A stretch of DNA of 64,000 nt from Bullera alba (Eukaryota > Basidiomycota > Tremellomycetes > Tremellales > Bulleraceae). Position numbers and translations under genes: made by a program. Each line of letters begins with the position of its first letter. The first letter of the stretch is position 1. This document shows, piece by piece, positions 1 through 64,000 of this stretch. The notes beneath the pieces are model-generated. The model was not told the origin of the DNA and did no database searches. It worked only from the letters and a program-made list of their open reading frames with translations. The stretch is taken from the NCBI GenBank assembly GCA_001600095.1, contig BCIX01000005.1, forward strand, positions 688,523 to 752,522. The letters are read 5' to 3'.

Positions 1-1136
1 CGTATGTCCGTAAAGCGGAGGATCTAGATGGTGTCAACACAAACTTGATACCGGGCCTACTGGACGCCATCCTCGGCGACTACAACCGAAACGTCCCGGC
101 AGCAAGGGATGCAGAGGTGTTGAACGTCATGGCGACGATAGTGTCCAAATTGGGTGTGAGTAGCACCGGCTGCATGGAATGAAGGTGGCGGTCGGCTGAT
201 GATCTGATAGTCCCTGCTGGCGCCTCAAATCGCTCCCATACTGGACGCAGTGTTCGAGCCCACATTGGGCATGATCAACCAGGACTTCGCAGAGTTCCCC
301 GAGCATCGAGTTGGCTTCTTCAAGATGCTCCGAGCGATCAACCTGACCTGCTTCCCTTGTGAGTGGCGTGTGAGATTATGATTGTGGTGCAGCTGACACA
401 CTTGATAGCGTTGCTGGAGCTACCGCCCGCGCAGTTCAAGTTGGTCATCGACTCGGTGGTCTGGGCGTTCAAGCACACGATGCGAGACATCGCCGACACG
501 GGTCTCAACAGTGAGTAGAGAGAGTCTAGGCATGTACTGACGAGCCCAGTCGCGTTCGAGGTCGTCAACAACTTTGCCTCGTCGGCGCAGGAAATCGCAA
601 ACCAGTTCTACCAGCAGTACCTGCTCAACATGCTCGGCGACGTGTTCTACGTCATCACCGACGCCGACCACAAGTCTGGGTTCAAGATGCAGGCCATCCT
701 GCTCGCGAGGTTGATCTCGTTGGTCGAGACGAATTCCGTGCAGGCGCCGTTGTTTGACCCGGCGACCGTCGAGCCGGGATTGGACAACAAGACCTTTTTG
801 AAAAAGTACATTGAGGATCTGTTGAGCACGGCGTTTGGTCACGTCCAGCCGTGAGTCCCAACACCACTGGTATGGATAAAGCTGACACGGGGTAGTGCCC
901 AAATGTCATCGTTTGTCTCGTTGATGTTTGACCACTCTGGCGACCCCGTCAAATTCAAGTTTACGCTCCGGGATTTCCTCATCTCGCTCAAAGAGTTCTC
1001 TGGGGACAATGCCGAGTTGTTCATTGACGAAAAGGAGGCAGAGACGGAGCGAAAGGCGAAGGATGAGCGCGAGGCTGCGCTCAGAGTTCCCGGTATGCTC
1101 AAGCCCGCTCAATTGGACGACGACGCGGATTTATAG
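1..1136 (+). CDS. CRM1: Exportin-1 (CRM1/XPO1), C-terminal part, 5' truncated
   Basis: Main nuclear export receptor: it carries leucine-rich NES cargo out of the nucleus with Ran-GTP. Only the C-terminal HEAT-repeat region is in the window. Exons read 1-155, 211-358, 409-510, 550-850 and 896-1136, with GTGAGT-type introns of 39-55 nt. Family landmarks in order are a stretch ending in TIVSKLG, then [52 protein letters not shown] and, in the last exon, [13 protein letters not shown] followed by [19 protein letters not shown]. The protein ends in an acidic tail after [15 protein letters not shown]. The spacing of these blocks matches CRM1 C-termini. The 5' part lies outside the window, so the NES groove cannot be judged. 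I see no damage in the visible part. Confidence 0.93.
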
Positions 1137-2208
1137 TGCTCGCGCCAGCGATCAGGTCCATCCCAAAACCCCCGCCAGGCTACCGTCGAGAGCAGTCGAG
1201 AGCCCACACTGTAAGAATATCTGTAAATCCATGGCCACGATGTCGGAAGGCGGTCCCCCCACAAACGCAACGGTACGCCTCGGTTCGGCATCAGGAAGAC
1301 AATGCCTTTGTGTCAATCTACATCCCTTGGGCCATCTCTCTCCTTTCCGAGCTTTCCTTCCGTACGTACGTCCATTAGCTCTGCACCATTATAACGCATG
1401 AAACGAGTTTTGTCGATAGGGATCTGAGGGGATCTGGGAACGAGATCGTGGCGTGATAGCTGTGCAGATCGTGCGGATCTGCAGAGACCCATCAATTGAT
1501 TTCTAGATCCCAACAATATCATCGGGGCGGTTGTGTCAACGGTTTAGCAGTGTGCAAGTTCGTATGTGCACTGCTTCACGCGCCATTGCATCAGTGCACC
1601 AGAGTGCACCTCGAGACGTGGATCCTTGTGGATCTCAAGACTGATCTCGAGACGGATCTTCTCGTCTCGGTCGTGTAGAGCTGTGTAGAGACGCCACGGA
1701 CCGCCCATTGCACCAGATCGCACCCAAATATAAACCGAGGATGATCGCGTGAAGCGGGTCCGGGTGGCGAATCCCCCAGGCACGCTTTAAGGTTCCGGTT
1801 GTCGCAGCAATGTGTTGAACTGACACAAACAGACTCTGACCGGCCGATACCTCACTCGCATCGGGCAACATGGACCAATAGACCTTACTCGCTGCATTGA
1901 CAAACCAATACACACCTGAAAGGACCCACACGACTCACGAGACTGCTACGAGAGCGCACGATACACGACGCGCACGCACATCTTGTTGTTTGACCTATAA
2001 CACCGCCTCCGCCTCCGGCGAAAGACATACGAGGGCGAATAATCTGCAGGTGCGATATCGAATATAGGCCACGCGACTATTACGGGCTCGCTATAAATCG
2101 ACCATATCCTAGACATCGCTGAACGATCTCGCTCCATCACAACGCTCGCTCTCACCTATAGAGAGTCGTTGGTCACCGATCTACTTTGCTATACGAACTA
2201 CGGCTGCA
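1137..2208. other. Intergenic, 1.07 kb, no gene seen
   Basis: No frame with family motifs or intron-like structure. It holds the 3' flank of CRM1 and the upstream region of the lyase gene. Around 1600-1690 there is a run of near-duplicated 8-12 bp words built on CTCGAGACG, GTGGATC and TGTAGAG, like the patches near 19.75 kb and 26.95 kb. No tRNA-like A/B box pair was found. Confidence 0.6.
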
Positions 2209-3605
2209 ATGCTGTCCACGACACAGGCAGTCCTGCTGCTCTCCCTCGGCCTGGCGTACGAACGGGGAACGGTCATGGCCCAAGGGGTCGCAACGCTCGA
2301 CGGACTTAGGAGTACTTGGAACTTGAACGCTGGCGACTTTGCCTTTCCAGCTCCCCAGAGCACGCTCAATAGCGACCAAGCGAGCAGTTTCATCTCGCAG
2401 AACTGGGACCTGGCCCGGCGCATCGACTGGGGCACTTCCGACATGTAAGTGGGCTGCTCTGACCGTTGTGTTGTGTGGACCGGGAGCTGATGGGGATAGT
2501 GTCTTCTCCCCCGATCCCTCCACTTCGACCTCGACGCTAGTCCGGAGACAACAATCCTCCACGACTTCACGGAGCTCGAGAACTAGATCTTCATCGTCCA
2601 CCGCCTCGTCAACGACGACACAATCCATCTCGTCGCCCGCATCGACCGATCTGGCGGGCGAGGACCCCGTCCTGAGGATCGGATACCCCCAAGGATCGTA
2701 CTCGCACCGAACGGGCGGAACGCAGTTTTACGCCACGCCACTGAATGACACCAACGCGAATCATGAGCGAATGCTGCTGAGTTATGACGTTTGGTTCCCG
2801 ACTGGATTCGGGTGGGTCCACAACGTGTTGCCTTCGAGGGCAGTGAGCTGAATTGGTTGACAGGTGGAACCTTGGAGGCAAATTGCCCGGACTGCGAGGC
2901 GGCCCAGACACCAGAGGCTGCTCTGGGGGCAATGCGACAGATGGCACGGGGTGTTTCTCCACCCGACTCATGTGGCGAACCGGCGGCGCAGGCGAGGGTG
3001 GGTCAGGCTCTGGGCACATAGGTCATCCTTGTGGCGACAGCTGATCATGGTTCAGTCTACGGTTACATTCCCACGTCCCAAAAGGGCTTTTGCTCCTCCT
3101 CGCAGGTGACCTGCAATTCGGACTATGGTACATCCCTCGCGAGGGGCTCTTTCAGCTTTGTAACGGGACAGTGGCAGACTATTTGGTTACTCGTCGTCCT
3201 CAACGACCCAGCCAAGGCCAACGGCGTGGTCGAGTGAGTTCAATCCCCCACAACAGTCTGCTTGCTTCAACTGGAATGCTGATATACTGCAGGCTCTACT
3301 ACAATGGCGCCAATGCGATCAGATTCACCAACCTCGCTCTGAGGACATCCTCCTCGATCGCATCGATAAATGGACTCTTCTTCTCGACGTTCTTCGGAGG
3401 CGATGATGCGTCCTGGGCGACCCCGACCAATCAATACACCTACTTCCGGAACATACACATGTATGCCGGTTCTGGCGCCGCCACGGGCGATGGCGCCGCT
3501 ATCACCAGTGCTGCCGGTCGATCGATTTCCGCCCAAGAAGGGTCACTGGGGGTATTGGCGGGTGTGTTGGCCGTGGCGGCGGTCTACCTAGCCACTGGGC
3601 TCTAG
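2209..3605 (+). CDS. Secreted GPI-anchored polysaccharide lyase family 14-like protein
   Basis: Five exons: 2209-2444, 2500-2811, 2864-2997, 3056-3233 and 3293-3605. An N-terminal signal-like hydrophobic segment (TTQAVLLLSLGLA) is followed by a Ser/Thr-rich linker after residue 90. The fold domain then carries the PL14 signature: YDVWFPTGFGW, then GGKLPGLRGG and CFSTRLMWR, then VYGYIP and a late GQWQTIWLLVVLND. This block is typical of fungal PL14-type lyases, which act on uronate-containing glycans by beta-elimination. The C-terminus has a small-residue patch followed by a hydrophobic tail (LGVLAGVLAVAAVYLATGL), as expected of a GPI-anchor signal. It would sit at the cell surface or in the wall. 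The next gene, on the same strand, is a chitinase-like GH18. The lyase assignment rests on these motifs; the substrate is unknown. Confidence 0.8.
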
Positions 3606-4053
3606 TGCCGTGGATGCCGTGGAGGAGAGAAGGTCGAGAGAGAACAGGCGTCTGAGACGCACCTTCAGGCATTGCGGAGGAAGATCACCAAGTCGACTTG
3701 GCAGGGAATGAAGCCGTGTGGTCGGGGCTGGAGATGGGAGGCAGGGAAGAAAGCTTGGAAGGCTTCTGTACGCATAGAGGTAAAGGGACACTGTTGGAAC
3801 TGCATGTATGTTGTGACAGCGGAATATGGACGCCCATACACATCATGAGCGTCTGAAGACAGCCTGATGACCCTCAAGCAGGCTCAGCGCAGCATCAGCG
3901 CGACTCGGCCTAACACGGGTCGCGACACGTGGTCCTGAGGGTCGTGAGTGCGTGTGGGGCTCCGGTTGTCCTACATCACTCGAGCTCTGTGCTCTATTTC
4001 TGAAAGCGATGCGACTGTGCAACCTACAGAGTCTTCACTCGACCCACGTCTCC
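3606..4053. other. Intergenic between the lyase and GH18 genes
   Basis: 448 bp holding the lyase 3' flank and the GH18 promoter. An in-frame upstream ATG at 3952 could extend the chitinase N-terminus, but the sequence between it and 4054 does not look conserved. Nothing else is recognised. Confidence 0.5.
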
Positions 4054-6026
4054 ATGTCTGAGCGTAACGCAACAGCACAAGACAAGCAGACTTTGTTAGG
4101 TCAGATACCAGCAAGTTCACCGCATAGACAAGCACAACCTCGTCTCCCGGCACAACGGCCCCGAGCTCAACCCTCCGCGGCTCGGCTCTGGATCATATCG
4201 GCCTTGGTGCTAGTAGGAGTGGTATTGTCCTTCTTGACGCAGATAGGGTATATGGGCGCAGGCAGCTCCAAAGGCGGGCACTATAACGACGTCTTCAAGC
4301 ACGGTCAGAGCAAAGGCGGTAGTGAGGGTCAGAGTCTGAAGCAGGATCAGGCGGTAATGTCGGGCAAGCGATCAGTCGGGTATTTCGTGAGTCTGCAAAA
4401 GGGCTCCAGTCGATTCTGGCTGATACATCGCCAGGTCAACTGGTAAGAGCGAGACAGGAGCGGTCGAAGCCTGAATGGAGCTCACGGGGGCATAGGGGAA
4501 TCTACGGGCGTAAATACTTTCCCCAGCAGATCCCCAGCCAACACCTAACCCATATCAACTACGCCTTCGCCAACATCAACAAGGATACCGGCGAGGTGGC
4601 GCTAAGTGACACTTGGGCAGACGTCGAGATTCACTACGAGGGGGATAGCTGGAACGACGAGGGAACCAACTTATATGGCAACTTCAAGGCTATATACCTG
4701 TTGAAGAAGCAGAACAGGTGGGTCAATATCACATTCTGATACAGAGCTGAGGTCGGCAGGAACTTGAAGGTCCTCTTGTCGATAGGCGGCTGGACGTATT
4801 CGCCAAACTTTGCCAACGTCGCGAATCCAAATTGGAGGGCGGCATTCGTCCACTCTTCAGTCAAGCTCGTCGAGGATCACGGGTTGGATGGGTGAGTTCT
4901 TTGCCAGCGATAGCGCTATGATGCTGACCGAGTGATTGCAGTCTAGACGTAAGTGTGGATACTCTATAGAGAGGAACCCACTGATACTGGTTCTAGATCG
5001 ACTACGAGTACCCAAAGACACCATCGGACGCCCAGGCCTATGTCGACCTCTTGCGCGAACTGCGCGGCGGACTGAATCACCTCGCCGCGTCCAAGGGGAG
5101 GGATGAGAGGCAGTATCAGTTGACAGTAGCGGCCCCCTGTGGCTCTAGCAACATGGAGATTCTGCACGTTCACGCTATGGACCAGTACCTCGATTTTTGG
5201 AACTTGATGGCGAGTGAATCCAAGTCTGAAACCACCATGCTGACCTCTCACTCTAGGCATATGACGTGAGTAGACTGCAGCCAAAGGGCATACATCTACG
5301 GCTGAGCCCAGACACTAGTTTGCCGGATCGTGGGACCCAGTGGCGGGGCATCAGGCCAACCTCTACAGTGCAGTGCCGGGCGGGACATCGGTCGACAACG
5401 CCGTGAGGTTTTATCAATCTCGCGGCGTCCACCCGAGCAAGTTGGTCGTCGGTAAGTCGATTGACCCGCAGATGACATTCGCTGAGTTTTTAGGAATGCC
5501 ATTATACGGCAGAGCATTCGCCAATACGGACGGCATCGGCGCGCCCTACAACGGTGAGTAGAAGACACCGATTGCTCCGTAGCTGATTTGATAGGCACCG
5601 GCGAAGGATCGTGGGAAGCCGGGATGTGGGACTACAAGGCCCTGCCCCAGCCCGGCGCGGAGGAGATCAACGATCACCGCCTCGGCGCCTCCTATAGCTA
5701 TGACAGGTCGGTCTCTATGCCCAATCATCCCAACTTTCGCGTTGCCTTTGGCACGTCACTGACAGCCTCAAAGGAACAAACGCCTCTTGATCTCATATGA
5801 TACTCAAGCGATCGTCACCCAAAAGGCGCAGTACATCAACCAGAATGCTCTCGGGGGCGTCATGTGGTGGGAGCTCGACTCGGACAAGCCCGAGGAAACG
5901 GGCGGAAATCTGGTCAGGACGGTGAGAGAGCAGTTTGGACAGTTGGAATACAGGCAGAATGAGCTTGAATACCCCGGGAGCAGTGAGCAAACGCTGGGCG
6001 AGATTGAGCATTCTGGTGGGCGCTGA
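4054..6026 (+). CDS. Membrane-anchored GH18 chitinase-like glycosidase
   Basis: GH18 hydrolases cleave beta-1,4-GlcNAc polymers with the Glu of DxxDxDxE. Here the motif reads GLDGLDIDYEYP and is complete. Other landmarks are [39 protein letters not shown] and [14 protein letters not shown]. The N-terminus has no classical signal peptide. It has a Pro/Arg-rich stretch and then one membrane segment ([17 protein letters not shown], about residues 49-65), so it is probably a type II membrane protein. Eleven exons: 4054-4386, 4435-4442, 4496-4717, 4760-4891, 4942-4948, 4997-5209, 5257-5265, 5319-5451, 5494-5553, 5595-5706 and 5774-6026. Three of them are only 8, 7 and 9 nt long, and the intron 5210-5256 starts with GC. 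The chosen ATG is the nearest one before the basic/Pro-rich tail. Upstream in-frame ATGs at 3952 and 4009 are possible. Confidence 0.88.
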
Positions 6027-6627
6027 CCTGGGAGCAGAGTATGACAACTTGAGGAAAGGGATGCCCTGAGGCTTGAGCGGGAAGCGGACTGTGACTCGGC
6101 TCAGCCTGACAACGACGAGACGACAGGTGTGGTTGTGCAAAGTGACGGATAGGACACGTCGGGATGGTGGATGCCTGTGTATAGATGGATATCGCCGGCT
6201 AGTGCTTGATCTTGTGCAATCGCCAATGCCATGCAAATCGAGTGTCTCCTGCTTGACTTTCTCGGTGCGGTCGCCATCTGCGGCTGCATCCTCATCAGCC
6301 CTCAGGCCTCATCGCCACGCCCGACCCGAGCTCAACGCTCAGTCAACGCGCTTGTGTATCGCTGTCAAGCTACACGCAACGATGTGTCCAATTGGGAGAC
6401 TCAGACACCGCTCATCATCGGAACAGGCACCATGCAGTGCGCACGCCGTTGCACTGTGGACCGGCGTCGAATTCACGTGAGAGTGTTGGTGCATCGGAAT
6501 GATGAGACTCTAAGCCAGGAACTCGGATAAGATGCCAGTAGTAATGGGTAGATCTTTGACGTATACAGGACCCCCTGAACCTCCGCCCGTACTCGATCCT
6601 CGCACTTCTATCAGCCTCGCCGCAATG
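6027..6627. other. Intergenic between GH18 and the transposon block
   Basis: Holds the 3' flank of the chitinase gene. Short frames exist, but none has family motifs or intron support. No long terminal repeat or target-site duplication could be recognised. Confidence 0.5.
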
Positions 6628-7413
6628 CTATCCATCAACCTCGCCCATCGGCGGCGCTAGAACCCGTTTCCACCTGATCAACACCTCCGCTGTCTCCTTT
6701 TCCATCGTGCCTCCAGCTGAAAGAATGATCGGCCTGAATGCGACTCGGGTGATCGGGTTCTTGTCCGCTTTGTCGTGATGGCCCCTCAGGATGTGCTGGC
6801 AAGAGGCGAGTGTATCTGACATTGGATCGGTCAGCGATGTGCCATCTCGGGCGGGCTTAGTTGTCGACCGCATAGAACGAGGTGATGACATCGAAGGTAC
6901 CGGGCGTCGGATCCCGTGAAGATGATGTCGTCCCGCCTTTCTGGCCAAGGCTCGCATTGTACTTGAACGTCGGGTAGAGTTCGTAGGGCAACCACCATGG
7001 CGTTCATACCATCGAATACTGCGAGAAATTGCCGAGTCGAGGGGATAAATAGTTCCTTGGCACGGGTGGTCACGTCGTGGTGCCTAGAGCGGACAAGGAA
7101 GTAAAGGAGTGGGGCAAAGAAATTGCTAGTACGTCGTTTCGGACCTGGCGGTGATCTTCTTGAGGGCACGATTGGCCGTCGGTCATACCGTAGCGGAGGA
7201 AATCGTATCCTTTGACGCTCTGCCCATTTTGGCCATGAGGCATCGACGGCGAGCTGGATGCGGTGTATGGTGTATGAAACTACCAAGCGGGTACCTTGGG
7301 TGAGACCAGATGTTGGGAGGGGACAGAGTAACGTTGGTGGTGACATCGGCGTCGTATCGCAGATTGACGAAAGATCGGGTTTCTGCATAATCCCTGCCGT
7401 CCAAGATCTCCAA
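6628..7413 (-). mobile_element. Degenerate retroelement remnant, possibly a LINE C-terminus
   Basis: Two overlapping minus-strand frames hold coherent protein pieces. One, around 7120-6890, includes FDGMNAMVVALRTLP and EPWPERRDDIIFTG. A frame change near 6895 then leads to VAFRPIILSAGGTMEKETAE and RWKRVLAP before a stop at 6628. The order (an EP...RRDDI block, then a 'FRP-SAGGTM' end) resembles the post-RT tail of fungal and plant non-LTR elements. I infer that it belongs to the same type of element as the zinc-finger/RT pieces at 8.7-10.9 kb. A stop and frame changes show it is dead. The assignment is weak: it could be an unrelated decayed gene. Confidence 0.4.
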
Positions 7414-7654
7414 CTAGCCAAGCTGATGGTATGTCATGTCATGTTGATATCCTGCAGCCGGTCTCGTGTTTGCAGCACTCGTCGTGCCCGTCCCGAGCCG
7501 ACTGACTGTAGCGGAGCAAGCCCCGAAGCTCCTCCTGGTTTCTTCTGGTCACTTCGGCCCTGGCCTACTCTGACTACTTCTCCTCGATTGACCCCCTGCC
7601 TTCCGTGGCCCTCTGGCCGAACTACTCGTACCGAGGATCGCGTTGATGTGGTGA

Positions 7655-8902
7655 TCACATCCCGGCCGGACCTAGCTCTTGGAGCGGGACGTGGGGCCGG
7701 ATGAGGTCGGCGGAGTGATTGGAGTCGGTGGGAGGCGGGGTCGGTGGGAGAGATGGAGTTGATGGGGGTGATGGGAATGGTGGGAATGGAGGGGTCGGTG
7801 GGCGATAAGGGGTCGTTGGTGGTTCCATAGACACTGGATCTCCGGCCTTTGATGCCTGTGGGTAGTCGTTCCTCCCTCTTGCCCTAGGCGGACCTGTCAG
7901 CCCAAGTTGATCTCGGTGGTGGACGTGGACTGGACCACTCAGTGGTTTGGTGAACACGTCGGCGGTCCGGTCTGCTGTTGCGACGTTACAGATCTTGATC
8001 CTTGAGTTCTCGAAGAGCTCGCGAATAACGTGATATCGGATGTCGATATGCTTTGTAGCACGTCGATGTCCAGGGTTTGCTGAGAGGGCGATAGCCGAGG
8101 TGTTGTCGACGTGAATGGGGACTGCCGTTTCCGGCTTGTTGAGGCGAAAAGCCTCTATAATCCCTATCACCAAGATGACGTCCTTGGCCGCTTCACTCCT
8201 GGCCATGTACTCCGCCTCCGTGGTCGAGATCGCCACGCTCTTCTGCTTGATGGCTCCCAGACTGATGGTGGAACCGAGGAACTTGACGACATACCCCGAA
8301 GTAGATCGTCGGTCGCTGAGGTCACCGGCCCAGTCAGCGTCGATAAACGCTTCCAAGGGCGCCGCCCCTTCAACCTTCCTTAACGCGAGTCCGAGCTCGC
8401 GCGTGTGCTTGAGGTACCGAAGTACCCTCATGCCCGCAGCCCATGGCTTCTGAGTTGGCGCTGCGCAGACTCTCGAAAGCGCGCTGACGGCAAAGGAGAT
8501 GTCCATGCGGACTGTGATCGCCAGCCACATCAGGTTTCCGAAGAGTTGTTGATACGTAGCGATCTCGTCGAACATCGCCGTATCGGCTGGATCCAGTCTG
8601 AAATCGGCTTCCAGGGGCGTGACGGCGGGTCGAGCTTCCGTCATCCCAAGCTTTGCCAGTGTGGCGTCGATATAGGCCGGATTCGGAGGACAGTATGGCT
8701 GAGCCGTCGTGAAGCTACAGGATCGACGGTTTGCCGTAGAGTAGGCCCAATTGGCGAGCTTGTAGAACGGTTTGGCGGTAAGTCTGACGCTTTCGGCGGT
8801 TGTCGATCGATCCATCTCGTTGAAGGCGTTGACAAAGTCTGAGCTGGCGATGTGGGTGGCTCCTTCGAGCTGACTTTCTTTAGCATTGCGTCTTACGACC
8901 AA
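7655..8902 (-). mobile_element. Ty1/Copia RT-RNase H fragment inside a chimeric open frame
   Basis: A 415-codon frame without stops. Its first ~60 codons are non-LTR RT palm sequence (SSDFVNAFNEMDRS, then YKLANWAYSTAN). It then switches to a Copia polyprotein end: AYIDATLAKLGMTEARP, GNLMWLAITVRMDISFAVSA, DADWAGDLSDRRSTSGY, STTEAEYM, HVDNTSAIALSANPGH, KHIDIRYH and ADVFTKPLSG. The RNase H residues D (DADWAGD), E (TEAEYM) and D (HVDN) are present. The last ~85 codons are proline-rich and unlike any Copia terminus I know, so they are probably read-through into flanking DNA. Upstream Copia RT motifs such as YVDD are missing, so it is not an active element. The junction near 8710 appears to be the scar of an insertion or deletion. 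Confidence 0.8.
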
Positions 8903-10930
8903 TCAGCTCCGGCCGCCGCGGCCGCTCTCGTCCTCCCTTTACTACACTTCACCTAACGCCGTCGCTGGTCCGAGCAACACCTCCCTGTCCGCCCAAGGTG
9001 TGGAGCGAGTTGTGGTAGTCAATATTGAGCATCTTAGTGACCTGCTGAACAATTGAAGAAGAGGTTTATCGACCTCCTCGCCACTGTTCGAGGATACACC
9101 GGGAGGATTGGCATAGTGTTGGAGGGATTTGGTGGGGAGTTCTCTGAGTTTGAGGATACGATGAACCGAGCGAGGTGGGCCTGAACGTGGAGCCTCGGTT
9201 CAAGGTAAGTGATCGTTCCGTGGCGGAGAGGTCCTTGTGTACGTTAGGAACCGTGTACAACCACCCTGAACCATTGCCTGTTGAATGGTGTGAGCGACCG
9301 TATCTACTCCTCCTGGCGATTGTACTCCTAGCTGATCCGGCAGTAGGAACGTCCTGTCGAAACTTCTCCTCAAGAGGGCCTTTGCTGCTAGTCGATACAT
9401 GAGTCCGCCCACTGCGATGGGGCGGACCCCTCCCGTTCGTTTACCGAGAGGTGTGAGGCGAGCGGAGCAGAGCATGTCTTGACCGGGTGCGTTGCCTGCT
9501 CCGATCAGGTTGGCGAGCTTCGTGATGGCTGTGACGACGGTAGGCGATTCCATTGCTCGCCTCAAGAGGCCGACTGTCCATCCCGAGATGCCTAGAGCGG
9601 TGTCGTGCTTGAATGATCGTAGTGCCTTGTTGATATCGTCGTCCTTTACTGTGGGCATGCCGCGAGGCCCTGCATGGCAATAAGGGTCGGCTGGCCTTGC
9701 TGGGCGCTTCGATTCCAACAGGGTGATCACTTCGGGGGTTACTGAGAGTGGTGGGGTGTGAGCTGTACGGACTCGTGTTGCCGTGGAAAACCGGCCTCTC
9801 TCGATGAGGTAGTTGCTGAGTAAGAGGCCGAAGGAGCGGAAGAAGGCGGAGGACTGAAAGCTGATACGGGCGTGCGACCCGAGGGAAGAAGACGAGGTTG
9901 AGCTTGGTGGCTTTGAGGCCTTTCCTCAGACCCATCCCTAAAGTCAGTTTGGGCAGAGTTGAGAAGTCGCGGATCGATTCATCATCCGGCTTGTCGATGA
10001 CTGCTTGCGCAGCTTTCGTCGCGGCGAAGATGAAGGGTCGGATAAGCGATTGGTGCAGTGGTTTGTGTGTCGTTGCGACTTTACCGAGAGATAAGAATTG
10101 GTTGAGGATCGGGCCTGAGGGAGCGACTGGCCTTTGGGCGGGGATCCGGGTGGAATCTCGGCATTGCCCTGTTCCCTTGTGTCTGTTGAGTCCTGCTCGA
10201 CTGGCTGCAGGACAGCCGCAGACGTCACAGGCCAGGAGTCCGGTGTCGGTCAGGTCGTTGACAGTGAAGAAGTGGTTCGGGTGTGCGCTCTTCAGGTGAG
10301 TGACGAGCGTGGTGACTCCCTTGGAACATAGCGGGCAGATATTAGGTTGGACAGTTGTACTCCTCTGGGATCCGAGCTGAACGTCTTGGTTGAGCTGGTG
10401 ATTGGCCTTGGTTTGCGTGTGATTGTAGCTGGCGAAGTTTGAGGCGGAAGGGCGGAATAGGTGACGAGCTGAAGATGGTGTTTGCTGGGTCGGAGCCCTT
10501 GTTGATCCGTGGGTTGCTGATTCGTCCTGGCGGCAGCGAGCTGTGCCTCGAGTTCAGCAATTCTAGCTAGAAGGACCGGAGACTGTTCGCCAGTCCCAGC
10601 CCCGCCTCCACTCGAGCTTGGCGGGTCCGTGGCAGCGCCGTTGGGGTCGGTAGGCGTACCGCTATTCGCGCCCGCGCGTTCCGGGTGGCATCGTTCTTGC
10701 TTGTTGGGGTCGGGGCGAGTGTGTCGTTGCTGGGCGCGACTTCAGACCGGTTGGTGTGCAATCGTGGCGAGTGACGATGTCCTGTGCGAGACTGTTGTCG
10801 TGCTGCTGGTGTTGTTTGGGGCGGCGTGTAGCGGTTTGGCCCGGTGCGGCAGCGATCAGGATGAGGTGGGAAAGGCGTCTGCAGCCCACCTGACAGCGAC
10901 ACAAAACAGACGAGACCCCATAGGACCCGA
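8700..10930 (-). mobile_element. Zinc-finger non-LTR (LINE-type) retrotransposon, 5' portion, frameshifted
   Basis: On the minus strand, in 5' to 3' order: a Ser/Gly-rich N-terminus with a short Ala-rich helix (LLARIAELEAQLAAARTN, near 10550); two finger-like motifs (CPLCSKGVTTLVTHLKSAH near 10310, then CDVCGCPAASRAGLNRHKG near 10200); a helical region (RPFIFAATKAAQAVIDKPDD); and an RT N-terminal half with ISGWTVGLLRRAMES, ARLTPLGKRTGGVRPIAVGG and LLPDQLGVQSPGGVD at 9730-9200. RT motif A (SDFVNAFN) sits at about 8830. At least two frame changes (near 10340 and 9880) and the loss of the catalytic YxDD end make it inactive. It lies between two pieces of a Copia element in the same orientation. 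It keeps its 5' end and lacks its 3' end, the reverse of usual LINE truncation, so a later deletion or recombination is likely. Confidence 0.75.
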
Positions 10931-10989
10931 GTGGGGTGAGTCGAGCGACTGGGAAGCACGTCTCGTCGTCCTGACCGGGACTCCGTGGA

Positions 10990-11700
10990 ATGTCGACCAA
11001 CTTCCTCCCCTTTGGCTGACTGAAGTCTTCCCAAACTCGAGCATCCGCGACGGACTCCAGTTCTCGGTCCATCGCCTTGATTCGTCCTTGAGTAGGGACG
11101 CCATGGCTTCTTTGTAGGTCTCGAGGTCGGGAGAGAGGTCTGCGCCCTGCGAGGTGATTTCCCACGGGTCGTCCCGATCGTCGTTGACGCGGAGCGTTGA
11201 TGTCGAGTCAGCAAAGTGTGTTTTCGCTATTCTTTGCCTTTCGGAGCACTCTGGTCGGAAGGGTGGAGCGTCAATTGGTATATCGAGCTCCTCTTCAACT
11301 GGTTGGTCGAAGTCATCGGTATTGTCGAATGAGGGTGACATTGTCGATGGGAGGGGGACATTTGCAGCCTCGATGGGTGCTGGGGCGAGGTCGATGGGGA
11401 AAGTCGATTGTGAAGTGCCCGATATCGGCCTAGGCATCTCTACGCCTCCAGCTCCCCTTCTCCCGATACCTCATCACCATCCATGGCTCCTTGAGCTGTT
11501 GCTCCGTCCTCAACTGATTCTACTATCTCTTTGTCTTCATCGACGAGGGTTACCTTGGCCTTGCCAACTCAAGGAAAGTCGACATCTCGAGACCTGACAA
11601 CCTTTCTGGTAGCGGGATTGTAGACGAGGTAACCTGCTATTGCCTTGGAGTGACCAACGAGTTGATCTTTCCAAGCACGAGGGAGTGTGAACTGACTCTT
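10990..11700 (-). mobile_element. Ty1/Copia fragment: post-integrase domain and start of RT
   Basis: On the minus strand, 11695-11575 encodes the post-integrase domain (WKDQLVGHSKAIAGYLVYNP, continuing with TRKVVRSRDVDFP). An acidic linker with in-frame stops and a frameshift follows. At 11130-10990 the start of the Copia RT domain appears: DLETYKEAMASLLKDE and then, after another frame change, IKAMDRELESVADARVWEDF and PKGRKLVD. The RT breaks off there, where the non-LTR element begins. The matching Copia 3' end resumes near 8710. This piece ends abruptly on the outer side at the tandem array, so gag, protease and most of integrase are absent. No LTR was recognised. Confidence 0.75.
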
Positions 11701-12680
11701 GACGAGTCGTTCACGTTAGATTCACGTGGCTGGAAGGCCACGTTGGATTCACGTTGTGTCCAGACGGCCGAAGAGCCAGTTTTGAAGAGCCTACCAGTCT
11801 GCGCTGGCCAGTTAAAGAAGCCTATAATTAGGGTCTGTTGTTTAGGCGCTTCAAAGAGTGAGCTTGTGAACCAAAAATTCCCAGACGTCCCGTCTACGTC
11901 GGGTTCACGTGAACGACAGACGACGGGGGATATACGTTGTGTCCGGTCCCGAAGGCCCAGGTTTGAGATGCCTAAGTTACAGAACATGTTCAGGCTCAGC
12001 CTAAAACCAAAGTGACGGGATTAGGCGTTTGAAAAAGGGCCGCTGTGCTCCTTAACTGTCGTCCAGCGTCGGTTGACGTCGGGTTCACATAGGGTTCACG
12101 TCGTGTCCAAAAAGCAGAAGAGCTGAGTTTGAGAGAGGCCTACATGCCGCGGTCAGCTTTTGCCAGAGACCTAAACAGCCGAATGTGGGAATAGGCGTTT
12201 GAAAAGAGGCCGTTGTGAACCAGAAATTACTAGACGTGCGTTTGAGTGAGTCCAGCGTCGCCGCAGCGTCGGTCCACGTCGGACCTCGTGGGACCTCGTT
12301 GGACTTCGTTGGACCTCGTTGAACTCGAGTTGCGCACAGGCCCCAAAGGAGCAGATTTCAGGAGCCTACGATCCGGGTTGAGCCCCAACCCGGGGCCTAT
12401 ATCATCGAAAAGGGGATTAGGCGTCTGAAAAGAACTCGCAGTGGCTCTCTACGTCGATTTCACGTCAGGTTCTCGACGTGGGATTGACGTTGTGAACAAA
12501 CAGCAGAAGTACCGTGTTTGAGGAGCCTACGAGCCTTGAGGCGGTGTTTGCGGGGACCTAACGATCGAAAGGGCCAATTAGGCGGCTGAAAAAGCGCCGT
12601 TGTGACACTAAAATTACTAGACGTCCCGTCTGCGTCGCCGTCCCGTCGGCCAACGTCGGGTCCAAGCTCCACGCGCGAGG
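11690..12680. repeat. Diverged tandem array, five to six units of about 160-225 bp
   Basis: A recurring order of short blocks defines each unit: ACGTCGGGTTCACG, then TTGTGTCC or GTGAAC, then TTTGA(G)GAGCCTA, then TTAGGCG(T/C)(T/C)TGAAAA, then GCCGTTGTG and TACTAGACGT. The TTAGGCG-like block occurs at about 11842, 12021, 12191, 12417 and 12578, giving spacings of 179, 170, 226 and 161 bp. The units are strongly diverged and no protein frame follows them. The array abuts the truncated Copia piece on one side and the promoter of the gene at 13021 on the other. Confidence 0.7.
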
Positions 12681-13020
12681 TGCAGTGGAGGCCGTCCACC
12701 GCGAAAGTCGCGTCAACTGAAGTCTGTGTTCTTGCACAGTTGACGCCTGTCAAGGACCACCGTTTCACAAGATGGTAGCCCACTTCACCGTCTACCTCCC
12801 CCCGCCCGTGCTCTCCCCCTTGTCCCTGGATCCAAAATTCAAGGGAGACCTTCCTATAAAGTTACACCAACTCCCTCCGTCCTCTCACAATCGGTCGCAA
12901 TCCCTCGATCCGCGTCGACACAATCTTCTCCTCTCGACGCAAGGCAGCTCAAGGGCTGGTCACTCTATACGCCCTATCGCACGTGACTATGGGCGTGTCC
13001 AGGGAGATGACGTGGGGTCC

Positions 13021-14126
13021 ATGGAGGCAGGCGGCGATCCGAAGGGCAAGAGAAAAGTGAGCCAAGGAGTGGAGTCTACCCAAGACTCGACGATATCCAC
13101 CAGAGCGCGCAAAAAGGTCCAGCGCGGGACGTCCCTGGACAACGGACACGCTCAGCTGGACGGGTCGACTGCCCAACGGCGATCGCGGAGGCTGAGCCGA
13201 GCGAACGGTGAGTCGAATGCCGCTGTACTATAGTTGACACCTGGGCAGACTCGCTCTTGGGCTCCCACCTGGCCATAGGGCTGGACACCACCGAGTCGTT
13301 CTTATCCTTAAACACCACTATATCCGATACCTCCCTCCTCCCGCCTACCAATTCCGAAAACTCGGTCTACAACCTCCCTCAATGGCACATCCCCCTATCA
13401 AAGCTGGTGACCCTGCAGTCCCTCCTCCAAGCCTCACCTCGGCGACAAAGTACCTATGGCAAAACACGGAAATTTGTCGACCAGGGCGGAGGGATGGGAG
13501 GGCAAAAGGTGAATCTGATAGTGTGCGTGACGGCCGTAGAGGCCGTCGTGCTGCGACAGCGCAAGGAGGAGAAGGCGAGAGGGAGGGAGGGGACCCTCTA
13601 CATTGGCAAATGGAGTGTTGTTGCCCCTCCAACAGCCACCAATGGCGGTGGGAATCAAGCGGAAGTGGGGTGCGAGGTCAAATTGTGGGACAGCTGCGCA
13701 AGGGAGTGGGGGGACGATACCGTCCGTCGAGGCGATGTTGTCATGTTGGAGAGTGAGTCATAAGTCGCCGTCAGGCGACACTACTCTCTAGATGCCTTTG
13801 ACCTGGGCTTACGTTCCCACGAACTGTTAGACGCCGAATTCAGACCCGCTTCGGAAAAGGACAAGGCCCATATCGTGCTCTCCCCCTCGTTGCTCTCGAC
13901 GTCGTCGCCAAGACCGACCATCCTCTATCGCACGCTACCGCGCTATCAAAGCCGCTTGGAGTATGTCTACCAAGGGAACAAGCAGGCGGGGGCACGGCAC
14001 ATGGAGCCAGAGGACAGGGCGCTCAGACCGGATCTACGGCTGGCGCGGAGTGATCCCGGACTGAGAAGAGTGGTGGATGTCGCGAGGTGGTTTGCTGGAT
14101 GGGTCGAAGGAGAGCCGCCACTCTGA
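13021..14126 (+). CDS. Unknown protein with a possible OB-fold core
   Basis: Three exons: 13021-13207, 13249-13752 and 13792-14126. The start is the first ATG after a TATAAAG at 12855-12861. An earlier in-frame ATG at 12772 lies upstream of that box. The N-terminal 60 residues are basic and Ser/Gln-rich (KGKRKV, RARKK, RRSRR), possibly a nuclear signal. The middle reads VNLIVCVTAVEAVVLRQ, then GTLYIGKWSVV, a Gly-rich loop, CEVKLWDSCAREW and TVRRGDVVMLENAF. That alternation of strands with a W.CxVxLW / RxGDVVxL pattern is like OB-fold ssDNA-binding domains, including shieldin-2-type folds. This is pattern resemblance only, and I do not recognise the family with certainty. The C-terminus ends in a helix (RRVVDVARWFAGWVEG). 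It is convergent with the dehydrogenase gene, 64 bp between stops. Confidence 0.7.
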
Positions 14127-14190
14127 GCTGCTTGCATCGAAGCCAACCTGTCATCGAGTTGATCTGCACCTTGAGATGCATCCCCAATGA

Positions 14191-15166
14191 CTACTGCAAT
14201 CGCAAGCTTGCGAACCTCTCATCCTCCCAGTCGACATATTCCCCACTCAGCTCGGCGGGCCCTCCGACCGCCGCAAGACCAGCAATCACCGAGCCGGGCC
14301 TGCACCGTGGTTAGCGAGGTTCAGTATCGCTGACTCACTGGTCTGGGGGAAGCAGTTTCCCGCCCTCGAACGCCGACATGAACTTTGTCATGTCGGCGGG
14401 GTCCATCACCCCGTGGCCCTGTTCTCGCAGTAGCGTCTGCATCTGAGCGTCAGCAGATAGTCACTTGGGCATTACCTACTCCAGTCTACGATACAGTCAG
14501 CACTCGTCTAGCACCGATGCGCTGCTCGACTCACATCAACGACACCCGGCCTGACGGCATACACCAGCACCCCGCTCTCCTTCTCCTCCGCGGCCAACGT
14601 CCTCGCAAGGGAATTCATACCCGCCTTGACCATACTATACAGCCCCCAAGCGGCATACCCCTTCGCCGAGGCGCCAGAAGACACGAGGATCACCCTGCCG
14701 GTAATAGCGGCGCTGGATACGGTGCCGAGGCGAGATTTGCGGAGGTACGGCAGGGCCGGTTTGATCAAGTAGAGCAAGGAGATTAGGTTGGTGTTGACAT
14801 AGTCTGGTGTCTCTTCTAGTGGCAGATCGGCAATACGACCTAACCCTTGTCAGCACAACTCAATCGATGGGCTTGCAGCTTACAGAGGTTCATATTACCA
14901 GCGTTCATAACTATTCCATCGACTGCACCCCATTTCTCGACCGTCCGCTGGACGACGGACTGGTTGTCGCCGACCTTTCCCGCGTCGCCTTGAACAACCA
15001 AGAGCCTGTCTTGGCCGTACTCCTCCTCTACGGCCTTGAGCTCGGGAGGGTAGGACCGAGAGAGGGTAGACACCCGGGCGTTGTATCGCGACAAGAGGAT
15101 CTTGAGCACTGACAAGCCGAGACCGCGGGAGGCGCCGGTGAGAATGATGACTGGAGACGCGGCCAT
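14191..15166 (-). CDS. Short-chain dehydrogenase/reductase (SDR), YIR035C-like
   Basis: NAD(P)-dependent Rossmann-fold oxidoreductase of 268 residues, a typical length for a classical SDR. Landmarks: the cofactor loop TGASRGLG near the N-terminus, VMNAGNM (NAG motif), the catalytic Ser region ILVSSGAS, YSMVKAG (the YxxxK pair) and RPGVVDTGMQ. Five exons on the minus strand: 15166-14884, 14839-14535, 14485-14480, 14442-14339 and 14299-14191. The 6-nt exon 14480-14485 codes Thr-Gly of the PGVVDTGMQ block; leaving it out loses these residues, and any longer exon breaks frame. The subgroup resembles yeast YIR035C/YIR036C-type carbonyl (benzil) reductases, judging by the PGVVDT-MQ segment. The substrate cannot be deduced. 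It is divergent from the TACO1 gene across 395 bp. Confidence 0.88.
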
Positions 15167-15561
15167 GGTGGGAGTGTCGCTGCTCACCGCTGCTGGTCTG
15201 CTGGGGAGTAAGTAAGACTAGGGTGCCAGTGGGGTGCCTGCAACAGAGACGACCACTGACCACTACTTCCATCCTCATTTGATCTTCATGGCTCCGAGTC
15301 TCCGGAGGTATCCTTTCACCCGGGCCGTACAAGTTACAACTGGCGGCGGGGTCCGCTTCGTTCAACTTCACTCTACTAGCTCTAGAATCTCGATCTCTTT
15401 GCGGTCTCTTCAAGATCTCTTTGGTTGCTCTTGAGTCTTGTGCTTGTAGTTGGCTTGTAGCCTGGTGCGTTTGTTGTGCGTTTGTGACCTCTGGACTTCG
15501 CATTCAATACGCTTGAACAACTGCTTGTGCCTCACCTCTGGCTCAGCGTTGCACAGAAATC
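15167..15561. other. Divergent promoter region, SDR and TACO1
   Basis: 395 bp between two divergent starts. A pyrimidine-rich stretch (CTCTTTGCGGTCTCTTC and following) precedes the TACO1 ATG. No clear TATA box and no upstream ORF with support. Confidence 0.45.
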
Positions 15562-16807
15562 ATGGCAACGCCCACCGGTATAATTCACCGCGCCGTCGGC
15601 CATGCGATTCAAGCCGCGAGCTCCGCTGGTCCATCCCGCCTCGGACCACTCATGTTCAAAACCCAAGCCAGGCAGCAGCTGCCCTCAACTTTTATTCCCC
15701 AGCGGACATTGTGCACCTCGGGAAGTTGCCTCTCCGGACACAATCGATGGTCGAAGATCAGGCATCGGAAAGGAGCGGCGGACATGGCTAGGTCGAGAGT
15801 ATGGCAGCGGTTGACCCTGGTGAGTGGGGGAGCGGGGGCTCTGCTTCGATCCACATGGCGGACCACGAGAGTGTGAAGAGCAGAGCGTTCGGGCTATGCT
15901 CGGAGGTCTGTGCAACGTGAGTTCGCTGACGCTGGCTGTAGAACATCCATGCAGCGCTGAGACCGCCTCAATCCGCGGATCCGAGCGTGAACCCGAAACT
16001 GGCCATAGCCATCCAGAGGGGGAAAGAGGGTGGACTCACCAAAGCCGCTATAGACAATGTATTTGCAAGGGCAAAGAGTTTGTCGGACGGCAGTGGGCAA
16101 AATATGACTTTTGAGGCTTTGGGTCCTGGCGGCAGGGAGGCTTTCGTCATGTGAGTCGGGGTCACGAGGGTTCTGTATCTGTGCGAGGGGCTGACTAGAA
16201 ATTGCGTAGTGAATGCGTGACGACGAACCCGAGGCGGATCGTACAGGTCCTACGGGAGATCATGTCGAGAGTCAAGTGAGCAAGACTTGAATGTTGGAGG
16301 AATGTAGGCTGACGCTGGATCTAGTTGTCGCTTTGCGCCTGTACTCTTCCTCTTTGAGAAGAAGGGGTTGATCGTCGTCTCGCCTACCCCGAGCGAAGGG
16401 GCAAAGGGCTTTGACGACATCTTCGACATTGCCGTCGAGGCCGGGGCCGAAGATGTCAAAGAGGTCGAAGGGGAGTCTGGGCCAGAATACGAGGTGGGTC
16501 CCGATGAAGCTCCCACCCGCGTTCATCCAGAGGCTAACGACGTGGACGACAGATTTACACCCCGGCGACGGAACTCAGTGCTATCACCAACGTACTGGGA
16601 TCCCCGGCCCATCGAGATAATTGGCAAGTCCAGTCGTCCGAACTGGCCTGGATACCAAACGACCCCTTGCCCGTCGAGGGCGAGGGCGGGGATAGTGGTA
16701 TGGGGATCAGTGTGGAGAGCGCGGAGAATGTCCAAAAGGCAATAGAGCTCTTGGAGGACGAACAGGATGTGGTCAAGGTGTGGACAAATCTGGCCATGGA
16801 GGATTAG
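15562..16807 (+). CDS. TACO1: Mitochondrial TACO1/YebC-family translational activator
   Basis: YebC/PmpR-family proteins bind the mitoribosome; TACO1 promotes cytochrome oxidase subunit I translation. Five exons: 15562-15819, 15942-16150, 16210-16275, 16325-16493 and 16553-16807. The Arg/Ser-rich, acid-poor first ~60 residues look like a mitochondrial presequence. Family landmarks: SGHNRWSKIRHRKGAADMAR, NPKLAIAIQRGKEGGLTKAA, FEALGPGGREAFVIECVT, FDDIFDIAVEAGAEDV, and a closing helix EDEQDVVKVWTNL. The usual N-terminal GHS(K/R)W motif reads GHNRW here. Length and domain order are normal. Confidence 0.92.
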
Positions 16808-17163
16808 GAGATAGCCTCCCATCAGACGATACATGCATAGCACTAAGGTCCTTTCCTCACAGGAGTGTCGTGTCCGGATGTCGTTCCAAGAGGCTACCCC
16901 TACATTGCTCTGAAGCATGGGTGGTCCACAACGGGTCATCCGATTAATCCGCGCGTGTAGCTCGAAAGTAGAACGTCGGACGTCGGACATTTCGGCGGTC
17001 CTGGGTCTATTATTCTCAGTCTCTACCATTGCTCTTCCACGATCCGTACATAGCACGCTCATAGTCAACCCCGTGAGATCGCCACCGCTCTCTACTCTCA
17101 CCGTCGCTCTCTCCCTATCCGGAGCTCTGTATCGCCGTATCCCGGTTTTCAGCTCTGACCAGG
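16808..17163. other. Intergenic, 356 bp
   Basis: 3' flank of TACO1 and promoter of the MED1-like gene. A minus-strand frame crosses it but is an out-of-frame shadow of the neighbouring exons. Nothing else seen. Confidence 0.45.
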
Positions 17164-19379
17164 ATGTCCGACACAGCTACCAGCACAATCCGGACACACC
17201 TCCACGCCCTGCAGACCGCACATCAAGTCCGCTCATTGCCCTACCTCCATCCATACGCCCCGGCCAGTCGCAAGGGAAAGGAAAGGGATGGGAACGGAGA
17301 TCTATCTGTGCAAGAGCAGCTGGACGTTTTAGCCCAAGTGCGCAAAGCGGTCGTTGATGCGAGATCGATTTTGTTCACGCCCTCCAGCTCGGGGGTCAAG
17401 GATGATGGCAGAGGGAAGCTAGCCAGGGAGTTGCGAGAGGTGTGAGTGCTACGTCCCGACTTTGTCTGTCACGGTCACGTTGAGCAGTCAAGCTGGAACA
17501 CTGCATGGCTTTGAAGGGGACTTGTGCTGATTTGATCGTTCGTACAGCACAAATCACCAGTCGAACCTCTTACCCCTCACAGCGTCCCTCGCCTCGTCGT
17601 CAACTTCAACGAATCGACCTTCGTCCCAGACCCAGCCGAGTAGACTGACAAGGGTATCCCCCATCGAAGTGTTGAGGACATTGGCAGCACAGGTCGACAT
17701 TCAGATATACCTCGAAGACTCTCAATTCGGCCTTCTCAAGACCTCCCTCGCTCTCGCGGGGGTATGTTTCGTGGTGGACGTCGATCTCGAGGTAGATGCC
17801 GTCGAGGGAGAGGAAGAGGATGGTGAGGGCAACAACGTCGAAAGCGCTGCCGAGCAGGGGCAGATCGGCTTGGAGGAAATCAACCAGAGTACAGCCATCA
17901 ACCCCGGCAAGGAGCTTAGGGCCGGACAGGAGGACAGAGAGGGTAAAGGGCGGTACAGACTGAGCAAGATCACGGTCAACCACGTCCAGGGGGACGTCAC
18001 CGGGAAATCAGAGTGGATCGCCAAAGTCCTCAAGGGAAAGTTGGAGGTTTATCTCGGGATATGGAATCAACTGGTGGCTATGCCTGAAGATGAGAGGCGG
18101 TGGGATGCTCAGGTGGAGATGGAATTGGCGATCAGGGCATTGGGACAGGAGTTGGGCGATTTGAAAGCGCTGGATCGGCTGGCAGAGGCGCTTGGATCTC
18201 GGCAAGAGGCAGATTTGTTCACCAACGTGGATAAGATTGGGCCAACGATCGAGGAATACACCGCTGAACAGAGGTACGCGTTTGTCAACGTGTCTGACCC
18301 ACCGTGCTGATGGTGGTTCACAGTCCAGAAGTGAGATTGTACCCGTCAACTCGGAGTGCTAGCATCTTCCCCTCATTCACGCTCCTACCTGGACAGGCGG
18401 AGCCCAATCCGACGTTCCGGATCCGACCGAGACGGAAGGGCGAGGATGTACCCGAGGCCGCGTCCTCGGGGGATATCGAGGCAGATTGGATCCACGGGTC
18501 GTGGATCATCGAGATAGTACCGGACCCTTCGGGGTACAACGACGGGATGGTCGTGAGGAGCAATTGGCTCAGTGCCGGGGATTCCGATGTTCCAACCAGC
18601 TGGGATGGTCTGGCTCGCGTCGAGCACCTCTTGGTACGCACACTCCTACTCCTCGTCGGGACGCGCGACTGACCTGGGGATTAGTATCGACCCGAAGGCA
18701 ATCTAGATCCGGGCCCCGCTTTCCTCTTCCCATACACCACCGACTTTGTCCACTCTCCCGCCAATCCCAGTTCAGGGGCAAACGGGTCGACGGGCCTGGA
18801 GCAGCGTTGGGCGATGGTAGAGCCCGGACCGGAAGCGTTCATCGTTGGCAGGATCGCATTGCCAAACGGTCTATCAGGATTCAAGCAGACCATCGAGGTG
18901 AGTCGGCCGGTCCTCGCGCTATGCGTCAGCGGCTGATAAGTGTCTGTACCAGTGTCTCCGGCGTCAACTCGTTCTCAATCGGCTATTCTGCACCATCTTC
19001 AAAGCTGACAAAGTGGATCTGGACTCTGGAGCCGACTTGGACGACTTTGACGATCTGATGCAAGGTGAGTCATACCGACGATGCGTACTGACAATTGGTA
19101 GGACCGGCCGCTTTGGCCATAACGTATCAACATGCTCAGTCGGCCATACGGCTCTCTATGCCCATTCCCCATCAACAACACGATCCTTCGGCCACGGTGG
19201 AGATTGTTCTCCGTGCGAATTCGAGCCCTCCCTTCGTGGAGAGCCAGATCTCTGCGAACAGCACGGATGCCGGTGTCATGGACAAGGCCTTCCAAGTGAT
19301 GGCGACTGCCCAAGCGGACAGTCTGGATCTGGTGGGGTTTGTACGTGCAGTCGAAGCGGGATTCAGCGCCTCGCTCTGA
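17164..19379 (+). CDS. MED1: Mediator subunit 1 (Med1)-like protein
   Basis: Six exons: 17164-17441, 17548-18273, 18324-18633, 18685-18897, 18953-19064 and 19102-19379. The core reads SPIEVLRTLAAQVDIQIYLE, then SLALAGVCFVVDVDLEVDAV, an acidic insert, YRLSKITVNHVQGDV and a helical region (LGQELGDLKALDRLAEALG). This order (helix with an 'LE' end, a VxDVDF-like strand, a second strand with V.H, then helices) is that of fungal Med1, which sits in the Mediator middle module and contacts activators. Sequence conservation of Med1 is low, so the assignment is by architecture. The C-terminal part (FLFPYTTDFVHSPANP onwards) looks like the beta-rich Med1 extension. No damage is seen. Confidence 0.6.
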
Positions 19380-19744
19380 TCTAATGGCCCGGAAGGGTAA
19401 GCTTACAAACGCACCGGTCGTTCAAAATGGTAGCATGCACAGCTTCCAACATGTATCACGTGTTGTCTGTGCGCATGATAGCATCTCAGTCGTGGGTATC
19501 TGGCAGGAACAGCCCTTGTCAATCACTTAGCGCTCCCGAGAGCTCAGGTAGATCGGACCGGGAATGTCTCGGTGATCAGATAAGGGAGCGCTACCGTAGA
19601 GTCGTAGACTACTGGTGGGTGGAGCGGGGTGCCGGAGGGTGTCAGGGAGATTAGGCTAGAGCTTAAGCGGCTCGACACATGGATCTATACAGGGATCTAC
19701 AGAGATGCAGCAGGCTAGATCAAGCCTCGCAGCGTAATCTAGTG

Positions 19745-19784
19745 TAGTCTTGACCTGTCTTGACTAGTCTTGACCTGTCTTAAC
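19745..19784. repeat. Tandem 20-bp repeat, two near-identical copies
   Basis: Unit TAGTCTTGACCTGTCTTGAC at 19745-19764 is followed by a copy with one mismatch at 19765-19784. Further partial copies (CTTCTTGAC) continue to about 19795. Confidence 0.85.
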
Positions 19785-19987
19785 GCTTCTTGACGGCGTG
19801 TGCAACAGGATCGGAGTCAGGTCGATCATTCACTTGCCCTTAATTAACGGGACTCGGGAACAGTCCGACCTGAGCAAGTCCGACAGTAGTCCGACCTGCA
19901 GAAGATCGAGCAGGGAGTAGCATGGAATAAGCTTTCATGGATCGTTGAACATCCGAGACCTGGTAATTAGCACCGGATAAGTGACGA

Positions 19988-20003
19988 GCATGCTCGAGCA
20001 TGC
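19988..20003. repeat. Perfect 16-bp palindrome
   Basis: GCATGCTCGAGCATGC is its own reverse complement. It is followed by two direct copies of CTGAGCAGTC (about 20018-20037). Confidence 0.85.
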
Positions 20004-20363
20004 CCTACTGATCCTCCTGAGCAGTCCTGAGCAGTCCCTCCACGCTCCGGTGGGTGGCGGCGAAAAACCCGAACATGAATGACGGATCTCCCTGTTCTTA
20101 CGACATCCCGAACTCGAACGGGAAGGTGGGCACTAGTGGCAGCTAGTGGCTTTGCCCATTGGGCGCTGTAGGCGCTGACAGCGGCGTCGCCTCAGGTTGG
20201 CTCCCCTGTTCAGCGCATACAGAACAGTCTAGAACAGTATGCTAAAGAACACCTGAGAACACCACATGGCGGCGTCAGGCGGCGTCAGGAATACCGGCTT
20301 TCGATGATGGCATGTTTCGGCTGAACCTCGACCCTAACGAGCCCTAACGTTTCTGTCCAGCAG

Positions 20364-20383
20364 CTGCCTGCAGCTGCAGGCAG
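20364..20383. repeat. Perfect 20-bp palindrome in a palindrome cluster
   Basis: CTGCCTGCAGCTGCAGGCAG is its own reverse complement. Within the next 60 bp lie the palindrome GCCGGGCCCGGC and the inverted-repeat-like CCAGCGAGCGCTGG. Confidence 0.85.
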
Positions 20384-21615
20384 AAAGAGGCAGAAGCCGG
20401 GCCCGGCAGGAGCCAGCGAGCGCTGGCGCCAGGACGGCCAGCGAGATCTCAGGAACATGCGAAACCAAATGGACTTCGGGAGTTCCAATATCTCCATGTC
20501 AAGAGTCGTCAAGCTTACGCGACATACGTCCGACGCCGAGGATAGGCATCTTCACGCCATGCCGGGCAACGCAAGGCAAGACATTGCAAGACACCGGGCA
20601 AGGTCGACATCCTGAGGTCAGCATGGGATCGCTTTGACGACGCCTGGCGACGGGTTATAATGATGCTGGGGGCGGTTCGCATTGTCATTCCCCCGCCAGA
20701 CGAAATTTGAACCAAAGCTCATCACCCATCTCCTCTTATAACCTCAATCTCATTCCCAACCTCATCTCGAGTCATATACACCTCCCCACGCTGTCTAGAT
20801 ATTGGGTTGCAATTCCGACCGACAATAAAACGCCTCTACGCGCTCGCCAAAAACGAATCGTCTTCGACGTCGCCTGCTGTAACGCAGAGATTGCAATCTT
20901 GACCAGGTGTTCCACCCAGCAATCTCGTCATCAGTTTCATACCATTCGCTTTCGGACGGTCACCATCGACGCACGCGCTGTTCTAGTAGCGAGCATTCAA
21001 AGGGCGCCACGAGGTCTTCACCGGCGCTCAAGGGTCCTATTCCCTGGCAGGAGACTCATTCAGTCGACAGAACAAAGGGTGTCCACGGTACTCGGTTCCC
21101 CCACCTCGAAGCCAAGGAGCTAGACGCCCATCTTCAAGAGGCGACCGTGACAATTGGTGTTTGAACCGCCGAGTCACTGTGAGACTGCAAGACATTCAGC
21201 AATATCGTTAGCCTGTTCGCCCGCCTTCGCCCATTGCATCCGGTCGGACTCCCCTGTCTCAGCTCGACTCAGCGGACATTGGTTTAGAGTGGTGCCTCGG
21301 AAACGATCGACGCAGATCTCACACCAATACTCGCCCACTCCAAAGTCCCCTCGGGCCACCACCCCAAGCTGAGCTGAGCTCCACGGACCCGGCCCAGACC
21401 TTTGGACTTGACACGCCTTGTTTGGATCCAATTGCCATTGCTAGCCCCTGAGTCGGCGATCGGGATCTGCACTGCCCTCTCGATCGTCATTGAGCACAGC
21501 CAGGTATGTCCATCGCAGGTCGACGCGGAGTGTGATGCTCATCAGCGTGACGTCTTGTTTAGGACAAAGTGAAATCGATTTGAACAAACAATACCAATCC
21601 CCCAGGCGATCGACA

Positions 21616-23689
21616 ATGGGAAGACGACCGACTCAATCTTTCCCTTTCACCCAGGGTCCCCGTCAGGAAAGAAGCCAGGACAGATCATTAGCGTCATTAT
21701 CATCATTCTCATTCCCTAGACCATCATCTTCCTCCCGAACACCCGTCTCGCCTTCATCCTCCCCACGCTCATTCTCCGACTCGCCAGTGCTGCACTATAC
21801 CGAGCTGGTCGACCCTCGCTCGGCGCCCTCCCCACCGGTCGTTCCCACCAGACGGTCGGGGCTGCCCATAATCCCACGACGAGGCAACTCGATCACGGGC
21901 AGCGCTTCCTACCCTTCTATACCGACTTGCAACCCGGTCATCTCAGAGCCTTCGGCCCCTACGACTCCTTCGACACCATCGCTGAACAGGATGCAGACTG
22001 ATATCATCGACATCTCCTCCCCCCGCAGCAGTATGCTCTACTCGCCGAGGACGGAGCTGTCGATGGCCAACTCGAGGAAATCGATACACGTAGGGGAAAA
22101 GGGCGGTAATGTCAACTGGGCCCGTCCTCTCGGTCGTTCCCGCACCACCAAAAGTCCACAACTGTCAGAACCCGAGATTGACGCGTCGAGTGAGTCTGCC
22201 CAGATCTACCTCTGAGTCCAAGCTGATGGACATAGTGCTCATTCTGGGACAATCGATGCAACGATCGCGTCGACTGAATCGGCTGGACAACCTATCGCCC
22301 GCGCCGTCCCCCTCGGGATCGATATCGTCTCATTCCTCGGGCGACTCGACAGGTCCCTACACCCCATGTTCCAGCGTGGCAGGGGGTTCGACCTCGGGTT
22401 CAATCTCGCCCTCTGGCTCGACAGCTTGGGCACTGGCATCGCCGACCCCCGAAGGCGTCTCGAATAGGGGACTCGGATTCGGACCCGAACTCGACTTTGC
22501 CTTCCTCGACGAGGTGTCCCGAAAGTCGGCGGTGGGCGAAGAGCCTCTGGTGGACTCGCCTCAGCCGGGCCACTCGCCACAGGTGTACGACAGCCTGGGA
22601 TACTACTTTGATCAACAGGGTACGCCCACGCTCTCAGCTCTATCCACACCGGCCCTCTCCCCGGCTCCCACCGTGGCCACAACACCTCTCACCGAGCATC
22701 AAACCCGGATTCTCAGCACGTCCGAGTCGTTACAAGAGTTGGCCAACCCGACCTCGTTGGACGAGTTGAGATACCTCCGTCAAGCGGCATCCGACCTCGA
22801 GAGCGAGGTACTCTGCGAAAGGCGTTCAAGGGCCGATTCCCTCTCCCTCGCCATCAATCAACTATCACTCCCGCGCACCACCTCCACCCCCGCCCTCGGT
22901 AGACCTAGCTCGGTGTTGTCCACTGGCACCGTGGTGCCAGAGTCAAAGAGACAAATCAAACGAAAAGCCGTTCCGTCAATACAGCTCGGCGAGCTACAGG
23001 GCGATTACAACCGACAGACACCCTCTGCCAACCCTATGCTCGTGTTCACAATGGCTCAACAGCAGCAACAGCGCTTGGGTCTCGGCACACCCTCCTCCCC
23101 ACGGGTCAGGGGCGCAAGTGTTCCCATCCAACCCCCCTCGAGTCCCAGTCCGGCGGGGCCAGGGCCAATGGTCTCCGCCATTCCATTCCCTCGATCTCGA
23201 ATGGCCAGCTCGGCCTCGACCGTCTCTTTGGCTCCTCTGCCTGCCACCCCAACCAAAAAGGCCTTTGGGCTCCTCAATCGCAGTAACGCCAAGTCGCCAG
23301 ACACCAAGGGGTTTTACAGAAACACCATGGCCACGCAGTCCGTATTTGACTTTTCGCCCCGTTCCACCCGGTCCCCCCGATCCGTCAAGAGCCCGCCTAT
23401 ACCCACGTCGGCTTCCCTCGCACTCGGCGTCGACTCGCCCGGAGGATTCAGCACGAGCAATTCCATCTCTTCACTGTCCAGCTCGTCGAGCGGTGCCACT
23501 TCGGAAGAGGAGATTGTCACCCCGATCCAAGACAGACAGGCGTTTATCGACCAGATGGAAATGTCTTTGAGGGAGATTGGGCAGATCCCTCCGTTTACCT
23601 ACGACGACGGCGGCAAGGCAAAGTCGGGAGCGGCGGGCAAAAAGGGTCTCTCGAGGTTCTTTGGCAACAAAAAGGCGGCAGAGGTATGA
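21616..23689 (+). CDS. Unknown Ser/Pro-rich, probably disordered protein
   Basis: Two exons, 21616-22189 and 22236-23689, about 675 residues. The start is the ATG of MGRRPTQSFPF; an in-frame ATG at 21535 could add 27 residues. The sequence is dominated by Ser, Pro and Thr with many SP/TP sites, as in proteins regulated by proline-directed kinases. More conserved-looking islands: LTEHQTRILSTSESLQELAN, SLDELRYLRQAASDLESEVL (a short helix), KRKAVPSIQLGELQGDYN, FYRNTMATQSVFDF and a C-terminal AFIDQMEMSLREIGQIPPFT, with the end KKGLSRFFGNKK. No membrane segment and no known domain. It is convergent with the gene at 24025. Confidence 0.7.
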
Positions 23690-24024
23690 GTGTAGATTTG
23701 GGATCGATGTAGCACTTGGCACATATCTGTACAATACAAGCATTCACTTCTTGGGCATGGCAATGAATATAATGGACATTCTTCAAGTGCTGGGTAGTGG
23801 GTATCACATGAACAGTGACCGCCTTTGGCTCGTTGCAATTCTTCCGCCAGAAAATCGAAACTAACGCATCTCGCTTGTGCGATACCTGTCACTGCTGATA
23901 CTGTTGATACATTGAGATTATGCAATTGTCCTAGATTATGAATCCGCCTCTGATGACAAGCATCGAGCCTGTCTTCTCTCCGATCTCTAACCAGTCCTCA
24001 AACTCCTCCTGCTTCATCTCCACT
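23690..24024. other. Convergent 3' flanks
   Basis: 335 bp between two stops facing each other. AT-richer than its surroundings, as expected of 3' ends. No gene seen. Confidence 0.5.
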
Positions 24025-26250
24025 CTACAAGGCCAGGCCGACCTCTGTATACGCCTCCATCCCCATGATAACCTCTTCCCGCATGTCCAGCACTCTAGGC
24101 ATGACGCTGCCCTCCATCATGCCCTTGTTGACGATCGGCGTCAGCGAGATGATGCTGGCCGTGTGAAGGTCGTCATCGCTCGCTTCGGACGCTAGGGAGA
24201 TACTATCCCGCATAGCGCCAGAACTGTGCTTGTGCTCGAACCCGCCGGTCGTGATTGCATTGTACTCTTCTCCGGGGTACCACTCGGCCGAGGACTTGCC
24301 CAGGTCTTCACTGTAGCAAGCGGATCGCACAGAGTGGGTGCTCTCGCTACTGGCGGTGGTGGAGAGCGAGGATGCTGACGAGGCGAGGGAATTTGACGAG
24401 TTTGTGAAGATTCCCGAGGTGGGCGAGTTGGGAGCCGCTTTTGCCGTTCGATAAAATGCAACCCGGTGATTCCGCATGTATGGCATGGGAAGGGGTGCAG
24501 TCTGGACCACTGGCTGGTCGACGTCCTTGACGAGCGATAGATCGAGTGGCGCCGGTTTCTTCTTTTTCGACTTGTTTGGGGATAGAGGCGCGGTGATGGC
24601 GTATCGCTGTCTCAGGGCGGGTATTGGCGTTGGCATCAACTCGAGACCTAGTCCCAGACCGGGATTGACCTGACCGTCCTCTCTCATCTCCATCCCGAGG
24701 TCCTTCTTGATCTGCTCGTCCAGTTGGGGCATTAGGTCGTGGTCGGACAACGAGGCAAGCATGGATCCCAAAGCCTCCTCCACGTCCGGAAAGGACATGA
24801 CGCTCGACGAGGCTGACGAAGTGGTCGACGAAGACGAGGAGAAGTTGGCGGGCATCATGCTGTCCTCGGAGGAAGAAGAGGGGAAAGAGGCGTGCGACGC
24901 CAGCGACGGGAGAGAGGGATACGACTCGAACGGCGGCGAATGAGGCGAAGCCTGGTCCTCTGTCTCTGCGAGATCCTGGTCTTGGAACACTGGCAGTTGA
25001 ATCGTCGTGGGCGTTGGCGTCGGCGAAGCAGAGTGAATGGGCATGGGGACATGGCTCGACTGATCGGAGATTGTCTGCTGCTCGGGAAGATCGTACAGGG
25101 GTTGGAAGGGGGAAAAGTCCAACTCGATATCGATCGACGGGAGGGTTGGCCGGCCAGAGACCTCTTGACTGTGATCCTGGGATGCTCTTACAGCTGGTCC
25201 CGACTCCAAGGGGATCTCCTCCATCGCATTCTCGTCAATCCTCGGAGCCTCCTCTAGTCCAATAGACACGGATCTCCTCTTTGACGCCGTATGATCCTGA
25301 CCCTGCCCCGCCGACGACGTCCACGCACCCGCAAACTCGTCCCCGTTGTCCTGAGGCGTCGCCGGGATGATGTTCACCATTGGGACATCGGTCAGCGTTC
25401 GCATACTCTCACTTGGTGTGAGCGTGGCGAAAAGCGAGCTGTGCCTCGGTGGTCTGGCAGCAAGACCATCCTCGTTCATCAGGGGCAACAACGCGGGCAG
25501 ACCCTGCGAGAAGGACGAGATGGAGGACCGACGCTCTGTCGTAGTCGTGGGCCGGTAAGGCGATGGTGGGGGTGGCGCTCTCTGCTGCATAGTCGACACG
25601 TACACTGTCGGCGGGGTCGTGATGTGCGAGCAGGACATGATTGGCGGAGTGGACATGTTGCCTGTCTCGGCGAGGACGCTGTGGTTGGCCAATGGGGAGG
25701 AAGGATTGGGAGCGTGTGGGCCAGCGACACTCATGTGAGAGTTTCGATTACTGATCCTCGCGCCAAAAGTCGAGGATGAAGGGGAAGTGGGTCTGGACGA
25801 CCTACGCGTCACGCTCCCGCCAGCAGGAGCGGACACTTGGCCTTGGTGATGACCCGTGTTTGACATGTTGGGGAGGTTGACTCTGAACGCGGGCTCTGGC
25901 GGCGGAATGACAATCTGTGGAATGATGACAGACGTCCTGGCCGTGTTCAGATGATACTGCGCATTGGCGAGCAAGTTGGTTTCCGAGCCCGAGCCCATGT
26001 GGGATGTCGCCGCCGGTGTCGGGCCAAAGGTCGAGTATGGCCTGGTCGAGGGCGCACTCTGGCTATGCTGAAGTTCCGGCCTGGGAGCATCGCTAGAGAA
26101 TCGGATCGAGCTGGGATTGTTGTGGTTGACACCCTGTGACTTGGTAGGCGTGCTCGGCTTTAGGATCGGTTTGGGAGTCTCATTCGAGTGGGGTACGGGT
26201 ATAGACCTCGCCGTTGGCGACGAGGCTCCACCTTTCCTCTTCCAAAACAT
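24025..26250 (-). CDS. Unknown 741-residue Ser/Pro-rich protein, single exon
   Basis: One uninterrupted frame from MFWKRKGGASSPTARSIPVP to TEVGLAL. It is low in complexity (Ser, Pro and Thr, with poly-Ser near residues 470-490). Islands that look constrained: RTSVIIPQIVIPPPEPAFRV (about residue 110), RRSSISSFSQGLPALLPLMN, IDIELDFSPFQPLYDLPEQ, the acidic helix DVEEALGSMLASL, KKKKPAPLDLSLVKDV and the C-terminal RDSISLASEASDDDLHTASI. No membrane segment or enzyme motif. An intronless 2.2-kb frame is unusual in this intron-dense region, but its composition resembles the neighbouring gene, so I do not read it as foreign. Confidence 0.75.
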   Translation of the reverse strand: MFWKRKGGASSPTARSIPVPHSNETPKPILKPSTPTKSQGVNHNNPSSIRFSSDAPRPELQHSQSAPSTRPYSTFGPTPAATSHMGSGSETNLLANAQYHLNTARTSVIIPQIVIPPPEPAFRVNLPNMSNTGHHQGQVSAPAGGSVTRRSSRPTSPSSSTFGARISNRNSHMSVAGPHAPNPSSPLANHSVLAETGNMSTPPIMSCSHITTPPTVYVSTMQQRAPPPPSPYRPTTTTERRSSISSFSQGLPALLPLMNEDGLAARPPRHSSLFATLTPSESMRTLTDVPMVNIIPATPQDNGDEFAGAWTSSAGQGQDHTASKRRSVSIGLEEAPRIDENAMEEIPLESGPAVRASQDHSQEVSGRPTLPSIDIELDFSPFQPLYDLPEQQTISDQSSHVPMPIHSASPTPTPTTIQLPVFQDQDLAETEDQASPHSPPFESYPSLPSLASHASFPSSSSEDSMMPANFSSSSSTTSSASSSVMSFPDVEEALGSMLASLSDHDLMPQLDEQIKKDLGMEMREDGQVNPGLGLGLELMPTPIPALRQRYAITAPLSPNKSKKKKPAPLDLSLVKDVDQPVVQTAPLPMPYMRNHRVAFYRTAKAAPNSPTSGIFTNSSNSLASSASSLSTTASSESTHSVRSACYSEDLGKSSAEWYPGEEYNAITTGGFEHKHSSGAMRDSISLASEASDDDLHTASIISLTPIVNKGMMEGSVMPRVLDMREEVIMGMEAYTEVGLAL

Positions 26251-27446
26251 CTCGGTCGAGGGATACCAGATCCAGTAGGAGCCAAACGCGAGATTGCAAT
26301 TGAGGTGACGGGCGTTGAGCGTTACAAACGCGAGAAGTAGAGGCGGTGGTGCTGGTGAAAAGGAGACGTGTCAAACGAATCGATTGTGCCGTGGAATCGC
26401 TGTTGATGTCACTATCCAGCCGTGTTGTTTGTTTACAGGGACGCTAGCTGATCTAGTTCGTGGGCGATGGAATGAGTGTGATGTAATGAAAAGAACGTGA
26501 GAACGTGTGAGTGGGTGACGTGCCGAGCGACTGGGCGACGGATGAACCAAACAAGTGATGTGCACTAGCCTAGCGATATCAGCGATAGCCCCCAACGTGC
26601 AGCTCGTCTTCCTCACCGATACCGGCGCGTAGTGTACAGGCAAGCCAGGCGTCGAGCCCGTGGGTCGAGTCGTTTCTTTATCGAGTAATGAGCGTGGGGG
26701 TGCGTGGAGGGAGACGAGAGCGAACGCGTGTGGGGGTCGAAGAGGGGGCTAGCTAGAGCATCAAGCCGCGTAGAGATTGCTTTTGTCCGTCTAGGAGGAG
26801 TCGAGAGGAGGCGAAGAGGGGATGTACCGAGAGACGATGGACGCGAACGATGGAATGAGAAATTGAATTGCAAAGACGACCAAGCTGGACGAGGACCCGC
26901 TTCGGGGCAAGTTGTAATGATAAACAACTCGTCCCTAATAAAACATTGCAAACAGCTAGGCACTGCTAGACACCTGCCAAGACGGCTGTCTACGAGTGTC
27001 TACGTAGCTAGACGTAGCTGCGCCTGGCATCTCCTGGCACCTGCGATAGCCTGCGATCTGACCTGATTCTCTGAGGAAAGAGAAGGAAAGCCAGTCGCGA
27101 CTTTCCTTGACTCTCGTATCAATTCACAATTCAGGGAAAGTTGAAAACAAAGTTCAAGGCACAACACCCAGGGCAGATCAGGGGCTCAGGGCAATCATTA
27201 CGTGAGCGGTTGATCAGGCCGAACGCGTTTCAACGCCCGCGTCAGAACTGCTTGTTCGAGTAGCGGACCATCTACTCATCATGGCACAGAGAAGACTCAT
27301 AAGAGCAGTGCAGACGCTTTACAAAGAATTGTATATTGACAAGATGAGAGCTGCCGCCCGAATGCTATATTATACAAGCACACTACTGCACTCGACCCGG
27401 CAATCGCTGCGGCGTCGTCATGCCATTGCCCACTCCGCGCTTACTC
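26251..27446. other. Intergenic, 1.2 kb
   Basis: Upstream region of the 24025 gene (first ~700 bp) and 3' flank of the WC-2 gene. At 26940-27060 there is a patch of near-duplicated words (GCTAG-CAC, GTCTACG, CTGGCA, CCTGCGAT, each occurring twice). Long shadow frames occur but have no support. Confidence 0.5.
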
Positions 27447-29635
27447 CTACTTGTCCTTCTTCTTCCGTGGCTTCTGCCTGCCCTCGCGTTTGGCAACCTG
27501 TCTCGCGAGTCTCAACCCGCACCTATAGCGGGTCAGCATTTCTCCACCAAGCTCACGTCCGTAGCCGTTCTGAGACGACTCACGCATTACACAGATCTTT
27601 GATACCCGCCTCGCTGCGTCTCCATTCCGGAGACTCTGTAGTGCCGCAAATCCTGCACCGCTCAATATCTCCCGGTGGTCTGATCATCGGGCGACTAGAT
27701 GACCCTCCGCCATTCCCAGAGTGTGCGTTGGCCCCGCCGTGCTCTTCTCCACCGCCGTCTTCGCTCAACACGCGAGTGTGGGGTTTGGCGTATGCTGCCG
27801 ACGGGGGCGAATCGTCTTCAAGGGCATACGTTCCCGTAGGAGGATACCCCGGCTCCCGGGGATATTGATCAGAACCTGGTGGGGGGATACTGACATTGTG
27901 ATCATATGGGCTTCGTGACGCTGCCGGAAAGCTGTTCATCTCGAAGCGCTGGAAGCCATTGGCCGGGTCTGATTGGGAGAGTGGGAGAGATGAGCTGTGT
28001 GTCAAGTGGCCCGGATGTGATATTTGATGGTGATTGGATGTGAGCTGAGGTGCGCTTGCATTCCTATAGTGTTCCGAATGTGCTTGCTGGTGATGGGAAC
28101 CATGATGGGGGTGTGGCGCGCTCAGATGCTGTGATTGGTGGCCATGTATGTCATAGGAAGGACCCGCCGGGTGTACGGGGAGTTGAGCATAGTCGTCTGA
28201 TTTGACATGCTCTCCAGACCAGCTACTCTCCATCGGGGCGCTATACTCCCAATCCTGGTTCCTAGGCGTGACGATCCCATAGTCCGGGTCGGAATCCCTA
28301 GTTTCTGCTGCAAGATCGGTAGCGTCAGAGCTGGGCCACTCCTGTGCGGGCGGTGGGTAGGGGCTCGGCTGAACGCCAATTGATACCCGTTGCACCAGCT
28401 CGACCTGCTTGACCGTTTGGAAACAGGCAAAGATGATATTCCCATACGGAATGAACACGCTGACGATATGCCTGTACAGCCCTTCCGAGTTGATAGAGTG
28501 TTTGGCTCCGTATCGAGTGGTGCAGTTGGTTCTCGACTCGTTGACCAGGTGTTGTTGTGGATCGAGACTGACGCCGGCCATCAATCCGACATACTCCTCC
28601 GCTTGGTACATTCCGTCATACAGGGGCACAAGACTTTGCCGATCTGGAGGTCGAGCAGGTGGCCAGGTGAAGAGCAATCCTCCGGAGGTGTTCGAGTGGT
28701 TTATCGAGGTGTGCAGCTGGAGCACTCTGGTTGGAGGGAATCGACTGCGAGGGACAGGCGGTAGGCAGGCTTCGATGTCAGCTTGCAAGGCTGCCACTTG
28801 CTGCCGGTCAGCCAGGTTCCACCCGCATGACCCACCTCTGCGCCCATCTTGGCTGTGCCACAGAAATTCGACCACTCCTCGTGCTGCTTGTTTCTATCGT
28901 TGTTGGCTACCGGGTCTTTATCCCGAATTGCATGGAAGAATGCCAGTAGCAGTCCGTCGGCGACCTGCCCGCCTGTCAGCTCAGGAAGTCTACGTTGGGT
29001 CGTGTGCTTACCCAATTCAGAACAAGATCCAAAATCAGATACTCATCGTCCTCGGTGAAGGACGAAGCGTCGAACGGCAGCTCCAAGTCCTCGGGCTTGC
29101 TCCCCAGAATCTTCCGTATACAGCTCAACCTCGCAAAGCGTACCCTGAGCCGCGTTAGCAACGATCACCCCAGTCTTCACTCACCTGGTGACGCTACCTT
29201 GCAGGTCATCACTTGCGATAGCGTTAGTCAAGTCCCTCCTTGCGTCTGGCAGAAAGGGATCAGCAGCGACAACGGCGACAAAGGCCGAAGGACATACCCT
29301 CCCTTTCTCCTGGATGGATGAACTCTAGTATCCCTCTGCCCAGCAGCGACATCTTCTGGGCAGCCATGTGGACCGCTAGCACGGGGTCGAGGTGGACAAA
29401 CATGAGCTCGAGCTTTGATCCGGGTATCGACGGGTCCGGCCGTCGAGGGGATAAAAAGGCCCAGTAACATCGTACCCCTCCGACCCGCTGACAGTGGTCT
29501 CAGCAAATGACAGCCTCATGAGGGAAGACGTACCGGAACACCCTGCTTTTCTGATGCGGTCGAGCTGTGGGATCCCGGCCTCGAGGTTATCGTTGGACTA
29601 CTCGAGGACCTCGAAGCGACCGAGCCGCCGCTCAT
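27447..29635 (-). CDS. WC-2-type blue-light regulator (PAS + GATA zinc finger)
   Basis: Homolog of white collar-2 (Cwc2/Bwc2 in Cryptococcus), the DNA-binding partner of the WC-1 photoreceptor. Seven exons on the minus strand: 29635-29534, 29487-29298, 29245-29185, 29144-29012, 28964-28836, 28800-27584 and 27522-27447, giving 635 residues. The N-terminal PAS-like domain runs from RVGGVRCYWAFLS through LELMFVHLDPVLAVHMAAQK, GRGILEFIHPGER and ILDLVLNWVADGLLLAFFHA. A second conserved block is NCTTRYGAKHSINSEGLYRH followed by IPYGNIIFACFQ. A Pro/His/Gln-rich linker leads to the GATA finger (CRICGTTESPEWRR ... DLCNACG) with an 18-residue loop, the WC type, and a basic tail KPRKKKDK. The last finger Cys is split by the final intron. 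No flavin-binding LOV Cys motif is seen, as expected of WC-2. Confidence 0.88.
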
Positions 29636-30396
29636 TGCGCTAAAGTGATGATGAGACCGGGTACAAGCTTATCGGCTGTCTCGTGACCATTCAGCGACTA
29701 TTCCTGATCTGGTACGGATGGTCTGGGTTCCACTGTCGAAATTTGGACCGGATGAGACGAGTGATCGAGATTGATCGATGTGATCGGGGCTAAAACGCCT
29801 CGGTGGTCGGTACCGCTATGCTGGTTTTCGATTGTGTAACCGATTTGCGTCAGATCTTCGGTGTTGATTCGTGCACGAGTGTCATGAGTGACTCATGCTG
29901 GTGGATGATTGCAGTGGATGATGAGCTCTTTGGATGCCCGGGTGATGAGATAAGCAGCAGTCAAGTGGATGACGGATGTTGATGTTGAGTGGAACAAGCA
30001 ATGGTAATGTTGTCGACGACGGTTGTAGAGGGTTAGTCGGAAATTACGTTGCCTTCTTACTAGTCCCCCTGTGTTTCCTAATGAAGCAATTAGTAAATAC
30101 AACTTGTAACAGCGAACAGCGTTCAGCCAATCAAGCTTCAAGCTTAATCTCGATTGCTTCCGGCATTGGCGGTGCATCCGGGCCCGGGCCTCCGCGATCT
30201 GAGCTCGGGGTCTCTTTCTGTCCTCTCGAGTCTTGAGTCTTTGCGAGGGCCATTGACTCATAGCTGCCAGTGGACTCTTCCGGTAAAGACGAAGCGAGCA
30301 CTTCCAGACGAGATTGCTCGAGTGGATCTCATCCCGCCTGGGGACCATGTCACTGCGAGACCGCTTGCAGTGATCAACCCTGGTGTACACGCGACG
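29636..30396. other. Divergent promoter region, WC-2 and hydrolase A
   Basis: 761 bp with no supported gene. The reading frame of hydrolase A stays open upstream of 30397 (it includes RALPDEIARVDLIPPGDHVT), so its true start could lie up to ~240 bp earlier. Confidence 0.45.
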
Positions 30397-32056
30397 ATGC
30401 CTTCGAGACCCGAGCCAACGGCTAGGTCGGATCCTGAGGGATACCTCGCCCTCTGCAAATTCTCCCTCAAACTACTCAAGTGTCCGAGATCCGGCCTGCC
30501 CGTATCTTATTGCGACGTAGGCGATCCCAACGGGATCCCTCTGCTCTGGGTTCTTCCCAGCGGTTGTTCAAGATGGTTCGCCGCGTCTCAAGGTGCGCTC
30601 TCCCCTCGTCTGAATTTCTCGTCGCTGATTCCATTCTGCAGACCCCGTGGCGAAGAAGTATGGGGTGCGGGTGATAGCGGTAGACAGGCCCGGAGTTGGA
30701 GGTACACCGATGGTGCCGCTAAAAAGTCGTATTGCGACGAGCTGCGGTAAGTGAGTCGCCGCTATGCTAGTGACTTTGGCTGAGCTGACTTTTGGGCAGA
30801 CATGATGCAATCGGTGATTGAATACCTGGGCATCAAGCTCTCCTACGTCCTCGGCACTTCGGCAGGTATATAGTAAGCACTGTATCCATCCCACTCGCTC
30901 ATCTCTGATCAAATGCAGCTACGTACTCCACCTCTTGACGTACAACTCGGCGATCTTCTCGCACGGCCCGCCGCCAAAGGTATTCCTAGTGTCGCCTTGG
31001 TCCCCATTACTCCCACCCGACGACCCAGACTACTACTCCTCATTCTTCGAGTGGATACCGAGTAAAGTGATAGAAACGCAGCATGTCACGGTGCGTCCAC
31101 CTCCTCCACACACTTTTGCTCAAAGTGCTGATGGACGCACACGTAGCTCCCGGCTCTCATGGCGATGGCGAAGAGCGCGTCGTCGATTTGGGACACGTCC
31201 AGGACGGCTTTATGGGGAGGGGTATCGATCGCAAAGTCCTTCATCAGCGACACCCTAGGAGCGGGAGCAGGGAGTGCCTCCAGCACGTCGAGCTCGGGAA
31301 CAGGAGAACATCCGAGAACGGATGTACATGTCAATCCCGAGGGAGTTCCCGTTGTCCAGCAGGTCGACAGTGGATCCACTTCCGAGGCAGTCGAGGAGAC
31401 ACTGGTCGAGGATGAAGACAGTCGCTTTTGGGGCGACTGTCCTTGCTGTATAGGATGTGTGAGTATTCCTTCCAAGCGCGCAAGTCTCTCCGCTCATCGC
31501 ACCCAGCTGATGGAGGAGTACTTTGGACTCGAAAACGCCGGCGGAGTCGGGCAAGGTGAGTGATTTGGCACCAAAAGGGTCTGACCCGGTGTAGAGCATT
31601 TGCAATGTTTGAACCGCGGACCAGTGGACACCGGTCCGAAATGGTTCCAAAAGTCAATCGCAGATCTCGCCTCTGTCCTCCAGACTCGAGAGAGCTCGGC
31701 CGGTGATGCTGATGACGCAGGGCGCCGGCTTGAAATACACGTGTGGTGGGGATGGGAGGATACGATGGTCCCACGCAAAGGGCAGCGTGAGTCCACGTCG
31801 AGCGATCCACGTGTGGCTGATGGCCGGGACAGTCTGGTTCAACAAGACGATGATGGGGTATCCCAAACAGATCACCCTCGTAATCCACGACATTCCCGAT
31901 GGCGATCACACCGATTTGTGAGTGATGCCTCGGTCGTTTTCTTGGCGACGACCTAGAAGCATGCTGATGGGATGGACACGTAGGTTGGGCAGGGTCGACG
32001 GTATACACAAGATCTACGGGATGATGTGGGAGGAAGCGGGGGAGGAGGATCGGTGA
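30397..32056 (+). CDS. Alpha/beta-hydrolase family protein (paralog A)
   Basis: Alpha/beta-hydrolase fold. Landmarks: LPVSYCDVGDPNGIPLLWVL, YGVRVIAVDRPGVGGTP, the nucleophile elbow LGTSAG, a late acid-loop candidate WWGWEDTMVP and a C-terminal His in DGDHTDL. The oxyanion region reads PSGCSRW. A lid-like insert of about 100 residues (Gly/Ser-rich, with CPCCIGC) precedes MEEYFGL. Nine exons: 30397-30592, 30642-30746, 30800-30872, 30919-31090, 31147-31458, 31507-31555, 31595-31786, 31833-31917 and 31984-32056, giving 418 residues. The start is uncertain because the frame is open upstream. Three internal exons have the same length and phase as in the downstream paralog. The substrate is unknown. 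Confidence 0.82.
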
Positions 32057-32315
32057 AGGGCTTCGACTTGGGAGAACTGCATTGTCCACGCGTAGAGTGA
32101 AGAGGGTTCAGGGGGGATCGCGTTGTGAAAGGGTCATATCAGGATCTTTGGACATTATCGGTGATGTTTCCTGTTGTATCTCTGCCGTGCAAGGATGTAG
32201 CCGCGTTGATACGTTACTCACCTGTATTCGGATTTGTGCGCGTGATGCTCCCGACCTGTGCGGACAAAGGAACTCTCCGGGATCTGGCATCGATCTGCTT
32301 ATTTCGTTGACTTGT

Positions 32316-32403
32316 CGTTGACAATCGTTCGTGGTGCTGACTACACTCCCACTGACCCTCGTTGACAATCGTTCGTGGTGCTGACTACACTCCCACTGAC
32401 CCT
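32316..32403. repeat. Perfect tandem duplication of 44 bp
   Basis: Bases 32316-32359 and 32360-32403 are identical, both beginning CGTTGACAATCG and ending CACTGACCCT. The repeat sits immediately upstream of the open frame of hydrolase B, so it is part of its presumed promoter or 5' region. Identity implies a recent event. Confidence 0.95.
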
Positions 32404-32405
32404 GA

Positions 32406-33976
32406 CATATAGTCTTACCGTGCCATAATGCTGGCAGCCTCCCCACGATCACCTCTGACGTGGTGTCCACTCAGCTCGCCCAAGGGACTTTCTCGCAACA
32501 CATCACCTGCCCTCGTACCGGCTTCAGAGTGACTTTCGCAGTCTGAGGACCGGATGACGGAGTGCCAGTGTTGTGTGTCCCCCCGTCTACATGTTCTCGG
32601 TGGTATTTTATCCCCCAGCGTGAGTCGCCCATTGGTGGAACTTGTATGTCAGTAAGTCGCTGATGACCAGAGAACAGATGCACTCTGTGTGGAGAGAGGG
32701 GTGAGGGTTATTATTCCCGACAGAGCCGGCATGGGCGGGGTGGACAATGTGAGCTTGGGCGAGAGGATCCGAGTCAGTACCGGTGAGTAAGGAGTAATCA
32801 AGGGGCCATTTGGGGTATGAGGTCTATCGGCACAGTCAGCGACGAATTTGTCGTGTGACCTATAGCCACTCATCCACTCATACCCACAACATCGGACTAG
32901 CTGGCATACTGACCAGGAGTCACGGATCAGACATGACCCTGTCCATCCTCGAGCACCTCGACATTAAGCCCAGACATATCATCGGCATCTCCGCCGGGAT
33001 GTAGTACGTCCACTGTCCAACTTCCCTCACGATCTCGTCCTTACCTGACTCCTCTCATGTCAGCTATCTCCTCGATCTGATACCGCGGTATGAGCAGGTC
33101 GCATTGGAGATATACCTCATCTCCCCTTGGGTCTCAATCTCGGCCAAGACTAGGGGTAGACTCAAAGCCGCCCTGGCGGCCGTGATCCCAAAGACGGTCA
33201 TCACTGCTCGAGCCATACATGTGAGTGGAGAGCAGAGACTCTGCATGGTGAATGCGGTTGGATGCTGACGGCAGCGATTGGCAGCCGGGGAGGAAGTACC
33301 GTCTCAAGGAGTTCCTCAGAGGTGTTTTCGGCATATCAGCACGACAAACCCCGCGGGAGGGGTTGACCGATGAAGCGAGGTGGAGAGCACTTGCAAGTCC
33401 AGTGAGTCCACGGCAATCCCGAGGGAAATCGATTTGCGATGGTGTACTGACCAAACATAGCTGTGCGAGGTCTATACCGCCTTCGAGGACAGCGGGGGTA
33501 ATGATCAAGGTATTCCACAGTAGATGTATCTGTGCAGCTATGGAGTTAATGGCGGGTACAGAGATCGCACAATGCCTGAACAAAGGAGGCGGGGATACAG
33601 GCCCATCGTACCTCCCCTCAAAGCTGGGCTGTCTGCGTGGACACCGTGTTGATATCTGGTTCGGAGGGCGGGATAAGCTCGTCGAGCCGAGAGCACAGGG
33701 TAGGTAGCTCAGCTGCATGGTCAGTTTTGATGGATCACGAAGTAGCTGACTGCCGTGTTGGTAGACTGGCTAGAAGAGCAGCTGGCCAAGTTAGGTGTAG
33801 AACACCGGGTCCACAGTGTGTCACAGGCGAATCACGATGACCTGTCAGTAGAGTTCAAAGCAAAATTGATCAGGCTGCTGAACTCACTCAGGCTGTGGCG
33901 CCCCGAGGGGATATACGAGATCTTTGATCTGATCAGAAGCCAAAGGGAGACGATAGAGGTGGTCTCTAGTCAGTAG
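32406..33976 (+). pseudogene. Alpha/beta-hydrolase paralog B, disrupted near the N-terminus
   Basis: Tandem duplicate of the gene at 30397. Its aligned exons end at 32619, then 32678-32782, 32931-33003, 33064-33220, 33285-33401, 33461-33509, 33562-33699 and 33765-33976. Exons of 105, 73 and 49 nt are shared exactly with paralog A. The fold motifs are intact: GVRVIIPDRAGMGGVD, GISAGMYYLLDL, WFGGRDKLVEPRAQ and QANHDD. In the first exon, however, CPRTGFRVTFAV (matching CPRSGLPVSYCDV of paralog A) runs into TGA at 32544-32546, and the frame then continues GPDDGVPVLCVP up to the normal splice site. There is no in-frame ATG between that stop and the end of the exon. It may be a young pseudogene, or may use an unseen splice form. 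The lid insert of paralog A is missing here. Confidence 0.65.
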
Positions 33977-34156
33977 AAAGGGTTATCACTCTGTGTCAGC
34001 GCTATAGTCTCTGGTCCACCGTCCATGCGATGAGGACATTCGGGCATCTGGCGGATCGCGCTTAGGTTCACTCTTGGCATACTGTACAACTGCGCTAGCG
34101 AGCTCTATTCATTCGTTCGCTTATCGATGAGGGCCGTAGCCTCAAGGCAGGGACGC

Positions 34157-35140
34157 TCAGGCCCAGACCTGATCGGGGGAGACTAGAATGTCACGGCCAT
34201 TCGACCGAGTATACCGTTTCGCCTAGCAGCCCATCGCGTCAGTATCGCCAAATAGGACAATTGCTCGTGGGACTCACCGAGTCTTTTGGCATTGACTTGC
34301 GCATGTCTACCCACGTCGTATTAGCATGGCAGCTGTTTGTGCTGTATATTCGACTCACCAAACCCGTCTAGTTCGTCTCGCGTGCCTTGACCTCCTAGCA
34401 TGGCATTGTAGTAGCTACCGAATGTCAGCGTCGAGCATGCTCATGTTCGGCTGAGCAAAGAGGCAGCCTCGATGATCCGGATTGGGAGCCATGTTGGAGG
34501 CCCGTACTCACTCGACGACCCGCCTATACACGCTGTACCCCATTTTCTCATACATCTCCACCGCCCTCGTGTTGTTACATCGCACAAACAGGTCGACAAA
34601 CCATGCGTCCACGCTATCCCTCCCTCCTCCCTTCCCACTTGGAGCAACAGCTGCTGAATCGCTGGAGTCTGCGCTGTCGGCCTGGGGCGGGGGTGAAGAC
34701 AGCGTCTCTAGGATGTCCATGTATATCCGAGCCAGGCCGAGTCCTCGATATTGCGGCGATATTGACAATGCGGTCAAATGTCCGTGGTGTTGAGTATCGG
34801 GAGGAGGGGGCTCGTGTTTCGCAATCACTACCAAAGGTCAGCTGCTACACAAGCTGAACCACATAGATGTCGAAGCTAGTGTGCGAATGGAATGGGACCC
34901 ACTGTACGACTTGATCCCCCCGTCAAAAGCGCCTTCTGTGGCAACGCAGAATTCCGGCCATTGGGCGAGATAGGAAGCGTAGTAGCCATTGTGATACTGA
35001 AAGGGTGAGATTATTCAGCCTTATGGCAATCCCAGCAGCTCAGAAGGTGGACATTCACTCACCGTAGCGGTCCAAGAATCTGCTTGTACGGGATTAAACT
35101 GGAGTATGTCGGCTATTTGGAACGGCCTAGTGACTGACAT
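34157..35140 (-). CDS. NAA20: NatB catalytic subunit, N-alpha-acetyltransferase NAA20
   Basis: NatB acetylates proteins starting Met-Asp/Glu/Asn/Gln on the ribosome, with NAA25 as partner. Six exons: 35140-35063, 34996-34903, 34827-34512, 34414-34359, 34306-34278 and 34222-34157, giving 212 residues. Landmarks: the N-terminal TRPFQIADILQFNPVQADSW, NGYYASYLAQWPEFC, HGHLTALSIS followed by the acetyl-CoA loop PQYRGLGLAR, WFVDLFVRCNN and EKMGYSVYRRVVDYYNAM. The C-terminus has DMRKSMPKDS and a 'SNGRDILVSPDQV' end, as in NAA20. An insert of about 30 residues rich in Ser, Pro and Gly separates DILETL from WFVDLF and is absent from the usual enzyme. Introns are 52-97 nt. Confidence 0.93.
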
Positions 35141-35437
35141 GGCCGGCGGCTGAAGCTTTCCCGCTCTTAAATCAAGGGTCCGCTTTTGACTGCAGGCTCG
35201 AGTGGTTCTTTGTATCCCAGTCGAGACTTGAACATGAATCAGTCGTCGAAAGATAGGCTGCAACCTGAAACATGGCCGGAAATACTCTGGGTAAACCTAC
35301 TCCAGCACGTGGCGTCTGGTCGACTCTGGTCGGACAGGCGCTGCTAACGAGGAGGTTACAGTGCTGCCGGAACTCGTTGCGGCCCATCATAATGTCATCA
35401 CAGCATCTATATACAAGAGCGCCCTCCCATGTCCTTC

Positions 35438-36697
35438 CTACTCCGTCTTGACGCCTTCCGCCGCTTCTAGCACTGGATAGCTCGGCAGGGGAAAGTCGTC
35501 GTCGTTCTCCGTCGCTGCCTTTTTGGCAAAGTATGGGATGCTCAGGATCTTGGGGACGATGATGGAAAGTGTCCAGACGAAGGTATGCAGCAACCACCGC
35601 TTGAAAGCGGTCTGTGGGTGGGCGATGGCCGGGACGAAGAAGGGTATGTTTTGGATATTATCGACGAAAGGCTTGAAAGTCGACTCGTACGCCTGGAACG
35701 CTTTGGTCGGAGTTGTCTCCTGTTTGCTGAGTTCGCCAGCGAGTACGTACGCGCCAGTGAGGGCGAGCGAAGTGCCCATGCCGGTGAGAGGGGTCGGTGC
35801 GTAGGCTGTATCCCCAAGGCAGACGACTCGACCGGTGGACCAGGTCTTCATCCTGATCTGCTGAATGGCGTGAAAGTAAAAATCCTCCGTCGAGGACATT
35901 TCATCCAAAAAGCGCTTTGATTCCCAGCCGGAATGGGTGAACTCTTTCCTGAGAATATCCTCCTGACTCTGCCTGTCGCTCCTGGCGGCCTTCATCCACT
36001 CTGTCTTCTGCTGCTCGTTACATGGCATAAGGGAGAACATGGCCCTGATGGTGCCATAGGGGTCGGGGCGGGTGGTGACGACTTTGGAGCCGAGTGCTTG
36101 GTAGATGTTCCAAAAGTCGTTGTCGGCGGGGGTAAGAGGTACAGTGAAGTATGCCACGAACATGTTCTTGTCGACGACGTTTACTGCGTCCTCGGGAAAA
36201 CACTGTTTGCGGACTTTGGACCATTGACCATCTGACACCACCAGCAGATCATACTCCTCCACTTCTCCTCCGACTCTGACCTTGACTCCTGCCTCATCGT
36301 TCGAGATGACCTCTTGGATCGTCGTGGCGAACCGGTATGTGACGTTGGAGAAACCCTTGGTGGCTTCGTAGAGGATTTTGGCCAGATCACCCCGGAGAAT
36401 CTCGTACTCGCTGGTGAAACTCGCAGTAGTGCCCTCCTTTACGGGGAACGGGGCGAATGGCCTGCCATGGGCGTCGATGAACTGAGTGCCCTTTTCAGAG
36501 GTGTTGTGTTTCTTGACCTCTTCCAGTAGACCCATCCGCTTGATGACCGTCAATGCACTGCCGGTGATGTCGACATTCTGACCGCTGATCAATGGTGCGG
36601 GATGTCGCTCAAAGACGGTGACTTGATGGCCGAGTTTGGCGAGATGAAAGCACAAGGCCGGACCGGCGATTCCACCACCACTGATCAAGACTTTCAT
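35438..36697 (-). CDS. FAD-dependent monooxygenase (aromatic hydroxylase type), intronless
   Basis: Flavoprotein of the PF01494 type, which hydroxylates small aromatic or polyketide substrates with NAD(P)H and oxygen. Landmarks: the N-terminal dinucleotide loop VLISGGGIAGPALCFHLAKL with VFER at the strand end, LRGDLAKIL, the DG motif DLLVVSDGQWSKVR, and the GD motif VCLGDTAYAPTPLTGMGTSL. The C-terminus has a hydrophobic segment (LLHTFVWTLSIIVPKILSIP) that may bind a membrane. The start is the ATG of MKVLISGGG at 36697. An upstream in-frame ATG at 36757 lies only ~15 bp from a TATA box and is less likely. It is one exon of 420 codons among neighbours with many introns. The overall look is close to TetX/actinobacterial-type enzymes, so transfer from bacteria is possible. 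The substrate is unknown. Confidence 0.88.
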   Translation of the reverse strand: MKVLISGGGIAGPALCFHLAKLGHQVTVFERHPAPLISGQNVDITGSALTVIKRMGLLEEVKKHNTSEKGTQFIDAHGRPFAPFPVKEGTTASFTSEYEILRGDLAKILYEATKGFSNVTYRFATTIQEVISNDEAGVKVRVGGEVEEYDLLVVSDGQWSKVRKQCFPEDAVNVVDKNMFVAYFTVPLTPADNDFWNIYQALGSKVVTTRPDPYGTIRAMFSLMPCNEQQKTEWMKAARSDRQSQEDILRKEFTHSGWESKRFLDEMSSTEDFYFHAIQQIRMKTWSTGRVVCLGDTAYAPTPLTGMGTSLALTGAYVLAGELSKQETTPTKAFQAYESTFKPFVDNIQNIPFFVPAIAHPQTAFKRWLLHTFVWTLSIIVPKILSIPYFAKKAATENDDDFPLPSYPVLEAAEGVKTE

Positions 36698-37820
36698 GTT
36701 GTGTGGGTGGTTTCGTCGGGATGGAGGTGAAGAGCAAGCATACCGGACAAGGCTCAATCGTGGCCTAGATCTTTATACGGATGTGAACTAGGACGCGGCA
36801 CTGCGCTTACACGTACTCGTCATCAAAGCCACCCTTTCGGCCAACATTGGCGCCGTTATCAACCAACGCGCGTAACTCCGGCAGCCGAACTGCTCTCGCG
36901 ATCGATCGGCTATTTTAAGGCACGGGTCTGCGAAGAGTTGGCGCACCGTGTGCATCCAATGTACTTCTGGCTCGGTAGAGCTACTCAGATTGCAGAGAGT
37001 GTCCAGAGCACATAGAGCTAGGAGATGCTGCTAGTGCGCTCGGACACGACAGTAGGCGTCACATCCGTCGATATTCCCGGCCGTTGCAACGATCCCGCCT
37101 ACGGAATTGGGAAATGTTTCAACTTTCGACATCGGGGGACTAGCCCGGCCAGCTATCACATGCGCAATACTGGTCTAGCAGAGTCTGACATTCGACACAG
37201 CAGCATGCAGAGGTGACCGAGGCGAAATGGGAGCCACGCACAGCGGGACGATGAGATCTAAGGCCTAAGGCTTGTAAGAAGGAGGAATTGCTTCCAAAGG
37301 ATATTGCTCCGCTCATCTAAAGGAGGGGGAGGGAGGGGAGTCGGTGATGACGGTCCCATCATCGACAGATGCAGCATGCGGCGTGTACAGACAGGCGGGT
37401 TATGGTGTGTGAGGACAACTTGTGTGACACTCACCAGCGCTCGCCCGCGTATCCGATCGCACACAGATCCAGGCCGGGTCGCAATCAAACCCCTTGAAGA
37501 GGTGTTGACAGCTGTATAGGGGTCCATCCTATCAGTGAGATAGGTGAGTCGATTGCGATCTATATATCATCGCAAGCTCACTCTCTCCAATGACATGGCC
37601 ACAACATCCCCATCCACCAGCACGACTCTCACATCCAACTGGGCCAATCACTCCTTGGACTAGCTCGGACTCTGGGTGGAACACGGATTTACAGTTTCAT
37701 CTGGCTTCTTGCTTCCTCGCTTCTCAAACACGCACAAAAAGCATGCCCCACTCGGCCCACGAGTTAGTGATACTCTAGGAAGCCTCAGCTGGGACGTACA
37801 ATAAGCCTGCGGCTGGAAAC
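36698..37820. other. Intergenic, 1.1 kb, divergent promoters
   Basis: Between the monooxygenase and the gene at 37821. No supported gene. Purine-rich tracts (GGAGGGGGAGGGAGGGG, near 37322) and a TATATATC near 37560 are present. Confidence 0.45.
36771..36777 (-). promoter_or_regulatory. Probable TATA box of the FAD monooxygenase gene
   Basis: TATAAAG on the minus strand, about 75 bp upstream of the chosen start codon. It supports the ATG at 36697 over the one at 36757. Confidence 0.4.
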
Positions 37821-40800
37821 ATGCAGGTCCAATCCCCTCCTCGTTCTGATACGGGTACACCCCCCTCACCAGCTAGATTGACTTTGGCCCCTGTATCCCC
37901 CTTCTACCTCACTCCGCCAGTCTCGCCGCCAGTCTCGCCGAGCGAATCCCCCCACTACCCCAGAGACTCGATACTGAGCTGTTCGACGGGCACCACTGCG
38001 AACATCCGTACCGCGACATCGGGGTACATAGCCAGTCGAGAGGTGACATTGGTCAAAGTCCTAGATCTGGCGCTGGTGCGATATTCGGAGGAAATGGACA
38101 GGCGAATGCAGGAGAGGCCGTCTCCGGGAGACTCGGACATGACGGCCAGGCCAGGCCAAGTGGATAGGTCGTCAACGTCGCCTCGACGCGTATTGGATTA
38201 TACATCTCGACACCCTGCACCAACCTCTCCTCTCCCCTCCGTCCCCAATGTCACTCAAGTAGGCGGGTCCCTCAGTGACCCCAACTCCCACGAACATGGA
38301 CATCAGCCCGAGATCGACTTCACTCTTCCCACTCCATCCACCGACCCCGGTGCACGGGTGAGGCACTCCACCTACCTGTCTAAACCCACTGCACCGCACG
38401 ACGAGCCTGCCACTCGAAGAGGAACACGATACTCTTCTGCCGATACCGCATGCACCCTCGCCCCTTCCGACGCGTTATCATCCCGAGGGGAGGGCAAGTG
38501 GTGGCCAAAGTATTATCCCTACCCACCGCCCGACGTGCCTGTCGACACGTCCTTTCTCCGAATGAGCGTCACCACCGCTGCAGAGTCCGAGCTGGCCTAC
38601 GGACACTCGATCCCGAGCCACGCAAGTGGAGTGCACGCGAGGCCAGAGAGGGAAGGCGGTTCGAGAAGGGTCAATGGAGAGGAGCAATCGGTAGAAAAGT
38701 CGTTCTTGAGAATGACTATCACTACGGACAATTCATCTGCGCCCAGAGACACTGGACGAGCTCATGCTTTCGTGTCCCCAAGAGGAAACGGGGAGGAGGT
38801 ATTGGATCATAATAGTGGAGTCTCCCTTCACACCCTCCCACGCGACAGTCCCGATCTCAAGCGCACGAGCGTGGACACCAAGGCTTCCGGCAAGAGCGGC
38901 ACCTTCTACAGCGGCAACACCTTCGGCCACAACCACAGCCAGACCCGCGCATCAGCCACCAGGCCTTCCCTTGCCACGCATCCAGAGGAAAGGAGGTGGA
39001 GTATCGAATCCGACGTTGGGTCCGAGGTACCCCCTTCCCAGCCCCACCCCCCGACTGGCACGAAGAAGGGAAAGAAATCGACCGTCGACGGCGCAGCACT
39101 GCCATCGCTGAACGAGGTGGTGGACGGGGAGGATTCCGATGCAGACGATCAGTGGAGAATGGACAGTGTACTCCCCGCGAGGAGCCAGAGGGAGAAGCAT
39201 ATGAGTAAGGTCGATCGCATGCTCGGAGACGGTGCCGCCGCCGCGGGAGACAGGTTGGAGAGGAACAGACGGACCTTGAAGGAAGCTATAGAGAAGAGCG
39301 TGGTACCAAAGACGTGAGTCGGCCGGAGGACGAGTCTACAGATTGCACTACTGACACGTAAGGGTAGACCTGTTGGGCCATTACCTCCCCGCCGATCCGG
39401 TCACAAGGCTTCCGCCTCTGTACCCCTCTATCACCTCTCGACACCTCACTCTGCGATCGAACACCGGGATCAAGCTGAGCTACTCGCCTCGCCGGTGCTG
39501 CATACTGGGATTCATGGCCGCCCCCGCTCAAACTCGATCGACTCGGCGATCTCCCTGCACCCGTCAATTGCAGATTCCATCACTCGACTCCTACCCCTCA
39601 CTCATCCCCTCTCCCCGGGCACCCACTCGCCGTTCAACAAGGCTCTGCCTAACGTGCCCAGTATTTCCAAAGACGACTTATCGATCGAACAGCGTCAACG
39701 GCTCTTGAGATCGATGAAGGCGCTAGAGAAACGCCTGGGCGAGTCACTCACAGAGGACATCACCGGTGGCCTTGTCGTAGGTCCCTCGCAGGGCAGTCCG
39801 GCAAGCACTTTCCTCCATGACAATGGTCAGGACAGCCACGAGGGGGGCGGGTCGAAAATTGCCAAGAACATCAAAGAGGCATTCGGCCTAGAGAAGAAGA
39901 TCAAAGATCGATCACTGGGCCGACCTGGCAACTCCCGCAATGGCAGCTACGACGGTACCCGCCTCAAAGGCGAGGGCGTCAGTTCTGGCAGCAGCCTGGA
40001 GTCGACTCGGAGGGGGGGGAAGGAGATGAGAGTCTCGCCGAGGTCGGATGGCCGTCCGCTCACTCCTACTGGTCGAGGGGAAATCAGCGACTTGTTCCAG
40101 AGTGACACCTCTCCACCCAAAGACTGGTTCAGGGATAATCAAGATGGAGCATGGCCCGAGGGGGATGGCGACTCGGAGGCAGTGAGGCGTATGCGAAGGA
40201 GACAAATCTCCAAGGTGAGCCATAACGCCAATAGAGTATCGCACTATGAATTGACATCTGGAATAGCTCAACAAGTGGCTCGGGACGGTTGTCAGTCCCG
40301 ACACATTGGCCTCTGCGGCAGATAACGCACAGCAACTCCAGCGACATCAGGCATTACGAGCCCCTCTCCCCGGATCACCGCTCGCCTACCCCGATAGCCC
40401 AATGGGTGGCTTTGGAAACACTCCCTCGCCCTCGGACGACGTCTCCTTCATGCACTTTGACGACGCAGGCTCCTTCAAGGACGGCCTGTTCAGCAAGGAA
40501 TGGACGGTCAGGTTGAAAGAGCGTATCGGCAACAAACGGCTCACGCGCACTCCGACACCTCTCCGATCAAACTCCCAGCCTGCGAGTGGTGTGGCTAGTC
40601 AGCAGCACAGCAGGGAGAACAGTGGGGATGGGGAGAATGTCAAGACCGATCAATACCCTTTCTTCGATATGGGCACCGAAGCGGCCGGAGGGATGGATAC
40701 TGCGAAGAGCAGCGGTCGAGACGGCAACAATCTCGGATTGAGCGAGGGCGAGAGGACGCAAGCTAGGAAACGAGCCCAAAAGCTTAGCCAGGTGAGGCAG

Positions 40801-41678
40801 TGATCACAGATCCCAGCGGGAGTGTCAGGTTGAAGGGGTGTGAGATAAGGAATAGAAACCGAGAGTTTGGATACAGGCCTATGGGACTTGGGAACGATTG
40901 GAAGATTCTGGTGATGGAAGGTGGGCTCTCCTCGGTTGCCTGAATTGTTCACCATTCCGACCGATGCGACGGGCCGTGATCGATGATCACTACATCGATT
41001 TTGTTAGACTCTGAGCTGATGCTGAAATGGGAACAGGTCTTCGGAGTACTTCCCCCTTTGGAGATGTACCACCCTGCCTACCACAACAAAGGCGAAACTC
41101 CCTCGAATACCTTCCGACAACTGAATCAATCCCTGCAGGGGTTACTCTACCTCGCCGAGAATGATCCCGGGCAACTGGCCAAGATTGTTGACAGGCTTAG
41201 TGTTCATGACGGAGAAGTCGAGGATTCCGATCGACCTTCTGAGTCGGCCGGTGACTCTCCACACAACCAAACATCATCTCAAGGCAACAAAACCAATAAT
41301 GCCGCGAAGGGAGGTGAAAATGAGAACAACGACATCGAACTGGGAGATAGGACCGACACGAGGTCTCGAGCAGCTCGACGACGACGTACGGAGAAACTAA
41401 GCCAGTTCTTCGGCGAGACGAACTTCGACTCGACCCCTCCGCCCCCTACTCCTTCTCAACCCTCTGGCGCGAATCCACCAACCACGGCCAAGGGGCTGAA
41501 AGGGACTATGCGCCGGATGGACACGTATGATGGCATTCTAGCGGAAATAAGGAAATCGGTTCAGGTAGAAGCGTGGCGAGGGCGACTGCGCTTGGACGAG
41601 GTGGACAGGCTGGGCGAGGCTATGCGGGCGTTGAAGCGCGAGCGAGAGGCGAAATCGGGCGTATGGGCGCAATTGTGA
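37821..41678 (+). CDS. Unknown 1168-residue protein with three KLSQ-FG-type motifs
   Basis: Four exons: 37821-39313, 39368-40214, 40267-40791 and 41037-41678, an exact multiple of three. The first ~900 residues are mostly disordered (Ser, Pro, His, Asp). Structured-looking islands: REVTLVKVLDLALVRYSEEM, a repeated phrase VDTSFLRMSVTT / VEKSFLRMTITT, RDRLEERNRR-like helices around GDRLERNRRTLKEAIEKSV, LSIEQRQRLLRSMKALEKRL, and a C-terminal helix pair ending LDEVDRLGEAMRALKRERE. A short basic motif occurs three times: RRRQISKLNKWLG, RKRAQKLSQVFG and RRRRTEKLSQFFG. After the second copy comes a well-formed region PPLEMYHPAYHNKGETPSNT ... QGLLYLAEND. No catalytic motif, membrane span or known domain is recognised. 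The intron 40792-41036 is long (245 nt). Confidence 0.75.
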
Positions 41679-41884
41679 GAGTGGTACGTGTGTAGGGATA
41701 GGAGATTGGAGGGTTTGTATAATGTCACGAGTTTGACGACCTGTGATGATAATGTCGGATGAGGGGATGGTACGCTGTAACGACGACGACGAGACGAGTC
41801 TGTAAGATCACGATGTATGCCACCAGATCGCCCAACAACTGCGTTGAAGCTGTGGCATGTCTCTACAGATGGCACACCCGCCCA

Positions 41885-44800
41885 TCAGGCATTGTGCGAA
41901 GCCTGGAACAACGACTCAAAGTCTACCACTGTACTCTGCGAAATGACGCCAAAGGCCTCTTGCAACATCCGCCCCAGCGACTCCAACTCCGCAATAACCT
42001 CCTATCGAATCCATCAGCCCCCTTCTCTCAATCCACCCACCACCCTTGTCTGGGCGAAGTCATGACTCACCTGCATAGCCAGGGCATAGGCGAAGAAGAG
42101 CAGGTGTCGCCCGCCTCCGCGCACGCTGCGGCGCTTGACGACGTCGAGGTTCCGAATGGCTTCGACGAGCCGTACCCTCGCGTGCTCCGCGGGCGGGAGG
42201 TACGGCGGCATAGGTGTCCTCAGGCGGAACCCCGCGGATAGGGTGTAGAACTATTGCGAATGCCTGTCATCAGCCGTATAGATGGATTTAAGGATGATCG
42301 GACTCACGTAGAGAATCACGTTGCCGGCCATTTCTCGTCTTTCGCGGTTGACAGGCGCGACAAACGCTTTCCGAATGCCCTAAGTTTGTCAGGTATAGCT
42401 CTGAGCTGTACCCCACGCTCATACTCACATTGTCCCTAGACAAAAATCAGCTTTGATTCAAATGGCTCGAGAGTTTGTAGCCGAGCTCACCACTCGTCCC
42501 GCGTCGTGACGCATCGCATGGAATGCAACCTGTCCAACATACGCTCGCAGCTCAACAGCACTTCTTGATAGAAATCGAAGGCGAAGGGGCCTTTCAACCT
42601 AGGCTCATTCTTCGTTTGGGCCAATAGCCCTCTGAGGGTGTTCAGCTGGCTTTGTAGGTGAAGCTCCCTTATTGCCATCTGGTCAGCTCGCATTCGAAAC
42701 GCTCACTGTGACTTACATGGCCATGAACTGCCGCACGCCGGCATTGAGGTGTGGATGGCGGAGATTGCCCACGGGCAATAAAGGCTCTTCCTCGCCATTC
42801 ACCACTGGAGTTCCATTCTCCGGGACGATGGGAGCTTCTGGTGGATCAACTCCTCTAGAGTACGTCGTCACGAGCTTTGAATATAGATAGCTCAAGTCCA
42901 AGCAGAAACTTCACAATGATCAGCCCACACCGCAGATAGCCTCAGGAATGTAGCTCACTCGCTCAGACCCATGCGGAGCTCCCGGCGGGCGGTGAATGGC
43001 CACCAGTACCTCGAGACGACGGCGGCCCAGATCACTCCGATGATGACGCTGGTCGATCGGTGGAAGGCAATTGAGAGAGCAGAGACATCACGTTCTCGGG
43101 AGTTGTACCTAGTACTCGTCAGCATAATGCCGCACGAGGTGTTGTAGGATGCTCACGCGTAGAGACACGTAAGATTCTGTTTGGAGCTCAGCTCAGTCCC
43201 AAGAAGGAGGACTCACGTAGGTTAGCAAGGTGAATCTAGCCGCTTGGGCGTAATCTGGCATCTGGGTGATTACGTAGAAGCACGGGATGGAGAATATCAC
43301 GCCTAGTATAGGCAACACGACGTTGTTCTCGGGAAACCTGTGTAGGGCATCAGCGCCGTATCAGCGAGCGAAGTCTCCTGACTGACGCGGTGTAGCAGAG
43401 AACTGCGACAGTGGCTCCGATTCTTCCATAGGTCAGCGAGAGCCATTGTAATCGTTGAGACTTACAATGTACCGACCACTCGAAAGAAGGATCTAATCCT
43501 GATCAGACATACCCAGGTGATATACCGCTGCCTTGACTTACAGGAAGTTTGTCTGGCCGACGGTGGGACTGATAGCTGAGAAGTAGGAGATCAAAGCCCA
43601 TTCACCTCTGTACTCCAAGAAGATCGGCCTCCCGGTTTCCGTATACGCCGGAGCGGCGAGCAGAGCTAGAGGATCCTGACATCAGGCCCACCCTTCAGAG
43701 TATCACACGTGGCCACTCACCACCGCCAATGCCGGTCTTTAGGGCGTATCGAATACTAGGCTGACGGAGCCAATCGCCAAACTCCCAGAACCGCTGTTTG
43801 ACCTTTGCCCAGAACGGCATACCGAAGGGTAAGGGTGTGAGGAGGGTGCCCCTCTCATCGCGGGCATTCCTCGGGAACAGCGGGGGTTGGAGCTGCGATG
43901 GGTCGACGGGAACAATCTGGCCTGTAGATAGCGTCAACTGTGGGAGCTCTGAGATGTGCCGAGGTATACTTACGGAACCGCTTGTATAGGTAGTCTGTGC
44001 GTTTCTCTTGTTTCTTCCGCTTGGAAGGCCACAGAGAGCGCAAGTAGTCTGTCGTAGACATGCCCTCGGCTTCGACGATCTGGTCCAGGGTCAGAATAGG
44101 TCCATTTTGCAGACTAGCCTTACGCACCTCGTTGACCGTGTCTAGGAGGTATAGAGTTTCTCTTGCAAATTCCTCGAGAGTGAAGAGGAAGCTTTACCCA
44201 TCAGCCCTCGTCAGTACGCGCTGTATCATACGCACAAGTAGACCAGGAAGACTGTCTCATTGGGTCCGTCCAGGCCATCAGGATCATCCAGGTAGTCCGC
44301 TTGCGCCCCGCGATACTCTTCGTCGCTACTATCCTCAGAAGAGGAAGAATGACCGTTACTGTGATACACTCCTCGCTTCCTCCGAGGCCCGGCGTACACC
44401 CGTCGAATAGCCTTACTCGAGCTTCGATTGAAGTCACGTAGGGCTATGGCGAGGTTCGATCGGGTTTCAGAAAGCTCTGTAGTGTTGTGAACCTTTTGCT
44501 GCGTTATTGCTTGAACCGCTTCAAGGGCATCCTCGCAGTGGTCCTAGAGGCAGTGATCAGCTGAAGCGACGCTTGGGTCGACGTACCACCAGAGTGTCCA
44601 TCTCCTTCCCTGCGATCGATCTGAACTGCAGGAATAGCTTGACGTTGCTCTGTATCTCCTTATCCTCAGCTGTCTGCGCAATGTCTTGGCCACTGAGCTC
44701 GTCTTGAGGGGAGGTCACGTCGTACGTAGCCGAAGTCATACCGTCCGAGGAGCCATCCTGCAGATCTAGATGGATCCTCCCGTCCTTGCTAGCCTGGATC

Positions 44801-46655
44801 AAACTCTCCTGCAGTCTCGTACTGCCCCTCAAACTGGCCAAATGCTGGGCCAACCGAGTCAGACTTTCGATCGCGGCATCATACAGGACGAGCCGTTTGC
44901 CTCGGATTCTCGGGTCGATCACCCGTTCATGCTTTGCCTCCGCCAGATCGGATTTGAGTGTCTTGAATGCCGCAGCGTGGGATTTGATCGCTGCTTTGAG
45001 AGTCGTCTGGGAGCCCTTGCCCGAGGGCTGCTTGAGCAGAAAGGTCGAGGTCAACATGTCAAGAAGGGTGGAAAAGGAGGTGAGAGAGTTGGAGATGGAG
45101 TCTTGTAGCCGGCTCGTGGCGGATGTTGGGAAGATCAAGTAACATGTTAGATTGGTGATCACAGCTGAGGTATATAAATGGTCAGCAGACTCATTGAAGG
45201 GATAAGCTGGGCTCACCTCCGATGAGGACAATGAGCAGAACTTCCAGAAGCTTGGGGATCGCGCCCTCCTTGATGACTACCGTGTACAGGGTCACGGCGG
45301 CCATCGAGCACCCTGCCAGGCTCATCAGCTTGTTGCAGATGACATGATGCGAGAGCTGACTGACCAGAGTTGAAGACTGGATTCGCTACCCAGACCTTCA
45401 ACCACGCTAAACAGCCCATACTTCCCCCGATCCATAACACGCACACCATCCAGTCCCCAATCTCAGATATCCAGTCCCATTCACTTCCCTGCGACGGGCT
45501 GAAAAAGTCGAAGAGATGCACCGTCCCCATGGCCAGAAGCGAGATAATGGTGGCGAAGACTGCGAGGATACCGCAAAAGCGGGACGCTAGAAACATGTTG
45601 CCTACTGTTTTCGCGGGATTGAACTAGGTTTGTCATGGTCAAAAGCTGCTCCTGACTGATATTGGTTTCGAAACGACTCACGTAGACGACGATTGTAGCG
45701 ACCATGTGGGCGGAGTAAGCTGGTTTTGGGGTGACCCTCCCGTGAGCATCGATCTCGGACTGCACCGAAAGGGTGTTGGCCAAGGCTGGCACGAACGTAA
45801 ACAGCGATGCGACGAGGTATGAGATGGCGCATTTCAAGATGGCGATGACGACAGGTGAAGGCGGCCAGAACTTCTTCAGTGCTGCGATGTCTGTCAATGT
45901 GGGCCTGTAGGATCAGATGACGTGTACTTACTGCTCGTTTTGCGGGATTGGGTCGACTCTGAAGTCTTCGCTTTTTGGGATAGTAAGGGCTCCGTCACGG
46001 GTGATCGAAACCCGTTCCCGTTGGATATAGGTGCAGGACGAGTCGATGCCTCGCTTCCCGGAGACTTGAACAGCCGACCGGGGCGGATAGTCGAAGCGTC
46101 CGAATTGACACTTTGTCCCAATGAATCGATAGATCCCGGCGACGTGGACAAAACATCGACTATCGACCTGCTCTCCACTTCCCCACTTTGACTGATACTG
46201 ATGGGTCGGGAGAACGCTCCATTACTCGATACTGGGGATTGTTGGGAGAAGAACGACCTCAGACTTCGATAACTCCGTGCCGTATCCCGCCGTTGCAGGG
46301 GATCACGCGAAGTCGACCCTTGCCCCCTCAGAGGATCAGTCTCATCCTCGTCCTCGCTCTCGGCCACTAGATCCTGAAGGGTCCTCCAGTTACTATTCGA
46401 ATGTTCGCGCCGACTGGTATGTGAGGTCTGACTGGTCCATGATCTCGCGGTGCGTATAGCTCGAGGCACGGACGAGCGTGATGAGTATCCGCCCGGACTG
46501 CGACTGCGTTCCGGTCTATCTGAGCCTGAGGCCATGGGTATACTGCTTGGCTGCCTGCCATAGTTCAGATGTTCTCCAATCGGGGAGCTCAATGACCGAG
46601 GCGCGTTGGTCGGGGCGCTGGGCGAGGCTGAAGATGGTCCGTGGGGCGATGTCAT
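41885..46655 (-). CDS. ArAE-type membrane protein (fusaric acid resistance / aromatic acid exporter-like)
   Basis: Large membrane protein of the fungal ArAE_2 type (PF10337 N-domain, PF10334 C-domain), likely an exporter of organic acids or drugs. Exon 1 (46655-45932) encodes a Ser-rich cytosolic tail of ~240 residues. Then come NIAALKKFWPPSPVV and an N-terminal bundle (ILKCAISYLVASLFTFVPAL, FATIISLLAMGTVHLF, VLWIGGSMGCLAWLKVW, then ITNLTCYLIFPTSATSRLQD). A long cytosolic stretch follows (SLTSFSTLLDMLTSTF, HERVIDPRIRGKRL, FTLEEFARETLYLLDTVNEV). The second bundle includes YRGEWALISYFSAISPTVGQ, FFRVVGTLIGATVAVL, ARFTLLTYNLTCLYAYNSRE and STSVIIGVIWAAVVSRYWWP. The DUF2421-like end has NRERREMAGNVILYFYTLS and stops after FQASHNA. 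More than a dozen introns, including a 7-nt exon at 42429-42435 and a 20-nt exon at 43157-43176. I did not fix every splice site. Confidence 0.82.
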
Positions 46656-47068
46656 CGGAGGTGTGACCCTATTGTCACGTCGAGATGTTGGACATATTGA
46701 GTGCTTCTCTCACTTGCTGTCGGACCGTAGCGCGGTCATGAAATGGCTAGTCTCGGCTCTGCGCTATTCGTGTTGGATCAAAGGAGACGTTGAGGACAGC
46801 TTGCAGGCTGCACGTCCTCGACTTGGCGGACCGTCGCGAACTCGCAGATGCGGGGCTCCACAATTTGCCACCCAACTTCGGAAATTGTTGACCATCCTGC
46901 ATCCACTGACCACCAAATCGACGACTTAGCCAGGTTGGTATTCAGAGCAGCTCAACCAAGGCTCGATACTAAGTATCGACAGAACCATTGATTGTAAAGA
47001 AGCCAAAATCACTCAAGGAGGCGACAGCAAACCAAAATCCGTGTATAAATTGTCATCAGCAAATCACA
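46656..47068. other. Divergent promoter region, ArAE protein and TAN1
   Basis: 413 bp. TGTATAAAT lies about 28 bp before the TAN1 ATG. An in-frame upstream ATG at 46988 precedes it, so the TAN1 start is not certain. No other gene. Confidence 0.45.
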
Positions 47069-48606
47069 ATGTCAGGCGGAGCAGGCAAATCAGGCCCCTC
47101 GGCCCAGAAGCACAAGTTTTACAAACATCACAACAACGCTGAGCGCGGCGGCGGTCGAGGTAGGGGCGGACGAGGTGGAAGAGGCGGTCGAGGCGGTGGT
47201 CGGGGTGGATTTGGCGGTGGTAGCTCTGGCGGACTGGCAGAAGGCAAAGCAGCCCATTTGGGACGGTACAGGGATGATCAACTCGTACGTCTCCATCTCA
47301 CTGTTGCAAGGGAGAAGACTGTGCGGGAAAGAGCAGATTAGCTGATGCGATCGGACGTAGAGCGAGATGTTCATGATGCCGGGTATTGTGGCTACGGCGA
47401 TACAGAACAAGGAGAAGAGCGCGGAGCGAGAGTTGATGGAACACCTGGAAAGAGTAGCGGACGAGCTGTACCCAGAGACGTCGCAAACGGGAGCAGAGAC
47501 AACTGGAGGCGGAGGGGATGACCTGGAAGCAGAGCTGCAGAAAGAGCTGGCGGGTATGACCAGTAAAGATACAAAGTCGAGTCGGTTCAGTGAGTCCTCT
47601 CTCACCGAGGTAGGTAGTGTTCCATGCTGATGAGTATCAGGGCTATGTCGGCACGAGACACCATGCGGTCAGTGCTTTGGCTCGAGAAGATGATCGACGG
47701 AGGATTTATACTGATCCACTGCTGTTAGTCTTCTACATCAACGTCCTGGCGCCTTTGGACGCGAATAGAATGGTCGAGCACATCTTAGAACAGACGGAGA
47801 GGGAGAAGAGATGTCCATTCAGGTGTGTTCCTTCTTCCCTATGAAGCCACTCTGATACGCTGCATGGACTGACGGCTTTGTCAGATACCTGAAGAGGGTA
47901 GTCCCCATTGACGCCGTTTCCGCTGCAACGCAGAGCGCTTTGGAAACGGCATCCCTGCCAGTCCTTCAGAAGGCCTTCACGACCCCTGACAACCAAACAT
48001 TGACAGTGAGCTATGCTTACCTCGCCATCTTGTGTATAGCTTACACCGTGTTTCCGCAGTTTGGCATCACCCCAAACTCCCGGAATTCCAACAAGATGGA
48101 CAGGATGGAGATGATACACAAACTCGCGGACCAAGTAGTGTCCGTCAACCCGGCTCATAAAGTCGATCTGAAAGACCCTCAGAGGACGATCCTCATAGAG
48201 GTGCACAAAGTGGGTGACAACCACAGCGCGTAAAATCAGGAACCATGACTGATAAGATCGTAGAATCGACTAGGTCTCTCCGTTGTGCAGCACTACGAGC
48301 GGTACAAAAAGGTAGCCAGCTCTTTTCTGTCTCCCCGAAGATCAGGCTCATAGCTGACTGACTTTATAGTACAACCCGTTCCAGCTGGCGCAGTTCCACG
48401 CTGCCCAGACTGCCGATCCAGAGGCGACAGAGGCAGCAGTGCCATCCAGCGAAGGCGGGGAGGTCGACCTGAATGGCAAGGTACGGAAGGAGCGGGAATC
48501 CAGCGAGTCCAGTCCGTCCGGCAAGAAAATCAGGCTGGAGGACGACGAGGGTGTCGACACAACGACATCCGCTGCCCAAGAGCCGGGTGGTGATGTGGCG
48601 ATGTGA
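47069..48606 (+). CDS. TAN1: tRNA acetylation cofactor TAN1/THUMPD1 (THUMP domain)
   Basis: TAN1 binds tRNA through its THUMP domain and is needed with Kre33/NAT10 for N4-acetylcytidine in tRNA-Ser and tRNA-Leu. Eight exons: 47069-47284, 47361-47589, 47635-47667, 47729-47822, 47885-48005, 48060-48209, 48264-48311 and 48370-48606, giving 375 residues. Landmarks: KFYKHHNN, LSEMFMMPGIVATAIQNKEK, the acidic block ending LEAELQKELAGM, RHETPCVFYINVLAPLDANR, RYLKRVVPIDAVS, the THUMP core FGITPNSRNSNKMDRMEMIH and VNPAHKVDLKDPQRTILIEV, and GLSVVQHYERYKKYNPFQL. An Arg/Gly-rich stretch (about residues 26-56, RGRGGRGGRGG) precedes the conserved part. The 33-nt exon was found by restoring the RHETPC block. 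Confidence 0.92.
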
Positions 48607-48772
48607 GGGTCACCGGGCATGTCCAACGCTTGGCCGGCGAGGAGGTACACCACGATCAGAATGCACGAGGAGGCTCCTCAGTCCATCACAACCGGTGATG
48701 AGCACGGACAAGATAGCATCTGAGATATACAATAATGGATCGTAGTCCGACCCAGGAACACGCTGCGAAGCA

Positions 48773-49659
48773 TCAATGCACCACGTGCGATTTATCCTTG
48801 TCCTGCTTGACTCTCTTGCGGAAAGTCTCCTCGGGACTCCGTCGTCCAGGTTGCGTACCTCCCGATCCTAATGAAGAAGCGGGATAGGAGCTCTCTTCGT
48901 CGGCATCACCTTGGATCCGGGTACTCATCTTGCGCAGGTCGGCGTGGAGACTGACGACGGGCGAGAAGGGTTCATATGGGGATTTGGGAGTGTCTTCGCT
49001 TTTGTCTGGCTCCTGCTGATCGTCAAACTCCGTTATCAGCATCGACAACTGAGAAGCTGTATCTACCCTGACTAACCGCTCGAAACCCTGTGTTTGGGTT
49101 TGCCCTGTCGATATGGAGTTCTGCCATGCCCGCTCGAAGATCCGGGTCTTTCTCCTCATTGGGCTTCTGCTCCGCTGACCCAGCTCGGGCATCTTCAATG
49201 CTCTGTGTGGAAAGAGGTGCTTCGTTGAAATGGGTAAGCGAAGGGCTGAGGAGGTTGGGGGGTACATGAAGGTCAAGGCTCATGGGCTGGTTTGGTATTG
49301 CGATGACGGGGCTTGCTTGGGAGTTGGTGGGATGCTGGATCTGATTCACTGCCTGCTTCATGCCCAGCGACCGTATGATGCTAGCTAGTGGTGCTTGTCG
49401 TGCAGTATGTGAACACCTATGATGTCCCTTAGCACTGAGGTCTCTTCTGAGAGCCTGAATGGACTCACTTGGGAGGCTGTGCTTGCATTCGATCCGCCTG
49501 AACAGGGACATTCGGCAGCCCAGTCTCGGAGGCGTCCTCAGCGAGCACGGCATCGTCTTCGCTGTTCAAAGCATTGTTACGGAGCAGGTCGTGGGTACGA
49601 TCAGTGTCAGACGTCTCCAAGCTGCTTTGATCAATGGCGGTCGACATGCCGTCCACCAT
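48773..49659 (-). CDS. Unknown 257-residue protein
   Basis: Three exons on the minus strand: 49659-49469, 49416-49077 and 49015-48773, joining in frame. The first intron is 52 nt. The second is 61 nt with a CTGAT branch motif. Features seen: an acidic N-terminus (DRTHDLLRNNALNSEDDAVL), HTARQAPLASIIRSLGMKQA, the repeated phrase 'SPV(I/V)' with PIVSL-like runs, PSLTHFNEAPLSTQ, GMAELHIDRANP and a late SPVVSLHADLRKMSTRIQGD, ending in a basic stretch FRKRVKQDKDK. No known domain; probably largely disordered. Tail-to-tail with TAN1. Confidence 0.6.
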
Positions 49660-50211
49660 CGACTGGTAAGTGATGGGGAATCTCGAATCTCGATTCGCGT
49701 CAACCGAACAGTGAGGAGATCAGTGCTGACGTTGTGGCGATCAGGCGTCGTGCACGAAGCTACTCGGGACTGACAGAGGTGGATTTCGCCATCCCTGGCC
49801 GAGCTTTGGGTACCACCTTTGACCTATCCCGTCGTCGGAGACAAAGGGTGGTCTCACGTTCACGATGCTTTGACGATGCTCGCTTTTGGCTCGAGTTGTT
49901 CTGCGGTCTCCAGCTCGCGCCTCTCTTGCTGGGTCAGACCACGTGGCATCAACATTCTGAAACGCGGCGGGCCCCGCTCTTCGCCTTGGCCGGCCGGCTG
50001 CAGCAATCTCAGAGGCCATGGCCAGAACAGGCCAGAGCCGTGAGCAGCCGTGAGCCGTGCGTTGGCCGTGCGAGTTGCGACGTTGGAGCGATTGCCTGGG
50101 AAGGTTATTGGCAAGCTGTCTCCGAATTGTGTGTGACCTGACCGCTCTCTTCAGCGAAACGCGACGTTTGGTATCGCCTGAGCGAAAAATTCGCGCTACA
50201 CAACGCCGACG
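49660..50211. other. Divergent promoter region, unknown gene and GH3
   Basis: 552 bp. At about 50015-50085 GGCCAGA / GCCGTGAG / GGCCGTGCG-type words are repeated two to three times. Long shadow frames on both strands have no motifs. Confidence 0.45.
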
Positions 50212-53200
50212 ATGTGGAATGTACTCCGCCAGGCCTCCTGGCTTCTCGGTCTGGTTGCGAATCCAATTCCTGCACCACTCGACCACTCTCCAGGAGCGGG
50301 GCCATATAGCTATGTCGGGCCCATCGCAAATGGAGGTAGCTGGCTCGAGGGGTTCAAGCTCGCTTCGGCCGTGGTATCCAATATGACCCTTGAGGAGAAG
50401 GTACGCGATGATTTGCACCGCTGCGGAATGCATCTGCTTGATGAGAACAACAGTGTCCTCGCGCGCAGATTGGTGAGACTACTGACTTTACATGAACAGG
50501 TCAACCTGACTTCATCCATATTCGGACCTTGTCCCTCCAACTCCGGCGGCGTACCGAGATTGGGCATCCCTGGAATGTGTTTCGACGACGGACGTGGGTA
50601 TGCCCCTGGAACCCAATCCCGGATACTGCCTACTGAACACTTTGAACAGCCGCCGGACCGAGGTATACCGATTTCATCACGCAGTTCCCCTCTGAATCCA
50701 CCGCAGCAGCATCTTGGGATAGGCAGCTAATGTCCGAGCGGGCAGAGCGCATAGGGGAGGAGTTTCGGGATAAGGGCATTAACGTGGCTCTGGCACCGGT
50801 GAGGCGTCATCCAAATCTAACAATTGTGGCTCTGAGGCGCAGGGCTCATCATGTCGCAGGTCACTGGAGGACCGCTTGGTCGGTCGTAAGTGGCTTTATA
50901 CCGATGACCATATCGTCAGCTAAGATGCCTGCGTTTAGACCTTTTGCAGGAAGTAACTGGGAGGGTGGGTTTTCACCCCTTGTCAATCGCTCAAATCCAC
51001 ATTCCCCACCCCGTCAACCATAACAGCAAGGAAGGGTTGGGCCTGACACATTTTAGCTTTCTCACCGGATCCATATCTCTCCTCGACGCTATCCGGGCTC
51101 ACTATCAGAGGAATGCAGGCCTCGGGCGTGATCACTTGCGCCAAGCACTATATCCTCTACGAACAGGAACCAGTGTGCAAAGAGCCTCTTGACACGGAAC
51201 ATCGAGGCGAACGCACCGACTGCCGACAAGTCTCAGAGGAGGTGGACGGTACGTCAGCTTGTGAATGTCCCTTTACTCAGCTCGTGAGGGCTGACCGGAG
51301 GACGCAGAGAAAACGCTGAAAGAGCTATACTTGCCTTCGTTCGCTGAAGCAGTACGAGCGGGTACCGGTGCTGTCATGTGGTACGTGATATGATTGGAGA
51401 CGTCAATACTGGGACTTACATCGATCCAGCTCTTACAACTTGATCAATGGCACTGCAGCATGCGAGAATGACCGTGCGATGAACCAAATTCTCAAGACGG
51501 AGTTGAACTTTCAGGGCTTGTAAGTGTCCTGTCATCCACTTCATCACCTTGCCATAGGTCTCCAAATGCTCACTTCGGCTTAGTGTTCTCGTGAGCACAT
51601 TGCTCTTTCGTGTCTGACCTCTCAAGAGCGACTATGGCGCGACGCACTCGACAATTCCGTCCGCTCTCGCTGGTCTGGACATGGAGCTGCCCAGCGTCGC
51701 GTATTGTCAGCTGTGTTCATATTGTGAAGTCAACTCGTCTGACGCAGGTGACAGACGGCAAGCATCTGTTGAAGGCGGTGCGGAAGGGCAAGATTCCCAT
51801 GGAGCGAATCGATGATATGGCTAGACGGTGAGCTGCCTCCACCATGTCGGAGGGACTGAGACAGCTCACGAACGGCCCTGTACAGGATACTCACGCCGTG
51901 GTATGCGTCCAAGCAGAACGATGGATACCCGAAGACCAATTGGAACAAGTATGACCTAGCCGATTCAGTCCAGGTTGACGGGCATACCTACCACAACGAG
52001 CATGTCGACGTTCGGGGGGACAACCATCTTCTTGCGAGGAAGATCGCTGCGGAGTCGACCGTGTGAGATCCACCTCAGCAAACGAGCCGGTAGTGTTGTC
52101 ACTGATAGCTCGGAGCTAGACTTCTCAAGAATCAAGACAGCCTTCTGCCCCTCAACTCGAGCATCAGGCGTATCGGCATCTTTGGCAGTGATGCAGGTCC
52201 GCCATCCACCCTGTCTGGCTGCGGACCGGATCTGTTCTGTATGGTCGCCTCAAAGCGGCGGTATTGGAATGGTACTGTGACAATAGGAGGGGGTTCAGGT
52301 GCCACCTACGCTGACTACGTGGTGAGCAACACGCTGCATCTCCGCATAGCGCCTATGTTGATGGTAGACCTAGGTGTCGCCCCTGGAGGCGATATCCTCT
52401 CGAGCCTGGAGTGAACGGATGCGAGTCGACCATGTCCTCCAAGACGACTCTGCCCACTTCGAAGCCATCAACGCTGTTGCTGCCGCATCAGAGGTCTGTA
52501 TGGTGTTCGTGAGCGTCTATCTAGTGGAAGGATGGGATAGGAAGACCTTGCGTCTAGATCGCAATGGGGAGGAGTTGATCAAGGAAGTGGAGAAAGGCTG
52601 TGCCGGGCGAGTAGTGGTTGTGGTTCATTCCGGAGGGCCAGTCGTCATGGAGGATTGGGTGAGTGGTGGGTGGTGTGGAATTGAGAAAAGTTGCTGAGAA
52701 CGAATGTGTAGGTTGATCTGCCCAAGATATCGGCAGTGCTATGGGCCGGGTATCCAGGTCAGTGACACAGCTCCGCGACTATTCCAGTCCACAGGTCAGC
52801 CGAGCTGACGCGCATTAGGACAGGAAAGCGGGAATGCGCTGGTGGATGTCTTGTGGGGAGATGTCAACCCTTCTGCGAAGGTTCGTCATCTACCTCCTTA
52901 TAGAGTCTTCTTCATCAGAGTTGAGGTATTCTTAGTTACCCTTCACCCTCGGCAAGGAGGTATCAGACTGGCCGACCGGCAACATAATCAGAGAGGCAGT
53001 GAGTCACCGGTCTGTCCTCTTTCATCTGGTCCATTACAATGTCCTGATCGTTGCAGGAAGGCATGGACGTGACGTCCCCGAGGGCCATATTCTCGGAAGG
53101 CCTGGCTATCGATTACAAATGGTTCGACAAGTGGGACATAAAGCCTCGATTCGAGTTCGGCTTCGGCATGAGGTCAGTCGCCAGGTGAAGCTTCTTGGTC

Positions 53201-53840
53201 AGTGTTGATTTGTGCAAAGCTATACGAAGTTCCGACTTGCCGGTCTCGAGGTCACTGAGACCTATCAGGCAGTCAGGGACACGGTCCAGCCCACCAACGA
53301 GAAGTTCGAGGGGGACTCTAATCTGTACGACGTCCTGGTGAGTAGGACCGCAGTCGTATAGAGGAACGTAGCGGGCCTCTGATTGGGGATGTCTAGTGGG
53401 AGGTACGGGTCAATGTGACCAATACAGGTAGCGTCCCGGGCGCCGAAGTAGCGCAACTGGTGAGTCTAGCTTCTGCACCCCGACAATGCCGATAGTCGAT
53501 GACCAATGGGCCACTGACGCACGCAGTACGTCTCGTTCCCGCCTTCAGAAAGGGATCAGCCGCCGAAACACCTCAAAGGCTTCGAGAAGGTGTTCCTGGT
53601 CGCGGGGCAATCAGCGACAGCGACATTCCTGCTCGTAAGTCCTCTTTGTCAAATTCGAAGGGCCCTCCAGCAGCCTCGTGTGCCATCGGCTGACCAGTGT
53701 AGAGGAAGAAAGACCTCTCTGTTTGGGATGTAGGGAGGCAGTTGTGGCAGGTACCAATGGGCGAGTTCACCTTCCACGTCGGCACCAGTTCCAGAAATCT
53801 GCCGCTGGTGAACCACCTAGTCGTGGGAGAAATCAGGTAG
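50212..53840 (+). CDS. GH3 beta-glucosidase with C-terminal fibronectin-III-like domain
   Basis: GH3 enzymes release glucose from beta-linked oligosaccharides with an Asp nucleophile. I resolve 22 exons: 50212-50400, 50500-50593, 50650-50798, 50860-50885, 50939-50964, 51057-51248, 51308-51380, 51430-51519, 51584-51590, 51627-51705, 51755-51827, 51886-52062, 52120-52321, 52374-52658, 52712-52757, 52819-52880, 52936-52998, 53057-53172, 53220-53337, 53397-53459, 53527-53634 and 53703-53840, summing to 791 residues. Landmarks: [13 protein letters not shown], the (G)[12 protein letters not shown] motif, [32 protein letters not shown], the nucleophile [46 protein letters not shown] and EFGFGMSYTKF, then the FnIII-like domain with [19 protein letters not shown]. 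The N-terminus has a weak signal-like segment ([12 protein letters not shown]). The nucleophile motif is built across a 7-nt exon. Confidence 0.93.
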
Positions 53841-53895
53841 GGGCCGAGCCGATGTGCTTGTACTGGGCTAGGAGTACATTATGCCATCTCTATGT

Positions 53896-54705
53896 CTACA
53901 ACTTGATACGGCTGCCCAGAGCCTTTTTGGCGGCTTCGTTGTTGAGCCAATCGAGCGAGCTGTGCTAGTCAGCATCCATAGCTAATCATATTCCCGGCAC
54001 GGGTAAGAGTATTGGCGAAGAGAGATGAGAGGAGGACTTACGGGTCTTCGAGGTGATCGTCAAAGTCGATGATGTGTCTATACGACTGATCCTCCTTTAT
54101 CGACTTCAGGACCAAACTCGGCAAGTCTGCTGGACTGGAAGGAGAGAATGCGAATGGCTGGGGCAATCCCTCGTTTGATGAGGGAAGCGCCTTGTTCTGC
54201 AGGTAGATCGTGTATGGGACGACAGGTTGACCGAGCTTGTCGTTGTCAATCTAAAACCAGGTTCAGCTCTTATACCTATGGGAGAGAAGCTGGGGGGGAC
54301 CTAGCCTAAGCCACTCACCACCAGCCCAAAGACACCCTGGGACAACTTCGTCTCTCTCTGCAATGCACTCATGATCCTCTCCCCTATCCTGCCTAAACCA
54401 TCGGTATTCTCATATCCGATATAAAAGCCGACTACCTCCAGTCCCCCTTTCCGCGCATTCTCACTGACGAGCTCGAGTCCCGCCTCCAGCATGGGACTCA
54501 AGGATGTGTAATTGTGCAATATGGGCACGCATTGTTCTACCGAGACGGAAGTCGAGGTTCCAGAGAGGGTAGGAGCGAGGAAGACGCCAATGACTGTTTT
54601 GGACAGGTTTTTGGCGGCGTGCAGGAGCGGTATCGAGTAGGCCAGGGGCGATATCGTGTACGTATATGAGCTAGAACCGGTGGCGGTTGAAGTGGATGAG
54701 GACAT
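53896..54705 (-). CDS. EMC8: ER membrane protein complex subunit 8/9 (EMC8-like)
   Basis: The EMC inserts tail-anchored and multipass proteins into the ER; EMC8/9 is its cytosolic MPN-like subunit. Three exons: 54705-54319, 54250-54042 and 53959-53896, giving 219 residues. Landmarks: YTISPLAYSIPLLHAAKNLS, TVIGVFLAP, SVEQCVPILHNYTSLSPMLE, LEVVGFYIGYENTDGLGRIG, then GVFGLVV running into IDNDKLGQPVVPYTIYLQNK. The C-terminus is IDFDDHLEDPSLDWLNNEAA. Catalytic MPN metal residues are not expected in this family and are not seen. Confidence 0.85.
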
Positions 54706-55045
54706 GGTCGGCTGATAGAGCTCTAGACTGCTTGGTAGCTCAAGTCAACGCCTCGAGGTCACAGCACAAATGTACCACAACTTGGAGAGCGACCACTGCG
54801 GCACTGCCGACGAGGCGACGAGCTTGGTCGAACCCTATTTCCGACGGAAGCAGGACGCTCGGTGTAGTGATAGACACGGTCTTCTTACGATCCGCTACAG
54901 TACTGCAGAGCAACGCACATAGCCCAACAAGACAGTGCATCCTATATTCATACAGCTCGTATCGTACACGAGATCCTAGCGTCACTCGCCATGACGCTTT
55001 GACCGCGACACTGGTCATACGCCACTCGACCTGACAATTTCCTCT
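54706..55045. other. Intergenic, 340 bp
   Basis: Upstream of EMC8 and downstream of the PRPP synthetase gene. A 92-codon minus-strand frame (54740-55018) without known motifs crosses it and is not called as a gene. Confidence 0.45.
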
Positions 55046-56515
55046 CTATAACGTGTATGGCACCTCGTGGAAGAGGTACGACTGGGAGTATGTCAGCGCA
55101 GATTCTCCTTCAACAAAGAGACTTTCAGCTACTCACTACGGACTCTCCAAAGTGACTTCTCCTGATAGTCTCGGCGAGAACATGACTGACGTCAATCTGC
55201 TCAATCTTGCTACATTGGCTCATCTTGTCGTGCAGGGGTATCGTGTTGGTAACGACCAATTTCTCCATTCCGCTCTCATTGATCACTTTGATAGCGGGTC
55301 CACTTAGGATACCGTGCGTGGCAAACGCAAAGACTTTGGTGGCTCCTGCTTCCAGTAGATTCCGGGAGGCGAGACCGAGCGTGCCACAAGTGTCGGCCAT
55401 GTCGTCGACCAGGATGGCGACTTTGCCCTTGACCGAACCGACGAGCACCATTCGAGAGACTTCGTTGGCCTTTTTACGCTCCTTGTGGAAGAGTGCAAAG
55501 TCGACGTTGAGTCTGTCGGCGATAGCGGTGGCTCTGCAGAAGGTCAGCGTGGAACTCACTGACGAGACCAGCTTCACTCACCTCTTGGCACCTCCGGCAT
55601 CGGGAGAGACAATCACACAATCCCGAACGTCCTCGAAGTGATCCCTGATGTACTTGATCATCGCTGGTTCAGCAAAGAGCTAACGGATTGTCAGTCCTCA
55701 TACGAATGGAAGCACTTGAAGCGATTACCCACGCTGTTCAAGCAAAAAGTCAAGGAGAGACAGTGTTTCGTCAGTCTTTGTCGTGATATACACGCTCACA
55801 GGGACCTACTTGTCCACAGGAACATCGAAGAATCCCTGGATTTGCGATGCATGGAGGTCCATCGTCTACAGACCGTTAGCAAAGCCCTCCACTCATTTTC
55901 CCGCTCAATGCCCACTCACGATGACATGGTCACATCCAGCTTCTCTCAGCATATTTGCAACGAGCTTTGCGGTGATTGGCGCTCTTGACTTGTCTTTCTT
56001 GTCTTGACGGGCGTAGAAGAAGTGCGGGATGATAGCGGTGATACGTCTAGCCGAGGCAATCTACTCATGTCAGCTGAGCACTGGGGGAATTCCGAAGTAT
56101 GGTGGAGACTCACTTTGCAAGCGTGGATCATGATGCACAGCTCCATGAGCGAGGTGTTGACATCTCCCGCATTCTAGACTGGGTCAACACATCTCTGGCA
56201 AATGGTGATGATGCTCGCTCACTGTGTTGAGGATGTAGACGTCGTAATCACGGACACTCTCCGTGATGGTCACTTTGGTTTCCCCAGAGGGGGGCTGCGT
56301 GACGCTAGCTCGGGCCAGGGGGATGCCTAGTCTGTACAGAGGGTCAAGAGCTGGAGCAAAATGAAGAGTCCCATGCAGCTCACCTCTTGGCTATTTGATG
56401 AGCGAGATCCGGGTGGGAGGAACCTGCGAAAAGTTAGCTATTAGCGATTGACAGGCGGAAGTAAAAGGAGCTCACCCGCGAACAGCTTGATGGCGGCGTA
56501 GGCGGCGGACGACAT
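55046..56515 (-). CDS. PRS: Ribose-phosphate pyrophosphokinase (PRPP synthetase)
   Basis: Makes PRPP from ribose-5-phosphate and ATP for nucleotide, His and Trp synthesis. Ten exons on the minus strand: 56515-56476, 56423-56384, 56331-56223, 56173-56114, 56060-55920, 55865-55810, 55733 (a single base), 55679-55582, 55533-55137 and 55081-55046. They sum to 978 nt, or 325 residues, the usual length. Landmarks: [114 protein letters not shown], the PRPP loop [16 protein letters not shown] and the end [13 protein letters not shown]. The Asn codon of PVDNLF is AA plus C from the one-base exon; every other splice choice I tried breaks the frame or loses the motif. Divergent from SKN7. Confidence 0.93.
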
Positions 56516-57787
56516 GCTGGCAGATCCTGGATGGGATTGAGGTGAGGTGACCTGATACAATATACAGAAGATGGACGGTTGTCGGGACTGAGCTAGGAAG
56601 TCAAGCTCGACGTCGAGGCGAGAGTTTTATCCGGTGACGGAACGTTTGTCTTTGTTTCGAACACGTTCCAACTGGGGAGAAGGTAGTCAGGGCCCAGCGG
56701 ACTGCAGGTGATGCTATTACACAGACGACGGGATCATGCAACAGGGTTGATCTCCCTCGTCGGTCAGACAACGACGAGCAGCAAACGACCAGGAGCCCAA
56801 GCAGCAGCTGGACAGCGAGCCAGCTCAAAATTCTGACGCCACGTGCTGACGGTGCTGATTAGAAGACAAGTGTATTACGTCAGAACTTATAATGAGCGAT
56901 GGTAACAGGCTCAAGCAGCATTACGATTTCTTGCTAATCTACGTGCAGCGGCTTCATTTCACCGGATACTAATTTACGACCTGGGTCCTGACCATATGAC
57001 GTCTGTGCGTTAGCGCGACGGCCTCAATTGAGGTCAACACCAGCGGTCCAGCATTCATGCACTAAAGTTACGGCCACCAGAGCATTTTCTCCAACCTGGT
57101 ACGGCCTCGAGTGACTCGGCTAGAGGCAGTCAGCTCAAGCAGGCTGTTAAGAGGAGTTACGAGGCGACTAGTCGAGACGTTGACAGGGAGCGGTGCAGCA
57201 AACGAGGTTTTCTAATTCGAGCTGTTTTCTTATTATCCCGCTTTAATTAGACCACCCGGTTAAACCCCTTCCAGCGGCAACAGCAGGCGCAGCGGTGCAC
57301 CGAGGTAGGCTCTCTCTCTCACCAGCCAGGAGGGGAGCCACCTGTGCTCACCACAACACCTTCAATCCTCACGCAATTGTACATCCTTCCTCCCATCCTT
57401 TGTGACCAGTGACAGGGCAGCCATTGACATTGCCTCCTCCAACTTGGCAACAAGGCTAGCTCTTTATAATCGACCCTCTCCATCCCCGAACTCAGAGACC
57501 GCGATCCAGGCCTTGTGAGCTTATCCAGCATTCGTCATTCACGATTCACGCGCCCAGCAAGGAACGAGTACCGAGGACCGACATACCGGGGTCCCAAAGA
57601 CCATATCGGGCACTGGTGGAACAGATCCCTGTCGATCTTATCAGATAGCCAGAGGGAGTCAAGACGGGCGTCCCAAGTGCTGTGCATATCGCGCCACGCT
57701 GCGTGACCGACACGAGTTCACTGCCGGAGACCGATCACCTGGCCTCGAATAGACTCTTCGGTCTGGACTCATCACGACGGCTCGATC
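56516..57787. other. Divergent promoter region, PRS and SKN7, 1.27 kb
   Basis: No supported gene. Pyrimidine-rich and AT-rich patches (TTCTTATTATCCCGCTTTAA, near 57225) lie on the SKN7 side. The SKN7 transcript may have a long leader. Confidence 0.45.
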
Positions 57788-60700
57788 ATGTCGGGGCAAC
57801 TCCCCTCTCAGTTCCAACAGCCAGTGTACTACCAACAACAAGGACAACCGCCCCACCCTCCATCCTTACCCTCTCACCCATCACAGCTCTCGCAGCATCC
57901 ACACCCACATCTCCCTCCACCGCACTACAACCCCGCTCAGGAAGGGATGTATCCCGGCCCCTCGACGTCCTACATGCCTCGCGGGCCTCGACACATGGAC
58001 TGGAGCCATAGCAGCAGTGAGATGAGCGGTGGGTTCCCATCGAGCTCGTCGCGTGTGACGAGTGGAGGTGTCGACGGATATCCAGCGTACCCCCAGCCAG
58101 GTCACGGTCAGCATCGGACCCCACCTTCGCGTCAGGCTACGGGACAGGGACACCCAGGAGGGGCATGGTCGTCGATGCATCCTGGCTCGGGGCTTGACGG
58201 TCATCATCTGCCGTCAACAGCAGGGAGCAGGCCCGGATCGTCAGCATCGGCCGGTCGGCCGATCGTTAAATTGGAGGACCTAGTCTCGTCCGAGAGAACA
58301 TCGTCGAGGCCCGTCTCGAGTCATCTCAAGTCATCCGGCTCACTCCAACACCTTCACATGATGGCCGGACCTGGCGGCATGACCTCTCTACCGCTCAGCA
58401 CTACCCACTCATCGGATCAGCTGCGATCGGACATGGACGATGACGGCGGGGACGGAGGCGGTGGTGGCGGACGAGGTAGAGGAAAGGCGGGCAAGGGCGA
58501 TAAAGGGGACAAGGCTGAGAGAGGCGGCACAAATCAATCTGGCCCCAGCGAGTTCATCAAGAAGCTATACAAGATGCTCGAGGAGGAGACGGTGCAGTAT
58601 GGCCAAGGCCGGCCGCCGGGCGCTCCTCGGCCAGAGGGCGCAGGGAGAGGACCGGTCGGATGGGGAAAGGGCGGAACTTCATTCGTCGTGTGGGATATGA
58701 ACAGTTTCACCACACAGGTTCTGTGAGTAAAGTCGGCATCGGAGTGTCGCTCAGTCAATGCTGACTTACTGGAAGGCCTCAAACGTTCCGGCATTCCAAC
58801 TTCTCCAGCTTTGTTCGGCAGCTAAACAAGTACGGCTTCTCAAAGGTAAGTAGGGTCGACCGAAACGGAGGTGATTCTCAGCTTATTGTTCGCAGATCAA
58901 GCACGTGGATGAGGAGACGGGTACTATACGAGAGAATGTGAGTGGCTGCCTCGATCAACGACAACGGACACCAGCTGACCTCGTGGTCCGACTATAGGTG
59001 TGGCAGTTCCAGCATCCCAATTTTGTCGCTGGCGGCAAGTCGGATCTGGAGTCTATCAAGGTGAGTTGCCCCACCCTTTGATGGATCATCGTTGACAGCA
59101 TATCAGCGAAAAGTGGTCATGACGAAGAAAGTCGGCACTACAGGGGAAGCAGACAACGAGGGATCGCCACGAGTCTACGCCGAAGAACCTGGTCGGATCT
59201 CGGAAATGGAGAGTCGGGTATCGGGCCTAGAGGATCAATTGTCGAAAGCGCTCGACGAAGTCCGCGACGTGCGTAATCGGGAGATGGGAATGTTGAACTT
59301 GATGAGAGAGATAATTGGGCATATTGCGAAAACCGCCAAGGGTGAGTGCCATTTCGGTTTAGCTAGCGGGCTAATCAACAGGCGAGCAGAGCTAACGTGC
59401 GGTATTCGTAGGCAACTCACCGTCGGATTCTGAACCCTCGCCCGAGGTGGTCCACCTGTATCAGTCTTTCGACCAGGTCGCCTCTGGCACAGGCTCGTCA
59501 TTCTTCATGCCCGCCAAACTCAGCCAACAGTCCAGTCGATCATCCGGACCCAAGTCACGCAACGCCAGTGCGCGATTCCCACATCCTTCAACGGGATCCG
59601 CATCGTTCCCTGGTCATCCCTCGCCCCATGGCACCGACAACGGCAGTCGGAATGGAGACGGACCTAGTCCTGCTGGATCGAGGTTCTCCGCCCAGCAGAA
59701 CGACGATTCTGCCGATGTAGCTGCTACCACGGCCACCACGCAACAAAGCTCGGCGATCGAAACGCCAACCGCTACAGCGACGACGGCGCAAGGGGGTCAA
59801 ACGCTGTTCAACGGCGAGCCGCTGGAGATGACACCAATGTTTGCCGACACGCCCGCTTGGTTGACTGAAGGAACGAATGCGCCGATTGCAATGTATCACA
59901 GGAAAGCGTCGGAGAATACCGCAATGAAGATCATGATGGAGGCCTTGGGCTCTGCGCCCACTGCCACGGATGTCAACACCAGCAATGTCAGATTTGGCGA
60001 TGCCGCACAAGAGGCCCTGGACCCCTCGCGCAAGGACGCGTCAATTGCAGCCTCGGTGTTCGGCGGCGTCCCCGTACAAATGGCACAGACGACTACGACG
60101 AATGTCAACGGTGCGACCATGAACGGATTGTCTGCTGGCACAGTGCCTGTGAATCCTTCCGTAGCTGCCGCAGCGGGGATCGGGGCAACGGTCCAACGGT
60201 CCAACAATCACCTTTCGGCACTCTGGTCATCCCCCCGACATCTGCCCTGGCGGCCGAGCAACAGCCTGTGGCTTCGACGAGCACCGCATCGGGCAGTCGA
60301 GCCGGCAACTCCAACTCGACGACCGTCCGGCTGCGCCGAAACCCCACTGTCAAGTCCCACTGGACGCAAACGCCTCGGATCCTGGTGGTGGAGGATGATG
60401 TGGTGTATAGACAGTTGAGCAGCAAGTTCCTGGAGAAATTCGGCTGTGTTACGGAAACGGTGGAGGATGCCCAGGGCGCAGTGGAGAAAATGAACAGGAC
60501 GAGGTACGATTTGGTCTTGATGGACATTTTCTTTGGACCGAACATGGATGGGTGAGTGGGAGTCCTCTGACAATTTTGTTGAACGGAAGCTGACGCCGCT
60601 TTGTTTCACAGACGAAAGGCCACGAGCTTGATCAGACAGTTTGACATGTACACGCCCATCATCTCAATGACCTCGAACGTACAGACGCGTGAGTCCACAG

Positions 60701-61407
60701 GTTTATAGGTGTAAAGGGTGATTACGCTGACCACCTACACTTGCTCAGAGGACGTCAACTCGTACTTGCAGTCTGGAATGAACGATGTTTTGGCCAAACC
60801 GTTCACAAAGCACGGCCTTTTTGGAATCCTGGACAAACACCTGATCCACCTCAAGGCGATCCAGCTCTCGGCGCAAGTACCCCGCTCGCTGGGTGTGCCT
60901 CCCTTGTCGGACCAGGGAATTGCCGATGCGGTGGCCATTGGCGCTGCGCAATGGGGTGGTGGGGCCAATACCGGAGTGACAGACGAAGTCGCTTTGAGGA
61001 ATCCTCTTGCTGCCATGGGCTGGAGTGACGAGACGTACGGTATCGTTCTACAGGTGGGTCTTGGCATTCCCAACTAGTCGAGGATCACTGCTTACGAGAG
61101 GCTTTCATAGCAATTCATCTCGACCGGCTCCATGCCCGACGCGACGGTATTGACAAACGGGGCGATCGGCACGTCTATCGTTTTTGGCGATTCGTCTGGC
61201 TTCAACCGGAAGCGCTCGATCGAAACTCTGGACGAAGGGTGGACACCGCCCGGCAGTTCCAGCGTCAACGTCAATGGAGTCTCGGCGGGGAACAATGGCG
61301 TGGCGAGCATCGTTCCCATTATGCCAGGTGACAGTCTGATCGAGGGCTTGAATGGGAATGGGGTCAATGGGGTGAATCCCGCCTCGAAGCGTTTGAAGAG
61401 TGGGTAG
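57788..61407 (+). CDS. SKN7: SKN7-type HSF/response-regulator transcription factor, frame interrupted
   Basis: Stress regulator of the fungal phosphorelay. Exons: 57788-58722, 58776-58845, 58896-58937, 58998-59060, 59107-59341, 59412-60551, 60612-60688, 60749-61053 and 61111-61407. A Pro/His/Gln-rich N-terminus leads to an HSF DNA-binding domain ([59 protein letters not shown]). The usual HSF start carries an unusual Gly/Pro-rich insert (about 20 residues after QYGQG). A coiled coil follows ([20 protein letters not shown]). The receiver domain has [14 protein letters not shown], the phospho-Asp in [20 protein letters not shown] and VLAKPF. A perfect 8-bp tandem duplication at 60189-60204 puts HSF and receiver in different frames; without one copy they are continuous. 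As it stands the protein would stop at 60418 without a receiver. Confidence 0.9.
60189..60204 (+). repeat. 8-bp tandem duplication (CGGTCCAA x2) causing a frameshift in SKN7
   Basis: CGGTCCAA occurs twice in direct succession. Upstream the coding frame is GCA ACG GTC CAA. After one copy the conserved frame would continue CAA TCA CCT TTC GGC ([11 protein letters not shown]). The second copy shifts it by +2. Confidence 0.9.
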
Positions 61408-61784
61408 GGCGGTACGAGGATGGTGAGGGAGCGGCGAGGAGGTCACAATTGGAATGTAGGAGTATGCCTCGTTGAGCGGGGGCTCGGAATTGAAGGTTAT
61501 GATCATGTCTATCGGAGAATGAGATTCATGAGGGAATTAGGACGATCGACTCTAAAGAGCGATCAGTCTGTTTTGTATCGATAGTTCCAGATGTCACATC
61601 GTCCACAAAGCCTTGTTTCCTTGGATCCACTCGCGATCAACTGCATACTAGCGTACTCGTACAAAACACGGGTCATTGTTCTTGCCGTACACACAAAAGA
61701 TTGTTGATAGAGTCGAGCAGCTAGCCCCCGTCACCCTGAAGCAACTTGTGACTTGGCCGCTTCGCCCCAGGGGATAGAAGATGC
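61408..61784. other. Convergent 3' flanks of SKN7 and the permease
   Basis: 377 bp between two stops. No gene seen. Confidence 0.45.
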
Positions 61785-64000
61785 CTATGCCCCGGCTACC
61801 CGCACGGCCGAGAGCGACGGGCCCTTGTAGTACTTCCTAGCGTTGACGGCGTACCATGCCGTCGCAATGGCCGCAAATCCTGCAAATACCGCGCTGGCAT
61901 AGTTCATCGATTGCGGCGTGACCGGGATGGCGACGGCTAAGCCCCAATTAGCTTGCAAGCAATTGGCGGCGGGGACACTCACGCATGCAGAAGAGGACGA
62001 TGGAGAATGTGATCCAGATGACGGTGATGATGTTCTACCCACCAGTCAGTCGCTCTGCAGGACAAAGCAATTGGTCGTTAGGGTGCTCACGATAGCGTAG
62101 CCGAATTTGCCTAGGGACCAAGCGGCGCCCTGGACCATTTTCCTCCTTCTCAATAAGGAGCACAGCACGGGAAAGGCGTAAGAGCATCCAAGGCAGATCG
62201 TAGCGACTGCACAAACGATATTTGCGTCAGCGGCTTGGCTCGAGGACGGGCCTGCGGCACTTACCACCGGTGAAAGCGCTGAAAGCGGCCGTGCTGCCCA
62301 GGTAGATGAGACCCAAGAGCGCCATGACCACCGTTGACAGCAGGAGCGAGTAGACGGGCAGTCCGAATCGATCGTCGACTTTCCGCCAAATGTGGGAGCC
62401 GGGGATACCCCCATCACGACTGAACGCCCATGTGCACCGCGACGCAGCGGTCAGTGAGCCGACTGTCGCAAAGAACCAAATGCCGAGGACTAATGGGGAG
62501 TCAGGGGACATGCTCTGAATTTAGGCACTTGGCACGTACTGAGGAACAGGAGACCAAGGGCGGCGCCGTTGCTGCCCGTGACTTGCTTGTAGAGCAGGGG
62601 CATGGGCTGCAGACTTGCCACTTGGAGCAATGGCTCGATGGCAGGGAGCACAAAGTTGATTGGGATCTGGGCGTGTCAGCAGCGTACAGTGTTTTGCGGT
62701 GATCCCACTCACGAGGTAAACGAGGCCGGTCACAGCGGCTGCGGCAACAGAGAGGACTGGGCGACATAGGTCAGACACGTCTTCCATCGCCAGGCAAGAG
62801 CGAGCGCGGGACGACACTCACCCATGGCTTTAGGAACCTCTCTAGCGGGTTCTCTGACCTCTTCGCACAGTGCAGCGACCATACCATATCTACAAGCCAA
62901 GTCAGCTTCTCAGGGCCAAAGAGCTGATTTTAGCTGGCGCTCACCCGGTGAGCGTGTAAGCGGCTTGTAGTAGACCGACGAACCAGGCCCAGGCTGCTGG
63001 CCAGCCAGAGTACGATGCGTCGAACTGCCAAAATGTCAACTTCATTGTCCGATCTCAATCTGCCGGACCTGAGCTGGGAAGGAGCTCACCTCCGTGAAGG
63101 CGAACTCTGCGGAATTCGTGTTGTCCGACATCACCAGCAAAGTGACGATGATCTGCAAAAGTCAGCGCGCGAATCTTATGGGCAATCCATCTGGTTCACG
63201 CACACTGCCAAGACGTCAGCGCATGGTTTACATCAATGGATGAGTCGAAAACTCACATGATGACCGACGCAGCGGTCCAGTAGAGACACAAGTTGTTCAG
63301 CTTGTCAAGGTGTCTAATCAAACCAGTCAGTGATTACTCGTCGTGCCAGGCTCGTAGCTTCGGCTCACTTGTTGAAAAACAGGTTGATCAAGAATGATCC
63401 GATGCACGAGGCCCAAAAGACCAAACAGGTTTGCCAGGGGGTGGGCACGTAGTCCTCGTGGTAGATCGTTGCCGCCGCTAGAATCAGTTGACTTCCGCCA
63501 AACGTGATCGACGTTGCGACGCTGTCGACCAAGTCAGTCATGCCTCTATCGCAAATTGGAATTGTGGAACTCACGTCCAGTTGCCGACGGTGCCCAGCCA
63601 GCCGGTGAGGTAACTCGCGAATGCACTGTACTTGGGTGTTGAGAGCATCGCCGCCCAGTCTACAAACAACATGTCAATGTTAGGTCTTTACCTGGTCACG
63701 CGAGCGGATGTCGACGTACAGTAGACTCCTCCTGAAGTTGGGTACACCGAACATCTAGAAGAGGCCAATCAGTGAGGAGACCTACACCGTACTGAATCTG
63801 AGTAACCTACATCTCTGCCAGACTTCCCGCCATGCACAACGAAACGAGCGACACAAAGATCCACTACACGCCCAAATCAGTCAAAAAAGCCCCCAAGGCG
63901 CACTCCTGCACTCACGCCGTAGAGAATGGTCACTGGCCCACCCGTCGTCAAGGCCGTGTTCAACGTCGTGCTCGTGCCAAAGGGCACTGCCATGATGGCA
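61785..64000 (-). CDS. Amino-acid/choline/GABA-type permease (APC superfamily), 5' end off the window
   Basis: Proton-coupled plasma-membrane or vacuolar transporter of the fungal ACT/UGA4/HNM1-like group. Visible landmarks, N to C: MAVPFGTSTTLNTALTTGGP then VTILYG, WIFVSLVSLCMAGSLAEM, CSVYPTSGGVYYW, YLTGWLGTVGNWTVSFSVAT, AWAWFVGLLQAAYTLTGYGM, AALCEEVREPAREVPKAM, IPINFVLPAIEPLLQVASLQ, LVLGIWFFATVGSLTAASRC then WAFSRDGGIPGS, DDRFGLPVYSLLLSTVVMAL, and the last spans up to NYASAVFAGFAAIATAWYAV. The PTSGG and EVxxPxxxVP motifs are those of the family. About a dozen introns are evident. The first exons lie beyond 64000. The substrate cannot be told from sequence alone. Confidence 0.87.

Follow-up and report, generated by a model that had tools for sequence, protein, structure and literature searches.

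How does the PRPP synthetase (PRS) gene on the minus strand of this 64,000-nucleotide stretch of the Bullera alba genome (contig BCIX01000005.1; hereafter the window) keep its reading frame across a junction at which the obvious exons do not fit together? This housekeeping gene encodes a PRPP synthetase, since its product gives the full-length match above cut-off that defines membership of the family. The Pfam models Pribosyltran_N, Pribosyl_synth and Pribosyltran all score above cut-off, as do NCBIfam NF002320 (387 bits, cut-off 297) and TIGR01251. The best solved relatives are chains of PRPS1, which we take to be the human enzyme, and residues 9-323 (315 residues) of the predicted protein align to them ungapped, with VDNL lying on VDNL. 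Joining exon 6 plainly to exon 8 leaves the message one base short, however, and the resulting frame reads VDNSLLNQR and stops after 155 residues, giving a truncated protein. The C at 55733 is in all likelihood a genuine single-nucleotide exon of the gene, most likely a constitutive one, that supplies the missing base (Table 1).

Table 1. Positions of the predicted genes, exons and introns discussed in the text. Plain numbers refer to the window; C2 and C6 are contigs of the genome, and L038 and L060 are loci on them. Slashes mark exon boundaries.
Feature	Position	Strand	Description
PRPP synthetase (ribose-phosphate diphosphokinase) gene	56515-55046	minus	10 coding exons; CDS 978 nt including stop; 325 residues
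PRS exon 1	56515-56476	minus	
PRS exon 2	56423-56384	minus	
PRS exon 3	56331-56223	minus	
PRS exon 4	56173-56114	minus	
PRS exon 5	56060-55920	minus	
PRS exon 6	55865-55810	minus	3' end ...GTG GAC AA, phase 2; also written ...GTGGACAA
PRS intron 6	55809-55734	minus	76 nt; GTAGGT...GACTGAC...GAACAG
PRS exon 7	55733	minus	single nucleotide C, predicted to complete the Asn codon of PVDNLF as its third base
PRS intron 7	55732-55680	minus	53 nt; GTGGGT...GGACTGAC...CCGTTAG
PRS exon 8	55679-55582	minus	starts CTC TTT GCT GAA CCA, phase 0
PRS exon 9	55533-55137	minus	
PRS exon 10	55081-55046	minus	
Predicted spliced PRS sequence with retained C			GACAACCTCTTT; GTGGACAACCTCTTT (across 55582-55865)
Amino-acid permease gene	63993-61785	minus	16 predicted exons; PF13520 above cut-off; best NCBIfam model TIGR00907, below its cut-off
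Permease intron	63256-63205	minus	52 nt; GTGAGT...GCTGAC...GGCAG
Permease exon 7	63204	minus	single nucleotide T, predicted third base of an Ile codon (ATC AT/T/ATC)
Permease intron	63203-63153	minus	51 nt; GTGCGT...GCTGAC...TGCAG
Predicted spliced permease sequence with retained T			GTCATCATTATCATC (63090-63313)
CNNM metal-transporter gene	C2 near 480391; L038 1448-1601 (C2:480303-480456)		13-, 1- and 14-nt exons following one another in the gene-finder model
CNNM one-base exon			A, predicted middle base of the Glu codon G/A/G in FGEILPQ
Predicted spliced CNNM sequence with retained A			TTCGGAGAGATCCTG
Ran gene	C6 near 610553; L060 294-480 (C6:610494-610680)		exons of 57, 1, 5 and 28 nt; ACA/G/GAAAG/ACC
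Predicted spliced Ran sequence with retained G			GGAACAGGAAAGACC

The original prediction had placed the two donors at 55809 and 55732, the acceptor ends at 55734 and 55680 and the retained C at 55733, with introns of 76 and 53 nt and a CDS of 978 nt encoding 325 residues, and recomputation agrees with it on every one of these values. Its proposal that AA + C + CTC yields PVDNLF is borne out by the alignment to PRPS1 and by an enumeration of the possible parses between 55810 and 55679. The candidate GT/GC-AG introns of 30 nt or more number 228, and with one or two of them 291 parses can be built that stay in frame and meet no stop. Two of these parses restore VDNLF: one retains C at 55733 between GT-AG introns, and the other retains T at 55714 by way of a 34-nt GC-AG intron. 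The parse through C is the sole GT-AG parse among those enumerated that keeps both the frame and the conserved VDN. The claim that all other GT and AG pairs fail therefore stands for GT-AG introns, with the addition that the GC-AG route through T gives the same protein. The splice scores are 2.4 nats for C at 55733 and -24.2 for T at 55714 (26.6 lower). The best single intron that keeps the frame, 138 nt long and starting at 55817, removes Val-Asp-Asn and scores -11.2, and the single 130-nt intron that loses the frame scores -4.0 against the 2.4 of the two-intron reading. Thus, the C is preceded by AG and followed by GT, has a usable intron on either side and is needed both for the frame and for the conserved protein. 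A paralogue of the gene on contig C1 reads GTC GAC AAC CTT without interruption, being intron-free at the equivalent point.

The same structure is returned by a home-made, self-training gene finder that combines a codon-phase Markov model, splice-site and branch matrices and intron length; its scores are rough, and its minimum exon length is one base, with no higher floor. Trained on the window together with 196 kb of sampled genome (91 genes, 77 of them scoring above 30, and 367 introns, with the PRS gene excluded), it gave the exact ten-exon model, C included. It did so again when re-estimated on 275 introns outside the window, using gene models from a training round in which the window had been included, and once more after training anew on nothing but the 196 kb outside the window (70 genes, 262 introns), with identical results whether the shortest intron was set at 38 or 30 nt. 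The best model that dispenses with the one-base exon is about 6 nats lower (66.2 against 72.3) and breaks VDNLF; since this margin is only about 6 nats, the weight falls on protein conservation. Compared with the 367 training introns, the two introns lie at the 92nd and 47th percentiles of length, their acceptors and branch sites at the 48th percentile and their donors in the weakest fifth (18th and 19th percentiles). The remaining seven introns of the gene measure 48-55 nt. As the median training intron is 53 nt long and 13 of the 367 reach at least 120 nt, a 130-nt intron at this position would be unusual. Four things can be read off the sequence directly: that the frame needs the base, that the GT-AG parse is unique, how good the signals are, and that the protein is continuous with its relatives. 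Taken together, the uniqueness of the parse among GT-AG introns, the outcome of the scratch-trained finder and the uninterrupted paralogue support the interpretation of C as a one-base exon, and the original prediction is very probably right in reading the gene this way.

A further one-base exon is predicted in the same window, 7.5 kb from that of the PRS gene, where the same finder places a T at 63204 within an amino-acid permease gene. When the parses of this span are enumerated, the best three (11.1, 4.1 and -0.3) all use T, and the best without it scores -4.1. The finder favours T over the best alternative by 16-18 nats and also returns it when trained from scratch outside the window. Six bacterial permeases (29-34% identical, from plasmid records; six of the 39 matched records) align without a gap across the T junction. 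In the corresponding chance control, 0 and 1 of 20,000 shuffles (two runs) and 0 of 18,282 intergenic segments did as well. Comparison of the permease with solved structures gave no match, and among 34 pattern matches in the genome contigs none was confirmed as a relative.

Elsewhere in the genome, one-base exons are predicted in genes for a CNNM metal transporter and for Ran. The CNNM product (Pfam CNNM, 113 bits) aligns with CNNM4 gap-free through FGEILPQ (IFGEILPQALCSRHGLA), the Glu that would be completed by the retained A being Ala in the third chain shown; the donor before the one-base exon, GTGCGG, is weak (score 1.1). In the Ran gene the predicted exons of 1 nt (G) and 5 nt (GAAAG) supply the Gly-Lys codons of the P-loop and spell GDGGTGKTTF. 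Among 6,704 stop-free parses with up to three introns and with ends taken from the finder, two produce GDGGTGKTTF, both by way of the one-base G exon (+7.5 and -5.1 nats), and the better of them beats the other parses listed. Compared with solved structures, the first 64 residues of the product hit Ran, without a gap over residues 4-64, and a search of the genome with these 64 residues found no second Ran locus at E 0.001. Ran is essential in eukaryotes, and a Ran without an intact P-loop would not be viable. Since this is the only locus detected, it must give a working P-loop. The shuffle results for CNNM and Ran were 0 and 1 of 20,000; because both loci were chosen by their splice signals these results are not independent evidence, whereas the frame and the protein are.

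Pattern searches were run on the genome, 19.4 Mb in 7 contigs (the largest of 8.0 Mb), in which introns of about 53 nt are dense, features that would be in keeping with a tremellomycete yeast. Two branch motifs flanking YAG-N-GTRNGT gave 18 matches at 16 distinct places, against 5 matches in the reversed control. The finder retains a one-base exon at four of the 16 (PRS, permease, CNNM and the locus L042), makes the base the last of a longer exon (4-137 nt) at 11 and has one outside predicted genes. A second pattern gave 14 matches (12 distinct, 7 of them new) against 2 in the reversed control, and of the five new places analysed the Ran locus holds; a further pattern gave 29 against 8. Most of the places analysed do not hold a one-base exon, and the excess over the reversed control therefore consists mostly of ordinary exon ends. 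The one-base exon at L042 (C3:454585-454687, minus strand) was rejected, since a 17-nt exon encoding QPGCSG scores 7.87 against 7.79; the gene is presumably glutamine-synthetase-like, and the probable 17-nt microexon fits that family. That at L058 was likewise discarded, as no gene model covers the site on the relevant strand, and L059 and L061 were tentatively modelled, on only 700 bases each, with exons of 12 and 14 nt instead of a one-base exon. At the transporter-like locus L051 (C1:7659157-7659237), inspection of 800 bases by eye suggests that a 14-nt microexon (IAWTV) may lie between two introns, one of about 36 and the other of about 37 nt, on the strength of what we assume to be a transporter motif; the finder returned neither this exon nor a one-base exon. 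Overall, there appear to be no fewer than four one-base exons in the genome, in the PRS, permease, CNNM and Ran genes.

Very small exons were also counted among the genes scoring above 30. Nine internal exons are at most 10 nt long, the PRS and permease one-base exons among them. All nine come from the window, which contributes 107 internal exons, and the finder placed none among the 265 of the sampled 196 kb beyond it; across the genome such exons may therefore be infrequent. Exons with a predicted length of 6-9 nt occupy 42435-42429, 4435-4442, 4942-4948, 5257-5265, 51584-51590 and 14485-14480 of the window. The finder also returns a 2-nt exon at 18329-18330 of the window (gene 17164-19008, plus strand), downstream of which the protein is apparently out of frame, making this model doubtful.

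It is possible that the missing base of the PRS gene reflects an assembly error, such that a base has been lost beside the junction, the gene has a real single intron of 130 nt and AG-C-GT is coincidental. The same protein would result if a single C had been lost from either edge of the 130-nt span, and the 13 long introns of the training set show that such a length does occur. However, 130-nt spans in which AG-[C/T]-GT, the inner acceptor, branch and donor, and the lengths score as well as here arose in 5 of 20,000 dinucleotide shuffles (2 of 20,000 in a repeat run), in none of 17,660 intergenic segments (both runs) and, for any exon base, in none of 23 predicted introns of at least 100 nt. 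The signals at 55733 thus exceed chance. The same coincidence would moreover have to recur in three other genes (permease, CNNM and Ran), every one of them lacking exactly one base at an intron where an AG-N-GT happens to fit, and we regard an assembly error as very unlikely. The decay of a gene copy by a frameshift, affecting the PRS gene or the other three, would also produce a frame break at an intron, and a PRS paralogue is indeed present on contig C1. Yet the ten exons together form one open frame from ATG to stop, conserved throughout its length, and the Ran locus, as the only one detected with the first 64 residues as query, must encode a working P-loop; decay can be given hardly any credence.

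A different splice product could be made through non-canonical sites or through the 138-nt intron from 55817 that leaves out Val-Asp-Asn, given that this GT-AG intron keeps the frame and that T at 55714 with its GC donor does give VDNLF. But the 138-nt intron would drop three residues from a stretch that is gap-free against PRPS1, and the splice scores of both routes (-11.2 and -24.2) compare poorly with 2.4, which makes such a product highly improbable. Stwintrons, in which an inner intron interrupts the donor, branch site or acceptor of an outer one and nothing is retained, are described in the accessible literature as undergoing consecutive excisions within one span, and sequential removal is what we propose for the PRS introns as well. 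Without a retained base, however, the frame breaks, and the AG is followed by C and then by a complete donor, GTGGGT, rather than by the remainder of a split one. As a coding base is retained here and each intron has its own complete and separate sites, that the span is a stwintron is scarcely conceivable.

Reading C at 55733 as a one-base exon, we infer its splicing in the RNA, the order of the reactions and the origin of the exon as follows. The general view is that the splicing machinery of fungi recognises short introns across the intron itself. At each of the four sites both introns look like ordinary U2-type introns. The PRS introns of 76 and 53 nt would be two such introns lying one base apart, each recognised in this way (intron definition), so that the size of the exon between them would matter little. 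With a single base separating the acceptor AG from the donor GT that follows, the two introns would be removed sequentially, and the C would end up as the last base of the Asn codon in PVDNLF. The first excision alters the donor context only slightly, too little to tell the order of splicing. As to their origin, such exons may arise most simply when two introns settle one base apart in an intron-dense genome. Nelson and Syed (PMC12940212), in the accessible part of their paper, propose base loss rescued by a cryptic AG-N-GT; the tiny neighbouring exons in Ran (5 nt) and CNNM (13 and 14 nt) would seem to fit nearby independent intron gains better than base loss followed by rescue. A tandem duplication as the source of the flanking introns finds no support, the proportion of random intron pairs scoring as high being 0.988 for PRS and 0.13 for the permease.

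Single-base exons are not without precedent, and not every one of them belongs to the spliceosome: that of placozoan cox1 is not spliceosomal. It is found in a mitochondrial gene (PMC5436844, in the part available). The original prediction mentioned a case in a plant gene, but such exons are more widespread: VPS55 (PMC8831610), in a second plant family, and the fungal CYP621A (PMC12940212) also have them. Nor does the PRS exon stand alone in its own genome, where three more are supported. From the sections of these papers at hand, Arabidopsis APC11 has a single-nucleotide exon in a 422-nt span (PMC4674806), APC11 and VPS55 carry such exons across plants (PMC8831610), and the plant cases have been confirmed by cDNA or RNA-seq (PMC4674806, PMC8831610). 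As far as these accounts go, the present exons resemble those of APC11 and VPS55 in that one base stands between AG and GT, is required for the frame and is missed by the reference annotation; they differ in that the spans are 104-133 nt with short introns and in being predicted from DNA. Fusarium CYP621A was presented by its authors as the second example and the first in a fungal gene; according to the portion available (PMC12940212), its one-base exon lies in the PKG motif, within what looks like a 139-nt intron, over twice as long as the median, and occurs in one P450 subfamily in many Fusarium species, always as AG-G-GT, with RNA reads from two species. The likeness to our cases, on that account, is that the gene is fungal and the motif conserved, and the same reasoning from an over-long intron covers the 130-nt PRS span. 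Unlike CYP621A, the present cases comprise four unrelated genes of one genome, the exon base being different in each (C, T, A and G), and they are deduced from sequence. In the accessible text of PMC3990503 and PMC8022950, microexons appear only as a setting of a read mapper. The titles and abstract openings searched contained no published one-base exon in a PRS, Ran or CNNM gene and no report of several in one fungal genome. The PRS exon is therefore of a kind already known from plants and Fusarium.

On balance we lean slightly towards the view that exons of a single nucleotide recur in this intron-dense genome as an ordinary class, perhaps numbering in the tens and lying in conserved genes, the P-loop of Ran included. 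In print, spliceosomal single-base exons were found for two families of plant genes and for a single P450 subfamily of fungi; a set of four within the same fungal genome, with one in the Ran P-loop, would make a class of what has been a curiosity. Such a set would serve as a system in which to test splicing order where sites are separated by a single base, and it would warn that annotation pipelines likely lose or frameshift genes of this kind. If the view is correct, exon size would have no practical lower limit under intron definition, and every gain of introns one base apart would create an exon of this kind.
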